Shown: positions 1-64,000, counted from the stretch's first letter. The stretch: 64,000 bases of DNA from Acidobacteriota bacterium (GCA_035529075.1 DATKXK010000015.1:186001-250000), one strand, 5' to 3'. The notes: generated by a model from the letters alone, not told the origin. A program made the numbers and translations.

Positions 1-1
1 G

Positions 2-517
2 GAGCGTAAGCTGCTGTCGGCTTACATGAGTTTCGGCGGAGATTCGCCGCTGCACGCATTTACTCTTCCGCTGTACCACCAGGAGCGGGTCTTCGGGGCG
101 GTTATCGGTATTCACGAAGGGGCCGCAAAGCTGGTCAGCGAAGACGCCTTTCTGGAAGCGTTAAGCGCCGCCATCGCTCTTAATGTCGCAGCTCGGGGAG
201 TTGAGAAGGACACGGCCGTCGGCAGGGACGTGCTGGACAAAGAACGGCTCGGGGCCATCATTGAGACCGCCGTCACGGTCAATCACGAAATCAACAACCC
301 GCTTACTGCCATACTTGGGAACGTCCAGCTTCTTCTGTTGAAACGTCAGGATCTGGATCAGGAGCTGGCGGCGAAACTCAAGACCATCGAGATTTCGGCT
401 CTGAAGATTCGGGACGTTACTCAAAGGCTGCTTCGGCTCACTTCCGCTCGTTCAGTGCCTTACGCGGAAGGCACCAGCATGCTGGATCTCTCTGACCACG
501 GTAAAGAAGATGAATAA
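2..517 (+). CDS. GAF/HisKA histidine-kinase-like protein lacking an ATPase domain (5' end outside window)
   Basis: The frame is open to the left edge, so the N-terminus is missing. The visible part begins in what looks like the end of a GAF-type sensor domain (LPLYHQERVFGAVIGIHEG), then a short linker, then a HisKA dimerisation helix with an H-box (VNHEINNPLTAILGN), whose His would be the phospho-acceptor. The protein stops about 60 residues after the H-box, and no N, G1 or G2 boxes of a HATPase_c domain follow before the TAA. It therefore looks like a phospho-acceptor/dimerisation protein that needs a partner kinase, or a kinase that lost its catalytic half. The next 100 bases contain only a weak hairpin (540-560) and no continuation of the domain in another frame that I could see. 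Confidence 0.7.
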   Translation, partial: ERKLLSAYMSFGGDSPLHAFTLPLYHQERVFGAVIGIHEGAAKLVSEDAFLEALSAAIALNVAARGVEKDTAVGRDVLDKERLGAIIETAVTVNHEINNPLTAILGNVQLLLLKRQDLDQELAAKLKTIEISALKIRDVTQRLLRLTSARSVPYAEGTSMLDLSDHGKEDE

Positions 518-617
518 CTCACGGAGTCATCGGCTCCGGGCCTGATGACGCGCCTCAGGCTGTTCCCTCGTCCCCTGCTCCAGACCCGGCGAGCCTGCCG
601 TCCATCGATCCCCGTGC

Positions 618-1766
618 TCAGATGACGTTGGTTTCTTCCACCAGTTCTCCCAGGCGAAACCGGTCGGGGCTAAGCGACTTGATATCCACGGACGGCTCCT
701 TGCCGGCCGTTATCTCCGAGGTCACGAGACCGGCGGCGGGGGCGTGCATCAGCCCGTGTCCGGAGAACCCGGTGACGTGGAACATGCCCTTGACCGATGG
801 CTCCCAGCCGATTATGGCGCGGTGGTCCGGGGTCGTCTCGTACAATCCAGCCCACTCGTTGGCCATCTCGGCCGTCTCAAGCTGAGGCATGCGCTCAAGG
901 GCCAGCTCAAGAATCCTGTCCGTATAGTCCGGGTCGATGGATATGTCAAAACCCGGCGGCACGGACTTATCCGCCCAGCCGAGCAACAGGCCCTTTGACT
1001 CCTTATGGCAATAAAGCCCGGTCTTCACATCCACGACCATGGGGATATCCGGGCGCAGGAAGTCGAGTTCGCCGGTCGTGACAATCTGGCGGCGGTAGGG
1101 CTTGACCTCCACGTCGGCACCCACCATCCGCCCGATCCGGGCCGAGTATGCCCCGGTGCAGTTGATCACGAGCGGCGTGGCGATATCCCCCTTGACCGTC
1201 TTAACACCGGAAATCGCGCCGGCGGTCACCTCGATCCCCGTGACCTCGGTCTCCAGTTCGATGGCCACGCCAAGCCGGCGGATCGCGCGCTCGTAGCCGG
1301 AGAGAAACTCGTGAGGGTCGGCCAGCCCGTCGTCCCCACAGAAGGTCGCCAGCTTGATGTCGTCGGTCCGCACGTGGGGAGCATACTGGTGGATATCCTC
1401 GGGCTTGACCAGGTGTACGTCCAATCCCAGGGAACGCTGCAACTCGTACCCCTGCTTGTGCATCTCGATGTCCTTGTCGTCGGACAGCACGAACATGTAG
1501 CCCACCTGCTTGTACAGGGCGTCTGAGCCGGTATCCTCCTTGAAGCGCTTGAAGAGCTTCTCGGAAAGCATGGACATTTCGATATTGATCTTGCTATTGA
1601 ACTGGGCTCGAACTCCGCCGGCCGCCTTGGAAGTAGAGCACGCACCGAGAAACATCTCCCGTTCTACGAGCGTAATCTGTCCCACGTTTTCGCGCGCCAG
1701 GTAGAAGGCCACGGTCGTGCCTATAATGCCTCCTCCGACAATGACCACGTCTGCTGTTGCACGCAT
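618..1766 (-). CDS. FAD-dependent amine/amino-acid oxidoreductase (DAO family, sarcosine oxidase beta-like)
   Basis: A 382-residue protein of the DAO fold. The N-terminus has the Rossmann FAD-binding motif (VVIVGGGIIGTTVAFYLAR) followed by an acidic residue at the end of beta2 (LVERE). A mid-protein substrate domain is followed by a C-terminal FAD-contact segment (VTGFSGHGLMHAPAAG) typical of sarcosine oxidase beta, glycine oxidase and the L-proline dehydrogenase beta subunits. These enzymes oxidise secondary or primary amino acids, reducing FAD. No sarcosine oxidase alpha, gamma or delta partner lies beside it, so the substrate cannot be assigned. It is transcribed away from the ClC gene; the 159-base gap 1767-1925 between the two starts must hold both promoters, but I see no convincing -35/-10 pair. 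Confidence 0.85.
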   Translation of the reverse strand: MRATADVVIVGGGIIGTTVAFYLARENVGQITLVEREMFLGACSTSKAAGGVRAQFNSKINIEMSMLSEKLFKRFKEDTGSDALYKQVGYMFVLSDDKDIEMHKQGYELQRSLGLDVHLVKPEDIHQYAPHVRTDDIKLATFCGDDGLADPHEFLSGYERAIRRLGVAIELETEVTGIEVTAGAISGVKTVKGDIATPLVINCTGAYSARIGRMVGADVEVKPYRRQIVTTGELDFLRPDIPMVVDVKTGLYCHKESKGLLLGWADKSVPPGFDISIDPDYTDRILELALERMPQLETAEMANEWAGLYETTPDHRAIIGWEPSVKGMFHVTGFSGHGLMHAPAAGLVTSEITAGKEPSVDIKSLSPDRFRLGELVEETNVI

Positions 1767-1925
1767 TGTATGCCCTCGCGCCCGTAATGGCCTAAAGTGA
1801 ACTTTTTCACTAATTTATGAAAATCCCGCTCCAAGTCAAGCCGGTAACCTCCTGCCTTTGCAACTATCGCAGCGCCAAACAAATGACTTGTCCGGGTAGC
1901 AAAAAATGATACATTCAGTCTTTCA

Positions 1926-3686
1926 ATGCAAAGAATAGCCACTGAAAGACTCTCGCGGCTGATACAAATCTCGGAAACCAACCTTCTGATCCTGCTGTCA
2001 GTAGTCGTCGGCCTTACGACCGGTTTCGGGGCGATCGGGTTTATTCTGCTCATAGAGTATTTTAACTCCCTGTTCTTCGGGCTGACTGACCAGATCCTGG
2101 TCACGGCGGTCGGGTTTGCCAACTGGGGCGGGTATAAGTTCTGGCTGCCGTTGATTCCGATGCTCGGCGGCCTGCTGGCCGGACCCATCGTCTTCAAGTA
2201 CGCCACCGAGGCCCGGGGTCACGGCGTGCCGGAAGTAATGAACGCGGTCGCCCGGCTCGGCGGCATTATCAGACCCCGCGTTGCCTTCGCCAAGACCATT
2301 GCTTCCGCCATCTGCATCGGATCAGGCGGGTCGGCGGGCCGTGAGGGGCCGATTGTGCAGATCGGCTCAGCGTTCGGCTCGACCATCGGCCAACTGTTCC
2401 GGATGCCCGGCGAGCGGGTCAAGGTGCTGGTCGGCTGTGGGGCGGCCGCCGGAATTGCAGCCGTGTTTAATGCCCCTATCGCAGGCGTTATCTTTTCGCT
2501 GGAAATAATCCTGGGTGACTTTGCCATCAAGACATTTGCCCCCGTCATCCTCTCCTCGGTCGTGGCTTCCGTTGTCAGTCGATGGTTTCTCGGAAACCAC
2601 CCCGCTTTTGAGGTGCCGAGTTATTCGCTTGTTTCGCCCTGGGAAATACCCCTGTACGTGGTGATGGGAGTGGCGGTGGGTGCGCTGGCGGTACTGTTCA
2701 CCCGCTCGCTGGGCCGTTTCGAGGATTTCTTTGAAAACCTGCATATGGCCAACTGGACCAAGCCGGCTCTGGGCGGCCTGATTCTCGGCGGCCTGGCAGT
2801 GTTCTTTCCGCAGGTGCTGGCCGACGGTTATCACACGATTTCGCTCACCCTTCACGGCAGCATGGCTGTCTGGCTGATGGTGATTCTGATATTTGCGAAA
2901 ATCGTGGCCACCTCGCTCACGCTTGGCTCCGGAAACTCCGGCGGCATCTTTGCCCCGTCCCTGTTCATGGGTGCGGTGGCCGGGGGATCTTTCGGCGTCC
3001 TGATGAACTACCTGTTCCCGGGGGTCACCGCCACGCCGGGCGCCTACGCCGTGGTGGGGATGGCGGGCATGGTGGCCGGTACGACTCACGCCCCCATCAC
3101 GGCCATGCTGATTATCTACGAAATGACCTGGGATTACCGTATCATTCTCCCGCTGATGGTTACGGTGGTGTTCTCAGCCCTGGTGGCCGGTCGGCTATAC
3201 CCGCACTCCATTTACACGGCCAAGCTGTTCAAGCGGGGGATCGACATTCGCGGTGGTCGCGATGTCAACGTCCTGCGCTCGCTGCAGGTCAGTGAGGTCA
3301 TGGATACGGATTTCGAAACGATCCGAGCCTCCACGACCCTGCTGGAAATCCTGCATAAGATAGAACTCTCGAAGGAGACCTACTTTGTCGTTGAAGGCAA
3401 CGAAGGCAAGCTCAAGGGCGTCATCTCCTTTCAGGATATCCGCAACCTCCTGACCCACGACGAACTGGACTACCTCGTGATCGCTCAGGACTTGGTGGTA
3501 TCGGATACGGTGGTGCTTGACATCACCGACGATCTGGAACACGCGCAAAAACTGTTCGGCCAGCGCGGCGTGGGGCTTATCCCCGTGGTACGCAAGGACA
3601 ATCCGGGTAAGGTGATCGGTGTTGTCCGGCGCGATGACCTGGTCGGCTACTACAACAAGCGATTGCTCGAAACGATCCGCAGGTAA
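1926..3686 (+). CDS. ClC-family chloride channel/transporter with C-terminal CBS pair
   Basis: A 586-residue membrane protein, residues 1-430 forming the ClC fold and about 450-580 two CBS domains. Signature motifs are present: GHGVP (98-102, where E. coli ClC has GSGIP), GREGP (138-142, with E140 as the gating glutamate), GSGNSGGIFAP (the GxFxP selectivity loop) and a Tyr in HSIYT matching the central anion-coordinating Tyr. In the segment AGVIFSLEIILGDF the residue aligned with the E. coli proton glutamate E203 is Ile194. By family knowledge, loss of that glutamate is typical of chloride channels rather than Cl-/H+ exchangers, so passive conduction is inferred. CBS domains probably give nucleotide control. 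A short hairpin (3691-3706) follows the stop. Confidence 0.92.
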   Translation: MQRIATERLSRLIQISETNLLILLSVVVGLTTGFGAIGFILLIEYFNSLFFGLTDQILVTAVGFANWGGYKFWLPLIPMLGGLLAGPIVFKYATEARGHGVPEVMNAVARLGGIIRPRVAFAKTIASAICIGSGGSAGREGPIVQIGSAFGSTIGQLFRMPGERVKVLVGCGAAAGIAAVFNAPIAGVIFSLEIILGDFAIKTFAPVILSSVVASVVSRWFLGNHPAFEVPSYSLVSPWEIPLYVVMGVAVGALAVLFTRSLGRFEDFFENLHMANWTKPALGGLILGGLAVFFPQVLADGYHTISLTLHGSMAVWLMVILIFAKIVATSLTLGSGNSGGIFAPSLFMGAVAGGSFGVLMNYLFPGVTATPGAYAVVGMAGMVAGTTHAPITAMLIIYEMTWDYRIILPLMVTVVFSALVAGRLYPHSIYTAKLFKRGIDIRGGRDVNVLRSLQVSEVMDTDFETIRASTTLLEILHKIELSKETYFVVEGNEGKLKGVISFQDIRNLLTHDELDYLVIAQDLVVSDTVVLDITDDLEHAQKLFGQRGVGLIPVVRKDNPGKVIGVVRRDDLVGYYNKRLLETIRR

Positions 3687-3690
3687 ATCG

Positions 3691-3706
3691 GACCGCCGGT
3701 GCGGTC
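3691..3706 (+). terminator. Weak hairpin after the ClC gene
   Basis: GACCGC and GCGGTC form a perfect six-base stem around a CGGT loop, five bases past the ClC stop codon. No T-tract follows, so this would at best be a weak or Rho-assisted end point. Confidence 0.25.
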
Positions 3707-3789
3707 GGGCGACAGGGGTCGATCAGCCCGGCTCGCGGGCGGCCTGTTTGAATTCTTGCCGTGTCATTGGTAAGCGCCTATTTTGAGCC

Positions 3790-6099
3790 ATGCCGGGATA
3801 CGCCAAGCTTCGGGACGATCTGGTTTCCTCCCGGATGACCGTCGCGGGTCAGACCGTTTATACGCTGAAGGACCCGGTGGGAGGCCGATACTTCCGGCTC
3901 CGCGAGCCGGAGTTCTGGCTTGTCCATCAGCTTGACGGCCGCACCGAGCCTGAGAGGATCGCCTCGAGATTCAGGGAACGGTTCCAACTGAACATAAGCG
4001 CGGCCGACGTGCAGGCGTTTGTCGACCAACTGGAAGAGCTGCTGTTTCTGGAGAGCAGCCGGTCAGAACAACTGGTGTCGCGGGCTGGCTACCGAACCTC
4101 CTCGGGTCGGTCGCTGGCCGGCCGCATATTTTACCTGAAGCTCAAAGCGTTCAGCCCGGGGCGGCTGCTTGACCGGCTGACGGCTCTCTATCGTCCCCTT
4201 CACCGGCCCGGCTGGTTTGTCGTGCAGGGTGTAGTAATCGTGATTGGTCTTGCTGTGCTGTGGGCCAACGCCGGGCGGTTCGCGGTCGATCCGGCCGGGA
4301 TCTACAACGTAACCTCGATTGCCGCTATCGTTCTGTCGATATTCATCCTGGTTACATTCCATGAGTTCGCGCATGCGGTTGTCTGCCGGTACTACGGGGG
4401 ACAGGTGCGTGAAATCGGTTTCCTGCTAATGTATTTCCAGCCTTGCTTCTACTGCGACATTTCGGACGCCTGGCTCTTCGAGAAGAAGTCGCATCGCCTC
4501 GCGGTGACGATTGCCGGTCCGTATTTTCAGCTTGTGCTGATGGCGGCTGCGGTGATCATCTGGCGGGTCGCTACGCCGGGCACGGCCGTCAGCGAGGTTT
4601 CCCGCCTGGTGGTTATAGTGAGCCTGGTCAGTTACCTGTTCAATTTCAACCCGCTGATCAAGCTCGACGGGTACTATTTGCTGTCGGACTGGCTTGATAT
4701 TCCCAACCTTCGCCAGAAGTCATTCTCGTACCTCGGCTACCTGCTCAAACGGGGAATCCTGGGCTGGCCGGTGGAGTCACCGGGGGTCACCCGGCGGGAG
4801 CGCAGGATCTTTACACTGTACGCTATCCTGTCGCTGGCCTATACCGGCTTCCTGATTACCTATATTCTCTTCCTGGCAGGGCGTTTTTTGCTGGAAAAGG
4901 TGGGCGGAACAGGGCTCGTATTGTTGTTGACGATCCTGTTGTTTGTGTTTAGACATAGTGTGATCGGCCTGGGCCGCGGTGTTGTCCGGCACCTTGCGTA
5001 TATGAAAAGAATACTGAGAAAACCGTTGCGGCTGGCCTCGTACGTGGCCGTGTTTGCCGTCGTGCTGGTCGGGTCGTTGGCCGTGCCCTTCCCGCAGCGC
5101 GTCTCGGGTGATGTTATCGTTCGCCCCATCGCTGAGTTCACCCTGTCGCTGTCTCAGGCCGGCTTGCTGGAGACCAATCTTCGTTTCGGCGGCGAGAAAC
5201 CAGAATCGCGTTCCAGCTTTCTGCAGATGACGTCCAACGAGATGGCTGTGCTTGACCTGGCGCCCCTTGTGCAGGACGGCCAGAGGGTACGTCCGGGCGA
5301 TACCATTGCCCTGCTGACCTCCAACCAGATTACGCGGGAGATAACGAGCGCCCAGGCAGAACTTGACGGGCTCGAAGGCGAATTGGCGTTGCTGCAGGCG
5401 CCGCCAAAGGCGGAGGAGGTCGCCGAGGCAGCGGCTGGCGTGACCGCAGCACAAGCCTACCACGACCAGCAACTTCGCGAGTATGAGCGAGTGAAGCAAC
5501 TGGTGGAGAAAAAGCTCGAGACCGCAGAGAAACTGGAAGCAGCCGGAGCGGCCCTGGATATCGCCCGGGCGGAGGTGGCCAACAAGACGTCACGCCTGCG
5601 GCTTCTGCAGTCGCCGCCCCGTCCCGAGGAGGAAGCGGTACTCCGGCACGGAATCGATAAGCAAAAGGCCAACCTGGACTTCCTTACCCAGCAGGCCGAG
5701 GCGCAGATGGTTGTGACCCCTATCGGCGGCACGGTCTCCACCCGCGCGGACGGCAACGAAATTCTCAAGGTGGCCAATCACAACACCGTGGAGCTGACCG
5801 TGCCCGTATCCGATTTCGACATCACACTCGTGCGCACCGGTCAATCGACGGCGGTAAAGGTACGATCATACCCGCAGCGCATGTTTGTCGGACGTGTCAT
5901 ACGCATATCGGAGGAGGCCGAGGCCGGCAGCGACAAGTCGTATTTCCCGGTCTCCGTTGTTCTTGACAACGATGACGGGCTGTTGCGTTCCGGTATGTCG
6001 GGTTATGCAAAGATCGAGGTTGGCAGAGCGTCTCTGGCCGGCCTGGCGGCACGCAAACTCACGTCGCTGCTTCGAGTCGAATTCTGGTCCTGGTGGTGA
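3790..6099 (+). CDS. PqqD-M50 peptidase-HlyD fusion protein (peptide processing/export)
   Basis: A 769-residue three-part protein. Residues about 5-90 resemble a PqqD-like domain, the fold used as a leader-binding RiPP recognition element. Residues 130-430 are a multi-spanning membrane domain with the zinc site of site-2-protease family M50: HEFAH (191-195) and a distal NPLIKLDGYY (around 287-296) carrying the third ligand Asp. Residues 430-750 form a HlyD/membrane-fusion-like periplasmic arm with a split biotinyl-lipoyl domain (QDGQRVRPGDTIALL) and a long coiled coil (about 515-620). The same combination of M50 and HlyD arm occurs in YydH-like putative peptide zinc metalloproteases. No ABC transporter or radical SAM gene lies next to it. 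The ATG at 3790 has a poor ribosome site. A tiny peptide gene lies 345 bases downstream. Confidence 0.85.
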   Translation: MPGYAKLRDDLVSSRMTVAGQTVYTLKDPVGGRYFRLREPEFWLVHQLDGRTEPERIASRFRERFQLNISAADVQAFVDQLEELLFLESSRSEQLVSRAGYRTSSGRSLAGRIFYLKLKAFSPGRLLDRLTALYRPLHRPGWFVVQGVVIVIGLAVLWANAGRFAVDPAGIYNVTSIAAIVLSIFILVTFHEFAHAVVCRYYGGQVREIGFLLMYFQPCFYCDISDAWLFEKKSHRLAVTIAGPYFQLVLMAAAVIIWRVATPGTAVSEVSRLVVIVSLVSYLFNFNPLIKLDGYYLLSDWLDIPNLRQKSFSYLGYLLKRGILGWPVESPGVTRRERRIFTLYAILSLAYTGFLITYILFLAGRFLLEKVGGTGLVLLLTILLFVFRHSVIGLGRGVVRHLAYMKRILRKPLRLASYVAVFAVVLVGSLAVPFPQRVSGDVIVRPIAEFTLSLSQAGLLETNLRFGGEKPESRSSFLQMTSNEMAVLDLAPLVQDGQRVRPGDTIALLTSNQITREITSAQAELDGLEGELALLQAPPKAEEVAEAAAGVTAAQAYHDQQLREYERVKQLVEKKLETAEKLEAAGAALDIARAEVANKTSRLRLLQSPPRPEEEAVLRHGIDKQKANLDFLTQQAEAQMVVTPIGGTVSTRADGNEILKVANHNTVELTVPVSDFDITLVRTGQSTAVKVRSYPQRMFVGRVIRISEEAEAGSDKSYFPVSVVLDNDDGLLRSGMSGYAKIEVGRASLAGLAARKLTSLLRVEFWSWW

Positions 6100-6120
6100 A
6101 CCGTCGCACACTATAATGCG

Positions 6121-6156
6121 TCCACCGATGCAATGTCGGTATTATCGGTGGATTTT
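6121..6156 (+). terminator. Probable terminator of the PqqD-M50-HlyD gene
   Basis: A perfect nine-base inverted repeat, TCCACCGAT (6121-6129) and ATCGGTGGA (6144-6152), is followed by TTTT. It lies 22 bases after the stop codon, so the downstream peptide gene is likely transcribed separately. Confidence 0.5.
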
Positions 6157-6253
6157 AGTCGCGTGCGCAACGGCAAGGAATACCCGTCCTGCGAATTTTT
6201 TTCTGCCCCGCGCGTAGCTCCTTATTTGTGAGTCACACGGGGTAGGAAAATTT

Positions 6254-6280
6254 TTCTCGCGTTACTGCGATCCGCGAGAA
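6254..6280. repeat. Perfect 8-base inverted repeat upstream of the peptide promoter
   Basis: TTCTCGCG (6254-6261) and CGCGAGAA (6273-6280) are exact reverse complements separated by 11 bases, one helical turn plus. It lies about 40 bases upstream of the proposed -35 box, a normal place for an activator or repressor site. Its role is inferred only. Confidence 0.45.
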
Positions 6281-6317
6281 TGTGGCGACAAATCTCAAGA
6301 AATATGGATCGATCTTC

Positions 6318-6345
6318 TTGACGGCCTCGTAGGATATACTATCAT
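6318..6345 (+). promoter_or_regulatory. Candidate sigma70-type promoter of the 31-residue peptide gene
   Basis: TTGACG (6318-6323) and TATCAT (6340-6345) are separated by 16 bases; each differs from consensus by one base. Transcription would start near 6352, giving a leader of about 90 bases that contains the GAAA hairpin and the strong ribosome site. Confidence 0.5.
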
Positions 6346-6355
6346 ACTAGTGGAA

Positions 6356-6396
6356 ATTGCATCTGCGTGTGTGCGAAAGCACACAGTATTGCATCC
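6356..6396 (+). promoter_or_regulatory. 5'-leader hairpin with GAAA tetraloop between direct repeats
   Basis: TGTGTGC (6368-6374), loop GAAA (6375-6378), GCACACA (6379-6385): a perfect seven-base stem capped by a stable GNRA tetraloop. It is bracketed by the direct repeat ATTGCATC (6356-6363 and 6388-6395). Lying in the untranslated leader of the peptide gene, it could stabilise the mRNA or bind a regulator. No known riboswitch class is recognised. Confidence 0.5.
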
Positions 6397-6430
6397 ATTC
6401 TTCCATTGATAGGGAGAATGTTTAAGCACA

Positions 6431-6440
6431 AAGGAGGTGA
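6431..6440 (+). promoter_or_regulatory. Perfect Shine-Dalgarno sequence
   Basis: AAGGAGGTGA matches the complement of the usual 16S rRNA 3' end over all ten bases; GGAGG is seven bases from the ATG at 6445. Most genes in this window have far weaker sites, so strong translation of the tiny ORF is expected and its reality is well supported. Confidence 0.8.
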
Positions 6441-6444
6441 GTGG

Positions 6445-6540
6445 ATGACAGATTACAAGCTGACCGTTGAACTGCTTGAAGCTCGCATTGCACCCATCGG
6501 TGGTTGGAGCAATGGCGGCCAGTTACCAGGGATACCGTAA
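6445..6540 (+). CDS. 31-residue leader-like peptide, possible substrate of the M50 protein
   Basis: A 31-codon ORF, too short for routine gene calling. It begins MTDYKLTVELLEARIAP, a charged amphipathic stretch like a RiPP leader, followed by a short Gly-rich tail with GG at 19-20 and 24-25, one Trp (21) and the ending GIP. Cleavage after G20 would leave an 11-residue product; this is a guess based on double-glycine leaders. Support for it being real: perfect Shine-Dalgarno, own promoter, a leader hairpin and a terminator right after it. It lies just downstream of a protein with a PqqD-like leader-binding domain, an M50 protease and a HlyD arm, suggesting enzyme and substrate. It contains no Cys, Ser-rich or Thr-rich core, so lanthipeptide or thiopeptide chemistry is unlikely. 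A LExRxAP-like N-terminal motif also occurs, as I recall, in exported planctomycete proteins. Confidence 0.6.
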   Translation: MTDYKLTVELLEARIAPIGGWSNGGQLPGIP

Positions 6541-6554
6541 AGGTCTTCCATGAT

Positions 6555-6578
6555 AGGGCAGGCTTCTCAGCCTGCCCT
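6555..6578. terminator. Shared hairpin between convergent peptide and Ser/Thr kinase genes
   Basis: AGGGCAGGC (6555-6563) and GCCTGCCCT (6570-6578) form a perfect nine-base stem with a six-base loop. The kinase stop codon (6567-6569, reverse strand) lies in the loop. The hairpin can serve both strands; T-tracts are short. Confidence 0.55.
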
Positions 6579-9569
6579 CCCTTTATCACCGAGCAACTCT
6601 CCGAGTTGCTTTATTTGTTTGGCCAGGAAGGCCACTGATCGCTTTTGCCGGTACCGTTGCCGGTCCGCCTCGTTGCGCAGACTATCGACAATTTCTTTAC
6701 ACAGTTGCAGGCCTTTTTTGCTGTCCTGGTAGCATCTCTCCCAGGCACCGCGAGTGTGTTGCAGTCTCGCGCTTAGCGCCAGTCCGACCACCATCTCCGG
6801 CAGCAATCTGCATCGTTGGGCCACGGTGAGCGCCTTGCCCACGAACGTCTCGGCTCTGTCAGGTTCTCCGGCCTCAAGCAGGGCTTCGCCGATAAGGTTG
6901 CACATCCAGGCCAGTTCAATGTCTTCCGTCAATCCGACAGGAATCCCCTGCAGTTGTTCCGCCAGGGCCTCGGCCTTGTCGAACAGCCGGCGTTCCAGAA
7001 GAAATTCAAGTCGGTTGAAGGCCAGCAACTGTCTCTCGCGGGCCATGTGCAGATTCTCGGTGAGTTCTTCAGTGCGGCGCACGTAGGCCGGGTCGTCACT
7101 CATCCGGGTGATCAGCAGCAGGGCACCGAGCTGGCTCTCGCTGTGGCCGATGGAGTCTGCCTCGTCGAGTGCTTGGCGGGCCAGGGACAGGGCCTGGCCG
7201 TCATCTCCGACCGCGTGTCGAAGGGCGGCCTCCTGCAGTTGAAGGGCTGTCTCCAGGAATCTATGATCCATCTCACGGCAGAATTGCCGGGCCGTCTTCA
7301 GGTAGTCTTCAGCTTCGGAGAATCGGCCCAGGCGCCGGTAGACCGCGGCCAGGTTGGCGTTGAAGACACCGAGATCCGCCTTGGAGTTCAGAGACTGAGC
7401 CAGCTCCAGGCCCTCGCGAAAGTAGTCCAAAGACGCCCGGAGTTGCCCGGCCGTGATCATTATTTCCGCCAGGTTCGAAAGGTTGAACAGGATTTCCTTC
7501 TTGGAGCCAATGCGGCGATTTAGCTCGAGTGATTCGGACAGGCAGTCGGCCGCCCGGCCGATTTCTCCGGTCATGTAGAAGGCATATCCGAGGTTGTTCA
7601 GGGTGCGGGCTATTTCTCCGGCGTGGCCGATCTCCTTCTTGAACTCGAGAGCCAGGTTTAGAACAGAGAGGCAGCGCGTATAGCGTCCCTGCGCGCCGTA
7701 AACGTTCCCGATGTTGTTGAGGGTGGAAGCCACCTCGGCCCTGGCATCCAGCTGCCGCTGAATCCTCAGCGCCCGGCGGTACTTGCTCAGCGCGTCGGGC
7801 AACTGGGCGGTAAGCCAGTAGATGTTGCCGAGGTTGTTCAGCACGTGCGATATCTCGAGCCGGTCATCCAACTGTCGAAAGATGTCGAGTGATTGTTCCA
7901 GGGCTTCAAGCCCTCTGGCGAACTCTTGTCTGAGACGGTACAGGTCGCCGAGATCCTTATACGTCTCCGCCAGCAGCTTGTCCGGCGGCCTGTTCCGGTA
8001 CAGGTCGATCAACTCGCGGTAGGTCAGCAGGGCTTCTTCGGTCTCGCCGTTCTCCTTGTGGCAGTCACCCCGCAGCATCAGCAGGTTGCGCACGAAGAAC
8101 TGATTATTCAGGAGTGCCGCGTACCGTATGACACGGTTGATCAGCGCCACGGCCTCGGTGTTGCGGTGATCCCGGTTAAGTTCGATGGCGCACTGGTACG
8201 CGCATCGCTCGGCGCCGTCAAGCTCCCCCGCCTGGATGAAGAGGTCGACGGCCGCCCGGAGCCGGCCCAGCCGTTCGGCCTGGAGCGCATACCTGGCCGA
8301 GAGCTTTCTCACCGTTCCGGTTCGCAGCAGGGGCCGCAGGAGCGTGATAAGCGCCGGCGGGATCGTGACGCCGCCCGTACGGCCGGTCAGGTTGAGCTTC
8401 CGCGCCGTCTTGTAATCGCCAACAACTGCGGCCATGATGCTCTCTTTCTTCAGCGCATCAGGCAGACTCTGAAAAACCTGAAGCTGCCGCCGACGGCAGG
8501 CTGCCGGCCAATAGATGGTCTGCTTGAAATGAAATCGCCCGGCGTCGTAGACCATGTTGTGGCGGACGAAGTTGGCCGTCAACACCAGCCGCAGCTGGGC
8601 GTTGTCTCCGTCGCACAGCAGGTCCAGCCGCTCTTTCTCCGCCTCCGACACGGAGACGGCAGCGCGGACGTTTTCCTCATAGTCTTTGTGCGGCTGCAGG
8701 AGGTGGGCCGGTCGGAGTGCCCGGGCAAACGGATAGCATGCCCCCAGGGCTTCCAGTTCACGGCACACCTCAATCGCCTTGCCCGGACGATCCGAAGCGT
8801 CCTTGGCCAGAAGGCGGCTCACGAGGCCGGCGACTTCCGGCGGGATGTCCCGTCGAAATCGGTTCACCGGGTACGGTTCTTCCTCGCGGACGCGGGCGTT
8901 CACGCGCATCGGTTCACTTTCGTCGTGCATAAAGGGATGCCTGCCGGTGAGCAACTGGTAGGCCGTCACGCCGAGCGCAAACAGGTCCGAGCTGTGGCTG
9001 ACCACGCTATCCGTGATCGTCTCGGGGGCCATGTAGCCGACTGTCCCCAGGCCAAGCCGCCGGCTGTTGTCCTCTGAGACGAGGCGGCCCAGTGAGAAAT
9101 CGGAGAGCTTTGCATAGAACAGGACCTTGGCCGGGGTGTCGGCCCAGTATGGCGGGATGAAGATGTTCTCGGGCTTGAGATCACCGTGCACCAGGCCCGC
9201 GGCGTTCAGGAATTCCAGGTCGACGGCAATTGCCGATATCAGGTCGAGCGTCTTATGCGGGTCCTCGACACGGCCCAGCTCGGCCAGCGACGGCCCCTCG
9301 CACAATTCGAGCATCAGGTACTCGCCCTCCCTTTGGGGCGGTTCGAGCAGCCGTACCAGGCCGGGGTAGCGACGGTCGCCGATCAACGCGTATTCTCTTT
9401 GGGCCAGATCAGCAAACGGGTGAGTCAGGCTTTTTGCCGTGTTCAGCGGGAACTTGAGCGCGGCCTTGATGTGAAGGTCGGTAACGAATGCCTTTACAAC
9501 CTCGGCGGTTCCGCCGGTGCCGAGAGGTTCGATGCGTTGGAACCGGGCGTTGTCACGGGGCGTCGGCAT
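6567..9569 (-). CDS. Ser/Thr protein kinase with long TPR array
   Basis: A 1000-residue cytoplasmic protein. Residues about 10-290 are a Hanks-type kinase: glycine loop (LGTGGTAEV), Lys39 in AALKF, catalytic loop HGDLKPEN (128-135), metal-binding loop DFS (157-159, where DFG is usual) and APE (181-183). Residues about 430-960 are a run of TPR-like helices (repeats such as NNLGNIYWLTAQLPDALSKY). No transmembrane segment or extracellular sensor is seen. The start codon directly follows the stop of the upstream histidine kinase (TAAATG), so the two are translationally coupled. TPR-fused kinases of this layout are usually signalling hubs; the target is unknown. Replacement of Arg in HRD by Gly suggests it does not need activation-loop phosphorylation. 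Confidence 0.88.
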   Translation of the reverse strand: MPTPRDNARFQRIEPLGTGGTAEVVKAFVTDLHIKAALKFPLNTAKSLTHPFADLAQREYALIGDRRYPGLVRLLEPPQREGEYLMLELCEGPSLAELGRVEDPHKTLDLISAIAVDLEFLNAAGLVHGDLKPENIFIPPYWADTPAKVLFYAKLSDFSLGRLVSEDNSRRLGLGTVGYMAPETITDSVVSHSSDLFALGVTAYQLLTGRHPFMHDESEPMRVNARVREEEPYPVNRFRRDIPPEVAGLVSRLLAKDASDRPGKAIEVCRELEALGACYPFARALRPAHLLQPHKDYEENVRAAVSVSEAEKERLDLLCDGDNAQLRLVLTANFVRHNMVYDAGRFHFKQTIYWPAACRRRQLQVFQSLPDALKKESIMAAVVGDYKTARKLNLTGRTGGVTIPPALITLLRPLLRTGTVRKLSARYALQAERLGRLRAAVDLFIQAGELDGAERCAYQCAIELNRDHRNTEAVALINRVIRYAALLNNQFFVRNLLMLRGDCHKENGETEEALLTYRELIDLYRNRPPDKLLAETYKDLGDLYRLRQEFARGLEALEQSLDIFRQLDDRLEISHVLNNLGNIYWLTAQLPDALSKYRRALRIQRQLDARAEVASTLNNIGNVYGAQGRYTRCLSVLNLALEFKKEIGHAGEIARTLNNLGYAFYMTGEIGRAADCLSESLELNRRIGSKKEILFNLSNLAEIMITAGQLRASLDYFREGLELAQSLNSKADLGVFNANLAAVYRRLGRFSEAEDYLKTARQFCREMDHRFLETALQLQEAALRHAVGDDGQALSLARQALDEADSIGHSESQLGALLLITRMSDDPAYVRRTEELTENLHMARERQLLAFNRLEFLLERRLFDKAEALAEQLQGIPVGLTEDIELAWMCNLIGEALLEAGEPDRAETFVGKALTVAQRCRLLPEMVVGLALSARLQHTRGAWERCYQDSKKGLQLCKEIVDSLRNEADRQRYRQKRSVAFLAKQIKQLGELLGDKGRAG

Positions 9570-11384
9570 TTACATCTGTAGCGCCTTCTGACGCTGTACG
9601 CGTGGAATGACGATTCTGAAAACGCTGCCTTCGTTCTCCTTGGAGTGCACGGTTATGTCGCCGCCGTGCAGCTCCAGGATCTTACGGCAGTTGTGCAGCC
9701 CCAGACCGTGCCCGCCCTTCTTGGTGGAGAAGTGCAGGGCAAAGATCTTCTCCTGAACCTCCGAAGCCATTCCGGTGCCGTTGTCGGAAACCTCCACGAT
9801 CGCCTGGTCCGTATCCTTGTCGTAGGACGTACGGATGGCGATCTCTCTTGTGAATTCCCGTCCCTCATCCTGGGCATGAGTGGAACGTTCGCCGATGGCG
9901 TCGGCCGCGTTTATGAGCAGGTTCATAAGCACCTGCTGAATCTGTCCGACGTCTATCTCCACTTTCGGCAGGCCGGCGTTCAGGTCGTTGGTGAAGTGAA
10001 TGAGTTTGAACCTTGGCTGGATGTGGAGAGAAAAGAGAACGTCTTCGACCAGGTTGTTCAGGTCATAGGTGACGTACTCCGACTCCGGCCGGGAGAAATC
10101 CATCAGGTTATCAACGAAGCGCTTGATCTTAAGGATGTTCTCGGTGATCGACCTGGCGTTGAACCCGATCTTGTCAAGCTTGCCGCGGTCGATGTTCATG
10201 GTCAGCAATTCGGCGTTGTTCGAAATGATTGACAGGTAGTTGTTCAATTCGTGGGCCACCGAGGCCGCCATTTCTCCCTTGGCCACCAGCTTCTCCGAGA
10301 GAATCACGTACTGCTCCATCGTAATTTTCTCGGTGACGTCCTCCGCCGTCATGACCAGACCGTCGCTTCCGTCAGTCAGGCCGGCCAACGGGCACAGCTT
10401 CAGTGAAAGCACCTTCTCCACGTAGCCGGTATTGTGATAGAATCGGGGGTCGGCGTATTCCTGCTTTGTAGCCAGGGCCGTGGTGATCATGGAGCGCCAG
10501 CGCGAGCGTTCCGACTCCGGGATGCAGTCGAGAAACATGCTCGGCTGACCGCCCTGACTCGTTATCCGGACCGTGCGCACATCCAGGTCAAAGATCTCCA
10601 GGGCGGCCGGGTTGATGGTGGCGATGGCCCCGCGCGAGTCGACGACGATAATGCCCACCGGCGAAGTGCTCACCACCGATTCGTTATACTGCTCCAGCCG
10701 CAGGAGCGAGTCGTAGATACTGGCGTTATGAAGAGCGTTTGACGCCAGTTGCGCGTACAACTCGAACAGGTACAGGTCCGACTTGAGAAACATCTTGGTC
10801 TGGCTCGAGTTGTCGAGGTAGATGACGCCGATGACTTTCTCCTTGACGATGAGCGGCACGCACATGATCGAGCGGAGGTGCAGTTCCATGACCGACTTGT
10901 GATGCGCGTACCGATCATCGGCCATGGCGTCGGATGTATAGACCGGCTTTCCGGTCCGCGCCACCTCGGAGGTAACGCTGCTGGAGATGTAGAAATCCTC
11001 TTCCATCATCTCTTCTTTGCAGAGGTTGTACGCGGACTTGACCTGTAGCCGCTCATTCTCGTCCAGAAGCATGATAAGGCCGCGTTCGGCCTGCATCAGT
11101 TCAATGGCCTTGTGCATCACTCGCTGCAGGACGTTATCGAGCACGAGCGAGGAGTTGACCGCCAGGGTGGTCTCGAGCAGGGCTCGAAGATCGGCGTTGC
11201 GCGCAGAATCGCCTGACTGCTCCGCCTTTATCCGGGGATTCGTTTCCGCTACCGCTTCGAGCGTCGCCTCCAAATCGGCGAACATGTCGGCAGTCATGCG
11301 CACTGTGTTTTCGCCGGCGTCACCAGACCCCGGATCGACCGCCGTTAGTTCTTCCACTGTTTTGTCACGACCGAGCTGTTTCAT
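9570..11384 (-). CDS. GAF-PAS sensor histidine kinase
   Basis: About 604 residues from the ATG at 11384, which has AGGA a few bases upstream; an in-frame extension to 11480 would need a TTG start and lacks a ribosome site. Domains in order: GAF (about 95-235), PAS (about 240-365, SPVGIIVVDSRGAIATINPAA), HisKA with H-box VAHELNNYLSIISNN, and HATPase_c with N box NLLINAADAIGE, G1 DNGTGM and G2 GGHGLGLHNC. No membrane segments, so the signal is cytoplasmic. It lies between the DUF4390-like gene and the Ser/Thr kinase, coupled to the latter by TAAATG; this physical coupling suggests both kinases serve one pathway. No response regulator adjoins it; the closest is the NtrX-like gene three genes upstream. 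Confidence 0.88.
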   Translation of the reverse strand: MKQLGRDKTVEELTAVDPGSGDAGENTVRMTADMFADLEATLEAVAETNPRIKAEQSGDSARNADLRALLETTLAVNSSLVLDNVLQRVMHKAIELMQAERGLIMLLDENERLQVKSAYNLCKEEMMEEDFYISSSVTSEVARTGKPVYTSDAMADDRYAHHKSVMELHLRSIMCVPLIVKEKVIGVIYLDNSSQTKMFLKSDLYLFELYAQLASNALHNASIYDSLLRLEQYNESVVSTSPVGIIVVDSRGAIATINPAALEIFDLDVRTVRITSQGGQPSMFLDCIPESERSRWRSMITTALATKQEYADPRFYHNTGYVEKVLSLKLCPLAGLTDGSDGLVMTAEDVTEKITMEQYVILSEKLVAKGEMAASVAHELNNYLSIISNNAELLTMNIDRGKLDKIGFNARSITENILKIKRFVDNLMDFSRPESEYVTYDLNNLVEDVLFSLHIQPRFKLIHFTNDLNAGLPKVEIDVGQIQQVLMNLLINAADAIGERSTHAQDEGREFTREIAIRTSYDKDTDQAIVEVSDNGTGMASEVQEKIFALHFSTKKGGHGLGLHNCRKILELHGGDITVHSKENEGSVFRIVIPRVQRQKALQM

Positions 11385-11486
11385 CGTTGTCCTGTACGTT
11401 TTTGGGGCTGTCTCTTCCACGTAATTATCGGCAGAAAGGCGGTTTGGCTTAGTCCGGATGCCCGCAGGAAGGGGGCGCAAGGGGCC

Positions 11487-12128
11487 TTACGGGCGCCCGG
11501 CAAGTTCCGGCAGCGAGAAGGAGCGGGAGTGGGCGCTATACTCTCTCCGGCCATACCCGGTCAGGCCGAGGAATTTCCTGAAGAGAAAGCGTACCGGTGA
11601 TTCCGAGGAACCCGGTCGGTCCGCCGCAGGCTCTGCTAAGTTGAAATCAGTCAGCGTGATACAGGCGATGGTTACTTGCAAGGCATAGCGAACGTCCGGG
11701 TCGAGAGAATCCACAACGGCCAGAGGTATGATCACGGAGTCTTCCAGGTAGCGATTCAGCCCGGTCAGCGAGACGAACGGGCCGGCGCGGCCGGAGTCGA
11801 CGGTCGAAATTATGATGACAAAGTCCTCGGCCACCGGGCGGAATCTCACCTGGAACGTGCGCTCACGGGCGCCGACCCGGCGGTCACCGAAGAACCTTCG
11901 AGACGCCGTCAGGGCCAGACGGCATTCAAACAAGACATCAATGCCGTCCCGTAATTGCTCCACCTCCTCCGCCCCCAGAAACCGTCTCAGATCGATCCAG
12001 ACGGCCACGTCTGAGCCGGTAACAAAGATGTCGAATTCAACGGTGAGTTCGTCCGCCCTGGCGTCTCCCGGGCCTGCCACCAGCAGAACCGCCAGCGCAA
12101 GGAGGGCTGACCGGACGGCTGCCGTCAT
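11487..12128 (-). CDS. DUF4390-like periplasmic protein
   Basis: A 213-residue protein with a cleavable signal peptide (LLALAVLLVAGPGDARA). The body (VAVWIDLRRFLGAEEVEQLRDGIDVLFECRLAL) matches what I remember of the DUF4390 pattern: a beta-rich protein containing a conserved LRDGI-type turn. In proteobacteria DUF4390 genes sit beside NtrY/NtrX-like two-component genes; here the NtrY- and NtrX-like genes are just upstream on the same strand, with only the barrel protein between, which supports the assignment. The function of DUF4390 is not known. The start has a weak ribosome site. The C-terminus is basic and Ser-rich. Confidence 0.55.
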   Translation of the reverse strand: MTAAVRSALLALAVLLVAGPGDARADELTVEFDIFVTGSDVAVWIDLRRFLGAEEVEQLRDGIDVLFECRLALTASRRFFGDRRVGARERTFQVRFRPVAEDFVIIISTVDSGRAGPFVSLTGLNRYLEDSVIIPLAVVDSLDPDVRYALQVTIACITLTDFNLAEPAADRPGSSESPVRFLFRKFLGLTGYGRREYSAHSRSFSLPELAGRP

Positions 12129-12158
12129 GAGAGTCTGCCCATGCGCCGGTGGTGCGAA

Positions 12159-13907
12159 TTAAAACACATGAGCGAAACGGGCGTAGATCTGCGAATTGTC
12201 ATCAGAACGATCCAGCCGCTTGGCCAGGCTGATGCGGAAGTCGTCGCCGAAGTAAGCGGCAATCCCGATTGAGTGTTTCAGCTCTATATCGCGGTCGATG
12301 CTGGCATCATTGGCGATCTGAGCAACGTCCCAGAGCAGTGAAAGAGCCAGATCGGTTTTCGGGAAGTCCACCCGGTATTCGGCGTTGGCCATCCAGAAGC
12401 GGCTGCCCATAAGTTCCTTGTGTTTGTATCCGCGCAGGGTCCCCAGACCTCCCATGTAGAACCGCTTGTACATCGGCAGGTACCCGTCGGAACCGCCGTA
12501 CATGGCGCGCAACAACAGCATGATTCGCCGATGCACCCTCTGATACCGCCGCACACTGACCGTGTACCGCCGGTAGTCAAAATCAGAACCCAGGTCGGGA
12601 GTGGACCACTCGATCTCTCCCGTGACCGCCCAGGCTGACTGACTGTACGGGCTGTCCATGTCGCGGGTGTCAAAGTCCACGCGCGCCGAGAGATCGGCAT
12701 TGGTCGCGGTGTCCAGTTCAGCGATCCCGATACTCCGGTAGGCCGGGTCTACGCGCGCGAAGTTGGCCGGGAAGTCCTTGTGGGAGCCAAACAACGAAAA
12801 CAGGTTCCTGTGGGCGCCAAGCCAGGCCGTCTCTTCGTACCGGTACCGGCCCAGCAACTCGAGATCCTGCAGCGGGCTGACGGTCACGTAAACCGTGCCG
12901 CCTTCGGCCTCGTAGTAGTCCTTGAAATCCTCGTTCACCAGCAGGGTGAAGCATATGTTCTCCCTGTCCTCCAGCAACCAGTCATCCTGCGAGGCCAGTC
13001 GCCGGTAGTACTCGCCGCCTATGGACAGCGGCGGTCGCCGCAAGATGGTCTGCTCCAGCCCCACGGCGTACCGCCACCGCTCCGAGGCGAAGGCGTACCC
13101 GATCGACGCCCAGACCGAAGGCAGGAGAGAATCGATATCCGAGTGCCGCAGGCCGACGCCCAGAGCGGCTCCGTCGACCCGGTTGTAATCGAAATCGCCG
13201 GTGAACTCTAACTCCTCCTCGCGCTGCCAGCGGCGAAACCGATGCTTGACCCGGTGCTTGCCGGTGTATATTTCGCCGTAGATGGACGCGTCACGGGAGG
13301 CATCGACCCGGCCGGTTATGGAGACGACGTCCCCACGCACGACGGCATCCGGCCCGATGGCTACGTCGCCGAACAGCGATATGACGTCCTTGTTGACTTC
13401 ACCGTACACCTTGACGCGTCCCGCCACCGAGAACACGAGTCCCCGGATGAATTCGTCCTCATCGACAGTCACACCGTTGAAAGGCTCCACGCGGTTCCGG
13501 TACCTGATTCGTGAGGGTCGGTCAACTGCGGCGGTTCGAGCGAAGAAGGTGACAACGGTGTGGTCCGTAGATTCCTCGACGCGCGCGTCGTAAATCTCGT
13601 CGTAGGGCAGGACTTCACCGGCGAGGTGCAACCCGTCCTTGTCGAAGATCACCCGGTCACCGGCTACTATGCGCCCGTCGTCTTCTCTGATCTCGTCCAG
13701 CGCGAAGCGGTCGGTGAAGTACCGGTCCGCCATGGGAATGGTGATTTCCGCATTCTGCTTGTCGAACGAGATTTCGAAGTATTCCTTACCTGCCTGAGAG
13801 CGCCGGTATTCTTTGTACTGAGTTTCTTGTGCGACGGCGCAGGTTGAAGCACAGACAGCAGCCAGTGTCAGGCATGCCAGCAAACGGTTACGTATTCTGC
13901 GAGTCAT
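12159..13907 (-). CDS. Outer-membrane beta-barrel (Omp85/surface-antigen type) with bactofilin-like N-terminal part
   Basis: A 582-residue protein with signal peptide (LLACLTLAAVCASTCAVAQ). Residues about 25-150 are beta-rich; about 150-215 show a short-period turn pattern (VYGEVNKDVISLFGDVAIG, then VVRGDVVSITGRVDA) like polymer-forming bactofilin strands. From about 225 to the end there are amphipathic strands of an outer-membrane barrel, with the Omp85 family signature GGLGTLRGY near residue 490 and a terminal Phe (FAHVF) as expected for BAM-assembled proteins. There are no POTRA domains, so it is not BamA; a role in surface or lipid handling is possible. It lies downstream of the NtrY/NtrX-like pair after a 128-base gap that could hold a promoter (13908-14035). 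Confidence 0.75.
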   Translation of the reverse strand: MTRRIRNRLLACLTLAAVCASTCAVAQETQYKEYRRSQAGKEYFEISFDKQNAEITIPMADRYFTDRFALDEIREDDGRIVAGDRVIFDKDGLHLAGEVLPYDEIYDARVEESTDHTVVTFFARTAAVDRPSRIRYRNRVEPFNGVTVDEDEFIRGLVFSVAGRVKVYGEVNKDVISLFGDVAIGPDAVVRGDVVSITGRVDASRDASIYGEIYTGKHRVKHRFRRWQREEELEFTGDFDYNRVDGAALGVGLRHSDIDSLLPSVWASIGYAFASERWRYAVGLEQTILRRPPLSIGGEYYRRLASQDDWLLEDRENICFTLLVNEDFKDYYEAEGGTVYVTVSPLQDLELLGRYRYEETAWLGAHRNLFSLFGSHKDFPANFARVDPAYRSIGIAELDTATNADLSARVDFDTRDMDSPYSQSAWAVTGEIEWSTPDLGSDFDYRRYTVSVRRYQRVHRRIMLLLRAMYGGSDGYLPMYKRFYMGGLGTLRGYKHKELMGSRFWMANAEYRVDFPKTDLALSLLWDVAQIANDASIDRDIELKHSIGIAAYFGDDFRISLAKRLDRSDDNSQIYARFAHVF

Positions 13908-14035
13908 GTTCCCTCCGTTTTACCGGCTTATAAACAAGTATCGTGCCAATATATCAACCTGTTATTCTACAGGCGCTTATGTCCGCCGACAAGATAATAC
14001 TGTGGCGTTGCGCCACGCCTCCGCACAGTTCCCGG

Positions 14036-15379
14036 TCAGGGAATCTTCAGCCTGAAGTCCTTCACTTTTCGCGACAGGTTGCTGCGATCGATCTTCAGAC
14101 GCCGCGCCGTCTCTGAGATGTTCCCGCCGGTTTGCCCCAGGGTCTTCTCGATGATCTGCCTTTCCAACAGGGCGAGACGTTCGCCCAGCGACAACTCCGT
14201 CGGTCCGGGGCAGGCCGCGCCGGCCGGACCCCTGAATTCGGCGTCGATGTCCTCCGGCTGAACCGTCCGCCCCCGGTACAGGATGGTCAGGCGCTCGATC
14301 AGGTTTTTCAGTTGGCGGACGTTGCCCGGATAGAGGAGCGTGCCGATGCAAGCCAGCGCCTCGGCTGACAGCTTTACCGACTGTGAGGGGTCAAAGCGGC
14401 GCAGGAACTCGCCCACGAGGAGCGGAATATCCTCGCGTCGTTCGGCCAGCGACGGCACCCTGAGAACAAAGACCGACACGCGGAAATAGAGGTCCTGGCG
14501 AAATCTGCCTTCGCGCACAAGTTGTTCCAGGTCCTGGTTGGTGGCGCATATGATGCGAGTATCCACCAGCCTGTGGCTGTCGGCGCCCAGCGTCTCGATT
14601 TCGCCGGTTTCCAGGACGCGCAGAAGTTTGGCCTGACAGGGCAGAGGCAAATCGCCAATCTCGTCCAGGAATATCGTGCCGCCGTCGGCCATCACAAACT
14701 TGCCGGGATAGTCTTTGATTGCACCCGTAAACGCGCCCTTGACGTGGCCGAAAAGCTCGGATTCGAACAGGGTTTCCGGAATGCCCGGACAGTTCACCCT
14801 GATGAACGGACGATCACGACGGTGGCTCTGAAGGTACAGGCGCGTGGCCACCAGTTCCTTGCCGGTGCCGTTCTCGCCGGTCACAAGCACGGTCGTGTCC
14901 ACGGGGGCCACGCGGGAAATGGTCGCCAGCGTTTTCTTGATCGCCGCCGACTGCCCCACGATGCGGCACCGCTCATCCATCTCGTCCACCAGCACCGTCC
15001 GCTGACGATCAGCCGCGGCCAGAAGCAGGGCGGTTTTCGCTGACGCAATCAGCTTCTCCGGCAGCACCGGTTTTTCGAGAAAGTCAACGGCCCCGAGCCG
15101 TACGGCTTCAAGCGCCATCGGAATATCCGCCTGGCCGGAAATGACGAGGACGGGCGGCGCCAGAGGATCTGCCTTGAGCTGCCGGAGAAAGTCCAGACCG
15201 GACTGCCCCGGCAACTGCAGATCGAGAAGGATCAGCTCGAAGGATTGCCGCGCGCATTTCTCGGCAGCCTGTTCGGCCGAGGCCGCGGTCACCGGTGAGT
15301 ATCCCTCGTCCTTCAAAAGCGAGGAGAACGAGAGGGTGATATTGGGCTCGTCGTCAACGATGAGAATGGATATTCGCAT
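14036..15379 (-). CDS. NtrC/NtrX-family sigma54-dependent response regulator
   Basis: A 447-residue regulator with three domains. REC domain: acidic pocket D9-D10 and phospho-acceptor D53 ([10 protein letters not shown]). AAA+ domain: Walker A GENGTGKE (168-175), sigma54-contact loop GAFTGA (215-220) and Walker B GTIFLDE (234-240), so it should activate RNA polymerase-sigma54. C-terminal Fis-type helix-turn-helix ([20 protein letters not shown]). It starts three bases after the stop of the NtrY-like kinase gene, its evident partner. Target promoters are not identifiable in this window; I found no convincing GG-N10-GC element just upstream of the adjacent genes. Confidence 0.93.
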
Positions 15380-15382
15380 GCT

Positions 15383-16816
15383 TCATTTCTTTGTCGGCAG
15401 TGAAATGGTCACGGTCGTGCCGTGCCCCGGGCGGGATTCGACCAGAACCTGACCGCCCAGTTCGCTGATTGATTTTTCCACAATCGCCAGGCCGAGACCG
15501 GTCCCGGCTTCTTTTGTCGTGAAATAGGGCAACCGCGCCTGGGCGAGAGTATTCGCATCCATGCCCGCCCCGTCGTCGCGCACGGTTATGCTGGCGCGCT
15601 CGGCGTCGGTTGTCACGCTCAATTCGATCCGCCCGCCCTCACCGGTGGCATCGATTGCATTCTGCAGCAGGTTGTGCAGTGCCTCGCGAAGATAGGTGCC
15701 GTCGGTTCGCCAGCGCAAGCTGGCCGGCGCGGAGAGAACCAACTGGCGGCTGACACACTGCTGCTGGTAGAGACTGACTATCGAGCGCGCGAGATCGGCC
15801 AGGTCAAGGTCTTCCAAGGCAGGTGCCGGGAGTTTGGCAAGGTGCGAAAAGCGGTCGGCCAGGCCGGTCAGGTGACGGATTTCCTCGGAGGCTGCCTTGA
15901 GGGGTTCGTGAATTTCACTGAGCGCGGGGGAGTCGGCCAACTGCTTCTCGATTCGGTACAGTGATACCAGAAGCGGCTGCAAGGGGTTTTTCAGTTCGTG
16001 GGCAAAACGCCGGGCTACCTGACGCCAAGCCGCGACGCGTTCCGTCTGGGCCAGCCTGGTGGTGGCCCGGTCGAGCTGCCGGGCCATCCGGTTGAAGCTG
16101 ACAATCAGCGTTCGGAGTTCTCCTTCACCCGAAGCCTTCACCTCCTGGCGGAAGTCGCCGCCGGCAATCCTGCCTGACGCCCTGCTGAGCTCCTGAAGCG
16201 GCCGGGCGAGGTTTCGCGACAGGCGCGACGAAAAGAAATAGGCACCGCCCATTGCCAGCAGGGAGAGGACCACAAACAGCACCCCGACGAACTGCAGGTA
16301 CTCGGATCGCAGGCGGCGGCTCGAACTCTTCAGGGCCGTTTCCCGGCGGATCGTCTCCAGCAATCCCGCGTATCCCCGGTCATGAACGATCCCCGCGTAA
16401 ACGACCCCGGCGGAGTCCGTACCGCTGCGCACCCATTGGTAGAGACGATGGTCCGCCTCGACGAACCCGCGATCACGGCTCTGTCCCGCGCGTGTCATAT
16501 TCTCCAGCGCTTCCTGCGGCAACACGGAATCGATCGGAGCCGTAACGGTCCGGGGGTCGCCAAAAGCATACAGGAAATCCAACCGGCCTTCCGGGACGGT
16601 GCCGGTCTGGACGTACTGCTCAAGCGCTCGGCCGATCCGTTCGTACAGGTAATCGTTGTAGTAGCCGGTCACCTGGTCGATCCCGGAGTCCTCCCGGCGG
16701 TCGGCCAGGCCGGTCTCGGTCGTAAGGTAGTAACCCGCCACGGCCAGCGTCACGACCGGCACGATCGAGAAAACGAGGAAGAGGCGAAACAGCTTTCGTT
16801 GAAACGAGGCCTTCAT
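15383..16816 (-). CDS. NtrY-like membrane sensor histidine kinase
   Basis: A 477-residue kinase: transmembrane helix at about 10-30, periplasmic domain of about 140 residues, second helix at about 175-198, HAMP (about 200-250), HisKA with H-box FAHELKNPLQPLL, and HATPase_c with NLLQNAIDAT, DDGAGM and GTGLGLAIV. The layout and the response regulator immediately downstream make it an NtrY-type sensor. The periplasmic part has no recognised ligand domain. It begins 13 bases after the Nudix gene ends, within the same minus-strand run. Confidence 0.9.
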   Translation of the reverse strand: MKASFQRKLFRLFLVFSIVPVVTLAVAGYYLTTETGLADRREDSGIDQVTGYYNDYLYERIGRALEQYVQTGTVPEGRLDFLYAFGDPRTVTAPIDSVLPQEALENMTRAGQSRDRGFVEADHRLYQWVRSGTDSAGVVYAGIVHDRGYAGLLETIRRETALKSSSRRLRSEYLQFVGVLFVVLSLLAMGGAYFFSSRLSRNLARPLQELSRASGRIAGGDFRQEVKASGEGELRTLIVSFNRMARQLDRATTRLAQTERVAAWRQVARRFAHELKNPLQPLLVSLYRIEKQLADSPALSEIHEPLKAASEEIRHLTGLADRFSHLAKLPAPALEDLDLADLARSIVSLYQQQCVSRQLVLSAPASLRWRTDGTYLREALHNLLQNAIDATGEGGRIELSVTTDAERASITVRDDGAGMDANTLAQARLPYFTTKEAGTGLGLAIVEKSISELGGQVLVESRPGHGTTVTISLPTKK

Positions 16817-16828
16817 AAGGTCGTGTGG

Positions 16829-17401
16829 TCACTTCCGTGTGCGCATGCGCCGGTCATAATCGGCCAGGGCCTGCCAGTGGGCTTCGAAGGCAATGTTCTC
16901 AGGGAGCTCATCGAACCCGAAAAAACGAACGTCCTGGGCGTCGTCGGACGCGCTCAGCAGACCCCCGATCACCTCTCCGAGATAGAGTATAAGGACGGCG
17001 TTGGATCGAGGATCGTCCTGTCCCGAGTATACTTCAAAGAACGAGTTTATTTTCACTTTGAGGCCGGTTTCTTCCTCCAGTTCCCGCACGGCCGTCTGCT
17101 CCGGGTGCTCGTGCCATTCCATGAAGCCGGCCGGGATGCACCACCAGCCGACTTTCGGCGGATGCGCACGTTTGACCAGCAGAATGCGATCCTGCTGGAC
17201 AATGATGACACCGGCCGCCGGGACGGGGTTCTGGTAGTAGACAAAGTCACAATCCCCGGCCTCGCATACGAGGCGCCGATGGCCGTCGAGTACATGCTCG
17301 CTAAGGGGCCGCGCGCACAGGGGACAGTACCTGTAGTCGCAGAAGCGGGCTTTCCTCAGAAACAGCCGCTCGGCGTCGAAATGGTCGTGTTTTCGTGTCA
17401 T
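16829..17401 (-). CDS. Nudix hydrolase with N-terminal zinc ribbon
   Basis: A 190-residue protein. The N-terminus carries a zinc ribbon (CPLC at about 23-26, then C...C around 45-50), and the centre carries the Nudix box: Gly, five residues, Glu, seven residues, REL-EEETGL (around 92-114), which binds the catalytic divalent cations. The pattern is that of NudC-like and ADP-ribose/NADH pyrophosphatase-like enzymes, which hydrolyse nucleoside diphosphate derivatives. It lacks the SQPWPFPxS signature of true NudC, so the substrate is open. It starts six bases after the RsbU-like gene stop codon and is probably co-transcribed. Confidence 0.85.
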   Translation of the reverse strand: MTRKHDHFDAERLFLRKARFCDYRYCPLCARPLSEHVLDGHRRLVCEAGDCDFVYYQNPVPAAGVIIVQQDRILLVKRAHPPKVGWWCIPAGFMEWHEHPEQTAVRELEEETGLKVKINSFFEVYSGQDDPRSNAVLILYLGEVIGGLLSASDDAQDVRFFGFDELPENIAFEAHWQALADYDRRMRTRK

Positions 17402-17407
17402 GGATCC

Positions 17408-19663
17408 TCACCTCCGGTCGGTGATCTTCATAGCTACGATCGTGGTGTCATCCTGGGGTGGATAGGTCGGGTCGAAGCCTCGCACGTCCCGCATGAGATC
17501 GTCCACGATGGTACGCGGATCCTTGGAGCGTGACCTGACCAGGTGATCGCGAATCCGCGTCTCGCCGTACTCCTCTCCGTCGCTGTTCATGGCTTCCGAG
17601 AGGCCGTCCGTAAACAGGAAGAGGATGTCCTCAGCCCTGAGTTGGACGGAGGCCGAGGTGTACTTCATGTCGGAGAGAGCGCCGATGATCGGTCCGCCTT
17701 CGTCGAGGAGTTCGACGTCGCCGTTTGCCCTGACAAGGATCGGGTAATTGTGGCCGGCGTTGGCGTAGTGGAACACGTCACTGTCACTGTCGATCTCGCC
17801 GTAGAAGAGCGTCACGTACTTTTCGGCCGAGGTGGAGTGCACGATCTGCTGGTTCATGTTCTCCATCATGGTGGAGATCGGATTGCCGTTGTTGACCTCG
17901 CAGCGGATTATGGCCTGCACCTGGGCAATCAGCAGCGCCGCCGGCATACCCTTCCCGGAAGCATCGGCGATCACGACGCCCACGCGTTTCTGCTCCGCGA
18001 TGGTGATGAAGTCGTAGAAGTCACCGCCGACGGTGCGCGAGGGCGTGGACTGGGCAACGATAACGCTGCCCGGCAGCTGGGGCGGATGGTCGGGCAGGAG
18101 GTCAAGCTGAATCTGCCTGGCCATGCTGACTTCCTCTTCAAGCCGTATCTTCTCCAGCGAGTCGGCATACAGGCGCGCGTTGGTCAACGCGGTCACCATC
18201 TGGTTGGACAGCACGCCCAGCAGGTTGTAGTCCTCGGGCGTGTACCGGTAGCCGGCGGCTTTGGAGGTCAGGGCCAGAAAACCGAGCAGGTGCTGGGCGT
18301 CCTTCATGGGCAGGATCAGCCTGATCTTCATCTGGTGCAGGATAGAAGCCAGTTGCGAGTCTTTCTCATAATCGCCCAGGCTGCCGAAATTCGTCGGCCT
18401 GTCCAGCAGGTTGATCCCGCGAAGCATGAGGTCGTCGCGGTCGATAACGGTGCGGCGAGGGTAGTCGTCGCTCTGGAGAATCGCATACTCACCGACACCG
18501 TCGTCGTACAGCACGAAGTATACATTGTCGATAAGAAGCGCCGTCTTCAGGGTGTCCTGAATCGATTGCCGCAGCTTGACCGGGTCAAACACGGAGATCA
18601 CCTGGCGCGAGAACCGCTCCATGATGTAGCGGTAGTCGGTGCGGGTGCGCATGAACATGGAGCGAACCACGTTGTCGATCCAGTTGCTGATGGGTGGAAA
18701 CACCAGCAGCAGCAGGACGATGAAAACATAGCTCACCGTTTGAGCGCGCTCGCCGAAGATCGGCGTCAGGAGTTCCTGCGACCGCAAGGCCAGAAACACG
18801 TACGTGCCGACAAGCAGGGTCGAGGCGAAAGTGTAAATGAGCGACTGGCGGAAAACCAGGCGGACGTCGAGAAACTGGTGACGAACGATGGCGTACGCGA
18901 AAAACCCCGCACCGGTCGTCATGGCCCCGATGCGAAGGAGAGTCCCGGGGCTGTCGCCCAGGTCGTGTTCCACGACGTAGGTGACAAGGTACGACAAGAT
19001 GTACAGCCCGAGCCCGAGCCGCGTCCCCCACAGCACGGCACTCGTCTGACTAAGCAGCCTGGGGTTGGTGACGTACCGCCGGCCGGCCTCGAGAAGGTAA
19101 ACCGCCACGACCACGTAGAAGACGTTGATCGTTCCGAATACCGATTGCTCATACGTGCGCAGCAGGCCGAGAAGGATCACCAGGCGTGAGAACAGGTAGG
19201 ACAACGGGCCCAGGATGATGCTCAGGAAACCGCCCTCGGCCGCGGAGGCGGACAGGCTCTCGGCAATCTGGCTGAGCTCGCGAAACGACAGCACCAGCAG
19301 CAGGTGCATCAGTTGCGGAATCAGGATGACGAGGATCAACCGGGGTCGCCGCACCGTCCTGAGACGCTCTATGGGGAAGTGCAGGGAAAATACCACCAGC
19401 AGCGGGAAGAAGAATTCCCAGGCCAGGTAAAGGTTGTAAAAGGCGGTCTGGTCCAGCGGTTGACCGGCGCTCGTGTCCTGTAGCAGAATCGCTCCGAGAG
19501 CCATCGAGATGGGACCGAACCCGGCGAAAAACAGCATGGCCCCCGTGATCCGGTTGATCCGGTTGCTGATGTTGTCACGAGTGACCGTGATGGCCAGGAA
19601 AATGAGAAAGCCACCCGTCAGGAAATATGTCAGTGTTTTCAGCAGTTCGACGTTCATCGCCAC
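17408..19663 (-). CDS. RsbU-like PP2C (SpoIIE) phosphatase with membrane sensor and GAF domain
   Basis: A 751-residue protein. Residues 1-330 hold about eight hydrophobic segments, resembling a 7TM/histidine-kinase-N type sensor. Residues about 335-490 look like a GAF domain, followed by a short coiled coil (LEKIRLEEEVSMARQIQLDLLP, the usual linker) and a SpoIIE-type PP2C phosphatase (VGGDFYDF, VIADASGKGMPAALL, FLFTDGLSEA, DDTTIVAM), with the metal-binding Asp residues present. In partner switching such a phosphatase dephosphorylates the STAS antagonist. The STAS and RsbW-like genes lie directly upstream, so the three make a complete switch. Confidence 0.92.
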   Translation of the reverse strand: MAMNVELLKTLTYFLTGGFLIFLAITVTRDNISNRINRITGAMLFFAGFGPISMALGAILLQDTSAGQPLDQTAFYNLYLAWEFFFPLLVVFSLHFPIERLRTVRRPRLILVILIPQLMHLLLVLSFRELSQIAESLSASAAEGGFLSIILGPLSYLFSRLVILLGLLRTYEQSVFGTINVFYVVVAVYLLEAGRRYVTNPRLLSQTSAVLWGTRLGLGLYILSYLVTYVVEHDLGDSPGTLLRIGAMTTGAGFFAYAIVRHQFLDVRLVFRQSLIYTFASTLLVGTYVFLALRSQELLTPIFGERAQTVSYVFIVLLLLVFPPISNWIDNVVRSMFMRTRTDYRYIMERFSRQVISVFDPVKLRQSIQDTLKTALLIDNVYFVLYDDGVGEYAILQSDDYPRRTVIDRDDLMLRGINLLDRPTNFGSLGDYEKDSQLASILHQMKIRLILPMKDAQHLLGFLALTSKAAGYRYTPEDYNLLGVLSNQMVTALTNARLYADSLEKIRLEEEVSMARQIQLDLLPDHPPQLPGSVIVAQSTPSRTVGGDFYDFITIAEQKRVGVVIADASGKGMPAALLIAQVQAIIRCEVNNGNPISTMMENMNQQIVHSTSAEKYVTLFYGEIDSDSDVFHYANAGHNYPILVRANGDVELLDEGGPIIGALSDMKYTSASVQLRAEDILFLFTDGLSEAMNSDGEEYGETRIRDHLVRSRSKDPRTIVDDLMRDVRGFDPTYPPQDDTTIVAMKITDRR

Positions 19664-19687
19664 AGAACCCTGGCGCCGGTTACCGGC

Positions 19688-20107
19688 TCAGATTATCTTG
19701 CTGATTGTAACCGCTGTTCCCCTGTCGCTTGTCTTGAAGTCGACCGAGTCCACGAGCGACCTCACGATAAAGATGCCGCGTCCCACTTCCTTGAGCAGGT
19801 TCTCCTCGGCAAGAGGGTCCTCAACGTTATCAGGGTCAAAACCGCCTCCCTGATCGGAGACGGTTATATGCACCTGGTCTTCACGTTTCTGGATCCGGAT
19901 CGTCACTGTCTTGTCCGGTGAGGATTTGTTGCCGTGCAGCATGGCGTTGTTGACCAGTTCGGTGACGGAGATGGCAACATCGGCGATCACCGACTCGCCG
20001 GCGCCGTATCCCCGCAGCGTGGCTTCGAGAAAGGCGTCTACGTCCGTCAGGTACTCCTGGTCCGAGGGAACAACCATCGTGTCCCCAACGATTTTCGGTC
20101 TAGACAT
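19688..20107 (-). CDS. RsbW-like anti-sigma/serine kinase (HATPase)
   Basis: A 139-residue GHKL ATPase. ATP-binding motifs: N box ELVNNAMLHGN, G1 DQGGGFDP, and a G2-like GRGIFIVRSLVD. In the family it phosphorylates the STAS partner and sequesters a sigma factor or other target. It lies between the STAS gene and the RsbU-like phosphatase on one strand. No sigma factor gene of the sigB/sigF type is present in the window, so the regulated target is elsewhere or is not a sigma factor. Confidence 0.9.
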   Translation of the reverse strand: MSRPKIVGDTMVVPSDQEYLTDVDAFLEATLRGYGAGESVIADVAISVTELVNNAMLHGNKSSPDKTVTIRIQKREDQVHITVSDQGGGFDPDNVEDPLAEENLLKEVGRGIFIVRSLVDSVDFKTSDRGTAVTISKII

Positions 20108-20194
20108 GTAGCTGGGTACTCCAAAAAAACAGGCAGACGGTCACCCGTCTACCTGGCGCTTTCGGGCATAGGTTCACTCACGGATCATCGTCAT

Positions 20195-20533
20195 CTACTT
20201 GAAACTCTCGATGGCAGCGTCAACTGAATCATACGCCTCAAATACCGTTACCAGTTTGGTGATGGTAAGAAGGGACTGGATTTTATCAGTGACGTTGGCC
20301 AGTTTCAACACACCGTCGTTGTTTCTGAGCGTAGTGTACCCGGAGATCAATATCCCCAGGCCGGTGGAGTTCATCCAGTCCACCTTGCCCAGGTCAATGA
20401 TTACCTGCTTCTTGCCCTGGTCAATGTACTCGTGGAGCTTGTCATGAAGAAGGCTTGCATCCGGCCCGCCCATGATCTTGCCCTTGGGTTCGAGGACGAC
20501 AAAACCATCCTGTTCGCGATCAGTCAATCTCAT
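20195..20533 (-). CDS. STAS-domain anti-sigma factor antagonist (RsbV/SpoIIAA-like)
   Basis: About 112 residues from the ATG at 20533, which has GGGAG about ten bases upstream; a longer in-frame reading back to 20797 has no STAS homology and overlaps the ferredoxin gene. The fold is that of SpoIIAA: beta strand, then IIDLGKVDWMNSTGLGILIS, where the Ser in NST is the phosphorylation site. It is the first gene of the partner-switch set STAS, RsbW-like, RsbU-like. It lies downstream of the Kor/Nuo operon with about 165 bases in between, probably its own transcription unit. Confidence 0.9.
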   Translation of the reverse strand: MRLTDREQDGFVVLEPKGKIMGGPDASLLHDKLHEYIDQGKKQVIIDLGKVDWMNSTGLGILISGYTTLRNNDGVLKLANVTDKIQSLLTITKLVTVFEAYDSVDAAIESFK

Positions 20534-20697
20534 GACGAAGGGTCTCCCGTGCAATAGTTTAATACGCAGGAACGCACGCCGGGTTTCCGAATGCATAGAA
20601 CCCGCTAAGTTCTTAATTACCTTACTATTGCAGGACAAGTCAAGTCGTTTTTGTGCGTCCCGGCCCCGGACCGGGAAAGCCGGGTCGGCTCTGCAGG

Positions 20698-21132
20698 TCA
20701 GGCGCTCTGCCGCTTTACGGACTCCATGGGCGAGAATTCCAGAGCCTTGGTCGGGCAGAAGTGGGCGCAGACGGGGTCCCCGCCGCACAGGTCGCACTTT
20801 ACGATGATGCCGTTCTGCCCGTCATGCAGCGAGCAGCCGAACGGGCACGCGGCCACACAGGCCAGGCAGCGGACACAGCGGTCATCGTCAAGCACCATGG
20901 CGCCGGTTTCAGGATTGCGGGTAATGGCGTTCACCAGGCAGGACTTGGCGCAGGCGGGATCCTCGCACTGCAAACACGTGACCGGCACCCAGAGTTCCTT
21001 GAAGCCGCCGTCAAGGGGATAAATGCGGCTCAGCCCCAGCTTGCCGTCAACGGCGTGGGTGAACGAGCAGGCCAGCTCGCAGGTGCGGCAGCCTATGCAG
21101 AGGGTCGGTGTAACTACCAGGCGTGCTTCCAC
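20698..21132 (-). CDS. Four-cluster 4Fe-4S ferredoxin subunit (HycB/DmsB type)
   Basis: A 144-residue electron-transfer protein with four groups of cysteines (CIGCRTCELAC, CLQCEDPACAKSC, CVRCLACVAACPFGC, CDLCGGDPVCAHFCP), the arrangement of HycB/DmsB-like subunits carrying four [4Fe-4S] clusters. It is the last gene of the Kor/Nuo operon, three bases after the NuoG-like gene. It likely links the NADH module to ferredoxin or to the oxidoreductase. Confidence 0.9.
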   Translation of the reverse strand: MEARLVVTPTLCIGCRTCELACSFTHAVDGKLGLSRIYPLDGGFKELWVPVTCLQCEDPACAKSCLVNAITRNPETGAMVLDDDRCVRCLACVAACPFGCSLHDGQNGIIVKCDLCGGDPVCAHFCPTKALEFSPMESVKRQSA

Positions 21133-21135
21133 GGT

Positions 21136-21909
21136 TTATTCCTCCCGTCCCCACTGAGAGATCTTCCCCATCGTCCCCGCAAGCTCCTTGCGGTGGGCGC
21201 GGTCACTCAACTGGAAATACTCTTTTGGGATTTCGCGGTGCGCCGAGAGAAACTCAGCGAATTCGCGCGTGACGGTCGGCAGGCCGGTCTGCTCACAGGT
21301 AAGCAACTCGAACTTCCTGTCCCAGATGGTCCTGGTGGTGCCCTTGTCGGTGTACGTAATGAATCCGGTAGGGCATACCTGGGCGCAACTCAGACAGCCC
21401 ACGCAATCGGGTGGTGGCTGCCACAGGGGGGGCGCAATCTCCTTGCCGTGGCCCCTGTTGACCGAGGATATGGCATGAAATCCCATTTCGTCGCAGACGC
21501 GCGTGCACAGTCCGCAGAGGATGCAGTCGTCACCGTCCACGACCTCCTGGTAGCTCGTGCGCATGATGCCGTACTCGGCGGCCATGTCCCGAATGAGCCT
21601 GGCGCGGGGGGACCGGGCCAGCATCAGGTCGAGGACCGTTCGGCGAAGCTCAATGACCTCGGGCGTGTGCGTACTCACGATCAGCCCGTCTTCGGCCGGG
21701 TAGAGGCACGAGGTGACGTAGTTCTTCCACCCGTTCCAGTCGGATTTGGTAATCTCGACGGTGCACAGCCGGCACGCACCGTAGGGTTCGACGGCGTCGT
21801 GATGGCAGAGGGCAGGGACGTCGATCTGCTGTCGCCTGATGACGGCCAGCAGCATCTCTCCTTCGTCGGCCTCTACCAGCTTGCCGTTTATGGTCAGCGT
21901 AACCATCAT
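21136..21909 (-). CDS. NuoG/HoxU-like iron-sulfur subunit
   Basis: A 257-residue protein with an N-terminal plant-type [2Fe-2S] domain (CHHDAVEPYGACRLC and a later Cys), a His-Cys-like segment, and two [4Fe-4S] motifs (CILCGLCTRVC and CVGCLSCAQVCP). It matches the N-terminal part of NuoG, HoxU and the Fe-S arm of HydA, but stops before any molybdopterin-like or H-cluster domain, so it is an electron wire. It lies between NuoF-like and four-cluster ferredoxin genes. There is a double start ATGATG with GGAG just upstream. Confidence 0.9.
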   Translation of the reverse strand: MMVTLTINGKLVEADEGEMLLAVIRRQQIDVPALCHHDAVEPYGACRLCTVEITKSDWNGWKNYVTSCLYPAEDGLIVSTHTPEVIELRRTVLDLMLARSPRARLIRDMAAEYGIMRTSYQEVVDGDDCILCGLCTRVCDEMGFHAISSVNRGHGKEIAPPLWQPPPDCVGCLSCAQVCPTGFITYTDKGTTRTIWDRKFELLTCEQTGLPTVTREFAEFLSAHREIPKEYFQLSDRAHRKELAGTMGKISQWGREE

Positions 21910-21915
21910 CGTCTC

Positions 21916-23769
21916 CTAGTAAACGTCTATCGCCTCGTAGCGGCAGACCGCAAGGCAGGCCCCACACTTGGTGCATTTGTCCTGGTCGAGCACGTGAACC
22001 TCCTGCTTCTTTCCGGTGATGGCGTTGTAAGCGCAGGCGCTGATACAGGCCATGCACCCGGTGCACTTCTCGTTGATTTCATACCGGATAAGCTCGCGGC
22101 AGACGCCTGCCGGACACCGTTTGTCGCGGATGTGGGCCAGGTAGTCGTCCCTGAAATACCGTATCGTGCTCAGGAACGGGTTTGGCCCGGACTTGCCGAG
22201 TCCGCAGAGCGAACCCCGGACTATCACCTCGGAGAGCCGTTCCATCCTGTCCAGGTCCTCTTCGACGGCCCGTCCCTCGGTGACGGCCGCGACCAGGGCG
22301 TGCAACTGGTACAGTCCTTCCCGGCAGGGCACGCACTTGCCGCACGACTCCGACACCAGGAACGAGAGGAAGTACCTGGCCACGTCCACCATGCACGTCT
22401 TGTCGTCCATTACGATCATGCCGCCCGAGCCCATCATCGAGCCGGCCTCGGTTAGCGTGTCGAAATCGACCGGCAGGTCAAGTTTGGATTCGGGCAGGCA
22501 GCCGCCCGAGGGGCCGCCGGTCTGAACCGCTTTGAACGGGCGGTCGTCGATAGTGCCGCCGCCGATGTCGTAAATGATCTCCCGCAGCGTGATCCCCATC
22601 GGTACTTCGATCAGCCCCGTGTTCTTGACTTTGCCGACAAGCGAGAACGCCTTGGTACCGGCGCTTCCCGACGTTCCGACCTTCCTGAACCAATCGGCGC
22701 CCTTTTCTATGATGGTGGGGACGTTGGCGAAGGTCTCGACGTTGTTCAGCACCGTCGGTTTATCGTACAGCCCTTTCGTGACGGACCGGATGTACTTGGC
22801 ACGCGGTTCGCCCACGGCTCCGGCGACTGATTTCATCAGCGCCGAGGACTCGCCGCAGACGAAGGCACCCGCCCCGCGGGCGACACGGACCCGGAAACTG
22901 AAATCGCTGCCGAGGATGTTGTCTCCCATCAGGCCGGTCTCTTCGCACTGCTCAACGGCCTGCTGGAGCCGAACCACCGCCAGCGGATACTCTTCACGAA
23001 CGTAGACGTACCCCTCCGTCGCTCCGACGGCATAAGCGGCTATGAGCATTCCCTCGAGCACGATGTGCGGATCGCCCTCCATGATCGCGCGGTCCATGAA
23101 TGCCCCGGGGTCACCCTCGTCACCGTTGCAAATCACGTAGCGGACGTCCGATACAACGTCGCGGCACGAACGCCACTTCCGCCCGGTGGCAAAACCGCCG
23201 CCGCCCCGGCCGCGAAGGCCCGAGTCGGTGACTTCCTTGATTACACCATCGGGCGTCATCTTTTCAAGGACCCTGGCCAGTGCCTGGTATCCTCCGGTGG
23301 CAATGTAGTCGTCGATTTCGGCAGGGTGGATTTTGCCGAGATTGCGCAGTGCAATCCGTCGCTGGTGCGAGTAGAAGCCTATTTCCGGATAGGTCTCTTC
23401 AGTGCGGTTGGTTGCTGGATCGGTGTATAGCAGCTTGTCAATGATTTCGCCGTTTCTGATGGACCTTTCAAGTATCTCTTCGACGTCCTTGGGTTTGACC
23501 CTGGTGTAAAACCACCCCTGGGGTTCAATCACGACCAGCGGCCCCTTTTCGCACAGGCCGTGGCAGCCGGTATCCCGAAGCGCCTTGACGGAGAAGTCCT
23601 TTATGCGGCGGTTTTTGAGCACCTTGTGAAAGGCATCGACAATCTTCTGCGAGCCGCTGGCCAGGCATCCGGGCCCACAACAGACGATGATCCGCCGGGG
23701 AAATCTGTCCCGCGCCGCCAGGGCTTCCTTCTGCCGCTTCCTCAGTTGCTGGACGTTCCGTATGTGCAT
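21916..23769 (-). CDS. NuoF/HydB-like NADH-binding flavoprotein with extra ferredoxin domains
   Basis: A 617-residue protein. Residues about 25-110 form a thioredoxin-like [2Fe-2S] domain (CCGPGCLASGS, CHGLCEKGP). Residues about 170-400 are the NADH/FMN domain (GLRGRGGGGFATGRKW; NGDEGDPGAFMDR). Next come the [4Fe-4S] ligands SCGKCVPCREG and a later Cys, then two C-terminal [4Fe-4S] ferredoxin motifs (CTGCMACISAC, CTKCGACLAVC). Extra N- and C-terminal clusters are characteristic of HydB-type subunits of electron-bifurcating HydABC enzymes rather than of complex I NuoF. The gene starts one base after the NuoE-like gene. Confidence 0.92.
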   Translation of the reverse strand: MHIRNVQQLRKRQKEALAARDRFPRRIIVCCGPGCLASGSQKIVDAFHKVLKNRRIKDFSVKALRDTGCHGLCEKGPLVVIEPQGWFYTRVKPKDVEEILERSIRNGEIIDKLLYTDPATNRTEETYPEIGFYSHQRRIALRNLGKIHPAEIDDYIATGGYQALARVLEKMTPDGVIKEVTDSGLRGRGGGGFATGRKWRSCRDVVSDVRYVICNGDEGDPGAFMDRAIMEGDPHIVLEGMLIAAYAVGATEGYVYVREEYPLAVVRLQQAVEQCEETGLMGDNILGSDFSFRVRVARGAGAFVCGESSALMKSVAGAVGEPRAKYIRSVTKGLYDKPTVLNNVETFANVPTIIEKGADWFRKVGTSGSAGTKAFSLVGKVKNTGLIEVPMGITLREIIYDIGGGTIDDRPFKAVQTGGPSGGCLPESKLDLPVDFDTLTEAGSMMGSGGMIVMDDKTCMVDVARYFLSFLVSESCGKCVPCREGLYQLHALVAAVTEGRAVEEDLDRMERLSEVIVRGSLCGLGKSGPNPFLSTIRYFRDDYLAHIRDKRCPAGVCRELIRYEINEKCTGCMACISACAYNAITGKKQEVHVLDQDKCTKCGACLAVCRYEAIDVY

Positions 23770-23770
23770 G

Positions 23771-24226
23771 TCACTTGACCTTGAGCACTTTCTTGACGGT
23801 GTTGACGTTCATAGTGCCGTGGTACTTGCCGTTAACGATTACCACCGGCGCCATGGCGCAGGCGCCGACACAGGCGACCACTTCGAGCGTGAATTTGTAG
23901 TCGGGCGTCGTCTGACCGACCTGAATCCCAAGCTGCGTCTCCAACTGCTGCTGGATCAGGTTGGCGCCGCGAATGTGGCAGGCCGTCCCCTTGCACAGGC
24001 GGACGATGTTGTCTCCGCGCCGGTGCAGGCTGAAGGCGTTGTAGAACGTCGCCACCGAAAAGACTCGGCTTAACGGCACCTTGAGGGCCTCGGCGGCGGC
24101 CTCGAGCGCTTCACACGGCAGGTAGTGATACTCCTGCTGTATGTCCTGTAGCACCATTATCAGTGAGTCGGGTTTACGAGGATGGCGATCGATCAGCCGG
24201 GGCAGCTTGCTGAAATCGTGGCTCAT
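23771..24226 (-). CDS. NuoE-like [2Fe-2S] subunit
   Basis: A 151-residue thioredoxin-like [2Fe-2S] protein of the NuoE/HydC family: helical N-terminus (LIMVLQDIQQEYHYLP, SRVFSVATFYNAF) and cluster ligands CKGTACHIRGA and CVGACAMAP. It overlaps the KorC-like gene by four bases (ATGA). Together with the NuoF- and NuoG-like proteins it forms the NAD(H)-reacting module. Confidence 0.93.
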   Translation of the reverse strand: MSHDFSKLPRLIDRHPRKPDSLIMVLQDIQQEYHYLPCEALEAAAEALKVPLSRVFSVATFYNAFSLHRRGDNIVRLCKGTACHIRGANLIQQQLETQLGIQVGQTTPDYKFTLEVVACVGACAMAPVVIVNGKYHGTMNVNTVKKVLKVK

Positions 24227-24786
24227 GCCTTTCTCTCCTGCTTGCGGGCCGAGATCGCCAGTTCATATCCCTGCGCCAACGCTTTCACGTTGGCGGCCAG
24301 CAGCTCCTTCTTCCGGCCGAGCTTCTCCTTCATGACCTCTCTGAGGTTGTCCAGCTCGACGATTCCGGAGGCTCCGGCGAAGGCTCCGAGCATGACGATG
24401 TTGGCTACTCTGACGTTACCGGCTTCGATGGCCATCTGGCTGGCCGGGACAAGGATCTCGGTGACGTCGGTGCGGTCCGTCGTCACGTTGATCAGCGACG
24501 AATTGACCACCAGCAGGCCGCCCGGTTTGACTTGGGGAGAGAATTTGTCAAAGGACGGACGATTGAAAACGCACGCCGCCCTGGGGTTGGCAATAATCGG
24601 CGAACCGATTCTGCGGTCTGACACCACGACCGTGCAATAGGCGGTTCCTCCTCGCATCTCCGGCCCGTACGACGGGATCCAGACAACCTGTTTGCCCTCC
24701 CGGATACCGGTGTAGGCGAGAAGCTGTCCGGCGACCATGATTCCCTGCCCGCCGAAACCGGCCCAGGTCACTTCGTACTGTGCCAT
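24223..24786 (-). CDS. korC: 2-oxoacid:ferredoxin oxidoreductase gamma subunit
   Basis: A 187-residue gamma subunit with the usual opening (WAGFGGQGIMVAGQLLAY) and CoA/structural region (PSYGPEMRGGTAYCTVVVS). Its closest type in my memory is the KorC subunit of 2-oxoglutarate:ferredoxin oxidoreductase. Its ATG overlaps the beta-subunit stop codon by one base (TGATG), and its own stop overlaps NuoE, showing tight coupling. Confidence 0.88.
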   Translation of the reverse strand: MAQYEVTWAGFGGQGIMVAGQLLAYTGIREGKQVVWIPSYGPEMRGGTAYCTVVVSDRRIGSPIIANPRAACVFNRPSFDKFSPQVKPGGLLVVNSSLINVTTDRTDVTEILVPASQMAIEAGNVRVANIVMLGAFAGASGIVELDNLREVMKEKLGRKKELLAANVKALAQGYELAISARKQERKA

Positions 24787-25550
24787 CAGCCGTCTCCCTC
24801 CATCTCAGGTGACTTGTAACACCCCAGAGGGTAGTAGGCGACCATGTTCTCCTCGAGCCAGGCCGTGGCTTCGCTCGGTGTCTTGCCCCAGTTGGTCGGG
24901 CACGTGGAGAGCACTTCGACCAGGGAAAAGCACCTCTCCTGAACTTGGTACGTGAAGGCTCGCCTGATAGCCTGTTTTGCCCTGATGATGTGCCGAGCCG
25001 AGTGCACCGCGACCCGCTCGATGTACGACGGCGTGAACAGGGTCGCCAGCAACTCCGAGACCCGCACCGGCTGACCGACGACCGTTACGTCGCGGCCCAG
25101 GGGACACGTCGTCGTCACCTGGCCGGCCAGGGTGGTGGGAGCCATCTGACCGCCGGTCATGCCGTACACGGCGTTGTTGACGAATATAGTGGTGATCTTC
25201 TCACCACGGTTCGCCGCGTGGACGATCTCGCCCATGCCGATGGACGCCAGGTCGCCGTCACCCTGGTACGTAAAAACGATGAGATCCGGGCGTAACCGTT
25301 TGAAACCGGTCGCAACGGCCGGTGCCCGGCCGTGCGCGGCTTCGAGGAAATCACAGTTGAAATAGTTGTACGCAAAAACCGCGCATCCGACCGGCGCCAC
25401 GCCGACGGTACGTTCCCGCACGCCCAACTCGTCGAGCACCTCGGCGACCAGCCGATGTATCACGCCGTGCGTGCAGCCGGGACAGTAGTGGGTCACTCTG
25501 TCCGTGAGGGAGTCCGGACGGGCGAAAATTGTTTTGGTCTGATCAGCCAT
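24786..25550 (-). CDS. korB: 2-oxoacid:ferredoxin oxidoreductase beta subunit (thiamine diphosphate)
   Basis: A protein of about 254 residues with the thiamine diphosphate motif GDGDLASIG followed by NN (VNNAVYGMTGG) and an N-terminal CPGC. The substrate-channel pattern and length fit KorB. It probably starts at the ATG 25550, although a GTG at 25556 overlaps the alpha-subunit stop. With KorA, KorC and KorD it makes the complex that interconverts 2-oxoglutarate and succinyl-CoA plus CO2 using ferredoxin; another 2-oxoacid substrate cannot be excluded by eye. Confidence 0.9.
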   Translation of the reverse strand: MADQTKTIFARPDSLTDRVTHYCPGCTHGVIHRLVAEVLDELGVRERTVGVAPVGCAVFAYNYFNCDFLEAAHGRAPAVATGFKRLRPDLIVFTYQGDGDLASIGMGEIVHAANRGEKITTIFVNNAVYGMTGGQMAPTTLAGQVTTTCPLGRDVTVVGQPVRVSELLATLFTPSYIERVAVHSARHIIRAKQAIRRAFTYQVQERCFSLVEVLSTCPTNWGKTPSEATAWLEENMVAYYPLGCYKSPEMEGDG

Positions 25551-25552
25551 AG

Positions 25553-26653
25553 TCACTGGCCTCTCTTTCTGCGCGGTCGGGCGGATGACTCTTCTCGGAC
25601 GAGCTTCTTGATCTGCTCCTTGACGTCTTCGGGCGTCGGAACGACCCCGCCGGTGCGGCCGAAGAATTTCACCGGCCGGATACCGACGATCGCCCTCTCA
25701 ACGTCCTCCAGCATCTGCCCGAGACTCATTTCCACTGTGAGAACCATCTGGATGTTCTTGCGCGAGGCTTCCTTTTTCAAAGCCTCGTTCGGGAAGGGGA
25801 AAAGCGAGATCGGCCGGAACAGCCCCACCGAGAACCCTTCCTCCTCCATCTCGTCGATGACCGTCTGGCAGATGCGGGCCATGGTGCCGTACGATGCGAT
25901 CAGGATCCTGTTTTTTGGTTTGACCTTGTAAAGCTCAAACCGCACTTCCTCGCGCTTCATCTGCTCGTATTTTCGGGAAAGAGTCAGGCTGTTGCGTTCC
26001 AGTGCCAGGGGATCCAGGTCCAGCGACTTGATTATTCGCGGTGATCGCCCCTTCGCGCCGGTAGTGGCCCAGTCCTTCGGCGGCAGTTCCGGCTCGGTGT
26101 GATGCTCAGGAAACTCCACCGGTTCCATCATCTGACCGATCATGCCGTCGCCGATGATCATGACCGGGTTACGATACTTGTCGGCAAGATAGAAGGCCTG
26201 CATCGTCAGGTCGACTGCCTCCTGGATAGTTGAGGGAGCCAGAACGAGGCAGTGGTAGTCGCCGTGACCGCCGCCCTTGGTCGCCTGGAAGTAGTCGGAC
26301 TGCGCCGGCAGAATGCCGCCGAGTCCGGGTCCGCCCCGCATGATGTTGAAGAGTACGCACGGGAGTTGCGCACCCGCGATGTACGAAATGGCTTCCTGCA
26401 TGAGACTGATGCCGGGGCTGGAGGAAGACGTGAAAACGCGCTTGCCCGTCGCCGCCGCCCCGAAGAGCATGTTGCTGACCGCGACCTCGCTTTCCGCCTG
26501 AAGAAACACCCCGCCGACTTCCGGCATCCGTCTGGCCAGGTACTCGGCCACCTCCGTCTGCGGAGTTATCGGGTAACAGAAGTAATTGGTCGCTCCCGCC
26601 CTGATGGCCGCCTCGGCAATCGCCTCGTTACCTTTCATCAAGATCTTTGCCAT
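25553..26653 (-). CDS. korA: 2-oxoacid:ferredoxin oxidoreductase alpha subunit
   Basis: About 366 residues from the ATG at 26653 (GAGGA six bases upstream; an earlier GTG gives a few extra residues). It has the pyrimidine-binding/alpha fold start (MKGNEAIAEAAIRAGATNYFCYPITPQTE), the SSSPGISLMQEAISY segment and a C-terminal domain II region. It matches KorA of 2-oxoglutarate:ferredoxin oxidoreductase. The gene is flanked by the 77-residue ferredoxin (upstream) and KorB. Confidence 0.9.
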   Translation of the reverse strand: MAKILMKGNEAIAEAAIRAGATNYFCYPITPQTEVAEYLARRMPEVGGVFLQAESEVAVSNMLFGAAATGKRVFTSSSSPGISLMQEAISYIAGAQLPCVLFNIMRGGPGLGGILPAQSDYFQATKGGGHGDYHCLVLAPSTIQEAVDLTMQAFYLADKYRNPVMIIGDGMIGQMMEPVEFPEHHTEPELPPKDWATTGAKGRSPRIIKSLDLDPLALERNSLTLSRKYEQMKREEVRFELYKVKPKNRILIASYGTMARICQTVIDEMEEEGFSVGLFRPISLFPFPNEALKKEASRKNIQMVLTVEMSLGQMLEDVERAIVGIRPVKFFGRTGGVVPTPEDVKEQIKKLVREESSARPRRKRGQ

Positions 26654-26682
26654 CGTTTCATCCTCTTGCTCTTCCACATGCC

Positions 26683-26916
26683 TCAGTAGGCGAACAGGCT
26701 GTACATCGTTCCGTTTGACTGCACCGTGATGGCCACATCAGGGCAGACGATGGCACAGATACGACAGCCGATACACCGGGACGGGTCGTGCATTTGCGCG
26801 TAAAAGTACCCGCGAAGCGTGATATCCTGCGATAAAGAAAGAATCTGCTGCGGACAGGCCTTGACGCAGAGTTCGCAACCTTTACAGTGGTTCTTGTCAA
26901 CGATGACACCCGGCAT
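26683..26916 (-). CDS. korD: 2x[4Fe-4S] ferredoxin, delta subunit of the Kor complex
   Basis: A 77-residue ferredoxin with two classic motifs, CKGCELCVKACP and CIGCRICAIVCP. It lies immediately upstream of KorA, the usual place of the delta (KorD) subunit that takes electrons from the thiamine site. Confidence 0.9.
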   Translation of the reverse strand: MPGVIVDKNHCKGCELCVKACPQQILSLSQDITLRGYFYAQMHDPSRCIGCRICAIVCPDVAITVQSNGTMYSLFAY

Positions 26917-26930
26917 CAGAGAATCCTCAT

Positions 26931-27680
26931 CTATGCGTCAGGCCCCGCAGGTTTGCGTCGTTCCCACGGCTTCAGAAGAGTACGGTCAAGAGCCAGCACC
27001 GGAACGTCAATCGCCCCCGCATCGAGCCGGCCGGCAATGTCCGCCGTGACCGTCAGCAGCCTTACGGGCAGCCCCGCCTGCTCACCAACTTCTCGTGTCA
27101 GTTGCAGTCCGTCCATGACGGTTTCGACGGTGGTCTCTTCCAGCAGGTGGGTATTGGAAATACAGCCGGTGAACTTCAGCCCGCAGGCCTCCTCGATATC
27201 CCGCATAAGCTTTAGCGTCCCCTGAAGCGTCGCGGTAAACGGCCGGTTTCGATTGAGCACCATTAGCAGGTCATAGCGTCCCGGTACGAAAGCCTCTCGC
27301 AGTGAACTGAGAACCCGCGCGCCGAGATCCTCGCCGCCCACGTCGAGAATCAACATGCCGGTGTTGGCCTTAATGGCACCCTTTATTTCGGGGATGATTA
27401 TCGGGGTATCGGCGTAAGCCTGGTCGCCGGGCGGAATCAGCGACCTGATTCCCAGGGCAGCGAGTTCGTCGGCCGCTTCACGGGATCTGAAATAGGGGTT
27501 AATGATGTCCAGATCGGCTATCGTCACCGCAAGGCTCTGGCTTTGAGCCAGGTAACGCGCGAGGTTTACGGATACTTCTGATTTGCCGCTGCCGAACCCG
27601 CCTACAATGGCGATGATTCCCCTGTCGAAGGCAGGGGACTGAAACCGGATTGTCTCTCTCGTCATTGTTGTTATTTCCAT
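26931..27680 (-). CDS. P-loop ATPase at head of the Kor/Nuo operon
   Basis: About 249 residues. It has a Walker A motif GGFGSGKSE near the start, a switch-like ADLDIINPYF and a Walker B-like MLILDVGGEDLG, so it is a SIMIBI-type NTPase related to the CooC/MinD/cobyrinate synthase group. Such ATPases sometimes help insert metal centres. It is the first gene of the operon, 14 bases before the ferredoxin gene, which suggests assembly or maturation of the Fe-S enzyme; this is an inference. The start may also be at 27665 or 27695. Confidence 0.7.
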   Translation of the reverse strand: MEITTMTRETIRFQSPAFDRGIIAIVGGFGSGKSEVSVNLARYLAQSQSLAVTIADLDIINPYFRSREAADELAALGIRSLIPPGDQAYADTPIIIPEIKGAIKANTGMLILDVGGEDLGARVLSSLREAFVPGRYDLLMVLNRNRPFTATLQGTLKLMRDIEEACGLKFTGCISNTHLLEETTVETVMDGLQLTREVGEQAGLPVRLLTVTADIAGRLDAGAIDVPVLALDRTLLKPWERRKPAGPDA

Positions 27681-27882
27681 CCGTGACGCTTCCACCTACC
27701 TTGGGCAACCCCTCTGGGGATAAAGAAATAGCAATCCAGGACAAGCTTTGTGTTATTTAATCCTAACCTCAAATATCGCAGCTTTTGCCTCTAAAGTCAA
27801 GCCGATTTGTGAAAAAAATAACGACGATAATGGAATTGACAGCCCCGGGAAAGATAATTATACTCTTATGTTGTTTGCACTT

Positions 27883-28734
27883 ATGAAAATCAAGAGAAAT
27901 TTTATCCCGCATTCGATAAAACCGGAAACCGGTGTTTCGTCACCCTCGGTTCGGCAAGGGGTGAGCTTTGTCAGACGGCTTGTGGTGTTGGCGGTCATAG
28001 CTATGGCGATCGCGTGCTCACGCCAGCAGGAGTCGGGAAAGCCTGCCGTACCGAACCCATATGAGGGCTGGAAGTACTTCACGTCAGAGAACGTGCGCAT
28101 TTTCTATCCGCCGGGCCATCCAAACGAGGCGCAATTCCCCGAAGTCTGCTCGCGCTACGTTGACGCGATCAGGCAGGTCACCGAGAAGCTCGGCATGGAG
28201 CCGTACACTGATACATTGCTCGTGATCTACTACTCAGGGTGGGGTTCCGGACGGGAAATTACCGGGCGAGAGTACCCGTTCGGTACCGACAGCGCCATCC
28301 ATCTCTGGTTGCCGAGCTTTCCCGGGCCGACCCTTATGCAGCATCTTCTGCCGCGCTGGGTACCGTTAGAGCCGCGGTCCGCGTTCCTCAAGCACGGTCT
28401 GATCGCCCTGTTTGATTTCTCCGGCCAGAACTACCACCTTTCGACAATCAGGCACTACAACCAGGGTAAGTTCATCGGGCTCGCCGATCTGGCTGCGGAC
28501 ACGACTGTCAACAGCAACATCGAACGGTACCAGTCGGCCGAAGCGGCATCGTTCGTAGCTTTTTGTCTGGCGCAGGCCGGGGAAGAGGGGATCAGGGCCT
28601 TGTATGCATCGCAACTGCCGTTCGAGCAGAGCAGCCGGACCCTGTTCGGTCTCGAGGTGGACTCCTTGGAGACTCTCTGGCTCAGATTTGTGCGTTTGAA
28701 CGTACCTTCCGATTCCATCCATGATTCGCTGTGA
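27883..28734 (+). CDS. Lipoprotein, possibly a degenerate peptidase-MA-like protein
   Basis: About 283 residues from the ATG at 27883; the start is uncertain (27868 ATG and a GTG at 27961 are alternatives). A hydrophobic stretch ends in the lipobox-like AIAC, so the mature protein is probably a lipoprotein. The body (YFTSENVRIFYPPG, then LLPRWVPLEPRSAFLKHGLIALFDF) has the spacing of gluzincin peptidase-MA proteins in which a PxW...EG segment follows the HExxH helix, but HExxH itself is absent. If the relationship is right it is catalytically dead. The gene is A/T-richer at its 5' end. It lies upstream of the citryl-CoA-lyase-like gene. Confidence 0.6.
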   Translation: MKIKRNFIPHSIKPETGVSSPSVRQGVSFVRRLVVLAVIAMAIACSRQQESGKPAVPNPYEGWKYFTSENVRIFYPPGHPNEAQFPEVCSRYVDAIRQVTEKLGMEPYTDTLLVIYYSGWGSGREITGREYPFGTDSAIHLWLPSFPGPTLMQHLLPRWVPLEPRSAFLKHGLIALFDFSGQNYHLSTIRHYNQGKFIGLADLAADTTVNSNIERYQSAEAASFVAFCLAQAGEEGIRALYASQLPFEQSSRTLFGLEVDSLETLWLRFVRLNVPSDSIHDSL

Positions 28735-28793
28735 GGCCGGAGCAATCCCATATACTGAAACCAAGCTGAGTGTTAACAGTTGCGAGGTAAGCC

Positions 28794-29570
28794 ATGGCAG
28801 AGGCAGAGTGGAAGACCGCCATTACGGATATCGGGCCGGGGAGAATCGCTGTTCGAGGTTACAGCATCACCGACATTATGGAGCGCCTGTCATACGCGGA
28901 GGCGGTGTACCTGATATTGAAGGGGGAGTTGCCGGGGCAGGCGGAAGCGGCGTTGATGAACGCGATTCTCGTATCCTCGATCGATCACGGAGCATCCCCG
29001 CCGTCGGTCCTCGGAGCGCGAACGGTCATGTCCGGGGGCAATTCACTTAACGCAGCGGTCGCCGGCGGTGTGCTCGTAATCGGAGATTCGCATGGCGGAG
29101 CCATCGAGCAGTCGGCGCGGATCATGCAGGAATGGGCCGGGGAGCTGGACGACTCGGCCGGCAACGTCGTCGATGTAGCCGGGCGGCTCGTGGACCGGCT
29201 CAAGAAGACCGGGAAGCGGATGCCGGGCTTCGGCCACAGGCTTCACAAGGTTGATCCGCGGACAGCCCAGCTGTTCGGGGTTGCTGAGCGTCACGGATAC
29301 AGCGGCAGGCACATCGCGCTGTGCAAAGCGCTTGAGAAGGTTCTTGCTGAGAAACTCGGAAAGCAGTTGCCAATCAACGTCGATGGTGCCATTGCGGCCG
29401 TCATCTCCGACATGGGGTTCGACTGGAGACTCGGCAAGGGGTTTTTCATCATTTCGCGGGTCCCCGGGCTGGTGGCGCACGCCTATGAAGAAATGACCCG
29501 GGAGAAACCGATGCGCAAGCTCGGACCCACGCCGTACGAGTATGACGGTCCGCCTGACAGGGCTCTGTGA
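28794..29570 (+). CDS. Citryl-CoA lyase-like / short citrate synthase-family enzyme
   Basis: A 258-residue protein of the citrate synthase superfamily, far shorter than citrate synthase (about 370-430) but similar in length to the citryl-CoA lyase of Hydrogenobacter. The three catalytic positions are present: H100 in GDSHGGA, H148 in GFGHRLHK, and D197 in NVDGAI. The N-terminus (ITDIGPGRIAVRGYSI) is typical of the family. Citryl-CoA lyase splits citryl-CoA to acetyl-CoA and oxaloacetate in the reductive TCA cycle; the partner citryl-CoA synthetase is not in the window, although a 2-oxoglutarate:ferredoxin oxidoreductase is about 1 kb away. A 2-methylcitrate-like activity is an alternative. 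Confidence 0.75.
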   Translation: MAEAEWKTAITDIGPGRIAVRGYSITDIMERLSYAEAVYLILKGELPGQAEAALMNAILVSSIDHGASPPSVLGARTVMSGGNSLNAAVAGGVLVIGDSHGGAIEQSARIMQEWAGELDDSAGNVVDVAGRLVDRLKKTGKRMPGFGHRLHKVDPRTAQLFGVAERHGYSGRHIALCKALEKVLAEKLGKQLPINVDGAIAAVISDMGFDWRLGKGFFIISRVPGLVAHAYEEMTREKPMRKLGPTPYEYDGPPDRAL

Positions 29571-29614
29571 GATCCTGTTTCCAGTCTGAGTAACTTTCGG
29601 TGCTGAAAATGACG

Positions 29615-29640
29615 AAGGGTGAGCCGCACGGCTCACCCTT
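29615..29640. terminator. Bidirectional hairpin between citryl-CoA-lyase-like and DUF5684-like genes
   Basis: AAGGGTGAGCC (29615-29625) and GGCTCACCCTT (29630-29640) form a perfect 11-base stem with a GCAC loop, placed between two convergent genes. Confidence 0.6.
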
Positions 29641-29668
29641 CCCCGTTTCCGCACCGGAACGATTGCGT

Positions 29669-30106
29669 TTAGCCTACCTGCTGCGGCTCCCTGTTGACCG
29701 GCTGCTCGGGCACGGGCTGCCCGGCCGGCTCGACCTGGCGAACGCGGCCGAAAGCCATCATGCCAATCATGACAAAATTGACCAGCGGGACTATCATGAG
29801 CACGCCGATCAGAGGTGGATTGCCGGTCCGCCGGGCAACGTCCATCCACAGAATCGCAAGACAGATGATGTTGACGAACGGCACCAGACAAAACACGAAC
29901 CAGAGCAACGACTTCTGTGCCATCTGAATCAACTGGATCACGTTCACCATGGGGATGAAAGCGAGCCAGGGGGTGTTGTGCCGGAGCTTCTGCGCGATTC
30001 TATACTGCGCGTAGGTGAAATAAACGTAAGCGGCGATGACGACGAGGTAGAAAAGGATGCCCTCGAATCCGCCGCTGTTGCTGGCCTCATACATACCTGC
30101 CTCCAC
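29669..30106 (-). CDS. DUF5684-like small membrane protein
   Basis: A 145-residue protein with about four hydrophobic helices (EGILFYLVVIAAYVYFTYAQ, WLAFIPMVNVIQLIQMA, LWFVFCLVPFVNIICLAILW, LIGVLMIVPLVNFVMIGMMAF) and a soluble Pro/Gln-rich C-terminus. The repeated xIPxVN motifs and the MDVARRTG loop fit what I recall of DUF5684. The function is unknown. It is convergent with the citryl-CoA-lyase-like gene. Confidence 0.7.
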   Translation of the reverse strand: MEAGMYEASNSGGFEGILFYLVVIAAYVYFTYAQYRIAQKLRHNTPWLAFIPMVNVIQLIQMAQKSLLWFVFCLVPFVNIICLAILWMDVARRTGNPPLIGVLMIVPLVNFVMIGMMAFGRVRQVEPAGQPVPEQPVNREPQQVG

Positions 30107-30276
30107 GGTTAAGATTTCAGGTCTGGTTGTGACAGTTCGGAGATGATGTTACGATACTGCCGTAAATCGACCGGCAGGGGACGGATCATTAGGTTCCCTT
30201 TACCGCCGCGCCCGGCGCGGTTTCGGCCGACGCATACTCTGTGCAAAACTGGTACACCTTGACGGGCCGACGGCAG

Positions 30277-30294
30277 GCGGCCAATATGGCCGCC
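30277..30294. repeat. Hairpin in the gap before the M24 peptidase gene
   Basis: GGCGGCC and GGCCGCC (about 30276-30294) form a perfect seven-base stem with an AATAT loop. The 245-base gap 30107-30352 otherwise shows nothing recognisable, apart from TTGACG near 30260 that lacks a clear -10 partner. Confidence 0.35.
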
Positions 30295-30352
30295 CGGCGG
30301 CGACCGGCTTTAATAGTTGCTCCGGCTTCGGCATTGCCCTATTATCAGGTTC

Positions 30353-31522
30353 GTGAGCCTCTTTCAGGAGAAGATTCAGCAGGCGGGAGGCCTGCTCGAC
30401 GAGTTAAGTATTGACCTCTGGATGATCTTTGCCCGTGAGTCGAGCATGCAGGCCGATCCGGCCATGCCGATCGTGGTGGGCTATGATGTCACCTGGCCGT
30501 CGTGTTTCATGTTTACCCGGGACCGGCAGGCCATAGCGTTGGTGGGCAATCTCGACGAGCATAATTTTGTTTCCAGCGGTCGATTCACGGAGGTCCTGAC
30601 GTACACTCAGGACGTTCGGCAGGAAATTGTCCGCCTGCTTGAACGCATTGATCCGAAGAAGATAGCCATCGATTACTCGCTGAGCGATCCGGCCGCGGAC
30701 GGTCTGACGCACGGGATGTATCTGGTGCTCTTGGAGTCACTCGAGGATACGCCCTACCGCGAAAGGCTCGTTTCGGGCGAGGTGCTCATATCAAAACTCC
30801 GCAGCAGAAAACTGCCGTCGGAAGTTGAGCGGTTGTCCTCGGCCGCCCGGATGGGGCACGACGTCTGGCAGGCGGGGATTCCGGAACTCGCGGTGGCTCT
30901 GACGGAGAAGCAGGTGGCCGCCATCCTGGATGATCTCATCGGGCAACACGGGGGTTATAACGCTTTTCCCTCGATTGTCAACGCGGGCGACAAGACGAAG
31001 CCGGGCCACGGCCTGCCGACGGACGCGAAACTTGCACCGGGCGACCTTCTGCACGTCGATTTCGGCGTCAGTGTCGACGGTTACTGCTCCGACCTGCAAC
31101 GGCTCGTCTATTTTCGCAGGCCCGGAGAAAGCCGTCCCGGGCCCGAACTGACCGACGCCTTCGCGCTTGTCTGCGATATCATTACCGAATCGGCAAAGGC
31201 CTGCCTTCCGGGGGTCACGGGATACGACGTTGACCAGCAGGCGCGCGACACCCTGCGGGACCACGGCTACCCCGAATACCAGCACGCACTTGGTCACCAG
31301 CTGGGACGATCGGTCCACGATGGCGGCGCCATCATCGGTCCCAAATGGGCAAGATACGGCGGCTCACCGTCCATCCCGCTCGAGGTCGGCAACGTCTTTA
31401 CGCTGGAACTCGAGATCATGCTGCCGGGGATAGGTTGCGTGGGCCTGGAGGAGGATATTTGTATCACCGAGACAGGGGGAGGTTTCCTGTGTCCACGACA
31501 GTTGGAACTGGTTGTCAAGTGA
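30353..31522 (+). CDS. M24-family metallopeptidase (Xaa-Pro aminopeptidase type)
   Basis: About 389 residues from the GTG at 30353; a TTG at 30317 would add 12 residues. The N-terminal creatinase-like domain is followed by the pita-bread catalytic domain. Metal ligands are visible: Asp in HVDFGVSVDGYCSDLQR (two Asp), His in LGHQLGRSVHDGG, Glu in TLELEIMLPG and Glu in GLEEDICIT. It should remove N-terminal residues before proline in the cytoplasm. Its stop overlaps the following lipoprotein start by four bases (GTGA), so the two are co-translated. Confidence 0.85.
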   Translation: MSLFQEKIQQAGGLLDELSIDLWMIFARESSMQADPAMPIVVGYDVTWPSCFMFTRDRQAIALVGNLDEHNFVSSGRFTEVLTYTQDVRQEIVRLLERIDPKKIAIDYSLSDPAADGLTHGMYLVLLESLEDTPYRERLVSGEVLISKLRSRKLPSEVERLSSAARMGHDVWQAGIPELAVALTEKQVAAILDDLIGQHGGYNAFPSIVNAGDKTKPGHGLPTDAKLAPGDLLHVDFGVSVDGYCSDLQRLVYFRRPGESRPGPELTDAFALVCDIITESAKACLPGVTGYDVDQQARDTLRDHGYPEYQHALGHQLGRSVHDGGAIIGPKWARYGGSPSIPLEVGNVFTLELEIMLPGIGCVGLEEDICITETGGGFLCPRQLELVVK

Positions 31523-32352
31523 GAAAGGTCACTGTTGTGCTTCTTATTGCGGCAGTGGCCGCCGGCTGCGGCCCAAAGAGGATGCCTGAGGAGTCGGCAG
31601 GGTGCGGCGCCCCGCAGGGACTGGCCGTGCAACCCGGGAACGGGTCAATGACCGTCACGTGGGAGCGACACGGCTGCAGGATTATAGCCGGCCACAACGT
31701 GTACATCAGTCGGGAGCCGCTGGTGCAAAGCTACCCGGGGACCGTCATGCCGGAATCAGTCCGGCCCTTCAACGTAGAGCCGTACCCCGGAGATACGAAT
31801 CCCGACGACGGCATCGAGCACTTTATGGCCGAGGGGCTGGAGAACGGCGTCAAGTACTACGTTTCCGTGCGGATCGTCTTTCCGGACCGTTCCCTGTCCA
31901 GGCCTTCGCGGGAAGTCGCAACCGTCTGTGGCCCGAGGGGGGAGATTGAGCTTTCCGTAAGGTTCAGTTCCGAGAGCGACGGGTACTCGTTTGAGAAGGA
32001 TGCTTACGTGCGCGCGGACTCGCCTGACAACGACGTCTACTACTTTGTCAAGGACGGGATTGACTACCTCGCCTCGCCGAACCGGCTGGGTGGTTTCCTG
32101 CGGACGAACAACCTTGTTGTTCTTCCCTTCCAGGGAGAGCTTGCGGATATCAGTCCGAAGATTGCAGCCCTGGGACCGATCCTCTCCGGCGACCGCGTGA
32201 TAATCAGGCAGGGAGACTGGGTGCTGGTGCGTACGCCGGAAAACCGGAATGCCCTGGTGCACGTCCTCGGCTTTCGTGGTGAGAACAAGGAACGGCGCGC
32301 CCGGCTCTTTTTTGCCTATTCCACTCTTACCGACGGCGAGATGCTGTTCTGA
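31519..32352 (+). CDS. Lipoprotein with fibronectin-III-like domain, function unknown
   Basis: About 277 residues from the GTG at 31519, chosen because it overlaps the stop codon of the M24 gene (GTGA) and opens directly into a lipoprotein signal (VTVVLLIAAVAAGC). The first 150 residues (GLAVQPGNGSMTVTWERHGC) look like a fibronectin type III module. The remainder is beta-rich with no recognised domain. Coupling with the peptidase may be only translational. Confidence 0.65.
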   Translation: MRKVTVVLLIAAVAAGCGPKRMPEESAGCGAPQGLAVQPGNGSMTVTWERHGCRIIAGHNVYISREPLVQSYPGTVMPESVRPFNVEPYPGDTNPDDGIEHFMAEGLENGVKYYVSVRIVFPDRSLSRPSREVATVCGPRGEIELSVRFSSESDGYSFEKDAYVRADSPDNDVYYFVKDGIDYLASPNRLGGFLRTNNLVVLPFQGELADISPKIAALGPILSGDRVIIRQGDWVLVRTPENRNALVHVLGFRGENKERRARLFFAYSTLTDGEMLF

Positions 32353-32419
32353 CGCCGCTGAAGCGGCGCCAGCGGGGGCCGCGCGCTCCGCGACGCGGGG
32401 CTCTTCCACTCCTTACCCG

Positions 32420-34672
32420 TTACGGGCATACGGGCGGAGGACCCTCAATGAAAAGGTACCTTATCAGGTACGTAAGGTCCGAAATGTCGACCACGCCGTC
32501 GGCGGAGCCATCGACGTTTGCCTGTTCCATGGCGGCGGGCGGGGTGTGCGTCACGAACAGGTAGTCTATAAGAGCCGTAAGGTCACCGATGTCAACAATA
32601 CCGTCCGGGCTGCCGTCCAGGTTGCCGCACGCACCGCTGTAAATGTGTCCGGCAACGACGCGCGGTTGGTACGTCGTGTACAGCGCGTCCAACTCCAGCG
32701 AGTATCCTTTCAGGGTCGTGGTGTCGATGGTGTTGGTTCCCCCGATGATCTGGTAGAAGAACAGATAGAGTATCGGGCCCTTGCCGGGTTCGAGCGGGCC
32801 GGCCTCTGCTTCTCCCGGCCGCAGGCGGAACACCAGTTTCTGCTCCGAGGGGTTGGATTCGATCAGGCTGACGTCCTGGAAGTACTCGGTTCGGCAGCCG
32901 GCCGTACTGAAACCCGTATACCCCAGCGTCGGATCACCCAGGAAGGACACCGGCAGGATGAGTTCGTGCACCGGGTGGGTGTTTTTAAGGACCACCGGAA
33001 TCATGACACTGGTCGGCGGATTGGTGGCCTGACCGCCGAAGAAGATCGTGTCGCCCAGGGCGACGATCATGCCACGCTGTTGGCGGCGGTGGTGACCGTC
33101 CGGCAGAACCGCGTCCAGCGTAACGTCGTACAGGCCGCCTTCGAGGTACTCGTGCGACGGGTTACGTTCCGGCGACGTTTCACCGTCGCCGAAATCCCAC
33201 AGCCATCCCGATGCGCCCGCCGAACTGTCCGAGAACTGGACAGTCAGCGGTGCCCAGCCGGACCTCGGCTCCGCAAACATCTCTACTGCCGGCCTGGTCG
33301 TGTTGGCGAAGGCCATGTTCACCGTATCCCAGTTGGCCACGGTCAGGTCGTTGGTGAACGAGTAGCGGTACTGAACGATGACGTCACTGAGAGGTTCGGA
33401 CGCCAGCGACACCCATCCGGAGACGAGGTCATAGCAGTAATCGGCGTTCTCGGCGGTGACGCCGTCCACGACGACCGAATCAACCGCATACAGGGGGTGG
33501 TGCCGGACATAAAAGAGCCGACGACCGGATTCGGCGGGCATGGTATCCGCAAACAACTCGACCCCGGTGCCGTCGATATCGGCCCAGGCCAGCTCCTCCG
33601 CCACAATCTCAATGTCGCTGGTCCAAACCGGCGCCGTGGTGAACGTAACCCCGAGGTTCTCGTAAATGAACAACTGGCGAAACCACCGGCCCGCGGCCAG
33701 GTCATCGTCACCGTCATTGTCATAATCATACAGCGCCAGTGCTGAACCGGCGCCGCCGTTGAATGACTGCCAGCCGTAATCGGGGTCAAGTTGCCCCGCG
33801 CCGTCATTGAAATAGGCGCGGAAATATCCGTCTCCATTCTGCTGGTTGTTATACGCGACTACCAAATCCAGCCAGCCGTCGCCGTTCACGTCGCCGAAAG
33901 TAAGGGTGTTGCCGGATTCGGCCGTTGAGGCCTGCCAGGACGGTGTCGTCTCGAGCACACCCGCGTCGTTGTAATAGACTGCGGCCGGGCTCCAGGTGTA
34001 ACACAAAGCCAGGTCAAGATCGCCGTCGTTATCGACGTCTCCCCAGGCGACGTCATACGCCATGGTGGAATCGGCCGACTCCCAGACGGCCGGGGCGGCA
34101 AAAGCGCCGTCGTCGTTAAGGTAGACCAGATCCCGTTGGCGGTCGCCATAGTATCCTTCCCCGGTCGAGAAGGCGATATCCAGGTCGCCGTCGTTATCCA
34201 GGTCGCCGAGGGCACAGGAAAACGTGAAGAGGCTGTCCGGAGTGAACCAACTCGGGTACATCTCCGGAAGGGAGCCGTTGTTCAGATAAAGATCGGAGAC
34301 GTTGGGGCGGGTAAACCCGAGGCCGAGGTAGTTGGCTACGATGAAATCCGGGAAGCCGTTGTCGTCGATGTCACCGACCGCACAGTGCCCGGAATAGGCG
34401 TGGTTGATCGAGGTCCACGTGGCCTGGGCCGGGAGGACGCCCAGCTGAGAGACGTGAATGGTGTTGTGGGCCATGGACATGTCGTTGCCGTTCGAAAAGA
34501 AGACGTCAATCACGCCGTCGTTGTTGCAGTCGCGCCACATCATGCCCGTGCTGTAAAGGCCAAGCTCCGCGGTCGACCAGAACGGCATGCCCTCGATTGG
34601 CGGGCTGCCGCCAAAAGCCCCGGCCGCCAGACTCACGCACCCCCAGCAGAATATGATTGACCTCAGACCCAT
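32420..34672 (-). CDS. Secreted FG-GAP/PKD protein with cohesin-like and dockerin-like C-terminus
   Basis: A 750-residue exported protein with signal peptide. Residues about 30-380 contain FG-GAP/VCBS repeats with DxDxDG calcium loops (for example GDLDNDGDLDIAF), expected to form a beta-propeller. Residues about 470-535 are a PKD domain (WLWDFGDGETSPERNP). Residues about 545-680 are beta-rich and cohesin/CBM-like (PVVLKNTHPVHELILPVSFL). The last 65 residues are a dockerin-like pair (GNLDGSPDGIVDIGDLTALI, then DGSADGVVDISDLTYLIRYL) ending in CP. A cohesin-like and a dockerin-like module in one protein suggests head-to-tail assembly on the surface; that is inference. Confidence 0.85.
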   Translation of the reverse strand: MGLRSIIFCWGCVSLAAGAFGGSPPIEGMPFWSTAELGLYSTGMMWRDCNNDGVIDVFFSNGNDMSMAHNTIHVSQLGVLPAQATWTSINHAYSGHCAVGDIDDNGFPDFIVANYLGLGFTRPNVSDLYLNNGSLPEMYPSWFTPDSLFTFSCALGDLDNDGDLDIAFSTGEGYYGDRQRDLVYLNDDGAFAAPAVWESADSTMAYDVAWGDVDNDGDLDLALCYTWSPAAVYYNDAGVLETTPSWQASTAESGNTLTFGDVNGDGWLDLVVAYNNQQNGDGYFRAYFNDGAGQLDPDYGWQSFNGGAGSALALYDYDNDGDDDLAAGRWFRQLFIYENLGVTFTTAPVWTSDIEIVAEELAWADIDGTGVELFADTMPAESGRRLFYVRHHPLYAVDSVVVDGVTAENADYCYDLVSGWVSLASEPLSDVIVQYRYSFTNDLTVANWDTVNMAFANTTRPAVEMFAEPRSGWAPLTVQFSDSSAGASGWLWDFGDGETSPERNPSHEYLEGGLYDVTLDAVLPDGHHRRQQRGMIVALGDTIFFGGQATNPPTSVMIPVVLKNTHPVHELILPVSFLGDPTLGYTGFSTAGCRTEYFQDVSLIESNPSEQKLVFRLRPGEAEAGPLEPGKGPILYLFFYQIIGGTNTIDTTTLKGYSLELDALYTTYQPRVVAGHIYSGACGNLDGSPDGIVDIGDLTALIDYLFVTHTPPAAMEQANVDGSADGVVDISDLTYLIRYLFIEGPPPVCP

Positions 34673-34819
34673 CTCGGTTCCCCCGAATCCTATCGTTGGT
34701 TTTGTGCCTCCGGAGATCTGCCTACTGTCACAGGTGTTTCCTCACGCTCATACATCAAGACGCCTGTGCCTGCGCCTTCGTTCAATACCGGTCCGGGGCG
34801 TTGCCGCGCCCGTGCGCAC

Positions 34820-35794
34820 CTAACGGCAGGGTGCGGGCGGCATGGGCTCAAGAAACAGGTATATGATCAGCGCCGTCAAGTCACCGATGTCAATCAGGCC
34901 TTCGGGGTCGCCGTCGATGTTGGCCTCCCCGGGACAGGACAGCGGACTCTTGCTGAGGAAAAGGAAGTCGATCAGGGCCGTCACGTCGCCGATATCGGTA
35001 AGGTCCTCGGCGTCCTGATCGACGTTCCCGGTGAGTCCTTCGCAGCAACCGCCCGGGTCGACCGTGGCAACGGCTGAAGGCGGCGAAAAACCGCCGGGAG
35101 CGTCAGTCGCCATGATCATGTAGCTGTATGGCTCTGTGCCGGTGGCCGTGGTGTCGACGTACGCGCTGTCGGCGCCCGGGTCGGCCAGGTCGCCGGCCGG
35201 ATTGTCAATCCGGAAGAATGAACCGTTCGATGAGGCCGCCCGGCGGTAGACGTGGCAGGTCAGGCCGGCAACCCGGTCCCACGCGAGCTGGACTTGCGCC
35301 TCCCCGATTTTCACCCCGACCAGGCCGGTGGGCCGGGACGGAAATGCCACCGGCGCTAATTGTACATCCTCCTGCTGGTAGGAATTGTCCGGTATGAGCT
35401 TGCTTAGCCGGAAGAACTCCCCCCGGATCGTGTCGAAAAACAGGTAATCATAGGGCATTCCCGGCGCCTCGCTGAGGAAATTCTGGAAATCGTCATACCA
35501 CTGGCCGTTCTCGTAACCGGCTCCGTCCGATATTGACAGCCGGACCTCGTCGTCAGTCTCGTTGAGGTAGCCGAAAAACACCAGGTCGGAATCTTCCGGT
35601 ACCGCCTCATCGGCGTTGGTTGTCAGCCCAAAAATGGAGCCCTGTGCCGAAACGGAGGCTCCAAGCACGGTTAGCAGGAGAAAGCTGCTCAGAGCCAGCA
35701 GGAGTCGTTTTCCCGCGTCTTTCCGCGGTTTTTGCGCCTCCGGGCGCGGCGCTGCAACTCGCTTTGACTGAAGGTCTGCTGTGGACTGATTCAT
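34820..35794 (-). CDS. Secreted fibronectin-III-like protein with dockerin-like C-terminus
   Basis: About 324 residues from the ATG at 35794, preferred over an upstream in-frame start because the cleavable signal (LLLALSSFLLLTVLGASVSAQ) then lies at a sensible distance. The middle is a fibronectin III-like domain (GLVGVKIGEAQVQLAWDRVA). The C-terminus has the dockerin-like pair (GNVDQDAEDLTDIGDVTALI and DGDPEGLIDIGDLTALI), with its second half ending PCR. The body has no catalytic motif. It lies divergently from the HldD gene. Confidence 0.75.
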   Translation of the reverse strand: MNQSTADLQSKRVAAPRPEAQKPRKDAGKRLLLALSSFLLLTVLGASVSAQGSIFGLTTNADEAVPEDSDLVFFGYLNETDDEVRLSISDGAGYENGQWYDDFQNFLSEAPGMPYDYLFFDTIRGEFFRLSKLIPDNSYQQEDVQLAPVAFPSRPTGLVGVKIGEAQVQLAWDRVAGLTCHVYRRAASSNGSFFRIDNPAGDLADPGADSAYVDTTATGTEPYSYMIMATDAPGGFSPPSAVATVDPGGCCEGLTGNVDQDAEDLTDIGDVTALIDFLFLSKSPLSCPGEANIDGDPEGLIDIGDLTALIIYLFLEPMPPAPCR

Positions 35795-36018
35795 GCCGGG
35801 ATCCGCTAATTGAGTATGTGCGGGTACACTGCCAGAAAGTACCGTCTCAATATACCCGATATACCTATCGTCGCAAGACTGATTTTTGAGCAGCCGTGGC
35901 CGGGGAAACCGGGCGGCCCGGGTTGTCCGCAAAATGGAGCTTGAATTATCCCGTCACGGGCACTACTATGGAAAAAACCCGGGCGGAGCAGCCACCTGAC
36001 CGAAAGCAGAGAGGCAAA

Positions 36019-36960
36019 ATGCATCTGGTAACAGGAGGGGCGGGATTCATCGGCAGCCACCTCGTCAAGGGACTCAACAAGCGGGGCGTCTCTGATATTC
36101 TCGTGGTTGACGATCTGACGAACGGCGGCAAGTTCAAAAACCTGAGCGATTGCCAGGTGGCCGATTACATGGATAAGGAAGAGATGCGGGTGGCGATCAT
36201 GGACGGTTCGTTTTCGCTCGAACCCGAGGTCATTTTCCACCAGGGGGCCTGTACCGATACCATGGAGCGGGACGGCCGCTACATGATGGAAAACAACTTC
36301 ACCTTCTCCAAGCTCCTTCTTGAGTATGCCCTGTCGCACCGAATTCCCTTCATATATGCGTCCAGCGCCGCGATCTACGGGCTGAACAGGTCGAGCGAAC
36401 CCCTGCCGAAAAACGAACGACCGCTGAACGTCTACGGATATTCCAAGCTTGCTTTCGATCAATACCTTCGCCGCCGTCTGGATGACTCTGCGGCTACAGT
36501 TGCGGGACTTCGCTATTTCAACGTGTACGGACCGCGTGAGACCGAGAAGGGTAAAATGGCTTCCATGGTCTACCAGTTGTACCGACAGATTCGCGACACC
36601 GGCGAGGCGAGGCTGTTTGAGGGCACCGACGGGTTTGCCAACGGACAGCAGAGGCGTGATTTCATCTACGTCGAGGATCTCGTCCGCATAAACCTGTTCT
36701 TTGCCTCGAAAAGCGGATTCAGGGGGATAGTCAACGTGGGGACGGGCGAAAGCCGCAGTTTCAACGACGTGGCAAACGCACTGGTTACGCTTCTTAAGAA
36801 GGGGGCGGTCAAATATATACCTTTTGACCGAGAACTCGAAGGCAAGTACCAGAGCTTCACGGAGGCTGACCTGACCGCTTTACGCAAGGCGGGGTACGGT
36901 GAGCCGTTTACGCCGCTTGAAGAAGGTATTGCCCAATCTGTGGAATGGTGGGGCCGGTAA
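36019..36960 (+). CDS. hldD: ADP-L-glycero-D-manno-heptose 6-epimerase
   Basis: About 313 residues from the ATG at 36019, the usual HldD length, with GAGAGG upstream; an in-frame extension to 35896 adds 41 residues unlike the family. It is a short-chain dehydrogenase/epimerase: VTGGAGFIGSHLVKGLN (NAD(P) binding), YASSAAIYG, and YGYSK (catalytic Tyr and Lys). HldD converts ADP-D-glycero- to ADP-L-glycero-manno-heptose for the LPS inner core, so it supports a Gram-negative envelope. Other heptose pathway genes are not in the window. Confidence 0.93.
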   Translation: MHLVTGGAGFIGSHLVKGLNKRGVSDILVVDDLTNGGKFKNLSDCQVADYMDKEEMRVAIMDGSFSLEPEVIFHQGACTDTMERDGRYMMENNFTFSKLLLEYALSHRIPFIYASSAAIYGLNRSSEPLPKNERPLNVYGYSKLAFDQYLRRRLDDSAATVAGLRYFNVYGPRETEKGKMASMVYQLYRQIRDTGEARLFEGTDGFANGQQRRDFIYVEDLVRINLFFASKSGFRGIVNVGTGESRSFNDVANALVTLLKKGAVKYIPFDRELEGKYQSFTEADLTALRKAGYGEPFTPLEEGIAQSVEWWGR

Positions 36961-36980
36961 CGCTCCATCCTCACTGTCCG

Positions 36981-38117
36981 TCACGTTCCGGCTGATGACA
37001 GCCTGACTCGTTCCAGCGCATCGTCGAGCCGTGGTCCGAGATTTTTCCAGCAGTACGGTGACACGGCCTTCAGCCCTCGCTGCGGATCGTCTCCCCATAG
37101 TTGACCCGAGTCCGCGAGACTCAGCAGGTGCGTGAGTTTTCTTACCAGGTCCTCGAGGCTTCCGTCGTAGAAGAAATCATCGGAGTTTTCGACGCGGTCG
37201 GGGCTGAGAATTTCCGGGTAGGCCAGGCGCCGGGGGAGGAGGGGATAGGCACCGGCCGCGATCGCTTCGACCACGCTGACACCGAAGAACTCATGGGCGG
37301 CGGTCGAGACGACGACGTCCGCTTCCAGGAGTGCGCGTTCATAATCCACGCGGCTTTCTTGATAACCCCAGCAGCGGACCCGTTCGCCGAGCCACGCTCT
37401 GGCTTCCGCGAAGACCTCCGGTACGCTTGAAAACTGTTCACCGACCACGCTCACCTGGAAGCCGACGCCACGGTTCATAAGTATCCGAAGGGCGCCAAAG
37501 AACATCTCCGGGTTCTTGTCGTGCTCCCACCGGGCGGCCCAGAGAAGGCGCGGCGGGCCGGCGGCGCGCCCGGGGTCTCGCTGCGGCATCTCGCGAATTC
37601 CCTGCGGCTGGATTCGGGATTTGGCCCGGATGCCGTCAATCCTGTCGGTCAATTGGTGGTCCGGCATCTGCTTCAGACAGCCCGTCAGCGCGCCCAGGAA
37701 TGAATCCCGGTGGAAGGCCGAGTTGAACCAGACCTCGGTCGCGGCCAGCGCCGTCGTGAAATTCGTCAGGGCGAAATGAACGTCCCGCTCCTCTTGACGG
37801 CGAACCGGGTAGGTCAGCTGGTTCTCGTGAAAATACGCTATCGCCGGGAGTGCCGACACCCTCCGGCCGACCAGGCCCCTGAACTCGGCCAGGCTGAGCA
37901 TGTCTGAACACCATATGATATCCCACGTTTCCCCCGCCGCCAGTAGGCGATTCACTTCCTCAGCGAGGGTGACGGGCGCATGCCGCATGCGCCATTTCCA
38001 CTTGAAGGGGGGCAGAGTGAGTGTTGTCCACCCATGGTGACTGATCGCCGACCAACCCTCGAGAAAAGCTCGGTGACTGCCGCCAAAGTATGGTTCGAGT
38101 GCCAATATTCTCATCAT
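36981..38117 (-). CDS. tRNA-queuosine alpha-mannosyltransferase-like protein (DUF3524/GTDC1 type)
   Basis: A protein of about 378 residues. Its N-terminus (ILALEPYFGGSHRAFLEGWS, LPPFKWKWRMR, YFHENQLTYPV, ERDVHFALTNF) matches, from memory of GTDC1, the DUF3524 domain of the enzyme QTMAN that adds mannose to queuosine in tRNA-Asp. A GT4-type C-terminal donor-binding domain follows (LLWAARWEHDKNPEMFFGAL, then FFGVSVVEAIAAGAYPLLP). In bacteria the activity is less well characterised. The start has two tandem ATG codons (38117 and 38114). It is divergent from the hydroxyacid dehydrogenase gene. Confidence 0.85.
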   Translation of the reverse strand: MMRILALEPYFGGSHRAFLEGWSAISHHGWTTLTLPPFKWKWRMRHAPVTLAEEVNRLLAAGETWDIIWCSDMLSLAEFRGLVGRRVSALPAIAYFHENQLTYPVRRQEERDVHFALTNFTTALAATEVWFNSAFHRDSFLGALTGCLKQMPDHQLTDRIDGIRAKSRIQPQGIREMPQRDPGRAAGPPRLLWAARWEHDKNPEMFFGALRILMNRGVGFQVSVVGEQFSSVPEVFAEARAWLGERVRCWGYQESRVDYERALLEADVVVSTAAHEFFGVSVVEAIAAGAYPLLPRRLAYPEILSPDRVENSDDFFYDGSLEDLVRKLTHLLSLADSGQLWGDDPQRGLKAVSPYCWKNLGPRLDDALERVRLSSAGT

Positions 38118-38272
38118 GCCGTCCGATCCGTCAAAATTACTCGGCGGCCCACTTCCTGTCAACGTGCGACTCGACTATCGAGTGCCTTCCTGTTTACAGG
38201 CGGGACGATTTCTGGTTTATTCAGGGGGAACGTTTACGACGGACCTTGCAGGTCAACGCGGAAAGGAGCGTA

Positions 38273-39127
38273 ATGAAGGTCGGATTTATAGGACTTGGCA
38301 AACTCGGGAGAGCTATGGTCAACCGGCTGCTCTCTCAGGGCGTAGAGTTGACGGTGTGGAATCGAACCCGGGAAAAGGCTGCCGGGCTGGCGGTGCAAGT
38401 CGCCGACACTCCGGCCGACGTCGCGTCGTCGGCCGACACGGTAGTTCTCAACCTGTTCGATTCCGATGCCGTCGGAGCGGTCCTGGAAGGTGACGGCGGG
38501 CTGCTTCGGGGCGACTGCCGGGGGAAAATCATCGTGGATACGACCACGAACCATTTTGAGGCGGTTCCGGCGTTTTACGAGAGCTGCACGGCGGCGGAAG
38601 CAACGTACTTGGAGGCGCCGGTTCTCGGGAGCGTGGTACCGGCCGCGCAGGGGAAACTGACGATACTGGTGAGCGGTTCACCGTCCGGCTTTGAGCGCAG
38701 CCGGTCTTTGCTCGAACGCCTGGGCAGTCGAATCTTCTTTCTGGAAAAGCCGACCATGGCCACCCGTATGAAGCTGGTCAACAATCTTGCCCTGGGGTCG
38801 TTCATGGTGACGATTGCCGAAGCGCTGGTGGTCGGCGAATCGCTCGGGCTTTCACGGGAGGAAGTGCTGGACATCCTGGCCGCGGGCGGCGGCAATTCCG
38901 GTGTGCTCAGGGCCAAAAGGAGCAAACTGATCGACGCCGACTTCTCGCCCCAGTTCGCTGTGGAGGCCATCTACAAAGACCTGGGCTGCCTGCAGGATCT
39001 TGCGCGGGACCAGGCCAAACCCTTGTTCATGGGGAGCATGGCCAGGGGGATTTTCGGCCTGGCGCGGGCCAGGGGAATGGCCGAACTGGATTTCTCCGCA
39101 GTGCACCGGGTCCTCAGCGAGTCATAG
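38273..39127 (+). CDS. NAD(P)-dependent beta-hydroxyacid dehydrogenase (3-hydroxyisobutyrate dehydrogenase family)
   Basis: About 284 residues from the ATG at 38273, with a strong GAAAGGAG five bases upstream; the longer frame from 38090 overlaps the divergent gene and has no homology. It has the Rossmann motif VGFIGLGKLGRAMVNRLL and the catalytic Lys in MKLVNN, as in 3-hydroxyisobutyrate dehydrogenase, tartronate semialdehyde reductase and GLYR1-type enzymes. The substrate is not predictable from sequence alone. Confidence 0.9.
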   Translation: MKVGFIGLGKLGRAMVNRLLSQGVELTVWNRTREKAAGLAVQVADTPADVASSADTVVLNLFDSDAVGAVLEGDGGLLRGDCRGKIIVDTTTNHFEAVPAFYESCTAAEATYLEAPVLGSVVPAAQGKLTILVSGSPSGFERSRSLLERLGSRIFFLEKPTMATRMKLVNNLALGSFMVTIAEALVVGESLGLSREEVLDILAAGGGNSGVLRAKRSKLIDADFSPQFAVEAIYKDLGCLQDLARDQAKPLFMGSMARGIFGLARARGMAELDFSAVHRVLSES

Positions 39128-39132
39128 CAAAT

Positions 39133-39160
39133 GCGGCCGGGGCATCACCACCCCGGCCGC
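39133..39160. terminator. Hairpin after the hydroxyacid dehydrogenase
   Basis: GCGGCCGGGG (39133-39142) and CCCCGGCCGC (39151-39160) form a perfect 10-base stem with an eight-base loop, between convergent genes. No T-tract. Confidence 0.5.
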
Positions 39161-39183
39161 GCCGTTTCCACTACCGGATCGAT

Positions 39184-39852
39184 CTACGGCTTCTTGTCTT
39201 TGCCCCTGGATTCTTTGGTCTTCCCCTTAGATGCTTTGCGATCACCTTCGGAGCCCTTATCGGCGGCGAACTGCTTCTTACGCTGCTTGTCCTTGCGAGC
39301 CTTGACTTCCGTGTTAATGGCCACGAAGTTCTTGCCCTGTTGTCTAATCTTGATAACTTCGTCGGGTGAGTAGCCGTGACGTTCCGAAATGAATCGGAGG
39401 TTCACTAGGTTGATGACGTCAGCGTCGGCCAGCCGTATTTCACCCCATTTATTCCGGGCCCGTTTTCGAAAATGCCCGTATGCTTTCCCGTACGGCGGGC
39501 CGGGATCCACCGATACCGGAACGTAGAAGATCTCAGCGCTGAGGCCGAAGTGCAGCGTTATGGCCATCCACGACTTGTCCTTCAGGCGAAGGTCAATGAT
39601 CACCCCGGGGGCTACGCCGGCACGTTTCGCGAGGAAAAAGACTACCGGCAATTCCTCGTCCGGGATATTCCGCTCCCGTACGATCAGTACCTGCTTCTGA
39701 GGCACCTGGTAGTGATCGCCGATGGCCAGGTAGAATCCCTTGATACCATCGTCGCCGATAGAGACCCCGACGTCGACATCGGCCCGGCTGCGCGTGGCCG
39801 AGAAGCCGAGGCTGAGGATAGATAGTGCAGCGAAAATGAAGATCTTACGCAT
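39184..39852 (-). CDS. Secreted protein with Lys-rich C-terminal tail, function unknown
   Basis: A 222-residue protein with a signal peptide (MRKIFIFAALSILSLGFSAT). Residues about 25-175 are a globular, partly repetitive region (two VIKIRQQ- and VIIDLRLKDK-like segments, each tied to an FVAINTE or WMAITLH strand). From about residue 180 the protein is low-complexity and Lys/Glu/Ser rich (ending KESRGKDKKP), probably disordered and positively charged. No family is recognised. It may bind nucleic acid or peptidoglycan by charge; that is speculation. Confidence 0.65.
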   Translation of the reverse strand: MRKIFIFAALSILSLGFSATRSRADVDVGVSIGDDGIKGFYLAIGDHYQVPQKQVLIVRERNIPDEELPVVFFLAKRAGVAPGVIIDLRLKDKSWMAITLHFGLSAEIFYVPVSVDPGPPYGKAYGHFRKRARNKWGEIRLADADVINLVNLRFISERHGYSPDEVIKIRQQGKNFVAINTEVKARKDKQRKKQFAADKGSEGDRKASKGKTKESRGKDKKP

Positions 39853-39989
39853 TGGAATCCTCCCGCGAATTGATCGCGTTTGCGAATTCAGTGATCCGGG
39901 GCGTTTCTCAGGAAACTACATGTACCGTATATCGGCGCGAAGGGAGACGTAATTGAGGAAACGGGTCAGGCAGTGGACGGGAGAACGTC

Positions 39990-40018
39990 GGCCGGTCTGC
40001 CGTGTCGGCAGACCGGCC
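39990..40018. terminator. Hairpin downstream of the M6 protease gene
   Basis: GGCCGGTCTGCC (39990-40001) and GGCAGACCGGCC (40007-40018) form a perfect 12-base stem with a five-base loop. It lies about 50 bases past the M6 protease stop codon on the minus strand, in a 216-base gap (39853-40069) that shows nothing else. Confidence 0.55.
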
Positions 40019-40069
40019 TTCAGTGCTTACTTTAAGCGCGGCGACGCGTTTGCGGTTACCGCTTTACGG

Positions 40070-42136
40070 TTACTGTGACGGCCGGCGCGCCTGGCCGGTA
40101 TACGGCGGGCAGGCAACAGGCAACTCGTTCGAAATAAACAGGTAGCCGATCAACCGGGTAAGATCGCCGATGTCGATGGTGGCCGCCTCGTCGCCGTCGG
40201 TGTTGGCCTCGGCGTCACAACAGAGCGAAGCCTGGGATATGAACAGGTAGTCAATCAACGACGTCAGATCCCCGATGTCGACAATGTCATCTGGATCACA
40301 GTCAACGTTACCCGTGAGAGCGACGCAACAGCAGGAATCGCCAAACCCGTCGCCGTTGGAATCCTCCTGGCCCGGGTTATAGACGAAGATGCAATTATCG
40401 CAACTGTCGGGCACGGAGTCCGAATCGACGTTAAGGTGATCGTCAAAGCCCGGGCATACATCGCACGAATCGCCGAACCCGTCGCCGTCGGTATCCTCCT
40501 GGCCGGGATTGTAGGCAGCGATACAATTGTCGCAGACGTTGCCCACCGAGTCGCTGTCCTGGTCAGCCTGGTCGGCGTTGGCGCTGTCGGGGCAGTTGTC
40601 CAACTGATTGGGAATCCCGTCACCGTCAGCGTCGCCGTATGGGTTGTGCACGTAGGCATACAGATTGTCTCCGATAATGGAGTCGACCCTGACCACGATT
40701 CCGCTCGGCCCCTCGTAGCCGTCGCTGGAAGGGTACGTCGTCGGGCTGAATAACTCCTGCCCCGGCACATCGTCGGAGAACGGTGCCTGTAAACGCGTTT
40801 CGTACGGGTACCACCACCGGGCGCTGTCGGTCACGAATCCCTCCGGATTGCTCCAGGCGTCCTGCGTCGGGTTATAGCCGGCATCCTCCACGGCCACGGT
40901 GTAGTGAGGGTAGTCGGGTGTTCCCGCGTTCACGTTGCCGTACTCCGTGAGCGAATCGTGGACGTGGGTAATCAGCAGGCCCCTGTCCAGGATCTCCGCT
41001 CCGTAGGCCAGATGCGGCCAGAAGAAAACGCTGAAGTCGGAATTGCGCTTGTCGAACGACGCGGCAGAATACGGATTTCGATACTCCAGAAGAAAGTACT
41101 CGCCCTCGGCCTCGTTGATCGGGAGTTTGAAAAGCGAGTTCTCGCTCACCGTTTCAATGTTGGGAATAACCAGGTTCTCGTAGGTGCCCGCCAGGGTAAC
41201 GGGCTCAATCCAGCCCAGTTGCTTCCGGCTCCATCCACACGGATGGGAAGGGATGGGGGAACCGAGCGAAAACACTCCGTAACCGTAGTACCCCATTATG
41301 CACCAGTCCACCAGCGGGTGGTCATTGGCATCGTCAGGCGTGCTGTACGTCTCCGTGTTCATTTTTTCATCGTAATCGTACAGGTCGGGTAATCCGAGGT
41401 TGTGTGTCAGTTCATGGCAGAAGACCCGGATTCTGTTCAGGGTGTCCAGGCCCAGAAACTCGGTGGGATTTGCGGGATTATGCAGCGGCAACAACTCCGG
41501 ACAGGTGTTCCAGCGCGGGATATGTTCGCCGTCAAAAGGTCCCGGGCCGGTGCCGAGCGGGTAAATATAGGCGTAGGACCAGATATCATACGGGTCCTGC
41601 GTATCCTCCATCCCCGTACCGGCACGGAAGAACATGAGAGCATCCACGTTGCCGTCCTGGTCGGCGTCGTAATCAGTGAAATTGATCATCATGTCGATGT
41701 CGGGCAGCAGCGCCTCAAAGTCATACCAGCCGCTGCCGTCGTAGTACCCGGCCGGGTACCAGTCAAGGACGTCGCCGACGACCGTCATCTGTCCGTAAGA
41801 CACTTCGTGGTAGTAGTCCGCGACCGAGCCCCCGGGATACACGCCGCGCGAGAAGAAAAGGCTGTCCAGTGTTTCCCGGGAGTAGGTTCCCGGGCGGTTT
41901 GACCATTCTGTCGGAATAACCAGCAGTTTGAGCGTGTCACCGGTGAAGCGGTATTGAGAGATTGCCTGCAGTTCCTCGTCGGTCAGCATGCTCGGGGGCA
42001 ATCTCCCCACCTTCTGCTCGAGTACGTCCTGCGGGACGTCATAGATTACGCCTCGTGACAGGTCAATTGCTTCTGTTACGGTCGCGACGATCACCAGGAA
42101 CATGGCAACCGTGAGACCCTGCTTTACCAGTGACAT
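40070..42136 (-). CDS. Secreted M6-family metalloprotease with thrombospondin-3 repeats and dockerin-like end
   Basis: About 688 residues from the ATG at 42136, which has GGAGG seven bases upstream. The signal peptide (GLTVAMFLVIVATVTEA) precedes an immune-inhibitor-A-like catalytic domain with the zinc motif HELTHNLGLPDLYDYD (two His and a Glu, then a distant Asp), so a secreted metalloprotease. A run of thrombospondin type 3 calcium repeats (DGDGIPNQLDNCP, DSDSVGNVCDNC) follows, then the dockerin-like pair (DIGDLTSLIDYLF, DIGDLTRLIGYLF). It is downstream of the M28 gene cluster on the same strand, probably sharing the extracellular function. Confidence 0.9.
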   Translation of the reverse strand: MSLVKQGLTVAMFLVIVATVTEAIDLSRGVIYDVPQDVLEQKVGRLPPSMLTDEELQAISQYRFTGDTLKLLVIPTEWSNRPGTYSRETLDSLFFSRGVYPGGSVADYYHEVSYGQMTVVGDVLDWYPAGYYDGSGWYDFEALLPDIDMMINFTDYDADQDGNVDALMFFRAGTGMEDTQDPYDIWSYAYIYPLGTGPGPFDGEHIPRWNTCPELLPLHNPANPTEFLGLDTLNRIRVFCHELTHNLGLPDLYDYDEKMNTETYSTPDDANDHPLVDWCIMGYYGYGVFSLGSPIPSHPCGWSRKQLGWIEPVTLAGTYENLVIPNIETVSENSLFKLPINEAEGEYFLLEYRNPYSAASFDKRNSDFSVFFWPHLAYGAEILDRGLLITHVHDSLTEYGNVNAGTPDYPHYTVAVEDAGYNPTQDAWSNPEGFVTDSARWWYPYETRLQAPFSDDVPGQELFSPTTYPSSDGYEGPSGIVVRVDSIIGDNLYAYVHNPYGDADGDGIPNQLDNCPDSANADQADQDSDSVGNVCDNCIAAYNPGQEDTDGDGFGDSCDVCPGFDDHLNVDSDSVPDSCDNCIFVYNPGQEDSNGDGFGDSCCCVALTGNVDCDPDDIVDIGDLTSLIDYLFISQASLCCDAEANTDGDEAATIDIGDLTRLIGYLFISNELPVACPPYTGQARRPSQ

Positions 42137-44905
42137 TTTTCCTCCGTCCAGTCGGTCACGACAGCTCAACTACGGGCACGCGGCCGGTGGCTCAGAGGTG
42201 ATGAACAGGAAGTCGATAAGCGCCGTCAGGTCACCTATGTCGACAACTTTGGCCTCGTCGCCGTCCGTGTTGGCCGCGTTGGGACAACAGAGCGGTTCGG
42301 ACGTGATAAAGAGATAATCGATCATCGCCGTGAGGTCGCCGATATCGACAACCTCGCCCCCGTCGCAGTCGACGTTGCCCGTCAGCGTAAGGCAGCAGCA
42401 GGCGTCGCCGACGTCGTCTGAGTTGGCGTCCGCCTGGTCGGGATTGTATACGTACGGACAATTATCCGTTTCATCCGGTACGCCGTCGCTATCGCCGTCC
42501 GGTACCGGAGTTCCGCATTCGAAATACGTCACCCTGACGGCATCGACCGCGGCCTCGACCTGTGAATCGTTCCCTAAATCCGAAGCTTCGAACCGGAACT
42601 GCACGCCCGCCGTCGGCGACACGACGTCGCTGACTCGGAACCCGTGTTCGTACCAACCGCCCGACGCCTGCACCACCGGCCCCACTGTCTCGGCCACGGT
42701 CCAGGTCGCCCCGCTGTCGTTCGAGACGTAAACCTTGAAGTAGTCACTGCTGGGGGCCGGGCCGTTGTTGTTGGAATACCAACTGACATAGGCAATCCTG
42801 CCGTCGCCGTCCGAGATATCGAATATCGGGGAATCGAGCCAGGTGACACCGCCGTCAACGTCCGAGTCGAACAAGCCGTTTCCGGTGACGTAGCACTGTC
42901 CCGAACCGTCGAAGTCGGTCGGGGGATCCCCCTCCATGGCGTCCACGGGGTCAGCCCGCTCCCAGTGGCCGGCCGTGGCATCACCGGATACGGTCCAGCC
43001 GTGGTCCGTTTCGAAGTCGTCTTCCAAAGCCGTCGTCACCAGGATAGCTCCGTAGGCGCTGTATGCCTCGCCCGGAGCGGGATTGTAATAGGTTCCGGCG
43101 GTAACTTCGTCGGCGCTGAAATAGAACGTGCACCAGCTGTCGCAGTCTATCGCGGGCAGCGTGGCGATGTAATGGTTGTCCGAGGTTTCGGTCATGGTTA
43201 CGGTCGTATAGTCGCCGCCGTCAACGGCGTAATGAAGTCGCGCCGAACCCGGCACCGGCTCGCCCAGCCAGCCGCTGTCGATCACCACTGGGAACGATGT
43301 CTCCTCGCCCGGCGTGAGCAGTGCCGGAAGGCCCTCAGGGTATTGGAAGGAAACGGCTCGCGGCGAACCGGTGGCGTTCACCACGTAGGCGGTGGCCAGC
43401 GAAGCCTGCGTGAGCTTGGTCATGTAATCGTAGCTCATGTACGTCGTGCTGTCATGGGGCGAGTGGTAGACGTTGGAAAACTCCCATTCGATAATGAACG
43501 TGACGGGATAGCCGTACGACTGGAACGGCCAGTGGTCGGAGTACTGCGACGTACCGGACAGATGCCCGTATACATTAACGAGAGAATCGGCCAGCGACCG
43601 CCACAACACCGGGTACGTCTGATCCAAGCCGTGGTAAATCGTTGCCTCGTTCGTGTTTTCGTAGTGGGCGATCATATCCAGGTTGAGCATGAACCTGATG
43701 CTGTCCTCGCGGGCGTACGCCTCCTCCACGTAGTGCCAGGCTCCGTACAGACCGAATTCCTCGGCGTCCCACAGGGCAAAGACAATTGTCATCTCGGTCT
43801 CGATGTCCTTGAGGATACGGGCTATCTCCAGGACCGCGGCCGTGCCCGAACCATTGTCGTTCGCCGCCGGCGAATTATACACGCCGTCATAGTGGGCGCC
43901 GATGATGACGTGCTCACCGGGAAATCGCGTGCCTACCTTGTACGCAAGAACGTTCTGGCACTGCTTCCAATCGCCCCACAGGTCGCCCCAAAAATTGTCA
44001 ATGACGACCGAATCATAGCCGAACGAGGCAAACTTGCCCGCAAGCCAGTCACGGGAAGCGTAGCTGGAGTCCGTACCGGACAATCTCCGGTAGAACGCCT
44101 GCAGGCGCTCCGTATACGATTCCAGCGAGTCCCTGTTGATCAGGGAGATGAGATCCTCGAGATCGATATCCTGGTACGGTGCCAGTTCGACCGACGGTGC
44201 CGGCTCCTGGTAAAAGATTCTCGGGGCGTGGGAGCCTACCGAAAAGAGTTCAGGCGGTTCGGAGCGGGCGGCAAGCTCATCGTAGTCGATGCGGAACAGA
44301 CGGATTCCTGCCTCTTCGAATGCCAGAGTATACTTGCCTACGTTCTCGCGGTCACGGCGGCCGTCCAGGGCAAGATCGCGCCTTTCGACGCTGCCCGCTA
44401 TCAGTTCGACTTCCAGGCCGGCGGTCTGCAGGGGGGCCACGGCGTCCTCATCCGCGATAACCAGGTAGCCGTCGGCCAGGCGGACAATCGGGTCGGTCCC
44501 GGCGGCCAGGAGCCGGTCGGCATCGGTGGAGCTTTGAACTGTGACTCTGTACAGATCACCCGCCAGGGCTGTGCCGCCGAGCAGCAGGCCAAAAATCAAG
44601 GCGGTGGTTGTCTTTCGAAACATCGGCGAGTCCTTTCCTCCGCGGGACACAGGGTTGTTTGCTGATATCAGCCACAGGCGAGAATAGTCACCGTGAGGGC
44701 TTCATCAGGGTGGTGGGTGCCGGCAAGTAAGTCATCGACCCCCAGGCTACCTCCAATATAGCGCCATCTTGCGCTTTGTCAATGAGTTTGACCGCCGGGC
44801 TATACTTATAGACGACACCGTCAGCGCAGGCGTGCATGCTTTTTGAGAGGCTCGGAGAAACGAGCACCGGTCCGGGAGTTCAATCGCAGCACCTGCGCCC
44901 TGGCT
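42060..44905. repeat. Tandem duplication unit, copy A (M28 gene, flanks and M6 gene 5' end)
   Basis: This span, reading from the 5' end of the M6 gene through the first M28 gene and its upstream region, is repeated at about 44905-47985 with high nucleotide similarity. The upstream flank 44624-44900 matches 47691-47985 almost base for base (for example CATCAGGGTGGTGGGTGCCG in both). Boundaries were estimated by eye. Confidence 0.7.
42170..44623 (-). CDS. Secreted M28-family metallopeptidase with dockerin-like C-terminus (copy A)
   Basis: About 817 residues from the ATG at 44623, with AAAGGA upstream; an earlier in-frame GTG (44650) is less likely. A signal peptide leads into a zinc aminopeptidase domain of the M28 type: metal ligands in HVIIGAHYDGVYNSPAANDN and FALWDAEEFGLYG. 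A beta-sandwich domain like those of secreted proteases follows (DDFETDHGWTVSGD), then a short thrombospondin-like stretch and a dockerin-like pair (DIGDLTAMIDYLFI, DIGDLTALIDFLFI) ending in ACP. It is the paralogue of the next gene. Confidence 0.9.
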   Translation of the reverse strand: MFRKTTTALIFGLLLGGTALAGDLYRVTVQSSTDADRLLAAGTDPIVRLADGYLVIADEDAVAPLQTAGLEVELIAGSVERRDLALDGRRDRENVGKYTLAFEEAGIRLFRIDYDELAARSEPPELFSVGSHAPRIFYQEPAPSVELAPYQDIDLEDLISLINRDSLESYTERLQAFYRRLSGTDSSYASRDWLAGKFASFGYDSVVIDNFWGDLWGDWKQCQNVLAYKVGTRFPGEHVIIGAHYDGVYNSPAANDNGSGTAAVLEIARILKDIETEMTIVFALWDAEEFGLYGAWHYVEEAYAREDSIRFMLNLDMIAHYENTNEATIYHGLDQTYPVLWRSLADSLVNVYGHLSGTSQYSDHWPFQSYGYPVTFIIEWEFSNVYHSPHDSTTYMSYDYMTKLTQASLATAYVVNATGSPRAVSFQYPEGLPALLTPGEETSFPVVIDSGWLGEPVPGSARLHYAVDGGDYTTVTMTETSDNHYIATLPAIDCDSWCTFYFSADEVTAGTYYNPAPGEAYSAYGAILVTTALEDDFETDHGWTVSGDATAGHWERADPVDAMEGDPPTDFDGSGQCYVTGNGLFDSDVDGGVTWLDSPIFDISDGDGRIAYVSWYSNNNGPAPSSDYFKVYVSNDSGATWTVAETVGPVVQASGGWYEHGFRVSDVVSPTAGVQFRFEASDLGNDSQVEAAVDAVRVTYFECGTPVPDGDSDGVPDETDNCPYVYNPDQADANSDDVGDACCCLTLTGNVDCDGGEVVDIGDLTAMIDYLFITSEPLCCPNAANTDGDEAKVVDIGDLTALIDFLFITSEPPAACP

Positions 44906-44999
44906 AGCGAACTGTCGGCGACAGGTCAATAGCTTCCGTTATAGACGCGACGATCACCAGGAACGTGGCAACCGTGAGACCCTGCTTTAGCGGTGACAT
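44904..44999 (-). pseudogene. Remnant of the M6 protease signal peptide (31 codons)
   Basis: Reading 44999 to 44904 gives an ATG followed by a signal-peptide-like reading (KQGLTVATFLVIVASITEAI) that matches the M6 protease leader (KQGLTVAMFLVIVATVTEAI) nearly residue for residue, then hits a TAG after 31 codons. The original ribosome site GGAGGAAA has been replaced by GTGGTAAA. It is the truncated M6 end left by the tandem duplication and is not expected to make a functional protein. Confidence 0.75.
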
Positions 45000-47985
45000 T
45001 TTACCACGCTCCAGCCGCTCCGGACAGCGCAATTACGGGCACGCGGCCGGTGGCTCAGATGTGATGAACAGGAAGTCGATAAGCGCCGTCAGGTCGCCAA
45101 TGTCAACAACTTTCGCCTCGTCGCCGTCCGCGTTGGCCGCGTTGGGACAACAGAGCGAAGCCTGGGATATAAACAGGTAGTCAATCAACGACGTCAGATC
45201 CCCGATGTCGACAATGTCATCGGGATCACAGTCAACGTTACCGGTGAGAGCGATGCAGCAGCAGGAATCGCCAAACCCGTCGCCGTTGGAGTCCCCCTGG
45301 CCCGGGTTATAGACGAAGATGCAATTATCGCAACTGTCGGGCACGGAGTCCGAATCCACGTCCAGGTGGTCGTCAAAGCCCGGGCATACATCGCACGAAT
45401 CGCCGATCCCGTCGCCGTCGGTATCCACCTGGTCGGGGTTGTACGTAGCGATACAATTGTCACACACATTGCCCACCGAGTCAGTGTCCTGGTTAGCCTG
45501 GTCGGGATTGTATGCGTATGGACAATTATCCGTTTCATCCGCTATGCCGTCGTTGTCGGCGTCCGGCGCCGCGGCTCCGCATTCGAAATAGGTCACCCTG
45601 ACGGCATCGACCGCGGCTTCAATCTGTGAATCGGTCCCGAAATCCGAAGCTTCGAACCGGAACTGCACGCCTGCCGTCGGCGGCACGACGTCGCTGACCC
45701 GGAACCCGTGCTCGTACCAGCCGCCTGATGACTGCACCACCGGCCCCACCGTCTCGGCCACGGTCCAGGTCGCGCCGCTGTCGTTCGAGACGTACACCTT
45801 AAAGTAGTCGTTGCTGGGGGCCGGGCCGCTACTGCTGGAGGAATACCAGCGGGCATACGCAATCCTGGCGTCGCCGTCCGAGAAATCGAATATCGGGGAA
45901 TCGAGCCAGGTGGCACCGCCGTCGACGTCCGAGCCGAAAAAGCCGTTTCCGGTGACATAGCACTGTCCCGAGCCGTCGAAATCGGTCGAGGGATCCCCCT
46001 CCATGGCGTCCACCGGATCGCCCCGCTCCCAATGGCCGGCCGTGGCGTTGCCCGATACGGTCCAGCCGTGGTCCGTTTCGAAGTCGTCTTCCAAAGCCGT
46101 AGTCACCAGGATCGCTCCGTAGGCGCTGTATGCCTCGCCCGGTGCGGGATTGTAATAAGTGCCGGCGGTGACTTCGTCGGCGCTGAAATAGAACGTGCGC
46201 CAACTGTCGCAGTCAATCGCGGGCAGGGTGGCGATGTAGTGGTTGTCCGACGTTTCGGTCATGGTTACGGTCGTGTAGTCGCTGCCGTCAACGGCGTAAT
46301 GAAGTCGCGCCGAGCCCGGCACCGGCTCGCCCAGCCAGCCGCTGTCGATCACCACCGGGAACGACGTCTCCTCGCCCGGTGTCTGCAGCGCCGGCAAGCC
46401 TTCGGGGTAATGGAAAGAAACGGCCTGCGGCGAACCGGTGGTGGTCGCCACGTAGGCGGTGGCCAGCGAAGCCTGCGTGAGCTTGGTCATGTAATCGAAG
46501 CTCATGTACGTGGTGCTGTCCTGCGGCGAGTGGTAGACGTTGGATAACTCCCATTCGATAATGAACGTGACGGGATAGCCGTATGACTGGAACGCCCAGT
46601 GATCGGAGCCCCATGAAGTACCGGACAGATGCCCGTATACATTAACGAGAGAATCGGCCAGCGACCGCCACAACACCGGGTACGTCTGATCCGAGCCGTG
46701 GTAAATCGTTGCCTCGTTCGTGTTTTCCCAGTGCGCGATCATGTCCAGGTTGAACATGACCATGATGCTGTCCTGCCGGGCGTACGCCTCATCCACGTAA
46801 TGAAAGGATCCGTACAGTCCGGCTTCCTCGGCGTCAAACAGGGCAAAGACAATTGTCATTTCGGTCTCGATGTCCTTGAGGATACGGGCCATCTCCAGGA
46901 CCGCGGCCGTGCCTGACCCGTTGTCATCAGCCCCCGGAGACGTCGACCCGGCGTCACGGTGGGCGCCGATGATGACGTGCTCGCCGGGAAACCGCGTGCC
47001 TGTCTTGTACGCCAGAACGTTCTGGCACGACTTCCAGTCGCCCCATAGGCTCGCCCAAAAACTATCGATGACGACCGAATCATAGCCGAACAATGTGAAT
47101 TTGTCCGCAAGCCAGTCACGGGAAACGTAGTTGGAGTCCGTACCGGCCGTTCTCCGGTAGAACGCCTGCAGGCGTTCGGTATACGATTCCAGCGAGTCCC
47201 GGTTAACCAGGGAGATGAGATACTCGAGATCGATATCCTGATACGGCGCCAGTTCGACCGGTGGTGCCGGCTCCTGGTAGAAGATTCTCGGGGCGTGAGA
47301 GCCCAGCGCAAAGAGTTCAGGCGGTTCGGAGCGGGCGGCAAGCTCATCGTAGTCTATGCGAAACAGCCGCACGCCTTCCTCCTCGAATACTAGAGTATAC
47401 TTGCCCACGTTCTCGCGGTCACGGCGGCCGTCCAGGGCAAGATCGCGTCTTTCCACGCTGCCCGCTATCAGTTCGGTTTTCAAGCCGGCGGTCTGCAGGC
47501 GGGCCACGGCGGCCTCCTCCGCGATGACTAAGTAACCGTCTTCCAGGCGGACAATCGGGTCGGCTTCAGCGGCCAGGAGCCGGTCGGCATCGATGGTGCT
47601 TTCAACGGTGACTCTGTACAAGTCCCCCGCCAGGGCAGTGCTGCCGAGCAGCAGGCCAAGAATTAAGGCAGTGATTATCGTACGAAACATGGGCGAGTCC
47701 TTTCCTCCGTGGGACACAGGGTTGTTTGCTGACAGCAGCCACAGGCGAGGGTAGTCACCGTGAGGGCTTCATCAGGGTGGTGGGTGCCGGCAAGTAAGTC
47801 ATTGACCCCCAGGCTACTTCCAATATAGGGCCATCTCGCCTTTTGTCAAAGACTTCACCACCAAGTCATATATTGTATAGACGATGCAATCAGCAAAAAC
47901 ATACAGCATAATCATACATGCTCCTTGAGAAATTCGAAGAAGCGAGCACCGGTCCCGGGTTTCAATCGCAGCACCTGCGTTTTAT
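44905..47985. repeat. Tandem duplication unit, copy B
   Basis: Second copy of the unit at 42060-44905. It begins with a remnant of the M6 protease leader and then repeats the M28 gene and its upstream region. Because the M6 remnant lies next to the end of copy A, the duplication junction is near 44900-44920. Confidence 0.7.
45033..47690 (-). CDS. Secreted M28-family metallopeptidase, thrombospondin-3 and dockerin-like C-terminus (copy B)
   Basis: About 885 residues from the ATG at 47690, with AAAGGA upstream. It has the same signal peptide, M28 zinc site (HVIIGAHRDAGSTSPGADDN, FALFDAEEAGLYG) and beta-sandwich as copy A. The C-terminal third differs: it carries the extra thrombospondin-3 repeats (DVDSDSVPDSCDNC) and first dockerin half that copy A lacks, almost identical to those of the M6 protease gene, while the last part (DIGDLTALIDFLFI) again matches copy A. 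In the zinc-site segment the usual Tyr of HYDG is replaced (HRDA). The mosaic suggests gene conversion. Confidence 0.9.
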   Translation of the reverse strand: MFRTIITALILGLLLGSTALAGDLYRVTVESTIDADRLLAAEADPIVRLEDGYLVIAEEAAVARLQTAGLKTELIAGSVERRDLALDGRRDRENVGKYTLVFEEEGVRLFRIDYDELAARSEPPELFALGSHAPRIFYQEPAPPVELAPYQDIDLEYLISLVNRDSLESYTERLQAFYRRTAGTDSNYVSRDWLADKFTLFGYDSVVIDSFWASLWGDWKSCQNVLAYKTGTRFPGEHVIIGAHRDAGSTSPGADDNGSGTAAVLEMARILKDIETEMTIVFALFDAEEAGLYGSFHYVDEAYARQDSIMVMFNLDMIAHWENTNEATIYHGSDQTYPVLWRSLADSLVNVYGHLSGTSWGSDHWAFQSYGYPVTFIIEWELSNVYHSPQDSTTYMSFDYMTKLTQASLATAYVATTTGSPQAVSFHYPEGLPALQTPGEETSFPVVIDSGWLGEPVPGSARLHYAVDGSDYTTVTMTETSDNHYIATLPAIDCDSWRTFYFSADEVTAGTYYNPAPGEAYSAYGAILVTTALEDDFETDHGWTVSGNATAGHWERGDPVDAMEGDPSTDFDGSGQCYVTGNGFFGSDVDGGATWLDSPIFDFSDGDARIAYARWYSSSSSGPAPSNDYFKVYVSNDSGATWTVAETVGPVVQSSGGWYEHGFRVSDVVPPTAGVQFRFEASDFGTDSQIEAAVDAVRVTYFECGAAAPDADNDGIADETDNCPYAYNPDQANQDTDSVGNVCDNCIATYNPDQVDTDGDGIGDSCDVCPGFDDHLDVDSDSVPDSCDNCIFVYNPGQGDSNGDGFGDSCCCIALTGNVDCDPDDIVDIGDLTSLIDYLFISQASLCCPNAANADGDEAKVVDIGDLTALIDFLFITSEPPAACP

Positions 47986-48169
47986 GAAGCCAACCGCCCC
48001 GGCCCGTTCGAAAACGGACACCCGGGAAGCTGTTGCGCGCGGTCGGGCTTTCAGGCTAAAAAGCCCGGGACATCTGACCTCCGGACGCTATATTGGACTT
48101 TTCGCGGCCCGACGGCCTGCTCTGAGAATACAGACATGCGTCGCTCAATACGTGTATCGAGAGCAACCG

Positions 48170-48197
48170 TAGGGCAGAACCCTTTAGCGGTTCTGCC
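48170..48197. repeat. Dispersed palindromic repeat, copy 1
   Basis: GGCAGAACC (48173-48181), seven-base loop, GGTTCTGCC (48189-48197), preceded by GAGCAACCGTA as in copy 4. A REP-like element; about 500 bases of the gap 47690-48315 around it show nothing else. Confidence 0.65.
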
Positions 48198-48219
48198 ATC
48201 TCTTTTGATACGCCAGCGC

Positions 48220-48246
48220 GGCAGAACCACAGGGGTTCTGCCCTAC
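48220..48246. repeat. Dispersed palindromic repeat, copy 2 (inverted)
   Basis: GGCAGAACC, loop ACAGG, GGTTCTGCC, then CTACGTT. It is on the opposite strand from copy 1 and 22 bases from it, so the pair resembles a BIME. Identical with copy 3, which starts exactly 5,000 bases further on. Confidence 0.7.
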
Positions 48247-48315
48247 GTTGGCTGATAACGAAGACATGTATGAACGGGTACGTATAACCGAACCGCAGCC
48301 TGAGTAGGAAAACAT

Positions 48316-49545
48316 ATGTCGACCTTCGTCACTCACCTGGAAAGCGCCCTTGATGGCACCCGCCTGCCGGCCGGGACAATTCAGACCGTCCACCGTGACC
48401 GCCCGCTCTGGGTCCGCTATGATCTGGAGCAGGTCGGCCGGGCGGTCAGCAAAGACGAACTCGAGACGCGCCCGCCCACAATGTGGCGGTACCGTGAACT
48501 GTTGCCGACCGGCGATGACGTGGTTTCCCTGGGCGAAGGGATGACGCCGCTTTTGCCCTGCCCGCGTCTCGGCGAGCGGTTCGGCCTGTCGGACCTCTGG
48601 ATCAAGGACGAGTCGTTGTTGCCCACCGGAAGTTTCAAGAGTCGCGGTCTGGCCGTCGCCGTCAACATGGCGCGACAGTTCGGGATCAAACGACTGGCCA
48701 TCCCCACCGCCGGAAACGCCGGCGCCGCCATGGCCGCCTATGCCGCGCGCGCCGGTATGGAGGCGTTCGTCTTCATGCCCAACGACACCCCCGCCGTCAA
48801 CCGGTACGAATGCCTGCTTTATGGCGCGAAGACGTTCCTGGTCGATGGCCTTATCACTGACTGCGCCCGCATTGTCCGCGAAGGACGCGACGTCATGAAC
48901 TGGTTCGATTTCTCCACGCTCAGGGAGCCGTACCGCATCGAAGGCAAGAAAACGATGGGCCTGGAACTGGCCGAGCAATGCGGCTGGAAACTGCCCGACG
49001 TCATCCTGTACCCGACCGGCGGCGGCACCGGCCTGATAGGCATGTCCAAGGCGTTCGATGAGCTGGCCGCCCTGGGGTGGCTCGAAAGCGACACCCGCCC
49101 ACGCATGGTATCGGTGCAGTCCGACGGGTGCTGTCCGATCGTGCGGGCGTATGATAAAGGGGAGAGGTTCGCCGAACCGTGGCAGAACGCGCGAACCATC
49201 GCGACCGGCCTGCGGGTTCCGGCGGCGGTGGGAGATTTCATGATCCTCGACGCCGTGCGCGCAAGCGGCGGACGGGCGGTGGCTGTCCGGGAGGAGAGAA
49301 TCCCGGAGTGGATGAACCTCGCGGCGTCCTGCGAGGGGATACCGGTCTGTCCCGAGGCCGCGGTTTGTATCGGGGCGCTGGAACGATTGGTCAGCGAGGG
49401 ATGGATAGCCCCCGACGAGCGGGTGGTGATTTTCAACACCGGGGCGGCTCAAAAGTATGTCGAGGCAATCACGACCGACATCCCGCTCCTTGCCAAAGAC
49501 GCGCCGGTTGACTGGGATTCACTGGCAGGTGGAAAAAGTGATTGA
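48316..49545 (+). CDS. thrC: Threonine synthase
   Basis: A 409-residue PLP enzyme. The PLP Schiff-base Lys lies in LPTGSFKSRG (K108), the phosphate-binding loop in PTAGNAGAAMA, and a Gly-rich PTGGGTGLIG follows. N-terminal region and length fit threonine synthase, which converts O-phosphohomoserine to threonine. SFKSRG differs from the more common SFKDRG. No other threonine pathway gene is adjacent. It is flanked by palindromic repeats, copy 2 upstream and copy 3 further downstream. Confidence 0.88.
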   Translation: MSTFVTHLESALDGTRLPAGTIQTVHRDRPLWVRYDLEQVGRAVSKDELETRPPTMWRYRELLPTGDDVVSLGEGMTPLLPCPRLGERFGLSDLWIKDESLLPTGSFKSRGLAVAVNMARQFGIKRLAIPTAGNAGAAMAAYAARAGMEAFVFMPNDTPAVNRYECLLYGAKTFLVDGLITDCARIVREGRDVMNWFDFSTLREPYRIEGKKTMGLELAEQCGWKLPDVILYPTGGGTGLIGMSKAFDELAALGWLESDTRPRMVSVQSDGCCPIVRAYDKGERFAEPWQNARTIATGLRVPAAVGDFMILDAVRASGGRAVAVREERIPEWMNLAASCEGIPVCPEAAVCIGALERLVSEGWIAPDERVVIFNTGAAQKYVEAITTDIPLLAKDAPVDWDSLAGGKSD

Positions 49546-49686
49546 GAATGGAATCGGGTTATGGTACCATTTGAGTGTCGGGGAGTACGAAATGTGGCAT
49601 TAGCATGGCTCGAAGCAAGCCGGGGGCAGCAACACGACGATACTGGCCAATGACCCACGCCCCCTGAAAGGTGGGAAGGGATCAGC

Positions 49687-52600
49687 ATGACAGATTCAAA
49701 TATCGACGGAACTGAGTCGCCAGTGTCTGGATTGCGCGCGGCGTCACTGAGGCTGACAGCGCGCCAGATTGTTGTAAGGGATTTCCTTGAAAAAAAAGCC
49801 CCCGGTCTTAGCGCCATGTACCACGGCGTCTTATTCGCTTTGTCGCGGCGTGATAACCCGGAGCGATTCGTTCATGCCGCTCAATCTTGTCGTGAACTGA
49901 TAAGAGGGCTGAGAAGAGCTCTACCTGACGTACCGCAGGACTCGTCTCCAGCGCAGGCGATACACAAGATACGAGACCTCATCGTCTTTGAGGATGGCAA
50001 CCATACGGACCAGCAAGTGCGTAACGAGGTCGCCAAACTAAAACCCTACTACGAGGCGACCCAGGTCACTCGCCGCCAAAGACATGAGGGAGTGATTGAG
50101 CACGCCAGTCAAGGTCCACCGCCGCACGATGCCGATAAGCGAAAGGCTGCCGCAGACTTACAAGGATATGAGGATTGGCTTTCCAAAATCGCTCATCACG
50201 GGCGGCAGACCACGGAGGCAGAATTCCTGCGTCGCCTGGATGCATTTGAGTCCACTCTTGAGGTTTTGGCGGCAGAGTATTTCACTGTGGATCAGCGCGT
50301 TCAGAATATGATGGAGAAAGCCGACCCAACCGAATCTGAGTTTCTGGAACTGCAACGACTTCTCTCGCTGCGCCCCCCACTTGCCGCCCACTTTTTTCGC
50401 AATCTCGCCAATCCAGATTGGCTCCCGAAGCTCAGACAGGCTGGGTACTTCAAGAGACCTGTTGACATAATCACTCACACTGGTGGAGGGGTTTCATGCC
50501 CATCTTGGCCTCAGACAACGTATCTGATCCGGTGCGCGGAGAGCAATCCGGAACTGGTGGCGACCATTCTGATGGAGGTCGAGGAAACATCGAATTCTAG
50601 AGTTCATCAGGAATTGGTAGAAGTCGCGCTCAAGCTGCCAGCATCCAAGGTTACTGACTTTGCCGAGAAAGCTGTTAGCTGGATTTATAACACTTATCAC
50701 ACCATCACGCTCCTACCGATCCGACTGTCTGAATTAGCCGCAAAACTAGCAGACGAGGGTGAATCAGAAATGGCATTCGAAGTCGCAGACAGAATTCTTG
50801 ATGTCAGAAGCGATGAAGCTAAGTACGAAAATCAAACAGAGGAGGTAGGATCCAGCCTTTCGCCAAGTGCCGAAGCATATGTCGACGATTGGGATTACGA
50901 GAAGATGATCACAGTACTGGAGCGGCACTTGTCGAAGAAAGCCGCTTTGAAGTTCATTCGCGTTCTTTGCTACAAGCTCGCAAAGGCAATTAGATTAGAG
51001 AGCAAATACAGGAAGAATGAAGAAGAAGCAACTGATACAGATTACACATACATATCTAGACCGGCAATAGAAGACCACGAGCAAAATTTCCGAGCTGATA
51101 GCACTAAAGACTACCTGATAGATCACATCAGGGATTCGTGTGTCACCGCGATCCGAAGCGGCAAGGAGATCACAGCAGTTATCGATGTGCTAAGAGCATA
51201 CAAGTATCCGGTGTTCCGTAGGATTGAGTTATATCTGCTGACAGAATTCCCCGACGAAGGCATGGAGCACATTGGCCGATGGTTATCTGAGGTCAAGAAT
51301 TTTGATCACGAACACATATATCACGAGTTCCGAAGGCTCCTGCAAAGGGCCTTCGGATCAGTGCCGCCGGGTGTCCAGAAGCACTACTTGGAGTGGGTAG
51401 AAAACGGCCCAGATGTCTGCTCGTACAAGATGAGAATGAAGGAGCGGTATGGTAATGAACCAAATGACGACCAGGTTCGATCATATCTTGCCCGGTGGAG
51501 GTTGACCAAGTACAAACCCATAAAGGAGTATTTAGATGACAAACGCCGCCGCGTTCATGAAGGTCTATCCGAATTGGAGAAACCCGATGAGGGAGCGGAA
51601 TTCCCGTTGTACATGACTAGTTGGGTTGGCCCCACGAGTCCAAAAGACGCCAAGCAACTGAGTGACATGGCGGTCGGTGAGGTTATCGTGTTCTTGCAGA
51701 GTTGGCGGGCATCTGGAGGATATCGCGCCTCCTCGCCGGAAGGTTTGGGCCGGTTTCTCAGAGATGACGTCAGGTCACGAGCCATGGAGTATGCCGAAAT
51801 CGCCGGTACAATTCAACCAGGTTTTCTCAGGCCTGTATACTTGTACTACTTGTTTTCAGGCTTGGAAGACGCCACAAAGGATGCTAGGCAACTGAATTGG
51901 TCCGAGGTACTTCTCTTAGCCGACCGGATAGTGTTTGCCAATAATCTGCCGGAACCAGATCAATCAGCCGGCGAGTTTGAAACTGGCTGGGAGGGCGTAC
52001 GGAAAGCCATAGCAAGTCTGTTTTCGCAGGCGCTGGGGGATATCAATGTAATAGCATCCAGATTTCGAGACGCTATATGGAAGCTTATTGAAAAACTCAC
52101 ACATGAAGGCGAGCCCACGAGTTTCTATGAAGAGCAGTATGGCGGTTCTAATCTCAGCCCGGTTGATATGTCTATTAATACCGTGCGCGGTCAGGCGGCT
52201 CACGCTCTGTTTCAGTATCTACTTTGGGTTGACCGGAATGCAAATGAAGGGGTTGAATCTAATGAGCAGAAACACAATATCCCTGAGGAGGCGCTTCCGA
52301 TCTTGGAACGCTTCCTGGATACAAGCCAGGAAGCTACTCTGACAATCCGCTCAGTACTCGCGTGGTACGTTCAGTGCCTCGCCGGTCTTGATCTGGAATG
52401 GACGCGAGAGCATCTGGACAAGCTGATTCCGGCAGAAAAGGAACTGCTACGATATCGTAACGCCGCTTTTGAAGGTTATTTCTCCTTCAACAAACCCAAT
52501 GGCTATCTGTTTAAGAACTTAAGGGATTTCTTCATGGAAGCGTTCATATGGGCGAACGAGAACGGTTGGCATGATGAATTCCACAGGGCAAAGGAGAACT

Positions 52601-53211
52601 TTGTTGCCCATGCGGCGGTTTATTATTGGTGGGGCATTGATCCGCTCACCGGCCACGATTGCCTTATAAAAAGGGTATTTGCAGAAGGGCAGCTAAAGCT
52701 ACGAGCTCATGCTCTTGAGCATATTGGTCGCTCGCTAGAGACACTTTTGCCGATAGCTGAGGATGGTCCGCAGGCGCTGGAAAGGCTTCAAAGACTACTC
52801 GAATGGCGCCTCACCGAACTTGCTAAGTCTTCGGTGTGCGACGAAGAGAGGACTGAAGAATTAAAGGAGTTTGGGTGGTGGTTTACCTATGCACAGATGG
52901 ACGAAAGCTGGCTTCTTGATAAGTTGGTTGAAATTCTCAACGTCACACGTGGCCAGATTGAATGGGCACACAAGGTATTAGAACGACTAATCTCATTTGT
53001 TCCGACCAGCCCAATAAAGGTTGCTGAGTGCGTCAATGCCATTGTGCAGGGCGATCCTTCTCCTTGGAATATCGACTATTGGACGGCACACCTCGACAAC
53101 TTGTTCAAGGCAATAAGAGAATCACAGGACCAAGATGCGTGGTACATATGCCGGGGTACGATAAACTACCTGGGGGATAGGGGCTTTCGTTCATTCGGGA
53201 GCCTACTTTAG
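49687..53211 (+). CDS. Large helical-repeat protein of unknown function, A/T-richer than neighbours
   Basis: A 1174-residue protein with AAGGGA upstream of the ATG. The codon use and base composition are clearly more A/T-rich than the flanking genes, a sign of transfer. The N-terminal 80 residues contain a helical segment (RDNPERFVHAAQSCRELIRGL) that resembles an N-terminal module I have seen in several defence-linked proteins. Most of the rest looks like an alpha-helical solenoid (HEAT/ARM-like repeats), without an obvious nuclease, NTPase or transmembrane motif. No partner gene adjoins it. It is flanked by palindromic repeats. I do not recognise the family and give no function. Confidence 0.7.
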   Translation: MTDSNIDGTESPVSGLRAASLRLTARQIVVRDFLEKKAPGLSAMYHGVLFALSRRDNPERFVHAAQSCRELIRGLRRALPDVPQDSSPAQAIHKIRDLIVFEDGNHTDQQVRNEVAKLKPYYEATQVTRRQRHEGVIEHASQGPPPHDADKRKAAADLQGYEDWLSKIAHHGRQTTEAEFLRRLDAFESTLEVLAAEYFTVDQRVQNMMEKADPTESEFLELQRLLSLRPPLAAHFFRNLANPDWLPKLRQAGYFKRPVDIITHTGGGVSCPSWPQTTYLIRCAESNPELVATILMEVEETSNSRVHQELVEVALKLPASKVTDFAEKAVSWIYNTYHTITLLPIRLSELAAKLADEGESEMAFEVADRILDVRSDEAKYENQTEEVGSSLSPSAEAYVDDWDYEKMITVLERHLSKKAALKFIRVLCYKLAKAIRLESKYRKNEEEATDTDYTYISRPAIEDHEQNFRADSTKDYLIDHIRDSCVTAIRSGKEITAVIDVLRAYKYPVFRRIELYLLTEFPDEGMEHIGRWLSEVKNFDHEHIYHEFRRLLQRAFGSVPPGVQKHYLEWVENGPDVCSYKMRMKERYGNEPNDDQVRSYLARWRLTKYKPIKEYLDDKRRRVHEGLSELEKPDEGAEFPLYMTSWVGPTSPKDAKQLSDMAVGEVIVFLQSWRASGGYRASSPEGLGRFLRDDVRSRAMEYAEIAGTIQPGFLRPVYLYYLFSGLEDATKDARQLNWSEVLLLADRIVFANNLPEPDQSAGEFETGWEGVRKAIASLFSQALGDINVIASRFRDAIWKLIEKLTHEGEPTSFYEEQYGGSNLSPVDMSINTVRGQAAHALFQYLLWVDRNANEGVESNEQKHNIPEEALPILERFLDTSQEATLTIRSVLAWYVQCLAGLDLEWTREHLDKLIPAEKELLRYRNAAFEGYFSFNKPNGYLFKNLRDFFMEAFIWANENGWHDEFHRAKENFVAHAAVYYWWGIDPLTGHDCLIKRVFAEGQLKLRAHALEHIGRSLETLLPIAEDGPQALERLQRLLEWRLTELAKSSVCDEERTEELKEFGWWFTYAQMDESWLLDKLVEILNVTRGQIEWAHKVLERLISFVPTSPIKVAECVNAIVQGDPSPWNIDYWTAHLDNLFKAIRESQDQDAWYICRGTINYLGDRGFRSFGSLL

Positions 53212-53219
53212 ACCACTCT

Positions 53220-53246
53220 GGCAGAACCACAGGGGTTCTGCCCTAC
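53220..53246. repeat. Dispersed palindromic repeat, copy 3
   Basis: Same 27 bases as copy 2 (GGCAGAACC, ACAGG loop, GGTTCTGCC, CTAC), just after the 1174-residue gene and before the convergent metallo-beta-lactamase-fold gene. Confidence 0.7.
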
Positions 53247-53248
53247 GT

Positions 53249-54505
53249 TCACTTTCCCTCAAGCTCCTGTATCATCTCGGCGGCATGCGCGTCGTCAGGA
53301 CGCAACTCGAGAAATTTCCTGAAATTCTTCAGGGCAAGTTGTTTGTTCCCCATCGCCTTGTAAGCTTCGCCAAGATAGTTGTAACAGGTGGCGGCGTACT
53401 TCCCCTCGGGATACTCGCTGAGTGTCAGATCGTAGAACCTGATCGCCTCCGGCAGTCTGTCGTTGGCGTGCAACTTGTATGCGACGATGAGCAGTTGCGT
53501 TTCGCCCACCTCGTACTCATCGGCGTGGTTGTTCTTCAAATCGAGAAGGAGTTCGACGGCCGCATCCGTGCCGTTGTCCCTGAGCGCGTAGTACACCGGC
53601 TCGAAAACCGACTTGCGGGCTTCTTTGCCGGCTCTCTGCAAGCCCTTGACCAGGGCTCCAATCCAGTAGTCGGCCGGCGTATAGGGGCCTTCAAATGACT
53701 TGAAGTCCTTCAGGACGTCTTCCTTCTGCATGGTGGCGCCGTCCTTGCCCTCGGCGAGCCCGGCGCGGACAATCTCGGTGGTTTTGACCAGCATATCGTG
53801 AAAGGCCTTGAGATCGTCCATTGAGCAGTTTTCACTGTGACCGGGGACGATCAGGACGTCTTCGGGCAGCATGTCGATAACGCGCTTGGCGATTTCCGGA
53901 TACTTCAGGATATCGCCGCTGACACCGTCCACGGAAGGAAAGTGAGAGCCGTTGGACACGGCGCCGACACAGACAACCTTTGACTGTGTGAACCAGGCGA
54001 TTATGTCGTTGTCGGAGTGGCTTCCGGGGACGGCGACCAGCTTGATTTCCTCCCCGTTGAAGTACAGGGACAGCGAATCGGTAAAAGTAATCTCAGGCAG
54101 CACATAGTCGGGGAACTCGTCAAAGATGTAGGAGCCGCTCCGCAGCCTGGTTCTCACCTGCGGATGGCCGATGACAACGGGGCCTTTCCCGAACGCGAGA
54201 AGTCCCGCCACGTGCTCAACGTGCTGGTGGGTGACTACGATGATATCAGGCGGGCCGTCGTATAGCGTCTTCAGGGTGGCCTTGAAGTCCTCGCCCGCTT
54301 CCTTGTCCCCGGCGTCGACCAGCAGCATGCCGTCATCGCCGATGGATGCCACGACCTTCACGGGGTATCCGTCCGCGTAGTAGCTTACTTCGTAAATGTG
54401 GTCAGCCAGTGGGGTGACGTTCATGGGGTGTTCTTCCTGCGCCCATGCCGGTATTGCCTGGGCGAAAAAGAAAGTTGTCAGCACTGTTTTCAGCAGGCGT
54501 TTCAT
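53249..54505 (-). CDS. Secreted metallo-beta-lactamase-fold protein with C-terminal TPR
   Basis: About 418 residues from the ATG at 54505 (GGAGA six bases upstream). A signal peptide (TVLTTFFFAQAIPAWA) is followed by an MBL-fold domain with HQHVEH (normally HxHxDH, Asp replaced by Glu), a His in PGSHSDND and a C-terminal His in VPGHSENC. The bridging Asp of the usual GD motif is missing (VCVGAVSNGSHFP). The C-terminal 130 residues contain TPR-like helices (TCYNYLGEAYKAMGNKQLAL). If active, metal binding is unusual. A periplasmic hydrolase-like role is likely. Confidence 0.75.
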   Translation of the reverse strand: MKRLLKTVLTTFFFAQAIPAWAQEEHPMNVTPLADHIYEVSYYADGYPVKVVASIGDDGMLLVDAGDKEAGEDFKATLKTLYDGPPDIIVVTHQHVEHVAGLLAFGKGPVVIGHPQVRTRLRSGSYIFDEFPDYVLPEITFTDSLSLYFNGEEIKLVAVPGSHSDNDIIAWFTQSKVVCVGAVSNGSHFPSVDGVSGDILKYPEIAKRVIDMLPEDVLIVPGHSENCSMDDLKAFHDMLVKTTEIVRAGLAEGKDGATMQKEDVLKDFKSFEGPYTPADYWIGALVKGLQRAGKEARKSVFEPVYYALRDNGTDAAVELLLDLKNNHADEYEVGETQLLIVAYKLHANDRLPEAIRFYDLTLSEYPEGKYAATCYNYLGEAYKAMGNKQLALKNFRKFLELRPDDAHAAEMIQELEGK

Positions 54506-54805
54506 GGTTGCTCTCCATGTTACGTACGGCTTGCCGCGTACGCGGTGGATGTTCTCCAACCGGCCCCCTGCCTCCTGTCCGCTCTGCTTTGCGGGCAGGC
54601 CGGTCGGTTTCTTCCCCTTGCCTGCGTCAACGAAAGCTGACACCACAGGATACGTTGATTGCTCCTGGATGTTCCCCCGAATGACGGCGCAGTATACTAT
54701 GCACTCGCCACGGTGTCAAGGAATCCCGGTGTCAGTCCACCATGATTCCCCGGTTGCGCAAAGTGGTTGGCTCCCGGCCGCAAACGCCGGGGATACATCC
54801 CGCGT

Positions 54806-55735
54806 TCATTGCGGCTCGTGGCCCGGCGGATGGTACTTCCTGAACCAGCGGAATCCGAATTCATTCATGAGTTCAAGATACGCGTCGTTGTCCGCCGGCA
54901 TTTGGTCAGCGCGGTAGTGCAACCCGAAATACCGCTGGACCGCGTTTATGTATCCGTTTTCCCTGATCTTGTCGAGGCACGTCTTGGCGAAGTCTTCACC
55001 GTGCACCTCCCGGCACACCTTCTCAATGGTCGTCAGGCGCTGGTCGGTAATCTCGATCTTCAACTCGGGATACTTCTCGTCGAACGCTTTCACCAGATCG
55101 CGGTCCGGGATTTCACGGTACTTGTCCTTATGGACGATGACGTCGACCGGCAGTTTCCGGCGCCGTGAGGGTTTCGCCTTGGGATAGCCCAGGGAAAGCA
55201 GCACAACCGGAAAGACGCCGTCGGGCAGTTCGAACATGTCGCGCAGTTGGCGAAAACACTCCAGGACGGTGCCGACGTACACCGACCCCAGGCCGAGCGC
55301 GTCGGCGGCCGTGCAGATATTCTGTGCTGCAATGATCGTGTCCTGAAACGATATCCAGAAGTGACGGAACGAAGCGGTGGCGTTAAACGGGGCGAGTTCG
55401 AGCTGCGCCCAGCGTTGCAGACGGTGCCAGTCAAGGCAGAACAACAGATCAACCGGGGCCGTGGCGATGAACGGCTGGTTTCCGCACAATTCGGCCAGCG
55501 TCTCTTTGACCGCCTTATCCTCAATCCGGATGATCGAAAACGGCTGCAGGTTGCCGCCGGTGGCTGCGCGCGTGCCGGCCTCGAGCACGAGGCCAAGCAC
55601 CTCGGGCGGGATCTTCCTGTCCGCGAAACTCCGGCAACTGGCCCGTTCCAGGAGCAGCCTGACGGTTTCGTTCGGATATTCTGTCTCTGAATGTTCGGCC
55701 ATGCCGTGATGCGAGGGCGTTTTGTCATCGTTCAT
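54806..55735 (-). CDS. Nitroreductase-family FMN oxidoreductase
   Basis: About 309 residues from the ATG at 55735, chosen because AGGAG lies nine bases upstream and the frame before it lacks homology. It is a nitroreductase fold with an FMN phosphate-contact segment (RASCRSFADRKIPPEVL) and the usual helix-rich core (AATGGNLQPFSIIRI; CTAADALGLGSVYVGTVL). The C-terminal 90 residues form an extension (ENGYINAVQRYFGLHYRADQ) not typical of all family members. The reduction substrate is not known. Confidence 0.8.
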   Translation of the reverse strand: MNDDKTPSHHGMAEHSETEYPNETVRLLLERASCRSFADRKIPPEVLGLVLEAGTRAATGGNLQPFSIIRIEDKAVKETLAELCGNQPFIATAPVDLLFCLDWHRLQRWAQLELAPFNATASFRHFWISFQDTIIAAQNICTAADALGLGSVYVGTVLECFRQLRDMFELPDGVFPVVLLSLGYPKAKPSRRRKLPVDVIVHKDKYREIPDRDLVKAFDEKYPELKIEITDQRLTTIEKVCREVHGEDFAKTCLDKIRENGYINAVQRYFGLHYRADQMPADNDAYLELMNEFGFRWFRKYHPPGHEPQ

Positions 55736-55905
55736 TGACGTGACTCCTGTGTGGCTGCCGGATGCGGCCGGTGTTGGACGGTAGCGACATATCATGCAAA
55801 TATACGCCTGTTGCCAGCGTGGCAAAAGGAGAAGCTGATGCGGTGCGGGAGTCTCCGCGTCCTGGCGGCAGGCCGGCCGCAGAAGCGGCAGGCCTGCCGG
55901 AGAGG

Positions 55906-56415
55906 CTACTCTTTCGGCTTTTCGACCTGCTTTCGCGTCAGAAACATCGTGTAATCGCCCGCTTTCTTCTCGAACTCCTTGGGGCGATTGCTGTCGGGCG
56001 ACGTCCGGATCTCGGCACGGCCGTCTTCGAGAACACGCACGATGCCGAAAAGAGTCGTCCATTCCGAGCCGGGTTGCCCGCACTTTTCGAGACAGAGGTC
56101 AATGCCGCACGGTTTCTGGTCTTCGTACAACAGGTACTGACCCTTCATGCCGACCCCTGTACTGTCCTTGTGCTTCTCGTTCTTCACGAAAGTGCTGTTG
56201 TCGTTGAACGTGATGTCGCCACTCGGCACGAGTTCTCGCGGCGCTATGATCCATTCACCGATAAGGAAGTCCTTGATCGTTACTTCCTCTTTGGGCGCAT
56301 CTTTCTTTTCCGCCGGTTTGATCGTAGTGGTGTCAGTCGGTTTTTCCTCGTCCGCCCGCAGGATCGGAGTGATCGCAAGAATAACGATGCCGGCGAGTAT
56401 AACGGCTTTTCTCAT
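55906..56415 (-). CDS. Small secreted protein of unknown function
   Basis: About 169 residues from the ATG at 56415, with GGAGG upstream and eight bases of spacing. The signal peptide (AVILAGIVILAITPILRA) is followed by a Lys/Glu/Thr-rich stretch and a small beta-rich domain (DFLIGEWIIAPRELVPSG, ITFNDNSTFV), which recalls the lipocalin-like/DUF fold that opens with a GxW motif. It contains four Cys. No assignment. Confidence 0.6.
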   Translation of the reverse strand: MRKAVILAGIVILAITPILRADEEKPTDTTTIKPAEKKDAPKEEVTIKDFLIGEWIIAPRELVPSGDITFNDNSTFVKNEKHKDSTGVGMKGQYLLYEDQKPCGIDLCLEKCGQPGSEWTTLFGIVRVLEDGRAEIRTSPDSNRPKEFEKKAGDYTMFLTRKQVEKPKE

Positions 56416-56670
56416 TGGTGGGTCCCTCCGCAATAAGTTCGGTACATCTGCCTACGCTGCAAAGCTATGCCGTCCGACCGTGGAGCGCAAGCTCTTGTTT
56501 GATCAACCGTAGTGTTCCGGCTGACGACCGTCCGGCATGGGGCCGCGGCCGCTCAAACGGGGTTGACCTGGCTGCTGTTCGAATGTATACTGTCGCAATC
56601 CTGGCGACGATTCTCAGATATGGTTGTCCATTTGCAGTCGCTTAGGGCAAGAGGAGCTAACGGAGATTGT

Positions 56671-57885
56671 GTGCGTCCCATATCGTTAAGATACTTCTTC
56701 TTACTTATCCTGGTCCTGTTGCTTTCCGTGGTTCTGGATGCCTATGAGATAGGGCATGCCCTCATAGCAGCAGTTTTGCTCGTCGTCATAGTTGCTGCCT
56801 TTATTACTGCCTTTTCTATCTTGGTAATTGATTTTAAACGCAAGACTGCGAGACTCGCTGGCGCTGTTGGCATTGGAGCCACCCTCCTATGGTTGGGCAT
56901 GATCGACACTGCACTCAGCCTAGGCGCGCTTGCGGGAATCGTAGCTGCGCTTGCATTGATCAAGTTCTTCAGCAGAGAGACCGTCCGCAGTATCGGACTC
57001 CTCCTTTTGGCTCTGGTCGTATTATATAGCGGTTCCCGGTACATGTTTGCAACATTATTCAAACCGGACTTTGAAGTGGTCGAGTATAGTGCAGTTGTGA
57101 AGGATTCGTTCGATGAAGGTTCTTTCCTGCTCACCGAGACATTCACTTTCAAGCAAAAGTCCAGCCACGACATTGCCTTGAGTGGTATAATCAGCGGCGA
57201 TGAACTGCATCGACTCATCGGTGGAGAACTACATGCTGTGAAGTTCCCCTGCACGATCGCTCCATCCGTTGAGTACACATTCGTGTCTACTCGCACGGTG
57301 ACCGCGAACAAAGCGGGTTTCTTACTCAAGAGATGCGAATTCCGACCTCTCTCAGCGCGATACATATGGTCGCTGAGCGCTTCAGAAGGTGGAAGCGAAA
57401 CGATATCTTCGTTATCGGACGCGCGCTATGCTACAAGGAGCAGAATCGAAGTGTGGCTACCGAGGGGTTCATTCTCTGGAGCTAATGGGAAGTCTGAAGC
57501 CATTCAATACGGGAATGTGGAAATCATCACCTGGGAATTGCCGTTCAAACTCCTGCAACGCGACATTGGCTTCGTTTACGTTGATCCGCCGTTCCACACA
57601 TTTGCGTGGCTCATCAGACCATTTGCGGGTATCTCCTCACTCGGGGCGTTAATCGCGACCAGCATAGGGTTGGCAATTGCAGCACTTGGCGTCATTCCCC
57701 TTCTGGCGTTCAGAGACGTGATAAAAGAGAAAATAGTACAGGGGTTACTGTACAGGTTGCACAAGAGGCGGCAATGGGGGAAGCAAGCTGAACGTGGAAA
57801 TGGGGAAAGAAAAGGTCCTCTTTCGCCCTCGGCGGAGGAGGCAGGGTCGGACGCCATCGATGATGAGAATGCGCCAGACTCATAG
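56671..57885 (+). CDS. Multi-spanning membrane protein, function unknown
   Basis: The frame is open from 56512; the GTG at 56671 (CGGAG just upstream) gives about 404 residues starting near the first hydrophobic segment, while an ATG at 56620 is also possible. There are about five hydrophobic segments in the first 140 residues (RYFFLLILVLLLSVVL, ALIAAVLLVVIVAAFITAF, GIGATLLWLGMI and others), a soluble domain of about 200 residues, two more helices near residues 320-360, and an Asp/Glu-rich tail. Base composition is A/T-richer than its neighbours. Not recognised. Confidence 0.55.
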   Translation: MRPISLRYFFLLILVLLLSVVLDAYEIGHALIAAVLLVVIVAAFITAFSILVIDFKRKTARLAGAVGIGATLLWLGMIDTALSLGALAGIVAALALIKFFSRETVRSIGLLLLALVVLYSGSRYMFATLFKPDFEVVEYSAVVKDSFDEGSFLLTETFTFKQKSSHDIALSGIISGDELHRLIGGELHAVKFPCTIAPSVEYTFVSTRTVTANKAGFLLKRCEFRPLSARYIWSLSASEGGSETISSLSDARYATRSRIEVWLPRGSFSGANGKSEAIQYGNVEIITWELPFKLLQRDIGFVYVDPPFHTFAWLIRPFAGISSLGALIATSIGLAIAALGVIPLLAFRDVIKEKIVQGLLYRLHKRRQWGKQAERGNGERKGPLSPSAEEAGSDAIDDENAPDS

Positions 57886-57919
57886 ACGGTGTGAAATGGG
57901 CGCGACGTAAGCAGCCGCG

Positions 57920-57947
57920 AGCGGAGAAGGCTCCTGCTCTCTCCGCT
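57920..57947 (+). terminator. Possible terminator of the membrane protein gene
   Basis: AGCGGAGA (57920-57927) and TCTCCGCT (57940-57947), eight-base stem, twelve-base loop, followed by TCTT. It lies 35 bases after the stop codon. Confidence 0.4.
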
Positions 57948-58110
57948 TCTTAGTGCTCGTTGAATCCCTCAACTCCAATTGCCTCAATGAGATACGTTTG
58001 CGGATGACCCGGAGTGGCCCACAGCCGCGAGAAACCCGACAACCCTTGCCAGGGGCGTCAAGTCTCATGCGATCAGGCACTACGCGTAGTACGACCTATG
58101 AGAGCAACCG

Positions 58111-58138
58111 TAGGGCAGAACCCCTTGGTGGTTCTGCC
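58111..58138. repeat. Dispersed palindromic repeat, copy 4
   Basis: GGCAGAACC (58114-58122), loop CCTTGGT, GGTTCTGCC (58130-58138). It shares the preceding GAGCAACCGTA with copy 1. It lies just past the stop codon of the CoA-binding gene. Confidence 0.65.
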
Positions 58139-58147
58139 GTTGCCGTG

Positions 58148-58582
58148 CTACAACCTGCCGAACAATCGCGCGAGAAACCGATGTACCGCGTGAATCCCCG
58201 TGACCGGCTGCGCGTACATGAGGACGCACTTGCGACTGACGGTCTGCATCCCCAATGCCGCTGCCCTGGCTGACGCGCGCGAGAAATTTTTCCCCTGCTG
58301 AAACCAGAGCTGTGTTATTCCGGCCGCGTGGGCGTCCTCGACCACTCCCTCGGCAGTGATCGGTGAGACCGCCACGACCGCCGCTTTTACGTGTGGCGGC
58401 AGGTCAGTCAGCCGGGGATAGCACGTGTCGCCGTCGAATGACGTACGATTCGGCCGTACCGGGTAGACGGTGTATCCTCGTTGTTTGAGGGCCTTGTATA
58501 TTGCCCCGCCGAATTTCCTGTCCGACACGCCGACCACGGCGATGTGTTTTTCGCTGAGGAATTTCTCGATTGCCTGATCCAC
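58148..58582 (-). CDS. CoA-binding domain protein (succinyl-CoA synthetase-like, YccU type)
   Basis: A 144-residue Rossmann-type CoA-binding protein from a GTG start with GGAGG eight bases upstream. Motifs: AVVGVSDRKFGGAIYKALK (CoA-binding loop), VYPVRPN, and WFQQGK. The family comprises stand-alone CoA-binding proteins of unknown reaction. It lies just before the A/T-rich restriction-modification region, on the other strand. Confidence 0.85.
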   Translation of the reverse strand: MDQAIEKFLSEKHIAVVGVSDRKFGGAIYKALKQRGYTVYPVRPNRTSFDGDTCYPRLTDLPPHVKAAVVAVSPITAEGVVEDAHAAGITQLWFQQGKNFSRASARAAALGMQTVSRKCVLMYAQPVTGIHAVHRFLARLFGRL

Positions 58583-58867
58583 TCTGCCTGCCTCCGTTTT
58601 GGCATAAGATAGTAAATCCGCCGCTCAAGTCAAATCCGGATAATGCAGGTCAGGTTTGAGGGCTAACGATGCTCAATTGTAGGTCGGGTTCCGGCGCGGC
58701 TCAGGCGGGGGAAGGGGAAACGGCAGGCATTTCTGAGCGGCGGGACCGGTGAGGAATTATGCCTTACCAATACTAGATCGCGGCAGCTTTTTGTTTTACA
58801 TTATCCTGTAACATGTGGTAATATATCGGAATAGGGCGGTGATTTCTAGGATTTTGCCAGAAAGTGA

Positions 58868-58895
58868 TTGCGACCTTATATGGAATCTGTAGATT
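58868..58895 (+). promoter_or_regulatory. Weak promoter candidate of the restriction-modification operon
   Basis: TTGCGA (58868-58873), 16-base spacer, TAGATT (58890-58895). Low similarity at -10. The rest of the 358-base gap 58583-58941 holds no gene; it switches from G/C-rich to A/T-rich near 58780, marking the left edge of the inserted region. Confidence 0.3.
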
Positions 58896-58924
58896 TGTTG
58901 TGAGTATTTACAGTAAAGGTAACG

Positions 58925-58940
58925 GGCTATCCGGGTAGCC
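58925..58940. promoter_or_regulatory. 16-base palindrome at the methylase start codon
   Basis: GGCTATCC and GGGTAGCC form a near-perfect 16-base palindrome (one T-G mismatch), ending one base before the ATG. There is no ordinary ribosome site, so binding of a protein here, or the hairpin in RNA, would control translation or transcription of the operon. Confidence 0.45.
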
Positions 58941-58941
58941 T

Positions 58942-59877
58942 ATGTCAAAGACAGCATCAAACGAACTAGAAGGTAAGAGCGCCAAGACACGTCGAAACGG
59001 TAGAAAGGCAGTGCCCATTGTTCCGAACGGCAACAAAAGGAAGCTGATTGCTTTTGGCTGGTACGGCGGCAAGTTTTCTCACCTTGATTGGCTTCTGCCT
59101 TTGCTTCCTGAGGCGCACCATTTTTGCGAGCCGTTCGGCGGGTCAGCAGCTGTTATTCTGAATAGAAAGCCCTCGCCGGTCGAGACCTACAATGACCTGG
59201 ATGGTGAAGTGGTCAACTTTTTCAGAGTACTTAGGAGCCAAAAAAGAAAACTCGTTCGCTCAATCGCCTTAACTCCATTTTCACGAGAAGAATTCGCAAA
59301 AGCCTGTGAGATAGATCCTAGGCTTAGTGACCTTGAAAAGGCTAGACGGTTTTACGTCAGAGCTAGGCAGGTTAGAACTGGACTGGCACAGACCGCAACC
59401 CTAGGAAGATGGGCCAACTGCAAGAATACTTCGAGAGCGGGCATGAGTGGTGTTATTAGCAGGTGGCTCGGAGGAGTTGAGGCCCTTCCCGAGATTGCCG
59501 TGCGACTACTTCGGGTTCAGATCGAAAACCGCCCTGCTGAGGACGTAATAAAATTATACGATTCGCCCGATACGTTATTCTACTGTGACCCCCCCTATGT
59601 TCACGGCACTCGCGGTGATAGCAATGCTTATGGTTTTGAAATGACTGACGAGGAACACAAATCCCTGGCGGCTCTACTTAACCGAGTAAAAGGCGAAGTA
59701 GCAATATCGAACTACGACTGCGAATTGATGAATCAACTATATCCGTCTTCGGCGTGGAAGAAGACCGTGGGCCCTGAAAAGACAAATCATGCCACTAAGG
59801 GGGTTCGGGTTGAAGTGTTATGGACCAACTACGACCCCAAAAGAAGACGGGAAGAGCACAAACTAACACTCTTCTAG
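58942..59877 (+). CDS. D12-class DNA adenine-N6 methyltransferase
   Basis: A 311-residue MethyltransfD12 protein. SAM-binding motifs FGWYGGKFSHL (38-48) and FCEPFGGSAA (61-70), catalytic DPPY (216-219) and a target-recognition region around 100-180. The first 30 residues are basic (KTRRNGRKAVP). It should methylate the N6 of adenine in one DNA sequence and protect it from the endonuclease encoded next. A/T-rich codon use supports horizontal transfer. The specificity is not readable from sequence. Confidence 0.88.
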   Translation: MSKTASNELEGKSAKTRRNGRKAVPIVPNGNKRKLIAFGWYGGKFSHLDWLLPLLPEAHHFCEPFGGSAAVILNRKPSPVETYNDLDGEVVNFFRVLRSQKRKLVRSIALTPFSREEFAKACEIDPRLSDLEKARRFYVRARQVRTGLAQTATLGRWANCKNTSRAGMSGVISRWLGGVEALPEIAVRLLRVQIENRPAEDVIKLYDSPDTLFYCDPPYVHGTRGDSNAYGFEMTDEEHKSLAALLNRVKGEVAISNYDCELMNQLYPSSAWKKTVGPEKTNHATKGVRVEVLWTNYDPKRRREEHKLTLF

Positions 59878-61005
59878 GTGCTTATGAATCCTAATGATAT
59901 ATTGAATAAAGTTCTAATAAGCGCAACCAGCAATCTTAAGAAGAGAAGTGTAGCGGATCCGGCTATTGGAAAACGCTTAGAATATGTCTGCAGATGTATT
60001 TCCAACCGTGCTGGCATTAGATTGTTGATGTCTTGTCTTCTTGCAAAGATGCATAAGAAGAACGTCGATCCTCGAAAACCATATACACAAATCGGCTCCA
60101 CTGATTCCTTCTCCGGGCGAACCTATGATGAACGGTACTTGACACATTTCATAAACGAAAATCAACTTCCATGTAATCCGACTACTGCTTTCTTAACCCC
60201 AGCTCTGAGAAACATTGATAGGCCACTAACGACTGATATAGAAATCGTTGGGCGTCCTAGAGAGGTCTACACTTCAACATTACAGCTCTTGCAAGATGTT
60301 CATGTTAAGAGGGTAACAGCTGAGGACCTTCTTACTGATGCGGTAAGGTTCTTGATTCAACTGCGTGACGAAAAGCAACGGCGTATGGAAGAATTGGTTC
60401 AGGAACTCAAAGAAGGCAAGGGTGCTCTACCCTTATCATCGGAGCACATCGTTATTTTGATTAAGCAACACCTTTCCTGTAAGAACTCAAGCAGGCTTAC
60501 TGTCTTGGTAGTCGCGGCTGCCTATAAAGCTGCAAGTTCCCGTATTGGAGAATGGAGTAAACCATTGCTCGCGCATAACGCCGCTGACTTACAAACGAAG
60601 GCTTTGGGAGACGTTGAAATCTGCCTCGTAGGTGATGAACATGTTGTAACCGCGTACGAGATGAAAATGAAACGCGTGACAGTGGATGACATAGATACGG
60701 CTCTTCAGAAGATTGCGAGAGCGAAATCCGAAATTCACAACTACGTTTTTATAACAACCGAGGAAATCGACGCTCTAGTAGCAGATTATGCTTCCAAGTT
60801 TTATGAGAAAACCGGCGGGACTGAAATTGCGATTCTTGATTGTATTGGCTTCATCCGCCACTTTCTGCACTTTTTTCATAGACTGCGCGTGGAATTCCTG
60901 GATATATATCAGGAGTTGGTCTTGGGAGAACCGGACTCGGCGATTAGCCAACCGCTAAAGGAGGCTTTTTTGACTCTGCGGAAGGCGGCTGAATCTGATG
61001 AGTAG
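59878..61005 (+). CDS. Probable restriction endonuclease, SacI-type
   Basis: A 375-residue protein starting directly at the methylase stop (GTG at 59878, or ATG at 59884). The segment YTQIGSTDSFSGRTYDERYL, followed by LTPALRN, fits what I remember of SacI-family endonucleases. A PD-(D/E)xK-like site may be formed by Asp245 and Glu261-Met-Lys263 (DVEICLVGDEHVVTAYEMK). Coupling with the methylase fits a type II system. I am moderately sure; other endonucleases sharing this position remain possible. Confidence 0.6.
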   Translation: MLMNPNDILNKVLISATSNLKKRSVADPAIGKRLEYVCRCISNRAGIRLLMSCLLAKMHKKNVDPRKPYTQIGSTDSFSGRTYDERYLTHFINENQLPCNPTTAFLTPALRNIDRPLTTDIEIVGRPREVYTSTLQLLQDVHVKRVTAEDLLTDAVRFLIQLRDEKQRRMEELVQELKEGKGALPLSSEHIVILIKQHLSCKNSSRLTVLVVAAAYKAASSRIGEWSKPLLAHNAADLQTKALGDVEICLVGDEHVVTAYEMKMKRVTVDDIDTALQKIARAKSEIHNYVFITTEEIDALVADYASKFYEKTGGTEIAILDCIGFIRHFLHFFHRLRVEFLDIYQELVLGEPDSAISQPLKEAFLTLRKAAESDE

Positions 61006-61621
61006 AAGAGAAAATGTTGCTACACTGTTGGAGAAAGCTAATGACTATCTAAGACAGAATGATCCTGTACTTCGACGTGTCATCATAGATACTCTACCTT
61101 ACACAGTATATCGAAAACGAAGCCATTTTGAATCGCTAGTTCGAATCATTATCGGACAACAATTGTCTACCCGGGCCGCGCGTACGATTTTTAACCGAGT
61201 CAAATTCACTATAGGAAGCCGCTCTTTCAGTACTAAGGTCTTGTCCGGTGTCCAAGATGAATCCTTGCTTAACGCGGGCTTGTCAGCAGCCAAACTAAGT
61301 ACGATTCGAAGGTTGATCTCGAGTATAGAATCTGGCAGGCTGGACCTGCGAAGTATGCGCTGGAAAGAGGATAAACAAGTTTCTAAAGAACTAACTCAGA
61401 TTAAGGGAATCGGACCATGGTCAGCTCAGATGTATCTCATGTTCGTTTTGAAACGTCTTGATGTTTTTCCTGAAGCCGATACAGGCATACTAAACGCGAT
61501 CAGAAGTCTCTACAATGGCAATGGTGCTGCCATCAACGTAAAGAGTATATCCGATAATTGGAGGCCATTTAGAACGATAGCATGCTGGTATCTGTGGAGG
61601 TATCTGGACACTATAGAGTAG
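60998..61621 (+). CDS. AlkA-like DNA glycosylase (HhH-GPD)
   Basis: A 207-residue helix-hairpin-helix glycosylase: substrate-pocket helices (SLVRIIIGQQLSTRAARTIF), hairpin LTQIKGIGPWSAQMYL (132-147) and catalytic Asp161 (FPEADTGIL). It has no [4Fe-4S] loop, so it resembles 3-methyladenine glycosylase II rather than EndoIII/MutY. Its ATG overlaps the endonuclease gene by eight bases, so the three genes form one operon. Why a base-excision enzyme is fixed to a restriction system is unknown: it may repair misplaced methylation or act on the DNA itself. Confidence 0.85.
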   Translation: MSRRENVATLLEKANDYLRQNDPVLRRVIIDTLPYTVYRKRSHFESLVRIIIGQQLSTRAARTIFNRVKFTIGSRSFSTKVLSGVQDESLLNAGLSAAKLSTIRRLISSIESGRLDLRSMRWKEDKQVSKELTQIKGIGPWSAQMYLMFVLKRLDVFPEADTGILNAIRSLYNGNGAAINVKSISDNWRPFRTIACWYLWRYLDTIE

Positions 61622-61697
61622 TAGAATAGCAAATACCGATAGCTAACGTAGGTCGGATCACGCAGTAGCTCACAGCCGCTAGAAACCGCATAGCCTT

Positions 61698-61961
61698 CTA
61701 AAGCTTGGCCTCCAGCACGGTGATTCTATTCTTCGAAGCATGCAAGGCAAGGTTTACTCCGGATTTCTTGCCTGCAGTAGAGCTTCTCTTGTACTTGTTG
61801 AGCTTTCTGACGCACTCGTCCAGCGCCAAATTGAGTTTTAGCGCCTCATCAAAGCTGATCTTGATGTTTATGACCTTCGTGTTCGAAGTCCAGCGTGCCT
61901 TTGTTGGACTGAACTTGGCTACTTCGCAGGAGCCATAACCAACGGTCTTGTACCTGCCCAC
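61698..61961 (-). CDS. Small conserved-looking hypothetical protein (87 residues)
   Basis: An 87-residue basic protein from a GTG start with GGAG seven bases upstream. The central helix (FDEALKLNLALDECVRKLNK) and basic loop (YKRSSTAGKKSGVNLALHAS) look conserved in design; I recall small proteins of this type near restriction-modification genes, but cannot name the family. It lies convergent with the glycosylase gene and downstream of tRNA-Arg. Confidence 0.6.
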   Translation of the reverse strand: MGRYKTVGYGSCEVAKFSPTKARWTSNTKVINIKISFDEALKLNLALDECVRKLNKYKRSSTAGKKSGVNLALHASKNRITVLEAKL

Positions 61962-62026
61962 TACGTTCTCCTTCCTTGTATCCCCGTTGTCAGCCTTGAA
62001 GAATAGCCCGCCTGTCGGTCTCTTAA

Positions 62027-62100
62027 TACCCCCGGCAGGATTCGAACCTGCTACCCTCTGCTTAGAAGGCAGATGCTCTATCCGAATGAGCTACGGGGGC
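62027..62100 (-). tRNA. tRNA-Arg (anticodon UCU)
   Basis: The reverse strand folds as a complete 74-base cloverleaf: acceptor GCCCCCG with CGGGGGT (one G-T pair), D arm with GCTC/GAGC, anticodon stem TCTGC/GCAGA with loop CTTCTAA (anticodon TCT, reading AGA), T arm GCAGG/CCTGC with TTCGAAT. CCA is not encoded. It is the right boundary of the A/T-rich restriction-modification region; I see no copy of its 3' end at the left boundary. Confidence 0.95.
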
Positions 62101-62368
62101 ATTCACTTTCGCCGGTCCGGGCGCACTCAAGCCGCACGTCCGGTCCGCTCCTAAATTAGCCCGTCAGAGCAACCAGGGCAAGATATTTGTCACCGGCCCT
62201 TTTGTGGGCGAGGGGCAAGAGGCTTGTCCCGTATGCTGCCGCCCGTGGTAAGCGAGGACGTCAGGTAAAGCGAGCGGTCCGGGCCGTGCGCTCTTGTTGT
62301 CCTTCGTATTAGGAAACGACAACATCCGGGTATGGGGGACAGGTGCGCCGCGACGGTCGCGCGGCCTG

Positions 62369-62393
62369 CAAAAAAGGCCCGCGAACGGGCCTT
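62369..62393 (-). terminator. Rho-independent terminator of the cytochrome c gene
   Basis: On the minus strand: AAGGCCCG, loop TTCG, CGGGCCTT, then a run of T (TTTTT). It lies about 55 bases after the cytochrome stop. The remainder of the 346-base gap 62101-62447 shows no gene. Confidence 0.8.
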
Positions 62394-62447
62394 GCAAGAT
62401 CGATATGTCGGTGTCAACCAAAGCGGCTCGATTGTCCGCCGGGCCGC

Positions 62448-63587
62448 TTACCGTGAACTCAGCAGTTCGCCTGGGGGGGCGTCCTCGTGCGTGCGGCCGT
62501 CGTCATGACAGGCCGAGCAGTCCGGCGTCTGGTCGAACTTACGGTCGGCGTGGCAGTCGGTGCAGTCCAGTTCGACGTGGATTTCGTCAAGCTGCAACCC
62601 GGTGACGGCGTGCGCGAAATTCTCCTGGTTCCACCCGGCGTGGCACGCTCCGCAGTTGCTGTTCAGCCGCCCGATCTGCCGCCCGGTGGGGTGACAGGCC
62701 CGGCAGTCGAGTGTCCGGTGATACCGGTTGAGCGGCCAGCCGGTGGAGGCGTGCGAGAAGACCGGCTTTTCTTTCGTGTCGTGGCACTTGCCGCAGGCGT
62801 CGTTAACGTGGCAGTCGTTGCAGATGGCGTGGACTTCCTCCATCGACTTAGCCAGCGTGGCCGGTTTCTGGAGGTCGTGGCAGAAGCCGCAGTTTTCCTT
62901 CTGGTGGCAGTTGGCGCAGTTCAGCCCGAACAGGTGGATGTGCTCCGCGTGGTGGAACGTCACCACCGGCCCCTCGTTGTACGGTGTCCGGTAGATTTTC
63001 GTTTCGGGTTCGGTGATGACGGGGTGCGGGATGCCGATGATGTCGGTCGGGTCGGCCACGGCGGCCATCTCCCGGCCCGCTTCCGGAAGGTGACAGAGGA
63101 CACAGCGGGTTTCATGGCTCCATTCCCGGTGGCAGCTGAGGCACTGGCGATGGTACGCACCCTTGAGGCCGGGCTGGCGCAGGTTGGTCGGGTTACCCTC
63201 ACCGCCGTGGCAATCCCGGCAGGGGGGAATCTCTCCGGCGGGCGAATAATGATGACAGGTGGCGCAGTCGCCGCCCATCTCGGCCATTTCGGCGTGGAGT
63301 TTGTGGTTGAAATGGACCGGTTTGAACACATCGGCGATGTCACCGAGAAGCATCGAATCGGGGGCCTCGCTCAACGAGTGCGGGACCACGTTCTGGGCCA
63401 TGGTCAGGCTGGGACAGGGTTGCAGGCACATGTCCGACGGGGTCGGCCGCTCGCAGGTGTGGCACTGCAGGCAGTCGAGAGTCGGCTGGACGGTGTCCTC
63501 CGTGTCTGCGGCCAGGGCCACGAGGGGCAGAACGAACGACAGGACAATTGCGGCCCGCCTTATCCGAAGTGGTGCTGCGTTTTTCAT
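62448..63587 (-). CDS. Periplasmic multiheme cytochrome c with 13 CxxCH motifs
   Basis: A 379-residue protein with a signal peptide (IVLSFVLPLVALAA). I count thirteen CxxCH heme-binding motifs (CLQCH, CATCH, CRDCH, CLSCH, CVLCH, CANCH, CGFCH, CNDCH, CGKCH, CRACH, CGACH, CTDCH, CSACH) spread along its length with many extra His as distal ligands, and no other domain. It is the kind of cytochrome that passes electrons across the periplasm. It starts one base after the NrfD-like gene stop, so the two are co-transcribed and likely partners in quinol oxidation. Confidence 0.92.
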   Translation of the reverse strand: MKNAAPLRIRRAAIVLSFVLPLVALAADTEDTVQPTLDCLQCHTCERPTPSDMCLQPCPSLTMAQNVVPHSLSEAPDSMLLGDIADVFKPVHFNHKLHAEMAEMGGDCATCHHYSPAGEIPPCRDCHGGEGNPTNLRQPGLKGAYHRQCLSCHREWSHETRCVLCHLPEAGREMAAVADPTDIIGIPHPVITEPETKIYRTPYNEGPVVTFHHAEHIHLFGLNCANCHQKENCGFCHDLQKPATLAKSMEEVHAICNDCHVNDACGKCHDTKEKPVFSHASTGWPLNRYHRTLDCRACHPTGRQIGRLNSNCGACHAGWNQENFAHAVTGLQLDEIHVELDCTDCHADRKFDQTPDCSACHDDGRTHEDAPPGELLSSR

Positions 63588-63588
63588 G

Positions 63589-64000
63589 TCAACCCCCCAC
63601 GCGCGTTTGAACGGGTGCGCCGTGTTCGGCGATTTTATCAGCCGGCAACGAGATGACCGGAAACACCATGACGAACACGCGGTAAACCAGTATCAATGCG
63701 GCGATGAAACCGGTCGTGACGAGTATCTCGTATATGGACGGGAAGTACGACTTCTCCTGGTAGAGCGGTTCGTACGCCACCAGGAAGACGTTAATGCGGT
63801 TGAGGACTATTCCCAGAATCACCAGCGACGCCGCCGTGAACAGCCCGCCGACCGATTGCCGGAAACGCCGCGTCGCCAGCAGGATCAGAGGAACAATCAC
63901 GCCGACCGTTATCTCGATCAGGAACATTATCGACTTTGTCGAGAACTCCAGCACCGACGGCCAGACCTCGCGGATCGTGATGTCGCCGATCCGGATGGCC
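63589..64000 (-). CDS. NrfD/HybB-like membrane subunit (5' end outside window)
   Basis: The frame stays open to the right edge (reading RIGDITIREVWPSVLEFSTK), so only the C-terminal part is visible: three to four hydrophobic helices (IMFLIEITVGVIVPLILLA, GLFTAASLVILGIVLNRINV, IYEILVTTGFIAALILVYRVF). The NRINV segment and topology fit the NrfD/PsrC/HybB quinone-reactive membrane subunit. With the 13-heme cytochrome downstream it resembles membrane quinol-cytochrome c redox modules such as Qrc/Hme types. Confidence 0.75.
   Translation of the reverse strand, partial: AIRIGDITIREVWPSVLEFSTKSIMFLIEITVGVIVPLILLATRRFRQSVGGLFTAASLVILGIVLNRINVFLVAYEPLYQEKSYFPSIYEILVTTGFIAALILVYRVFVMVFPVISLPADKIAEHGAPVQTRVGG

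Follow-up and report, generated by a model that had tools for sequence, protein, structure and literature searches.

A PqqD/RRE-M50-HlyD fusion and its short leader peptide: a candidate leader-guided protease-exporter in Zixibacteria and other phyla

The window analyzed here, a stretch of 64,000 nucleotides from a genome of Zixibacteria type (the phylum to which all phylum-wide counts below refer), carries a gene for a PqqD/RRE-M50-HlyD fusion protein and, behind it, a 31-codon gene whose leader accompanies the fusion in several phyla. The best reading of this pair, and a likely one, is that of an RRE-guided leader protease-exporter with a short, possibly signalling, product in Zixibacteria. 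The 31-residue ORF would be the precursor of a leader and a product, and the fusion a leader protease and exporter dedicated to it. The PqqD/RRE domain, in the cytosol, would grip the leader at E.LE.RIAP, the M50 domain in the membrane would cut just after the ...RIAP, and the fused HlyD arm would pass the short product, here probably IGGWSNGGQLPGIP, to the periplasm and out, no modifying enzyme being required. The same pair of leader and machine would handle other cargo in other phyla, up to giant proteins, while in Zixibacteria the released product would be sensed by a convergent kinase-TPR/HisKA pair. The pairing of the leader with PqqD-M50-HlyD, its spread, its link to LEPR-XLL and its sensor neighbours are new, and they offer a compact design for peptide secretion in one polypeptide.

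Domain structure of the fusion protein

The fusion gene (3790–6099, plus strand) encodes a putative leader-binding protease-exporter of 769 amino acids, as judged from Pfam and NCBIfam models, an alignment of 32 homologues and AlphaFold2. A preliminary description, made from the sequence of the window, had proposed that this single protein combines a PqqD-like domain, a HEFAH M50 protease and a HlyD arm, and the architecture was borne out by Pfam, AlphaFold2 and Foldseek. On the full protein the M50, HlyD_3 and HlyD_D23 models all scored above cut-off, and the PqqD model reached 20.8 bits (cut-off 23.4) versus 24.9 bits on the domain alone. The AlphaFold2 model of the whole fusion (pLDDT 82.8, pTM 0.45) comprises a head of beta-beta-beta-alpha-alpha-alpha order, helices for the membrane and a barrel-shaped adaptor from which long helical hairpins extend.

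Residues 1–92 (3790–4065, plus strand) form the predicted PqqD/RRE leader-binding domain. A structure search was needed for this segment because a sequence search against the PDB gave no useful match. The top seven PDB matches of its AlphaFold2 model (pLDDT 89.6) are all leader-binding RRE/PqqD structures (TbiB1-leader, lasso B1-leader and PqqD), with probability 1.00 and TM 0.60–0.67, at modest Foldseek E-values of which the best is 2.9e-3. The M50 membrane metalloprotease part (about residues 124–431; 4159–5082, plus strand) scores above cut-off with PF02163, is modelled with helices by AlphaFold2 and contains, both intact, the motifs HEFAH (residues 191–195; 4360–4374, plus strand) and NPLIKLDG (4648–4671, plus strand). 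In the 32 homologues, which come from several phyla, H191, E192, H195, N287, P288, L289, K291, D293 and G294 are invariant, and since the HExxH and NPxxKxDG residues are thus preserved, protease activity is probable. The HlyD/MacA/EmrA-like periplasmic adaptor part (about residues 433–748; 5086–6033, plus strand) is recognized by PF13437 and PF16576, by PDB profile matches to EmrA (8e-20) and MacA, and by Foldseek matches to MacA/EmrA.

The peptide gene and its surroundings

The precursor peptide ORF, MTDYKLTVELLEARIAPIGGWSNGGQLPGIP (6445–6540, plus strand), follows the ribosome binding site AAGGAGGTGA (6431–6440, plus strand), and a strong Shine-Dalgarno sequence precedes nearly all of its relatives. 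A cut site taken from daptide leader numbering would divide it into the leader MTDYKLTVELLEARIAP (6445–6495, plus strand) and the predicted product IGGWSNGGQLPGIP (6496–6537, plus strand). In a genome-wide search with a leader profile that includes the window sequence, the ORF was the sole match in its own genome (E 5.9e-10); a second LExRISP site there (C5:5988), with a stop codon directly after the motif, was dismissed as chance. The leader family counts 94 distinct relatives in Zixibacteria, with a consensus close to M..Y.L.IE.LE.[RK][IV]AP followed by a tail of about 6–18 residues, often G[ILM]S.GGQ (e.g. AGISLGGQ). In most Zixibacteria loci such mini-ORFs, of 20–35 codons and with strong ribosome sites, adjoin the fusion; in some families they are located elsewhere in the genome. 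The seed alignment A2 had 26 rows, used as search seeds only, of which two (LVVEVEELEERVAPAG and TEIEIEILESRETPGV) are inexact copies.

The gene for the peptide is genuine and under selection. In 33 disjoint close pairs among the 94 distinct sequences, differences at codon positions 1, 2 and 3 number 53, 32 and 192, and codon changes are synonymous in 169 cases versus 62 non-synonymous. Because the search pattern had fixed part of the leader, the ratio found there is biased low; leader columns outside the pattern show 48 synonymous versus 22 non-synonymous changes, and the tail, which was not used for sequence selection, 49 versus 37. Hence the 31-codon ORF behind its ribosome site stands as the preliminary description had it, and conservation at codon level, which that description had named beforehand as a test able to refute it, is present.

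Other signals proposed for this gene fared less evenly. Its own promoter corresponds to a sigma-70-like match, TTGACG-16-TATCAT (6318–6345, plus strand), found by a consensus scan only and agreeing at 10/12 positions. The 5' hairpin, read from the sequence, is present in the window (6368–6385, plus strand; 7 bp, GAAA loop; z -2.6 for the region) and is not generally conserved upstream of the relatives; with z-scores there mostly weaker than -2, a conserved riboregulator was rejected. As to the terminator, a 9-bp inverted repeat (6556–6577, plus strand) lies between the convergent peptide and kinase genes, yet it overlaps the kinase stop codon and is followed by a weak T-run only, and the sole terminator-like match of the scan (6591–6611) falls inside the kinase gene. 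The short ORF, with a promoter-like match and hairpins upstream, could be taken for a leader ORF or a chance ORF in a regulatory RNA, with no functional product. The third-position excess, the conserved start and Shine-Dalgarno sequence, the 94 distinct relatives and the lack of conservation of the upstream structure speak against this explanation, which the codon pattern already refutes for the most part and which we regard as extremely improbable.

Co-occurrence of leader and fusion, and the cargo behind the leader

Two separate genome-wide searches, one with the leader profile and one for the fusion, were compared. Among 132 Zixibacteria genomes, the leader was found in 95 of the 101 that bear the fusion versus 7 of the 31 that do not. 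Some of the assemblies behind the six genomes with fusion and no detectable leader, and the seven with leader and no fusion, are incomplete, and at least one of the seven holds a fusion fragment beside the peptide at a contig edge (genome G040, locus L116). Outside Zixibacteria, where the p-values ignore shared ancestry, 51 of the 297 Acidobacteriota genomes have the fusion, and these include all 16 that bear the leader (p 6e-14); in 15 of the 16 a leader ORF is no farther than about 2 kb from the fusion. All 9 leader-bearing genomes of Planctomycetota (199 genomes, 44 with the fusion; p 6e-7) likewise carry it, and so do all 3 at the strict cut-off of E <= 1e-3 in Armatimonadota (148 genomes, 8 with the fusion), two weaker leader matches in the last phylum being in genomes without fusion. 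LEPR-XLL proteins, whose E.LEPR core is related, were found in 15 Planctomycetota genomes, and 13 of these bear the fusion (p 5e-8, likewise regardless of shared ancestry).

A small ORF is therefore conserved beside the fusion, or together with it, throughout Zixibacteria and in other phyla, in agreement with what the preliminary description had expected from a search of related genomes. It tells against the protease-exporter reading that peptide and fusion are unlinked in Zixibacteria families f4, f7, f10 and f12–f16, and that no leader ORF was found beside the fusion at the distant Zixibacteria loci L030, L031, L034–L036, L040 and L049. The interpretation given in the preliminary description is thus supported in part: its pairing of peptide and fusion survives both tests proposed for it, the neighbouring ORF and the codon-level conservation. 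The leader also heads other types of cargo.

In Acidobacteriota the tails are glycine/histidine-rich or consist of NPGNE/YEGQPGNQ repeats, with 30–60 residues, and a conserved 95-amino acid form and three- to fourfold tandem 31-mers also occur. Armatimonadota tails end in [FYW]WR. Bdellovibrionota carry Asp-rich proteins of about 1,000 amino acids beside TolC and HlyD genes, the gene for the TolC-type outer membrane channel lying beside the fusion, and in Planctomycetota the open frames headed by the leader extend over 350–2,936 codons. Such a constant leader before variable cargo would be expected of an export route guided by the leader. This variety of cargo had escaped the preliminary description.

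Comparison with known systems

The closest known pair, which the preliminary description had also missed, is formed by the protease and the leader of the daptides. In these an RRE is fused to a site-2 protease and an RRE-dependent intramembrane peptidase removes the leader, whose motif is ELExMEAP and whose residue numbering ends at that P (PMC10036551). The best NCBIfam match of the fusion is the daptide RRE-M50 protease (E 2.7e-68), and the RRE-M50 fusion of MpaP is present here too according to Pfam, NCBIfam and the structure match. The systems also share several short ORFs per locus and the assignment, here predicted, of leader removal to the protease. Their leaders are comparable in ending with E-L-E-x-x-x-A-P, E.LE.RIAP keeping the frame of ELExMEAP but having R-I in place of M-E. 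It is from this comparison that we infer binding of E.LE.RIAP by the RRE and cutting after the proline by the M50 part. On the strength of the modelled fold and the daptide analogy the PqqD/RRE domain very probably binds the leader, and by the same analogy cleavage after AP is likely; the predicted fold, the intact catalytic residues and the daptide precedent make the predicted binding and cutting by these two domains well supported.

The system differs from the daptides in that the fusion scores 230.9 on the daptide_HExxH model, below the cut-off of 300 bits, in that no oxidative decarboxylase, aminotransferase or methyltransferase is among the genes annotated at 1.9–19.7 kb of the window, and in that there is no invariant C-terminal Thr, the tails ending in Q, D, E, P, G and others. 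The extra HlyD arm is a further difference. Identity with the daptides was consequently rejected, on the score as well as on the missing Dap genes and C-terminal Thr. It weighs against the protease-exporter reading that the usual substrates of M50 proteases span the membrane, the peptide being short and without an obvious transmembrane segment.

Epipeptides (YydF/EpeX) provide the second likeness, in that, as stated in the accessible part of PMC10885120, their M50 protease YydH/EpeP is thought both to cut the short peptide and to help in its release and export; that part of the source describes no RRE-HlyD fusion. The fusion studied here reaches 42.4 of 225 bits on the YydH/LiaK-type model NF058609, and the annotated neighbourhood lacks a radical-SAM epimerase. 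Export through the HlyD arm, suggested by the order of the domains together with the case of EpeP, is by analogy slightly favoured. Fold and sequence of the adaptor half resemble the MacA/EmrA/HlyD adaptors of tripartite exporters, but here the adaptor is fused to a protease and no separate ABC, MFS or RND pump gene is nearby. The HlyD adaptor of type I secretion is likewise found in the fusion, and an ABC transporter gene is lacking among the genes annotated at 1.9–19.7 kb, as had been claimed for the vicinity of the pair; export without a separate ABC transporter, which that claim implied, is no more than plausible, as one may be encoded elsewhere. Against the protease-exporter reading, neither an outer-membrane channel nor an energy source for export came to light in Zixibacteria.

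The same neighbourhood bears on the possibility that the peptide is a RiPP, for example bacteriocin-like, with its modifying enzyme encoded elsewhere and the fusion acting only as leader peptidase and adaptor. RRE domains and the nearest protease families (daptide MpaP, YydH/LiaK) are indeed RiPP parts, and an oxidoreductase-like gene (618–1766; FAD-type by sequence) lies upstream in many loci of family f1. It is near the peptide, however, only in part of f1 and f4, and no RiPP-modifying family was found among the genes annotated at 1.9–19.7 kb, as the preliminary description had maintained; a RiPP is accordingly rather improbable.

The N-terminal motif RRLxxExLExRxLLA / LxLExLExRxxP of planctomycetes is regarded as a novel export signal (Studholme 2004, as cited in PMC8567305). 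Like LEPR-XLL (NF012209), it has the E.LE.R core N-terminally, on proteins that are secreted or at the surface, with the difference that the cargo there is large. NF012209 (cut-off 17 bits) did not match the window peptide and gave 9.5 bits with a Planctomycete LEPRIAP ORF, and PF07595 (planctomycete extracellular motif), whose presence in the scanned Pfam set is uncertain, matched none of ten leader proteins. The open-licence literature searched assigns no machine to this motif or to LExR, and no paper on the PqqD+M50+HlyD combination was found in it. We propose tentatively that PqqD/RRE-M50-HlyD might be the cognate machine of the orphan E.LE.R tag (LExRIAP, LEPR-XLL, planctomycete LExLExRxxP) in several phyla, working without a separate ABC pump on anything between a few residues and a giant surface protein, and that in Zixibacteria it might make a peptide signal common to the phylum, which a TPR kinase would sense. 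The planctomycete export motif, known since 2004, would thereby gain a testable candidate machine and a cut-site prediction borrowed from daptides.

The kinase-TPR neighbour

A Ser/Thr kinase-TPR protein of 1000 amino acids (6567–9569, minus strand; Pfam), a candidate receptor or output, is encoded tail-to-tail with the peptide gene, a convergent adjacency seen across the phylum. It is followed by its syntenic partner, a GAF-PAS-HisKA-HATPase histidine kinase (9570–11480, minus strand; Pfam). The kinase-TPR gene, and not the fusion, is the firmest neighbour of the peptide in Zixibacteria: it is tail-to-tail with the peptide in 33 of 39 sampled loci versus 10 of 39 with the fusion within 2 kb, a comparison that is not unbiased because many loci were picked for a peptide away from the fusion. 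Of 30 GenBank loci located by way of the fusion, 24 have the kinase tail-to-tail as well, and the median gap between peptide and kinase is 35 bp over all measured loci. Where the fusion has moved away (families f4, f7, f10, f12, f14, f15 and f16) the peptide is still tail-to-tail with the kinase-TPR gene, usually with the GAF-PAS-HisKA gene next. Across 13 or more GTDB families the linkage holds, even as the remaining neighbours vary. Exceptions are family f8 and two f13 loci, with the kinase-TPR gene not beside the peptide, and genus g10, with several peptides beside a HisKA gene and no kinase-TPR gene there.

This linkage, which outlasts that with the fusion and leaves a median gap so short, could also mean that the peptide acts within the cell, inhibiting or activating the convergent kinase-TPR protein, and is merely degraded or released by the fusion. 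Yet the leader goes with the fusion in four phyla, the kinase being no partner of it there, and the conserved part is the leader, not the tail; an intracellular regulator is hence, in our estimation, improbable. Another alternative is that a short convergent gene has simply inherited its place beside the kinase, the peptide itself being a structural or surface component, as large LExR cargo elsewhere seems to be. The giant and repeat proteins among the cargo of other phyla and the g10 peptides without kinase fit this explanation; the persistence of the linkage over those GTDB families does not, nor do the sensors that recur, as seen without a random-gene control, next to fusion-unlinked leader ORFs of two further phyla. 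We consider it unlikely, though the least so of the alternatives weighed here.

In those two phyla, Armatimonadota and Acidobacteriota, fusion-unlinked leader ORFs often adjoin GAF-GGDEF, GAF-SpoIIE, HD-GYP-GAF-GGDEF or GAF genes, no baseline of random ORFs being available for this frequency. Together with the kinase linkage, these sensor genes suggest signalling. That the protease-exporter product in Zixibacteria serves as a signal, with the convergent kinase-TPR/HisKA pair as its reader, is a real possibility, somewhat short of an even chance, and would provide a candidate circuit for peptide signalling, conserved throughout a phylum of which almost all genomes here are metagenome-assembled. 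The arrangement resembles RRNPP quorum sensing, described from Gram-positive Firmicutes (PMC10075063), in that a short propeptide gene is adjacent to one for a TPR protein, and differs from it in the convergent kinase-TPR protein as the candidate receptor. The standing of this gene as the most stable neighbour of the peptide had gone unnoticed in the preliminary description.

In the window, the Ser/Thr kinase-TPR gene is the last member of a run of signalling genes on the minus strand (6567-19663), the other members being SpoIIE-GAF, NUDIX, a HAMP histidine kinase, a sigma-54 response regulator, an Omp85-domain protein, DUF4390 and GAF-PAS-HisKA. In the Zixibacteria genus g10 the peptide genes are arranged in tandem, several per locus (four in L007, 8488-9584; at least six in L012, 8462-9895), with cores of the type S[RK][YWF]G and no kinase gene beside them. 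An Armatimonadota array (L201, G136:C331) contains GAF-GGDEF and GAF-SpoIIE genes alternating with LExRIAP mini-ORFs that end in [FYW]WR.

In two distant Zixibacteria no leader ORF was found near the fusion, which is followed by a signal-peptide-like protein of ~107 aa (L034, 8772-9095; L049, 8667-8993), possibly another type of substrate. Loci from Acidobacteriota and Verrucomicrobiota (L038, 7550-8596; L047, 4582-5739; L048, L041 and L050) have a protein of 320-385 aa after the fusion, and a Pfam search with the L048 copy gave no match. Conserved in Acidobacteriota (L220-L223, L227, L231-L233) is a ~95-aa protein, composed of RKLKVEELEARIAPS plus ~78 residues, which appears to be a separate cargo family bearing the leader. 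In Acidobacteriota genome G198 a 31-codon ORF, MAKKSTKKVVKLNVERLEKRIAPTRAAIAMG, is present as four identical copies in tandem, which converge on the fusion (L292, 7840-8315, minus strand), and G185 harbours a similar set.

The Bdellovibrionota loci L205, L206 and L053 bring together the M50-HlyD fusion, HlyD and TolC-family genes and an Asp-rich repeat protein of ~1000 aa with a KLEERIAPG leader at its N terminus, an assortment that could constitute a complete system.
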